DNA of 12,699 nucleotides. Origin: an uncultured euryarchaeote. Lineage in GTDB: Archaea > Thermoplasmatota > Poseidoniia > Poseidoniales > Poseidoniaceae. Positions within the stretch are counted from its first letter, which is position 1; every line of letters begins with the position of its first letter. The position numbers and the translations under genes were made by a program. The stretch spans positions 1-12,699 of the forward strand of contig CALBJF010000357.1 of the NCBI GenBank assembly GCA_937892665.1. The letters run 5' to 3'. This document shows, piece by piece, positions 1 through 12,699 of this stretch. Under the pieces are notes generated by a model. The model saw nothing but the letters and a program-made list of their open reading frames with translations. It was not told the origin of the DNA and ran no database searches.

Positions 1-1715
1 AAATCATCATGGGTTCCATGTTCAATTATTGATCCATCTTCAAATACTAAAATTTGGTTTGCATTTCTTACTGTTGATAATCGATGAGCAACAATCATTG
101 TTGTTCTATCACGACTAATCTTTGCGATACTTCTCTGCAGCGCTGCTTCTGTTTCATTATCTACAGCAGACGTGGCCTCATCTAAAATGAGTAAAGGAGC
201 ATCTTTTAGAATCGCCCGAGCGATTGCAATTCGCTGTCTCTGCCCTCCAGAAAGGCGGTACCCACCTTCTCCAACCAATGTATCCCAACTCTTAGGAAGT
301 GCTTCAATGAAATCAAATGCTTCTGCAATTACAGCAGCAGCTTCGACTTCTTTGTCCGTTGCATCCTCTTTACCATAACGAATATTCCCACGAATAGTTG
401 TCGGGAAGAGAGTCACATGTTGAGAGACCAAGGCGATAGAATCGCGCAGCGAAGAAAGCGTGTAATCCGCTATCGAATTATCGCCCCAGATAATTTCACC
501 CTGAGACGGCTCAGCAAAACGAAGTAGGAATCGTGTGAGTGTTGTTTTCCCAGAACCAGTGGTGCCCACAACTCCAATTGTGGTTCCAGATTTAATTTCC
601 ATATTGAAATCAGTAAACAATTCATCTCGTTCAGGATATGCAAATGAAACGTTATTGAAGTGTATAGAATCTCTCCGAGCATCATCTCTATTGAGAGTTT
701 TATCTCCGTCTGTAATCGAACTTGGACGTTCTAGAAGGTTGAGAATTCGTATTGAAGACGCCATTGCTCTTTGATAGAGATCGAATGTTTCACCAAGACG
801 CGTGAGGGGCCACAACAAACGTTGAGTCATGAAAACCAAAACCGAGTATGCCCCAACCGCAAGAACTCCATCAAGTGCTAGTTTACCACCAAGAAGCAAA
901 GTGGCTGTAAAACCAGCGAGAATTGCCATTCGAATAAGAGGTACAAATGCTGCTGATAGACGAATAGCCGATTTATTAGCGCTTCTGTAAGATTGAGAAA
1001 GATCTTCAACACGCTTCAATTCTCTTTCTTCGCTTGTAAAGGATTGGATCGTTGCCATTCCACTCAAATCATTTTCGAGAAGTGCGTTAAGTTGTCCAGC
1101 AGTGTAGCGAACTTCTTGGTAACGGGATTGGAGTTTCTTTTGGTAGAGAAACGAACCCCAAAGTATTACGGGGATTGGAAGAACCGCAAAGAGAGCAATT
1201 TCCCATGACAGGAAAAGGAAGACTGAACCAACAACAATGACTGTTGTTGTTACTTGTAGGAGGTCATTTGCACCCTTATCGAGGAACCGTTCTAACTGGT
1301 TGATGTCATCGTTCATAACGGCAAGAAGATCTCCTTTTTGGTGTTCATCAAACCAAGACATTGCCTGATGCTGGACGTGATCAAAGGTTACGAGACGAAG
1401 ATTATGTTGGACTGTTTGAGCCAAATTCCGCCATAAAATAGCATAAAAATATTCGAAGAGAGATTCGAGCCCCCAAATAACAAATGTGGCAACTGCAAGC
1501 ACAAGAAGTTGATTCCATGGATCAATAATTCCCCAGCCGGCAAGTAACGAATCCTCCTTTTGCACTACAACATCAACTGCAACACCAATGAGCAGAGGTG
1601 GGGCTAAATCCCAGATTTTGTTTAAAATTGAGCAAAGTATAGCAAGGCGAATCTTTCCCTTTGGTGCATCTGAACGCTTGAGAATACTACGTAGAGGCTT
1701 CTCTATTGCTTCCAT
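1..1715 (-). CDS. ABC transporter, fused permease and ATPase (MsbA/ABCB type), partial at the left edge
   Basis: This is an exporter half-transporter: a six-helix permease fused to a nucleotide-binding domain, working as a dimer in the cytoplasmic membrane. The visible 571 residues start with MEAIEKPLRSILKR. The first membrane helix region carries NKIWDLAPPLLIG, and further hydrophobic segments run to about residue 290. The ATPase domain shows Walker A GVVGTTGSGKTT (about 381-392), Q-loop SQHVTLFP, signature LSGGQRQR (about 488), Walker B LLILDEA with D512/E513, D-loop SAVD and H-switch AHRLST. Only the last few dozen residues are missing. I chose ATG 1715 because GAGGA lies just upstream (1719-1723) and a TATA-like element lies about 60 bp upstream; a GTG at 1757 would add 14 residues. 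The substrate cannot be read from sequence. Lipid or drug export is typical of the family, but it could equally be a peptide exporter. Confidence 0.95.
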   Translation of the reverse strand, partial: MEAIEKPLRSILKRSDAPKGKIRLAILCSILNKIWDLAPPLLIGVAVDVVVQKEDSLLAGWGIIDPWNQLLVLAVATFVIWGLESLFEYFYAILWRNLAQTVQHNLRLVTFDHVQHQAMSWFDEHQKGDLLAVMNDDINQLERFLDKGANDLLQVTTTVIVVGSVFLFLSWEIALFAVLPIPVILWGSFLYQKKLQSRYQEVRYTAGQLNALLENDLSGMATIQSFTSEERELKRVEDLSQSYRSANKSAIRLSAAFVPLIRMAILAGFTATLLLGGKLALDGVLAVGAYSVLVFMTQRLLWPLTRLGETFDLYQRAMASSIRILNLLERPSSITDGDKTLNRDDARRDSIHFNNVSFAYPERDELFTDFNMEIKSGTTIGVVGTTGSGKTTLTRFLLRFAEPSQGEIIWGDNSIADYTLSSLRDSIALVSQHVTLFPTTIRGNIRYGKEDATDKEVEAAAVIAEAFDFIEALPKSWDTLVGEGGYRLSGGQRQRIAIARAILKDAPLLILDEATSAVDNETEAALQRSIAKISRDRTTMIVAHRLSTVRNANQILVFEDGSIIEHGTHDD

Positions 1716-1770
1716 GAATCCTCGCTGTAGTCTTGGGTTTGTGAAGTCTTGCCACACAAAAGTGAAACAA

Positions 1771-1779
1771 CATTAAATG
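1771..1779. promoter_or_regulatory. Candidate shared TATA-like element between divergent genes
   Basis: The nine bases CATTAAATG are an odd-length palindrome (CATT-A-AATG), so they read as a TATA-like box on both strands. The AT core is 24-29 bp upstream of the plus-strand ATG at 1802, which is the spacing expected of a TATA box for a leaderless archaeal mRNA. On the minus strand it lies about 60 bp upstream of ATG 1715, leaving room for a leader of roughly 30 bases that contains GAGGA. One element may therefore serve both genes. No BRE is obvious, and the assignment rests on position alone. Confidence 0.35.
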
Positions 1780-1801
1780 CTATTGCAAGGGTTTTACGAC
1801 T

Positions 1802-4732
1802 ATGGACAACAAACTCGCTTCAACGATTTTAGTAGCGCTTCTCGTTGGAGCATCACTCGCTGTCTTTGCCCTATCCTCCACCGATGAGGAATCAAAAGAC
1901 GATATAAAATCACAGAATGATGAGACCGAGCAAGAACTGATTCAGGCCCCTCCATCTAATGTTGAACCAACAATCTTAGTGGAGAATAGAACATCAGAGT
2001 GGACTGGAGCAAACCATGCGCTTCAAGGATATGTCGTGGATGAAAACCCTTCCAGCGTCTCGATTGAAATTACAATACTCAACCAAGACTTTTCGATTCA
2101 TCTTACAGATATATCAGCTCAAAGTGATGCTAATGGATATTGGCAAGTTGAGTTTTCTGAGTCTGAGCCTGGACAATGGCTTGTTCAAATAAAAGCAACC
2201 GATGAAGAGGCTGCAACGACTGAACGGCTGATCGAGTATATCGTTACTGTGCCAAATGAACGGGATGTCGATGTAGTATTCTCATGGACAGAACCTACTG
2301 AGAATGAGTCTACAGGCCATCTTTCTGGTGCAATTCTTCATCAATTCCCAGAGACATGTTCAATCAAGTACCACCCACTCGGAGCAAGTTCATCAAGTTC
2401 TATTATCGGCGAAGTAAATACAACATTAGGAACGTATACGATAACATTCGACGTCTCTACAACAAATACCGAAGGCGACATCATTGCTAATTGTGGACTT
2501 TACACAATATCCTCTCAAACACTTCGAGTTGATCTTCCAGTAACACCATCATCAACAGACTCAGATAACGACGGCATACCTGATTTGACTGATGATTGCG
2601 ACTCAACACCGGAAGATGAACCAGTTTATGGGACAGGATGTTCTGATTCAGAGACAGATTCTGACGAGGATGGCGTCATGAATGATGCAGACCTCTGTCC
2701 AGATACTCAATCCAATAGGGCAGTCAATCCCGACGGATGTTCACAATATCAACTCGATGCGGATAATGACGGGGTAAGTAACGCGGTTGATCAGTGCTCA
2801 AACACGCCATTGGGCGAGCAAGTCGATACGACTGGATGTTCTGATTCTCAAAAGGATTCAGATGGGGATGGCGTAACAGACAATCTCGATGAATGTCCAA
2901 ACACATTGCCTGGAGAATCGGTGAATGAAGTGGGATGTGTTCCAAGCGTACCTAGTCCAACATCTATGAAAATCCTCGCACTTCATGGAGGTGGGGATTC
3001 CGCCTCAGGACTAGCATCACAACAAGGCATGCAGGATCTAGTCGATGCATTACCTGAATTTGAATTTGTATTTGCAAGCACACCTGAGAGCGGAAACGTC
3101 TGGTATCAAGACCCGCCTGGTGGTAAAGGAGAACCTACAACAGATCCAGATTGGGCAGATTTATCCATTTCATATCTCGATCAAATGGTAATCGATAATG
3201 GCCCGTTTTATGCATTACTTGGCTACTCTCAAGGGTCAGCTATGATACCCGTCTACCTCGCAAACACACAGAATACGTTCGACAGAGTTATGCTGTATAA
3301 TGGCTATTTACCAACAACACACAATGGTTTGATGGATACGATTAATGCAGCAGCACCATTTTCTACACCTGCAATGATTTTCTCAGGTGAAAATGATGGA
3401 AACTTCAAAGACTTAGCACCTGCACTAGCTCAGAAATTTTCAGGTTCATTAGACCTGCATAGTCAAACCGCGGGACATCATCTGCCTTACGAAACTGACG
3501 AACATTTCGACCAAATTCTTACCTTCATTCGTGAAGGAATTGAGCCATATGATCCTGTAGATTCATGGTACTGTCAAGACGGCAGTGGGCCTTGGGTCAA
3601 AGATTTCAATGGCGATGGTAATGGATACACTGCAAATACAAACGGCGTCAGCAGTGCTGGCGGGGGTGGCTCTGGACCATGGTTCCAATGCGATGTCTCC
3701 GTAACAGTTCAAAATAATGAGATGATTGTTGAAAGTAATGGAATTCCAAACCACGATTTCTTGAGCACAATGGGATGCTGCGCTCCAGAAATGGACTATA
3801 CGTCGACATTCCCACTCACTCCTGTTAACGATACTACTGGGGGACATGATACAACAAACTGTCCAGCTTCAGCAGGCCGGTGGGAATGTGTTCCAGATAG
3901 AGGAACGGTCGCCATGTCTGTAAATGGAGCTCCAATCTTTGGTCCAGAGGAAGGCCCTGGGGGAGATGCTGTCGCACTCCATTTCGAATATTTTACTGAA
4001 AATCGGCAACCGATTGTTCTTGGATGGTGTACTGGCCACTCTGCTGGCCCGAACGGGTATCATTACCACTATGATGCGAACTGCGTCTATTGGGAACCTG
4101 AAGCTGGGGAGACAATGGAAGATTACGACCCTTCGAAGATCAAGAGTGACGAGCACAGCCCAATTATTGGATGGGCATTTGATGGATATCCAATTTATGG
4201 GATGTATGGCTACAATGATGATCAAAGTTCCCTCAAAGCAATCACCTCTTCCTATGCAATCGAGCGAACTCAAGAGGGCGGAGATCAAGGATACAACGGA
4301 ATCGATGACTGGAATTACGTTGACGGAGTTGGGGATTTAGACGAATGTAACGGGCGATTTGGCCCAACACCTGAATATCCAGATGGAATATATCATTATG
4401 TCAGCACGCCACTTTCAGGTTCTCCTACAATGGTAACTGACACAAATGATCAAACTGTTGGGATGATTGGATTCCCGTATTTCCTTCTCTGTTATCATGG
4501 CGTTGCTGACGTCGCTGGCCAAGATGTTGGAGGCGGCCAAGGTGGTGGCGGCGGTGGAGGCCCTGGTGGCGGTGGAGGCCCCCCTGGCGGCGGAGCTATA
4601 CTCTATTCATTCACCCCCGAAATCGACTATCTCATCGATGAGTATGAAATCGAAGAAATCATGTTTGATCTAAGTTTTTCACTTCTCTTCTTGGCTCTAA
4701 TTAGCGCTGGATTGAAACGTCGTAAGAAGTGA
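1802..4732 (+). CDS. Large cell-surface protein: TSP3 repeats, FSH1-like serine hydrolase, YHYH domain, C-terminal anchor
   Basis: The 976-residue exported protein begins with a hydrophobic signal or anchor (about residues 5-26) and an acidic linker. A beta-rich region follows to about 250, possibly Ig-like. Residues 253-382 hold thrombospondin type-3 calcium-binding repeats. Residues 389-575 are an alpha/beta hydrolase closest to the FSH1 serine hydrolases: LALHGGG at the first strand, nucleophile elbow GYSQG (Ser476), candidate acid D532 in GENDGN, and histidines 559/560 in AGHHLP. From about 610 to 905 lies a YHYH domain, with SNGIPNH, the motif YHYHY at 753-757 and GWAFDGYPIYG at 790-800. 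A Gly-rich stretch (910-931), a hydrophobic helix (about 955-971) and terminal KRRKK suggest anchoring with the domains outside. The hydrolase substrate and YHYH function are unknown. It probably shares an mRNA with the SCO-like gene 4 bp downstream. Confidence 0.88.
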   Translation: MDNKLASTILVALLVGASLAVFALSSTDEESKDDIKSQNDETEQELIQAPPSNVEPTILVENRTSEWTGANHALQGYVVDENPSSVSIEITILNQDFSIHLTDISAQSDANGYWQVEFSESEPGQWLVQIKATDEEAATTERLIEYIVTVPNERDVDVVFSWTEPTENESTGHLSGAILHQFPETCSIKYHPLGASSSSSIIGEVNTTLGTYTITFDVSTTNTEGDIIANCGLYTISSQTLRVDLPVTPSSTDSDNDGIPDLTDDCDSTPEDEPVYGTGCSDSETDSDEDGVMNDADLCPDTQSNRAVNPDGCSQYQLDADNDGVSNAVDQCSNTPLGEQVDTTGCSDSQKDSDGDGVTDNLDECPNTLPGESVNEVGCVPSVPSPTSMKILALHGGGDSASGLASQQGMQDLVDALPEFEFVFASTPESGNVWYQDPPGGKGEPTTDPDWADLSISYLDQMVIDNGPFYALLGYSQGSAMIPVYLANTQNTFDRVMLYNGYLPTTHNGLMDTINAAAPFSTPAMIFSGENDGNFKDLAPALAQKFSGSLDLHSQTAGHHLPYETDEHFDQILTFIREGIEPYDPVDSWYCQDGSGPWVKDFNGDGNGYTANTNGVSSAGGGGSGPWFQCDVSVTVQNNEMIVESNGIPNHDFLSTMGCCAPEMDYTSTFPLTPVNDTTGGHDTTNCPASAGRWECVPDRGTVAMSVNGAPIFGPEEGPGGDAVALHFEYFTENRQPIVLGWCTGHSAGPNGYHYHYDANCVYWEPEAGETMEDYDPSKIKSDEHSPIIGWAFDGYPIYGMYGYNDDQSSLKAITSSYAIERTQEGGDQGYNGIDDWNYVDGVGDLDECNGRFGPTPEYPDGIYHYVSTPLSGSPTMVTDTNDQTVGMIGFPYFLLCYHGVADVAGQDVGGGQGGGGGGGPGGGGGPPGGGAILYSFTPEIDYLIDEYEIEEIMFDLSFSLLFLALISAGLKRRKK
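2558..2947 (+). repeat. Thrombospondin type-3 repeat region (four units)
   Basis: Four imperfect units encode acidic calcium-binding loops: DSDNDGIPD, DSDEDGVMN, DADNDGVSN and DSDGDGVTD. Each is followed about 30 residues later by a conserved GC (GTGC, PDGC, TTGC, EVGC) and contains an internal DxC or LCP-type cysteine. In TSP3 domains the aspartates wrap Ca2+ and the cysteines form disulfides, giving a rigid extracellular stalk. Here the region separates the N-terminal beta-rich part from the hydrolase. The units diverge at nucleotide level, so this is an old protein repeat, not a recent tandem duplication. Confidence 0.85.
4529..4594 (+). repeat. Gly-rich low-complexity linker
   Basis: GGN-type codons encode about 22 residues that are almost entirely glycine with a few prolines and one glutamine (residues 910-931 of the surface protein). 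The stretch lies between the YHYH domain and the membrane helix and probably acts as a flexible spacer. The repeated GGTGGC/GGAGGC composition makes it prone to length variation by slippage. Confidence 0.8.
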
Positions 4733-4736
4733 AAAC

Positions 4737-5357
4737 ATGCGCGTATTTACTGCAGTGGTTACAATAGCAATACTTTGTTCAGGATGCATCGGCACCACAG
4801 GTTTCTATGGAAAAACCATGGATTCAAAGCCTGTAGGTGCCTTCGAATTATTCGATGATAATGGAGATAGATTCAATCTCTCGATGATCGATTCAGATGT
4901 GATTATGGTTGGCTTTATTCACACATCTTGTCTAGATGAATGCGATGATTTAACACGTTCAATGAATGAAACATACGCTCTACTTTCTTCCCAAGAACAA
5001 CAAAGAGTCTCCCTTTTGACCATTACAACAGATCCTTGGCACGATAATAGTAATCGCCTCCACCACTACAAGAAAAACAACAGCGTCGAATGGCCCCATC
5101 TTACAGTAAGTAACATCAATACAGAACTTACAATGATTGAATCTGTATGGGCTTCTTTTGGTACTTCTGTAGAAGTCTCAGCAAATCAAACACAGTCTCT
5201 TGCTCGATGCTCAATTCATTTGATGAATTATACAGTAACTCAGACAGTCCACGTGATTCTTGTAGATTCAGACCGTAATGTCAGAGTGCAATGGCTTGAG
5301 TCTGAATGGAATTCAGAAAACGTTGCCGCAGACATTAGAAAACTCACCTCAGAATGA
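4737..5357 (+). CDS. SCO1/SenC-like thioredoxin-fold lipoprotein
   Basis: The 206-residue protein has a hydrophobic N-terminus ending in LCSGC, an imperfect lipobox with Cys17 as the likely lipid-modified residue, so it is probably tethered outside the membrane. The rest resembles SCO1/SenC/PrrC copper chaperones, which deliver copper to or reduce the CuA site of cytochrome oxidase. It shows VGFIHTSCLDEC, with the paired cysteines C65 and C69 in CxxxC spacing, a TITTDPWHD strand and a C-terminal HVILVDSDRNVR strand. Two features are odd. The proline that usually follows CxxxC is replaced by Asp, and the family histidine in the DHT motif appears to be Gln169, with His172 three residues away. 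It starts 4 bp after the YHYH protein, implying co-transcription and translational coupling. A generic thiol oxidoreductase is the main alternative. Confidence 0.75.
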   Translation: MRVFTAVVTIAILCSGCIGTTGFYGKTMDSKPVGAFELFDDNGDRFNLSMIDSDVIMVGFIHTSCLDECDDLTRSMNETYALLSSQEQQRVSLLTITTDPWHDNSNRLHHYKKNNSVEWPHLTVSNINTELTMIESVWASFGTSVEVSANQTQSLARCSIHLMNYTVTQTVHVILVDSDRNVRVQWLESEWNSENVAADIRKLTSE

Positions 5358-5405
5358 AATCCTTTACCAACCGAGTCGCCTACAGGTGGGTAGAGGGTGT
5401 TGTAA

Positions 5406-6203
5406 ATGTGGACAGATGAATCGCCCATGCTCCCTCTTCAAAATGGGAAAACGGGGCATATCACCCTCATTGACCCAGATAAACAATCTCCAGAAGTAGC
5501 AGCGAACAGAGCATTAGTTGCAGTCGAGTGTGGAACTTCAGCAATATTTGTAGGGGGTTCAACCAACACCGGCAATGACCTTGTTCATGCAACATGTCAA
5601 GCAATCCAAGAGGCATTAGAATTACGAATCTTTGCTGCAAGCCAACATCCAGATGCTAATGAAGAGATGTGGAACGTGCCTGTTATTCTTTTCCCAGGAG
5701 GCGCCCATGCAATGTCAAGTAGTGCTGATGGGATTCTTTTCATGATGCTCATGAATAGTCGTTCTCGCCGCTTCTTGATCGAGGAGCAACTTGCCGGCGC
5801 TCCACTTATTGATCAGTATGGGATCAAACCAATTCCTACTGGCTACATTGTATGCGCTCCAGGCGGAAAGGTGGGAGAAGTAGGAGATGCAGATCTTATT
5901 CAATCAAATGACTCGAAGGCTGTATCAGCATATTGTAAAACGGCTGAAATGTATGGGTTCTCAACAATCTATCTCGAAGCAGGTTCTGGCGCCTCAAAAC
6001 CTGTTCATATTGACCTTATTCAGGCTGCTAAAACATCAAGCAAGTGTACACTTATTGTTGGCGGAGGAATTCGAACCTCAGAACAACTCTTAGCTGCAGC
6101 AAACGCTGGTGCAGATTACATTGTTACTGGAACAATTACCGAAGAACACGATTCACTCGAGAGTTTGAGAGAGCAACTTCACTCACTCATCAGCGTTCTC
6201 TGA
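5406..6203 (+). CDS. Geranylgeranylglyceryl phosphate synthase (GGGP synthase)
   Basis: This PcrB/GGGPS-family TIM-barrel enzyme joins geranylgeranyl diphosphate to sn-glycerol-1-phosphate. The product carries the first ether bond of archaeal membrane lipids, and the step is committed. The 265-residue length is normal for the family. Diagnostic motifs appear in order: HITLIDPDK, IFVGGSTNTG, VILFPGGAHAMS, GYIVCAPGGKVG, TIYLEAGSGA, VGGGIRTSEQ and GADYIVTGT. The last four form the glycerol-1-phosphate pocket. The chosen ATG has a good Shine-Dalgarno match, GAGGGTG at 5393-5399, six bases upstream. A second ATG seven codons later is possible but less well placed. It follows the SCO-like gene by 48 bp in the same direction. 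Its last 21 bases overlap the end of the opposing coiled-coil gene. Confidence 0.95.
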   Translation: MWTDESPMLPLQNGKTGHITLIDPDKQSPEVAANRALVAVECGTSAIFVGGSTNTGNDLVHATCQAIQEALELRIFAASQHPDANEEMWNVPVILFPGGAHAMSSSADGILFMMLMNSRSRRFLIEEQLAGAPLIDQYGIKPIPTGYIVCAPGGKVGEVGDADLIQSNDSKAVSAYCKTAEMYGFSTIYLEAGSGASKPVHIDLIQAAKTSSKCTLIVGGGIRTSEQLLAAANAGADYIVTGTITEEHDSLESLREQLHSLISVL

Positions 6204-7457
6204 CTCTTCGTCATAGAGAACAGGATCGCCGCTTCCACCTGGAGATGGAGGTCTTGCTTCATCAACATCCATTCCACTCTGAAGTTCATTTTCACCAACA
6301 TCGAGTTGGACACGACCGCCTTCTGCGAGGTGTTGCATATCATCGGGAGATGGCGTTGAAAGTGTTCGCTTTACATCAGGAGAGTTTGCATAGGCTTCTC
6401 GCTTAGCTTCACGGGCATCATGGCCACGAACCAATGAAAGTGAATCTGCAAAGACACGGCCCACAACTTCTCGAGTTCGCTCGCCTCTACGAACGCTGTC
6501 AACTTCTTGCATAGCAACTTGATTTTGTGATTCTAATTCTCTTATCTCAGCAACACGGTCTGTAAGTGCGGCTTCAAGATCCGTCATTGTGAGCGACATT
6601 TGTTGGATACGCTCATCGCGTTCAAAGACATCTGTGTGGAGTCGGCGTTCACGACGTCGCAGAGATTCATATTCACGGTTTCTTTCAAGCAGACGGCGCT
6701 TCATCTCCTCAATTTGTTCAACCAAATAATCGTGTTCTGCAGATACAGAACGTGGACCTTGCATAACTCGCTCGAGTTGTTCTTCAAGATCTGCTAATCG
6801 CTGGTCTCGAGCATCGAGCAATCCTCGCATACGGTCGGCGATATCTCTCAATCGCTGGCGTTCTTCTTCAAGAGCATTATTTGCAGCAACTTCCGCTTCA
6901 TAATGGGCAGTTTGTTCGTCAAGTTTGTTCTTGAGTGAGCGAACTTCGTCTGCAGTAACGGATGTTAGCCCAGCATCTGCTGCTTTTTCAAGAGCCTCGA
7001 CCATCAACCCCATGCGTCCTTCCATCTCAGAAATAATATCATCCTGAGACACACTGAGGTCTCGTAGTTGAGCGACTTCTTCATGCATCGAATCTTGCTG
7101 TTCCTTGGAAAGCGATGATGCTTGAGCATCAAGTTCTGCGCGACTGTCATTGAGTAATCGTTCAAGATGGACAATTCGAGCATCTGATTCCTTCAATTGC
7201 TCGTCTGCTTGATGCAAGCGTTGAATTTCAGGAGCGACCTCATCTTCGCGCTCAGCAAGATCGAGTTCTAGAACACGGAGACGTTGCTTAGTTGTAACAA
7301 CCTCTTCATTTCGTCGTCCTAATTCATCCCAAGCAATGAGGACTTCTTCGACGAGTTGCTCAATTGGATATCCCTTGAGCATGCCTTCAAGCGCAGCTCT
7401 GTCATTACCGGAGGATTGGCTATGGTTAGAGCCTGAATTTGCAGCGCCGAGCGTCAT
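6183..7457 (-). CDS. Long coiled-coil protein of unknown function next to the actin gene
   Basis: I do not recognise a named family. The 424 residues comprise a short Ser/Asn/Gly-rich head (1-20), then a conserved-looking helical segment GYPIEQLVEEVLIAWDELG (about 28-46), and a charged, heptad-like region to about 340 rich in Glu, Arg, Leu and Gln (for example LRDIADRMRGLLDARDQRL). The tail from about 365 is Pro/Gly/Asp/Glu-rich and probably disordered. There is no signal peptide or membrane helix, so it should be cytosolic. ATG 7457 has AGGA six bases upstream (7464-7467). It lies 92 bp downstream of the actin-like gene on the same strand, so a filament-binding, spacer or scaffold role is plausible inference only. 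Generic similarity to SMC, tropomyosin or myosin rods would reflect composition, not homology. Confidence 0.85.
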   Translation of the reverse strand: MTLGAANSGSNHSQSSGNDRAALEGMLKGYPIEQLVEEVLIAWDELGRRNEEVVTTKQRLRVLELDLAEREDEVAPEIQRLHQADEQLKESDARIVHLERLLNDSRAELDAQASSLSKEQQDSMHEEVAQLRDLSVSQDDIISEMEGRMGLMVEALEKAADAGLTSVTADEVRSLKNKLDEQTAHYEAEVAANNALEEERQRLRDIADRMRGLLDARDQRLADLEEQLERVMQGPRSVSAEHDYLVEQIEEMKRRLLERNREYESLRRRERRLHTDVFERDERIQQMSLTMTDLEAALTDRVAEIRELESQNQVAMQEVDSVRRGERTREVVGRVFADSLSLVRGHDAREAKREAYANSPDVKRTLSTPSPDDMQHLAEGGRVQLDVGENELQSGMDVDEARPPSPGGSGDPVLYDEESENADE

Positions 7458-7507
7458 ACAGTATCCTATCGAGACACAACCACTCTTGAACCTTCCCTGT
7501 CAAAGAA

Positions 7508-7529
7508 GGGCTAATAGCCCCGATTTTAA
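7508..7529 (-). promoter_or_regulatory. Candidate promoter with a palindromic operator upstream of the coiled-coil gene
   Basis: The sequence GGGCTAATAGCCC at 7508-7520 has six-base perfect inverted arms around a single central base. Read on the minus strand, it lies directly downstream of a TATA-like TTAAAA at 7524-7529. A start site about 25 bp below that TATA would fall near 7500, leaving a leader of about 43 bases before ATG 7457, with AGGA six bases upstream of it. The palindrome would then lie between TATA box and start site, a usual position for a repressor site. It suggests that the coiled-coil gene can be controlled apart from the actin gene. Confidence 0.35.
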
Positions 7530-7549
7530 GGTGAAAACAGTGAACCGAA

Positions 7550-8554
7550 TCAGTTGATTGCGGTGTACATGTCATCAGGCATTTCGCCAGCGAGCATGAG
7601 GGCACCTTCTGCAACCTTTTCTAATGGGTTTTCAACACACCAGACGTTAACGTCGCCGATGTCCGAGATCTCTCGAGCAACTCGCTCTGCAAGTCCATCA
7701 ATGAGAGAACCTCCACCGGAGAGGATGATGTTGTTTCGAAGAACTGGTTGGTATTCAGGGTCAGCTTCAGCAACAATTCTCTTGATTGCGTTTCCGACCT
7801 TTGGAATGAGGAGTTCACAAGCCTCTAGAATCAAATCACCGATATCGACGGTCTGGTTCTTTCCATCAACGCTGAGGTTTACTTCAACGGTTCGTGTGTC
7901 TCCGCCAACATAGGACGATTCTTCCTTCCACTTGCGGACCATGTCCTTTGTAATTTGAGCACCAGTGAATTTCTTTGAAATCAGTGTCATCAATTCGATG
8001 TCGAGCCAGTCTCCAGCTTCTTGGATTGTTACTTGGTCTTCATCAGTAGGGAATGTTCCGTGGATACGAGCGATGTCAGTTGTACCTGCACCGACGTCAA
8101 CAACGATTGAACCGCCAATTTCGCCGATACCAAATGCTGTTGCGAATGGTTCTGTAACGACCATGATTGCGTTTACTTGTCCACGAAGTGTGGCAACGAG
8201 GTTGCTCTTGTCAGTAAATGAAACGTGGCTTGGGGAGCAAATAACTCCGAAAACCTCGTCATATTCTTCTGGATCAACTGTTTCGATGAGGTGAGATACG
8301 AATGCCTTAGCAGCAGCTAAGTTTGCTTCATCATCTTGTGCAACACCAGCGGCCATTGGGCGATATAGGTTACATGCAAGTTTGTTCTTCAAAGCATCTG
8401 CTCCGAAGAGAACATCACGCTTCAAGAAGTTGCGAGCTACAGGGTCTTTTGGTCGTCCTACGACTGTCTCAATAGAGTGCATAGCGCCAGCGCTGGATGC
8501 AATCGTAGATTGAAAGGTTCCTAAATCAATTCCAACATATAATCGTTCACTCAT
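7550..8554 (-). CDS. Actin-like ATPase of the MreB/MamK group
   Basis: The 334-residue protein belongs to the actin/HSP70/sugar-kinase fold and forms, by family analogy, ATP-dependent cytoplasmic filaments. Visible motifs are phosphate-1 YVGIDLGTFQST (6-17), candidate catalytic Glu135 in VVTEPF, phosphate-2 VVDVGAGTTD (151-160) and adenosine motif ILSGGGSLIDG (277-287). From memory, VVGRPKD near the N-terminus and the MHG/IHGT-P-ED-Q-T sequence after phosphate-2 resemble MamK more than classical MreB, and the length also fits MamK. There is no membrane-targeting helix. I chose ATG 8554 because AAGGTGAT, complementary to the 16S 3' end, precedes it. Two more ATGs abut it upstream, and ATG 8602 would lie inside a likely TATA box. 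Crenactin-like and diverged MreB assignments remain possible. The neighbouring coiled-coil gene is the obvious candidate partner. Confidence 0.92.
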   Translation of the reverse strand: MSERLYVGIDLGTFQSTIASSAGAMHSIETVVGRPKDPVARNFLKRDVLFGADALKNKLACNLYRPMAAGVAQDDEANLAAAKAFVSHLIETVDPEEYDEVFGVICSPSHVSFTDKSNLVATLRGQVNAIMVVTEPFATAFGIGEIGGSIVVDVGAGTTDIARIHGTFPTDEDQVTIQEAGDWLDIELMTLISKKFTGAQITKDMVRKWKEESSYVGGDTRTVEVNLSVDGKNQTVDIGDLILEACELLIPKVGNAIKRIVAEADPEYQPVLRNNIILSGGGSLIDGLAERVAREISDIGDVNVWCVENPLEKVAEGALMLAGEMPDDMYTAIN

Positions 8555-8600
8555 CATCATCACCTTCTCGGATATACAAGCGTGGATGCCATACGGTTTC

Positions 8601-8607
8601 AATATAG
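8601..8607 (-). promoter_or_regulatory. Candidate TATA box of the actin-like gene
   Basis: The minus strand reads CTATATT here, about 50 bases upstream of the chosen ATG at 8554. Initiation about 25 bp downstream would give a leader of about 25 bases carrying the AAGGTGAT ribosome-binding site at 8559-8566. This favours transcription of the actin separately from the upstream protease, and argues against the longer reading frame from 8602, because that ATG overlaps the TATA element. Confidence 0.4.
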
Positions 8608-8647
8608 CCCTTCGCTCTCAAGGAAATTTTAGTAATCAAAAATCATC

Positions 8648-11509
8648 TCAGTCTATCTTTTTTTGCGTAAGAAACTGTAAAAATGTGGCAATAAGAAAAG
8701 AGAGAACAAGTATGGCTAAGACCGACGTCAGCACCCATCCAGGGGCCTCGCTTGATTCTACTTCGGTTTCGTCATACACCTCGATGATGAATGAAGGCGA
8801 CTCCAAGATATTCGATTGTGATTCAGTCCACCAACTTGTGTTGCGATCAGTGCCTTCGATGACGACGAACCACTCCCCGTTTGGTGAGAGCGGGAAAAAG
8901 CCATTTTCAACATCGATATTGCAGGTGTGCCACGAATCATTTTCCGTAACCATGGTGCAAATCTCAACAATACCCAATGAATCATTTGAGCGCTGCAACG
9001 TGATATTAATGTCCACGACATCATTATCTAGAACAGAGAACATCAAGGGAATTGTTGAATTATTGTGCCCAACCAATTTGGAGGCATCAAAGAATATTTG
9101 AGGGATATCGTTCATTTCAGCACAACCGTTCTCTTGAACCGGAGTATCTTGAATTGTAGCAATACAATCGTCAATTGAATCGACAACTCCATCAGCATCA
9201 GTATCGTCAATACATCCATCAGAATTCACATCCCATGAAGAAGCATCTGTGAACGGGCACAAATCACTCTCATAGGGTATCCCGTCATTATCTGCATCTG
9301 TATGTCCGACAGGGTCGAGAACTACGCCCTGAATAGCCATCCCGAAACCAATCTTATTTCCTTCAACACCAATAGAATTTGGGACATTGCCCGGAGTGAC
9401 ATATCTTCCGACAACGAAGACATCGACCCAAGCACTAGAATCCAAACTCTCGGCAGAGAGCGAAACCCCGACAGTCGTTTCATTACTGCTTGGAAATGCA
9501 CTCATATTCGAAGGGTCTGCAAAACCATAATACAACATTGAAAACCCATTTTCCCTGTAGGTATCTCCTACAGCAAATCTACCATCTGGTAATTTTACAA
9601 GAAGTTGCAAGTCATCAACCATGTGAGGTTCTGGCTTGGCTTGAAAAGCCAATCGAATGTCTAGGTCTTGACCTTGTTGAAGGATAAAACGCTGCTGAAA
9701 GACATCATCTGTTCCCAAAAAAGGACCTTGTGCTCCTAGCCCATCCCATGGAGTAGAAAGGAGCGATTCTAACGGTTCTCCAGAGCCCTTTCGTTGATTT
9801 ATTAGATCAAGAGGTTCTACGTTTTCTAGGCGATACGAATCATGAATCCATATGTTTTCAATCGGCCGAACATCCTCTTGCATCAAATCGTTTTGAATCT
9901 CTTCGATATTGATCACCTCTGAGAGGTTCAATCGCCCCCACCCATCGTAGGAATTCGGAGAAAGACCTCCACCCATTCCCCCATTTCTGAATTCCTCTGA
10001 TAACGGAGTTGTTGAAAGTGCTAGAAGCGATTTCAGAAGAGGTGCAGAGGGAGTGAACCCTTCGCCAAGAAGGAGGTCATGTTGAAACGAAGGGGTGTTC
10101 GAAAACCATGGTTGAAGAGAACGAGAATCTACATTTTGTAATGACTCATTATGGCCAGTGAACCATCCGTCCCGCACCATCTGTTCCATGATGCTGGCGA
10201 ATCCGGCAGCAGTTGGCGTCGACATACTCGTGCCGCTAAGAGTGTGATGACCCGAGTTCCAGGTGTTGGCTTGACCATCTGATCGTGCGGAAGTAATCGA
10301 TACACCTGGTGCAAGAGCGAATACGCCCCTTGTACCGGCTTCTGTGGGGCCATGAACGGATGAATTCCAACGTCTAGGATCATCATCTTTGGTCGAGGCT
10401 CCAATAGCAATTACGTTCCTTGCGTTTGCAGGTTCAAGCACGTCGCCACCGTTATTTCCTGGAGCAATCAAAGGAAGAGACCAAGGATACTCTCGGGTAA
10501 ACGCATCAAAATCACCAGATCGAAGCGTGTACTCCGTCGTATCATCACCCCAAGAATCTGAATGTAAGATTGCGCCATATTCAGACGACTCGAGCAATAA
10601 ATAATCAACATCAGGAGGGAGCCAACCTTCTTCGGATACGATGTCTTGAACAACAAGCTTTGTTCCATATCCGAGCGCCATTGCTGCAGAAGGAATCTGA
10701 TACTCTTCCGAAGTCGATACAGGGTGACAACCTACTGAACCTGCAGTATGTGTGCCATGGCGATAATCGCTATGGCCCTGTGAATCCCAATCGTCGATTG
10801 AGGTATTTATGTGAAGAATTTTGCGTTGTGAATTCCCTGTACTATCACTTGTCAGGTTTCGAAAGCAGGAATGATCAGCATCAATTCCAGAGTCAGCGAT
10901 TCCTACGACAACCCCGCTCCCATTCAAACCTAATTCCCAAGCAAGCGGTGAGTTGTAATCAGAATCCTGTTTTGAGAGTTGAACTGCACTGCCGAGATTT
11001 CTACTGACTGTTTCCAGAGTAGGTTCTAGCCATAGAACACCGTCTATTTTGGAAAACCAATCGGTTGAATAATGATCTCTCCATTCGATTGTAGCGTGAG
11101 GTAAAACAGCATCTTGGGCGAGATTAAGAATTGAAGTACCCTTTTGCTCGAAAATATTGTCGATTATTTCATGTTGGACTTGTTCAGGTAAATTCGGTTC
11201 AAAAACGATGGAAACAAATTGTCCAGCAAAAGGTATTGATTGCCACGGAGCGGGTTCATTCACCGATTCAACTCGATCAAACGATTGAATTGTTCGATCG
11301 AGTTTCCATGCAATAAGTTCCGTTGGGGAAACGACTCTCAAAGGAACATATCCTGATTGAATTACATTGTCCCAAGCGGTCTGCGTCCATAATTCACCTT
11401 CAGGCAAAGTAAGGATTACCTCTTCTCCTCTGAGTTCTAGAGGGGCTTGGTCATGCACTAAGGAGAGCGGTGCAGCTAAGAGCAAGACAAGAAGAAGAGC
11501 ACTTCGCAC
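8648..11509 (-). CDS. Subtilisin-like serine protease (S8), secreted and membrane-anchored, with TSP3 repeats
   Basis: This is a 953-residue exported peptidase. The N-terminus RSALLLVLLLAAPLSL is a Sec-type signal peptide, followed by a prodomain-like region to about 185. The catalytic domain has Asp206 in IADSGID, His251 in RHGTHTAG, oxyanion Asn352 in APGNNGG and Ser428 in SGTSMSTPTAAG, so all four key residues are present. A beta-rich C-terminal region, possibly P-domain/PPC-like, precedes two TSP3 units (about 738-796), another beta domain and a membrane helix (about 923-945) before KKID. The protein should sit on the outer face and degrade proteins, probably for nutrition. I chose GTG 11509 because GAGGAGGT lies 10 bases upstream and it gives a proper signal peptide. 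ATG 11536 would add nine residues with two acidic ones and has no ribosome-binding site. The actin gene follows after 93 bp. Confidence 0.93.
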   Translation of the reverse strand: MRSALLLVLLLAAPLSLVHDQAPLELRGEEVILTLPEGELWTQTAWDNVIQSGYVPLRVVSPTELIAWKLDRTIQSFDRVESVNEPAPWQSIPFAGQFVSIVFEPNLPEQVQHEIIDNIFEQKGTSILNLAQDAVLPHATIEWRDHYSTDWFSKIDGVLWLEPTLETVSRNLGSAVQLSKQDSDYNSPLAWELGLNGSGVVVGIADSGIDADHSCFRNLTSDSTGNSQRKILHINTSIDDWDSQGHSDYRHGTHTAGSVGCHPVSTSEEYQIPSAAMALGYGTKLVVQDIVSEEGWLPPDVDYLLLESSEYGAILHSDSWGDDTTEYTLRSGDFDAFTREYPWSLPLIAPGNNGGDVLEPANARNVIAIGASTKDDDPRRWNSSVHGPTEAGTRGVFALAPGVSITSARSDGQANTWNSGHHTLSGTSMSTPTAAGFASIMEQMVRDGWFTGHNESLQNVDSRSLQPWFSNTPSFQHDLLLGEGFTPSAPLLKSLLALSTTPLSEEFRNGGMGGGLSPNSYDGWGRLNLSEVINIEEIQNDLMQEDVRPIENIWIHDSYRLENVEPLDLINQRKGSGEPLESLLSTPWDGLGAQGPFLGTDDVFQQRFILQQGQDLDIRLAFQAKPEPHMVDDLQLLVKLPDGRFAVGDTYRENGFSMLYYGFADPSNMSAFPSSNETTVGVSLSAESLDSSAWVDVFVVGRYVTPGNVPNSIGVEGNKIGFGMAIQGVVLDPVGHTDADNDGIPYESDLCPFTDASSWDVNSDGCIDDTDADGVVDSIDDCIATIQDTPVQENGCAEMNDIPQIFFDASKLVGHNNSTIPLMFSVLDNDVVDINITLQRSNDSLGIVEICTMVTENDSWHTCNIDVENGFFPLSPNGEWFVVIEGTDRNTSWWTESQSNILESPSFIIEVYDETEVESSEAPGWVLTSVLAILVLSFLIATFLQFLTQKKID
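9122..9298 (-). repeat. Thrombospondin type-3 repeats in the protease
   Basis: Two calcium-loop units read on the minus strand, DADNDGIPYESDLCP and DTDADGVVDSIDDC, are each closed by a GC (SDGC, ENGC). They resemble the four units in the YHYH/hydrolase protein and probably form a rigid Ca2+-loaded stalk between the catalytic part and the final beta domain and membrane helix. Confidence 0.85.
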
Positions 11510-11575
11510 AACGTTAGGGACCTCCTCATTGTTCATGAAACACGCGATGCGTCGTTTGGCAAGTCAACCATCGCG

Positions 11576-11581
11576 TTTAAA
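11576..11581 (+). promoter_or_regulatory. Candidate TATA box for the ribosomal protein L18Ae operon
   Basis: TTTAAA lies 25-30 bases upstream of ATG 11606, so transcription would begin at or within a few bases of the start codon. The message would be leaderless or nearly so, although a GAGGA at 11598-11602 could serve as a weak ribosome-binding site on a longer transcript. The divergent protease starts less than 100 bp away, so both control regions lie in this short gap. Confidence 0.4.
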
Positions 11582-11605
11582 TCAACTAACCAATCGCGAG
11601 GAACC

Positions 11606-11878
11606 ATGAAGGCCTACCGTGTTGCTGGACAAGCCCCCTTTGGAAGCATGAGACAGAAGTTCTCTCTCGACATCGTTGCAAGTTCAAAAGACGATGCTGA
11701 ACACCGAGCATACTCTACTATCGGATCACGCCACAAAGCAAATCGCCGAGCGATCAAAATCATCTCAATTGGTGAAATCGACCCTCGAACATCAACCGAG
11801 CCATCCGTTCTCCATCACTTTCGCGACCAAATCACAGCAGAAGGTGGAAGAACCGCACCTGTGGCAGAAGAAGAGTGA
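11606..11878 (+). CDS. rpl18a: Large-subunit ribosomal protein L18Ae/LX (L20a family)
   Basis: The 90-residue basic protein begins MKAYRVAGQAPFGSMRQKFS and continues with the family pattern of DDAEHRAYSTIGSRHKANRRAIKI, typical of archaeal L18Ae (LX). It binds the large ribosomal subunit. The archaeal family is commonly about 60-80 residues. Here a tail of about 30 residues, ending in an acidic PVAEEE, follows the core at IGEID. The gene heads an information-processing cluster with pfdA and ftsY, an arrangement seen in many Euryarchaeota. The L31e and eIF6 genes that often precede it are not present here; a divergent protease occupies that side. Confidence 0.92.
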   Translation: MKAYRVAGQAPFGSMRQKFSLDIVASSKDDAEHRAYSTIGSRHKANRRAIKIISIGEIDPRTSTEPSVLHHFRDQITAEGGRTAPVAEEE

Positions 11879-11934
11879 AAGGCGCATCGCCGCATTCATG
11901 AACGACGCCCTATAGGCTATGATGGGGCGATAGA

Positions 11935-12513
11935 TTGGAACAGACAGAACTTGAACAAACAGCACGACTCGTTGAGATGAATCGTGAACGCTATCATGAA
12001 GTCCAAGAACGCGTTGAGCAAGTCCTCAATGTTCTTGGTGAGCATGACGTAACTGCAACAATTCTCGAAACTCTTTCCAATAAAAATCATGATTCTGAAA
12101 TGAACATGCATGTTTCAATCGGTGCTGGAGTAACACTCAGTTGTAAACACCCAGGCGGTGGTGAAGGAACAGCAATTATCGATTTAGGAAGCGGAATTTT
12201 TGGTGAGCGTACCTGGTCTGATGCAGCTTTAGTTACCCGAGAGCGAATGGAAGAACTTGGCTCGCTTCTAGAAAACCTTCAATCTCAAAGCAAACAACTT
12301 GAAACTACAATTTCATCCCTCGCTAAGACATTCACTCAAGCAGCAGTGGCGCAACATGAACAACAGCAACCAACCCCGCTTGTTGAACAACCGGTTGAGC
12401 AAGAAGCTGAACCAACTGAACCAGTTGAACCAGAGCAAGAAGAATCTACAACGACGAAACCAAATCGCCGCCGTGGTGGAATGTTTGGTAATCAGCTAAC
12501 ACTGGATGACTAG
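11935..12513 (+). CDS. pfdA: Prefoldin alpha subunit
   Basis: Prefoldin (GimC) is a hexameric jellyfish-shaped chaperone that holds unfolded proteins in coiled-coil tentacles and hands them to the thermosome. The 192 residues show an N-terminal heptad helix (1-40, ARLVEMNRERYHEVQERVEQ), a beta-hairpin core with VSIGAGV and TAIIDLGSGIFGERT, and a second helix (about 100-145). The tail (about 148-192) is Gln/Glu/Pro-rich and ends NRRRGGMFGNQLTLDD, longer than the usual family length of about 140-150. The start is TTG 11935: an in-frame TGA lies 15 bases upstream and the first ATG would cost 14 residues of the first helix. CTATAGG about 22 bases upstream could be a TATA element for a leaderless message. 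The gene is 56 bp after rpl18a, and its stop codon overlaps the ftsY ribosome-binding site. Confidence 0.9.
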   Translation: MEQTELEQTARLVEMNRERYHEVQERVEQVLNVLGEHDVTATILETLSNKNHDSEMNMHVSIGAGVTLSCKHPGGGEGTAIIDLGSGIFGERTWSDAALVTRERMEELGSLLENLQSQSKQLETTISSLAKTFTQAAVAQHEQQQPTPLVEQPVEQEAEPTEPVEPEQEESTTTKPNRRRGGMFGNQLTLDD

Positions 12514-12521
12514 GTGAGAAG

Positions 12522-12699
12522 ATGGGATTGTTTGATCGATTCAAACGTCGTGTCCAAGAGGTTGCGGAAGAAGTAAATTCTGATGAGTTAACAGCAACAG
12601 AAGATTCTGAGGAAGGCCAAGTAGCCCTCCAAACAGCCACTGAAATTGAAGAAGACTGGGATGATGAACCTCTTACTGAACTCGAAGAGACTTCTGTCG
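12522..12699 (+). CDS. ftsY: Signal recognition particle receptor FtsY, N-terminal fragment (cut by the window end)
   Basis: Only 59 codons are visible. MGLFDRFKRRVQEV is a short amphipathic basic helix of the kind that docks FtsY to the membrane, and it is followed by an acidic Glu/Asp-rich stretch (EELDWDDEP-like) matching the poorly conserved A domain. The NG GTPase domain lies beyond the window, so identification relies on this pattern plus the position directly after pfdA, where many Euryarchaeota carry ftsY. AGGTGA at 12512-12517 lies four bases upstream of the ATG. Full FtsY would receive SRP-ribosome complexes at the membrane, which suits a genome exporting large proteins. Confidence 0.75.
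   Translation, partial: MGLFDRFKRRVQEVAEEVNSDELTATEDSEEGQVALQTATEIEEDWDDEPLTELEETSV

Follow-up and report, generated by a model that had tools for sequence, protein, structure and literature searches.

Introduction

Archaeal actins include the eukaryote-like crenactin and the salactin and volactin of haloarchaea, and the protein described here, actin A, is likewise an archaeal actin. Its closest named family, by profile HMM, by sequence comparison with solved structures and by fold, is MamK (structures 5jyg, 5ljv, 5ljw), the actin that aligns bacterial magnetic organelles. MamK acts together with coiled-coil proteins in one deep-branching magnetotactic bacterium (PMC12748827) and is given as the nearest relative of salactin (PMC10746226). 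The crenactin/arcadin cluster, like the locus described below, combines an archaeal actin with dedicated partners, of which arcadin-4 is SMC-like, and crenactin is argued to be a eukaryote-like archaeal actin (PMC5173319). BeeR of Verrucomicrobiota, which forms a three-stranded tube (8r2n), is described with an N-terminal extension of 30-50 residues that is missing from actin A, since only 3 residues of the latter precede its first modelled strand.

Published work on the cell biology of MGII archaea, as far as consulted here, deals with the size and coccoid shape of the cells and with flagella genes. No description of an MGII actin was found in the open-licence literature (supplements lay outside the search); MreB and the stem cytoskelet- are absent from the available parts of PMC9723583, PMC6461757 and PMC6336850, as is MreB from that of PMC6864105. 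Here we describe, in a common surface-ocean archaeon, a filament-type actin and a coiled-coil protein that point to an undescribed internal skeleton. Archaea are shown to have actins related to MamK, so far without signs of magnetosomes. A second actin with its own partner and a truncated coiled-coil protein in actin-less relatives are new here.

A MamK-related actin encoded beside a coiled-coil protein

An earlier note on the window (the whole stretch of DNA analysed, 12,699 nucleotides) described an actin-fold ATPase with all its nucleotide motifs, followed 92 bp later on the same strand by a cytosolic coiled-coil protein without a recognisable family, here termed CC. Both open reading frames are present as described (Table 1), with 92 bp from the actin A stop to the CC start on the minus strand. 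The mechanical reading frame of actin A begins at a TTG at 8602, and 8554 was taken as the start. Differences from L015 by codon position (61/27/225 for CC, 14/10/134 for actin A) make both look like real coding sequence.

Table 1. Features of the actin A locus, in positions of the window.
Feature	Position	Strand	Description
Actin A	7550..8554	-	334-aa actin ATPase related to MamK; coordinates include the stop
Coiled-coil partner CC	6183..7457	-	424 aa; no TM segment seen; no known family
CC front part, residues 1-160	6978..7457	-	Part retained by relatives without actin; model has helices at 32-115 and 118-160
CC rear part, residues 161-424	6186..6977	-	Found in actin-bearing genomes only; starts at conserved helix break AGLTSVTADEVR
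CC strongly conserved block, residues 234-300	6558..6758	-	GPRSVSAEHDYLVEQIEE...RRRERRLH...VFERDERIQQM
Conserved element GAAGGTTCAAG	7485..7495	-	38 to 28 bases 5' of CC start codon; putative promoter-like box
S8 subtilase	8648..11536	-	962 aa; hydrophobic N-terminus, D215/H260/S437 motifs, C-terminal transmembrane segment
GGGPS (geranylgeranylglyceryl phosphate synthase)	5406..6203	+	Convergent module flank; 21 bp overlap with CC 3' end
Ribosomal protein L18a	11606..11878	+	Opposite module flank

Actin A belongs to the actin superfamily, with the phosphate 1, phosphate 2, adenosine and connecting motifs all present; the alignment recovers all nine of the motif residues checked (D10, T13, E135, D153, G157, D160, G280, G282 and G317). 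Against Pfam it matches MreB_Mbl (PF06723, 2.7e-22) and also Actin. The MamK resemblance that the earlier note had put forward proved right by profile, sequence and fold. Actin A scores 331.7 bits (E 4.2e-99) against the MamK profile NF040964, under the curated cut-off of 400 and thus not a member by cut-off; it matches the MamK structure sequence 5jyg at 2.5e-59, and its AlphaFold2 model (pLDDT 90.4, pTM 0.87) matches the MamK filament subunit in Foldseek, with crenactin, Ta0583 and ParM absent among the fold matches listed. Scores for the other families also lie below their cut-offs: 79.1 against 293 bits for MreB (NF010539), 207.1 against 530 for BeeR (NF053558), 25.8 against a gathering cut-off of 27.1 for Salactin (PF25229) and 22.7 against 35 for the Pfam Volactin profile.

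In the tree, actin A groups with MamK and MamK-like actins, apart from MreB. Of the outcomes that would have refuted the earlier note, neither separation of the two genes in relatives nor a place in an HSP70/DnaK-like or other non-filament clade was observed. A first tree left actin A, the second actin described below (actin B) and the MamK core in no resolved order; a second, from which BeeR and the long row P0335 were omitted, joined actin A to actin B at 100/97 and was flagged for long branches meeting, which makes the exact branching order uncertain. One tree was restricted to actin-less genomes in which a short CC had been found. The site of MamK A278, whose A278D mutant is called non-polymerising in a PDB title, holds P, S, T or A in the actin A proteins and D, E or N in those of actin B, with mixed residues elsewhere. 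As it varies freely in the family it was dropped as a marker, and polymerisation of actin A cannot be read from it.

A Pfam search with CC gives no match at E 0.01, and none of its 19-residue windows exceeds 0.74 on the Kyte-Doolittle scale. Weak Pfam names for its relatives (crescentin rod and others) all fall below cut-offs and were set aside, and its match to the SMC profile TIGR02169 covers the coil region only, at 33.8 bits against a cut-off of 729.4. The protein is modelled as long helices (pTM 0.23, good for helix limits only), with a second break in the rear part at GPRSVSAEH. Where actin is present, the longest stretch of strong conservation in CC falls within the rear part.

The pairing suggested in the earlier note holds among relatives: actin A and CC are neighbours in 96 of 98 loci, comprising the best 80 of 173 matches and 18 loci selected to span genera, with 0.7-2.8 kb between them in four of the 96. 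Three assemblies (DAFX01, DAPR01 and NYZH01) contribute two loci each to these 80. An S8 gene on the same strand sits upstream of actin A in 91/98 loci. Synteny of the module extends over two families: translation and lipid genes flank it, and one copy is on a chromosome of 2.06 Mb. Widely shared upstream words precede CC (93/96), actin (64/95), S8 (68/79) and L18a (70/78, partly coding), and the longer CC upstream pattern has one exact match in its own genome. A gene-specific role for the CC element GAAGGTTCAAG was set aside, since the other three genes also have shared upstream words; it is likelier to be a promoter-like box.

A second actin with its own partner

Of the 15 actin-bearing genomes checked, 14 carry a second MamK-related actin, actin B, located behind a zinc-ribbon/TerB-like partner of its own. 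In G010 the partner is present without an actin B match. Three actin B proteins score 359.3-376.7 against NF040964 and three actin A proteins 329.5-339.5, with the cut-off at 400. One actin B protein exceeds the Salactin cut-off at 55.5, but reaches 359.3 for MamK. The actin B partner scores 17.2 bits for TerB, below the cut-off of 24.4. Whereas MamK serves as the nearest comparison, here there are two paralogues with two unrelated partners. No magnetosome gene was recognised on reading the loci, short of a systematic search; magnetochrome (PF18509) was found in 0/20 genomes, a search in which the control likewise had no match anywhere.

Truncation of the coiled-coil protein in actin-less relatives

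Full-length CC occurs in 38 of 41 actin-bearing genomes versus 0 of 38 actin-less ones, where genomes absent from the matches listed are counted as actin-less. These counts are not 38 independent observations, because the loss is essentially one event. A clade of small genomes is without both actins, and at the same locus it holds a CC shortened to residues ~1-160 that ends at the helix break. Both actins, the actin B partner and the CC rear part are absent together. The clade thus amounts to a natural deletion experiment, and the pattern of co-absence yields a precise, testable prediction as to which part of a linker belongs with the filament.

Two of the 38 actin-less genomes (G007 and G065, genus g15) may be missing actin through assembly gaps only. 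They had been considered as a separate loss of actins A and B, independent of the first, a reading that was dropped, for G007 because its contig stops beside GGGPS. In G065 no GGGPS is found with PF01884, which likewise failed to find it in G013, G023, G024 and G140. A weak match (2.2e-12) in G276, from the actin-less genus g13, turned out to be an ordinary MreB, scoring 429 bits with the cut-off at 293, and not actin A or B; this genome, 67% complete and 3% contaminated, lies outside the 80 compared.

Possible functions of the actin A-CC pair

On balance we lean towards a model in which actin A is a MamK-related filament former and CC its dedicated two-part linker. The model builds on the family and fold of the actin, the conserved neighbourhood of the genes, their matching occurrence across genomes and the sharp shortening of CC in genomes without actin. 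According to the model, actin A would form ATP-driven filaments, the CC rear part (~161-424) would engage or organise the filament, and the front part (~1-160) would attach to a cell component that exists with or without actin. In this small, coccoid archaeon the two may together hold some cell structure or distribute it, a role that can be likened to that of MamK and its coiled-coil helpers for magnetosomes. Of the candidate cytoskeletal system proposed in the earlier note, the MamK-related actin and the conserved pairing stand, while a direct interaction and a link to cargo, nucleoid or envelope are hypothetical. The promoter-like box that CC has of its own speaks against a linker, as do the four loci with wide gaps between the genes and, for actin B, the partner without an actin in G010, and actin and the CC rear part were possibly lost for separate reasons, as small genomes lost many genes.

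It is fairly unlikely that actin A and CC are simply old neighbours without a functional link, expressed from their own promoters, with actin loss and CC trimming as unrelated steps of genome reduction. The separate conserved promoter-like boxes upstream of the two genes agree with this, as does the smaller size of actin-less genomes (median 1.4 versus 1.8 Mb in family f2, from a presence table compiled by hand from the archaellin and CC surveys), yet the part of CC with its longest conserved block is the very part seen in 0/38 actin-less genomes. One genus in which CC stands apart from actin cuts both ways: the genes are separable, but full-length CC is kept there in three of four genomes. 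More improbable again is an organiser of surface attachment or of the archaellum, with the filament confining the archaellum, or the neighbouring membrane-anchored S8 protease, to a single side of the cell. Archaellin is present in 18/18 f1 genomes, 14/20 actin-bearing f2 genomes and 9/42 actin-less f2 genomes, a domain of the actin B partner recurs in TerB-like genes next to the archaellum cluster, and the S8 gene that so regularly precedes actin A has no labelled match in 15 short-CC loci. Against this, actin occurs without archaellin in g17 (0/4) and g22 (0/1), and archaellin without actin in g14 (5/5) and g21 (2/2), so the archaellum cannot be the sole cargo and strict dependence on it was rejected. 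Rinke et al. (PMC6461757), moreover, report the flagella operon throughout the Poseidoniaceae and in half of the genera of Thalassarchaeaceae. In the S8 protein, 9 residues follow the most hydrophobic window, and any cytosolic tail would consequently be short.

Actin and adaptor gene pairs are typical of ParM-like partition systems, with CC as the DNA adaptor in this case. Such a role is nonetheless very improbable: both families share the syntenic place of the locus beside translation and lipid genes, one copy is chromosomal, the ParM HMM gives only a weak match (E 0.003), and the search for partition repeats found nothing beyond two-copy matches at 6100-8760. Equally hard to credit is an MreB-like shape cytoskeleton, as several source names in public annotation ('rod shape-determining protein') and the fold common to both would have it. 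A branch of 5.2 changes with support of 100/100 separates MreB from actin A, which scores 79.1 bits for MreB against 331.7 for MamK, and MGIIa cells are reported to be coccoid, about 0.7 um and similar to MGIIb (PMC6864105). The reported coccoid cells and the differing distribution of archaellin speak against both a rod-shaped cell and an archaellum function that is obligatory.

Extending the linker model, we tentatively raise the possibility, itself rather doubtful, of a two-actin MamK-type cytoskeleton in an archaeal group that ranks among the most abundant of the surface ocean. Actin A with its CC linker and upstream gene for a surface protease, and actin B with its zinc-ribbon/TerB-like partner, would organise at least one structure in cells <1 um, unrelated to magnetosomes, and the whole would have been dismantled in one streamlined clade that retains no more of the linker than its cargo-binding half. 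MamK-like actins of KSB1, Planctomycetota, Brocadiales and Thermoplasmata fall in the same broad clade as actin A, although the five tested, unlike actin A, exceed the MamK cut-off (429.5-440.3). In one Thermoplasmatota genome (G357), where CC has no match at E 1e-6, the MamK-like actin likewise has, ~200 bp downstream, a gene whose product, as read here, terminates in a long coiled coil.

A conserved actin–coiled-coil module in Poseidoniales

The MamK-related actin of the window (actin A, 334 aa) and its coiled-coil partner (CC, 424 aa) form a real, conserved two-gene module in an archaeal order, which also carries a second actin-partner pair. No published description of this archaeal module was found in the literature searched. 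The window lies on contig C357 of a 1.73 Mb genome (408 contigs, 82.8% complete) whose close relatives are MAGs of the Poseidoniales (Marine Group II). The genes for ribosomal protein L18a and prefoldin alpha border the module at one end, and that for geranylgeranylglyceryl phosphate synthase (GGGPS) borders it at the other. Judged by their codon-position differences from relatives, the actin A and CC genes both show protein-level selection. The window also encodes a 976-aa protein (1802-4732, +) that brings together thrombospondin type 3 repeats, an FSH1-type hydrolase and a YHYH domain.

The earlier note had asked whether the two genes remain neighbours in relatives, and they do: among 98 loci, comprising the best 80 of 173 and 18 picked to span genera, actin A has CC downstream in the same orientation in 96, with a gap of 89-160 bp in 92 of these and of 0.7-2.8 kb in the other four (about 2.3 and 2.8 kb at L017 and L171). 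Genus g9 accounts for both loci without CC beside actin A (L161 and L162); in that genus CC was located elsewhere in three of the four genomes searched, in one of them still next to GGGPS; the pair is thus separated in g9, not lost. In 91 of the 98 loci a subtilase gene in the same orientation lies upstream of actin A (median gap 112 bp), and the seven loci without it have less than 600 bp of upstream sequence in six cases and 816 bp in one (L028). In two of three loci from genus g17 the subtilase overlaps the start of actin A by 17 bp.

The sequence GAAGGTTCAAG lies at -38 to -28 relative to the CC start codon in the window, and the core of this box, with one wildcard allowed, recurs in 93 of the 96 regions upstream of CC. 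For actin the best comparable upstream word reaches 64/95, and for the subtilase 68/79. From these elements it is likely that actin A and CC have separate promoters and do not share a single transcript.

Coordinates of the module, its upstream box and the second actin pair
Feature	Location	Strand	Remarks
Subtilase (S8)	window 11536-8648	-	catalytic motifs, C-terminal membrane anchor; first of three consecutive minus-strand genes
Actin A	window 8554-7550	-	middle gene, between subtilase and CC
GAARGTTCAAG box before CC	window 7485-7495	-	longer pattern once in own genome
CC	window 7457-6183	-	last of the three
Actin B and upstream partner	L151:8855-10988	-	partner zinc-ribbon/TerB-like, largely tracks actin B across genomes
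Actin B and upstream partner	L153:7864-10064	+	partner zinc-ribbon/TerB-like

Distribution of MamK-type actins

Of 292 genomes taken from the order, 174 gave an actin match: 141 of the 145 genomes of the window's own family, f1 (counted from the listing), and 33 genomes of family f2, with genera g15, g17, g19 and g22 accounting for nearly all of these 33. Family f1 should correspond to Poseidoniaceae (MGIIa) and f2 to Thalassarchaeaceae (MGIIb). One of the 33, from genome G276 of Poseidoniales genus g13 (L271, C29:2324-3298), turned out to be an ordinary MreB and is possibly contamination.

Outside the order, among 292 genomes of the phylum, matches at E 1e-15 occurred only in G357 and G487. 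The G487 protein scores 77.1 bits and is closest to MreB structures, and the G357 actin, at 435.5 bits, exceeds the MamK cut-off (400 bits, NF040964); no further genome matched among the 12 of its class examined, G357 included. MamK-like proteins also carry bacterial names, for example KSB1, Planctomycetota, Nitrospirota and Brocadiales. Three viral-labelled contigs (L250, L251 and L252) each encode a MamK-related actin at 33-36% identity.

Truncation of CC where actin is missing

A CC profile search over 80 genomes, 79 of them Poseidoniales, detected full-length CC in 38 of 41 actin-bearing genomes versus none of 38 actin-less ones. It was missed in three actin-bearing genomes of 75-81% completeness: G140 and G164, whose actin A matches are at contig ends, and G143, which shows no actin A. 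Fifteen of the 38 actin-less genomes have an open frame of 144-195 aa, in one case with an internal stop, that matches only positions ~8-161 of the CC model. This short CC lies between L18a and GGGPS in 14 cases, the contig ending first in the fifteenth. None of the 15 loci carries a labelled match to actin or subtilase, and seven of them also have the exact core AARGTTCAAG. GGGPS was sought in nine further members of the actin-less set and found in five, of which three show a short CC (two of ~130 aa with a weak match) and two have the contig end next to GGGPS. The short CC alignments (n=13) stop at CC residues 146-162, and the CC structure model, which at pTM 0.23 serves for helix limits but not for the global fold, breaks at 161-168 and 233-237.

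In a tree of five neighbouring proteins the 15 actin-less loci form one clade (100/100) within f2 (99/99), beside actin-bearing f2 lineages. One loss would be the simplest history, provided the root falls between the two families. The counts above would then not be independent, and tests on them (p 4e-13 within f2) are to be read accordingly. Actin presence also tracks genome size in the compared genomes, in line with the sizes reported in PMC6336850, where MGIIa genomes are on average ~400 kb larger than those of MGIIb and the two most basal MGIIb clades match MGIIa.

A model for CC function

According to the mechanism we propose, the rear part of CC (residues 161-424) would pair with the actin A filament, and the front part (residues 1-160) with an actin-independent component. 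This is plausible and probably how CC acts, and it is sharply testable; the comparisons that follow are analogies. A MamK-related actin with a coiled-coil partner is already a known kind of module: in Desulfovibrio magneticus RS-1, MamK and Mad28 act with Mad20, 23, 25 and 26, with interactions seen by two-hybrid assay (PMC12748827), and are also a two-actin set (PMC10653835). A similar arrangement occurs in the unrelated archaeon G357 (Thermoplasmatota, 5 Mb, 7% contamination; both genes at L207:9143-12279, +), where the gene downstream of the actin (618 aa) was read as having a long coiled coil at its end. The neighbours of this actin, an RNA polymerase subunit and a Kae1-like protein, read as archaeal.

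Actin A might instead maintain a rod shape, a role that is disfavoured because MGIIa cells are described as coccoid (PMC6864105). An obligatory role with the archaellum is likewise disfavoured by the distribution of that structure, which is found in 18/18 f1 genomes and 14/20 actin-bearing f2 genomes, and also in 9/42 actin-less f2 genomes.

A second actin and its partner

In a 20-genome check, 14 of 15 actin-bearing genomes contained two MamK-type actins or pieces thereof, the exception (G066) having a single one. The second, actin B, sits at a different locus and is preceded by a partner of ~337 aa with a TerB-like stretch (under the Pfam cut-off) and zinc-ribbon-like cysteines. Of 12 aligned members, 10 have these cysteines at both ends and the two from g9 have them at the C-terminal end only. 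Of 41 actin-bearing genomes 39 have this partner, complete or partial, against 0 of 38 actin-less genomes, among which G007 and G065 give weak matches confined to its TerB-like stretch. G066 and G177 are the two actin-bearing genomes in which the partner is missing, and actin A is the only actin they show; a counter-case, G010, has the partner with actin B unmatched. In the one-contig genome G002, actin B is divided between two frames and gives two matches (L156:9448-10442, -), perhaps through a sequencing error or because the gene is broken.

The A and B actins form one clade each in the tree, and these unite at 100/97 once BeeR and one long row are omitted. The joining, for which the program flags long branches, is as would be expected from a duplication before the two families split. 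A TerB-like protein of ~145 aa, resembling the TerB-like stretch of the actin B partner, adjoins the archaellum gene cluster (L243:12227-12664, -; L244:4442-4882, +; L247:15541-15975, -), a possible link between the archaellum and actin B systems.
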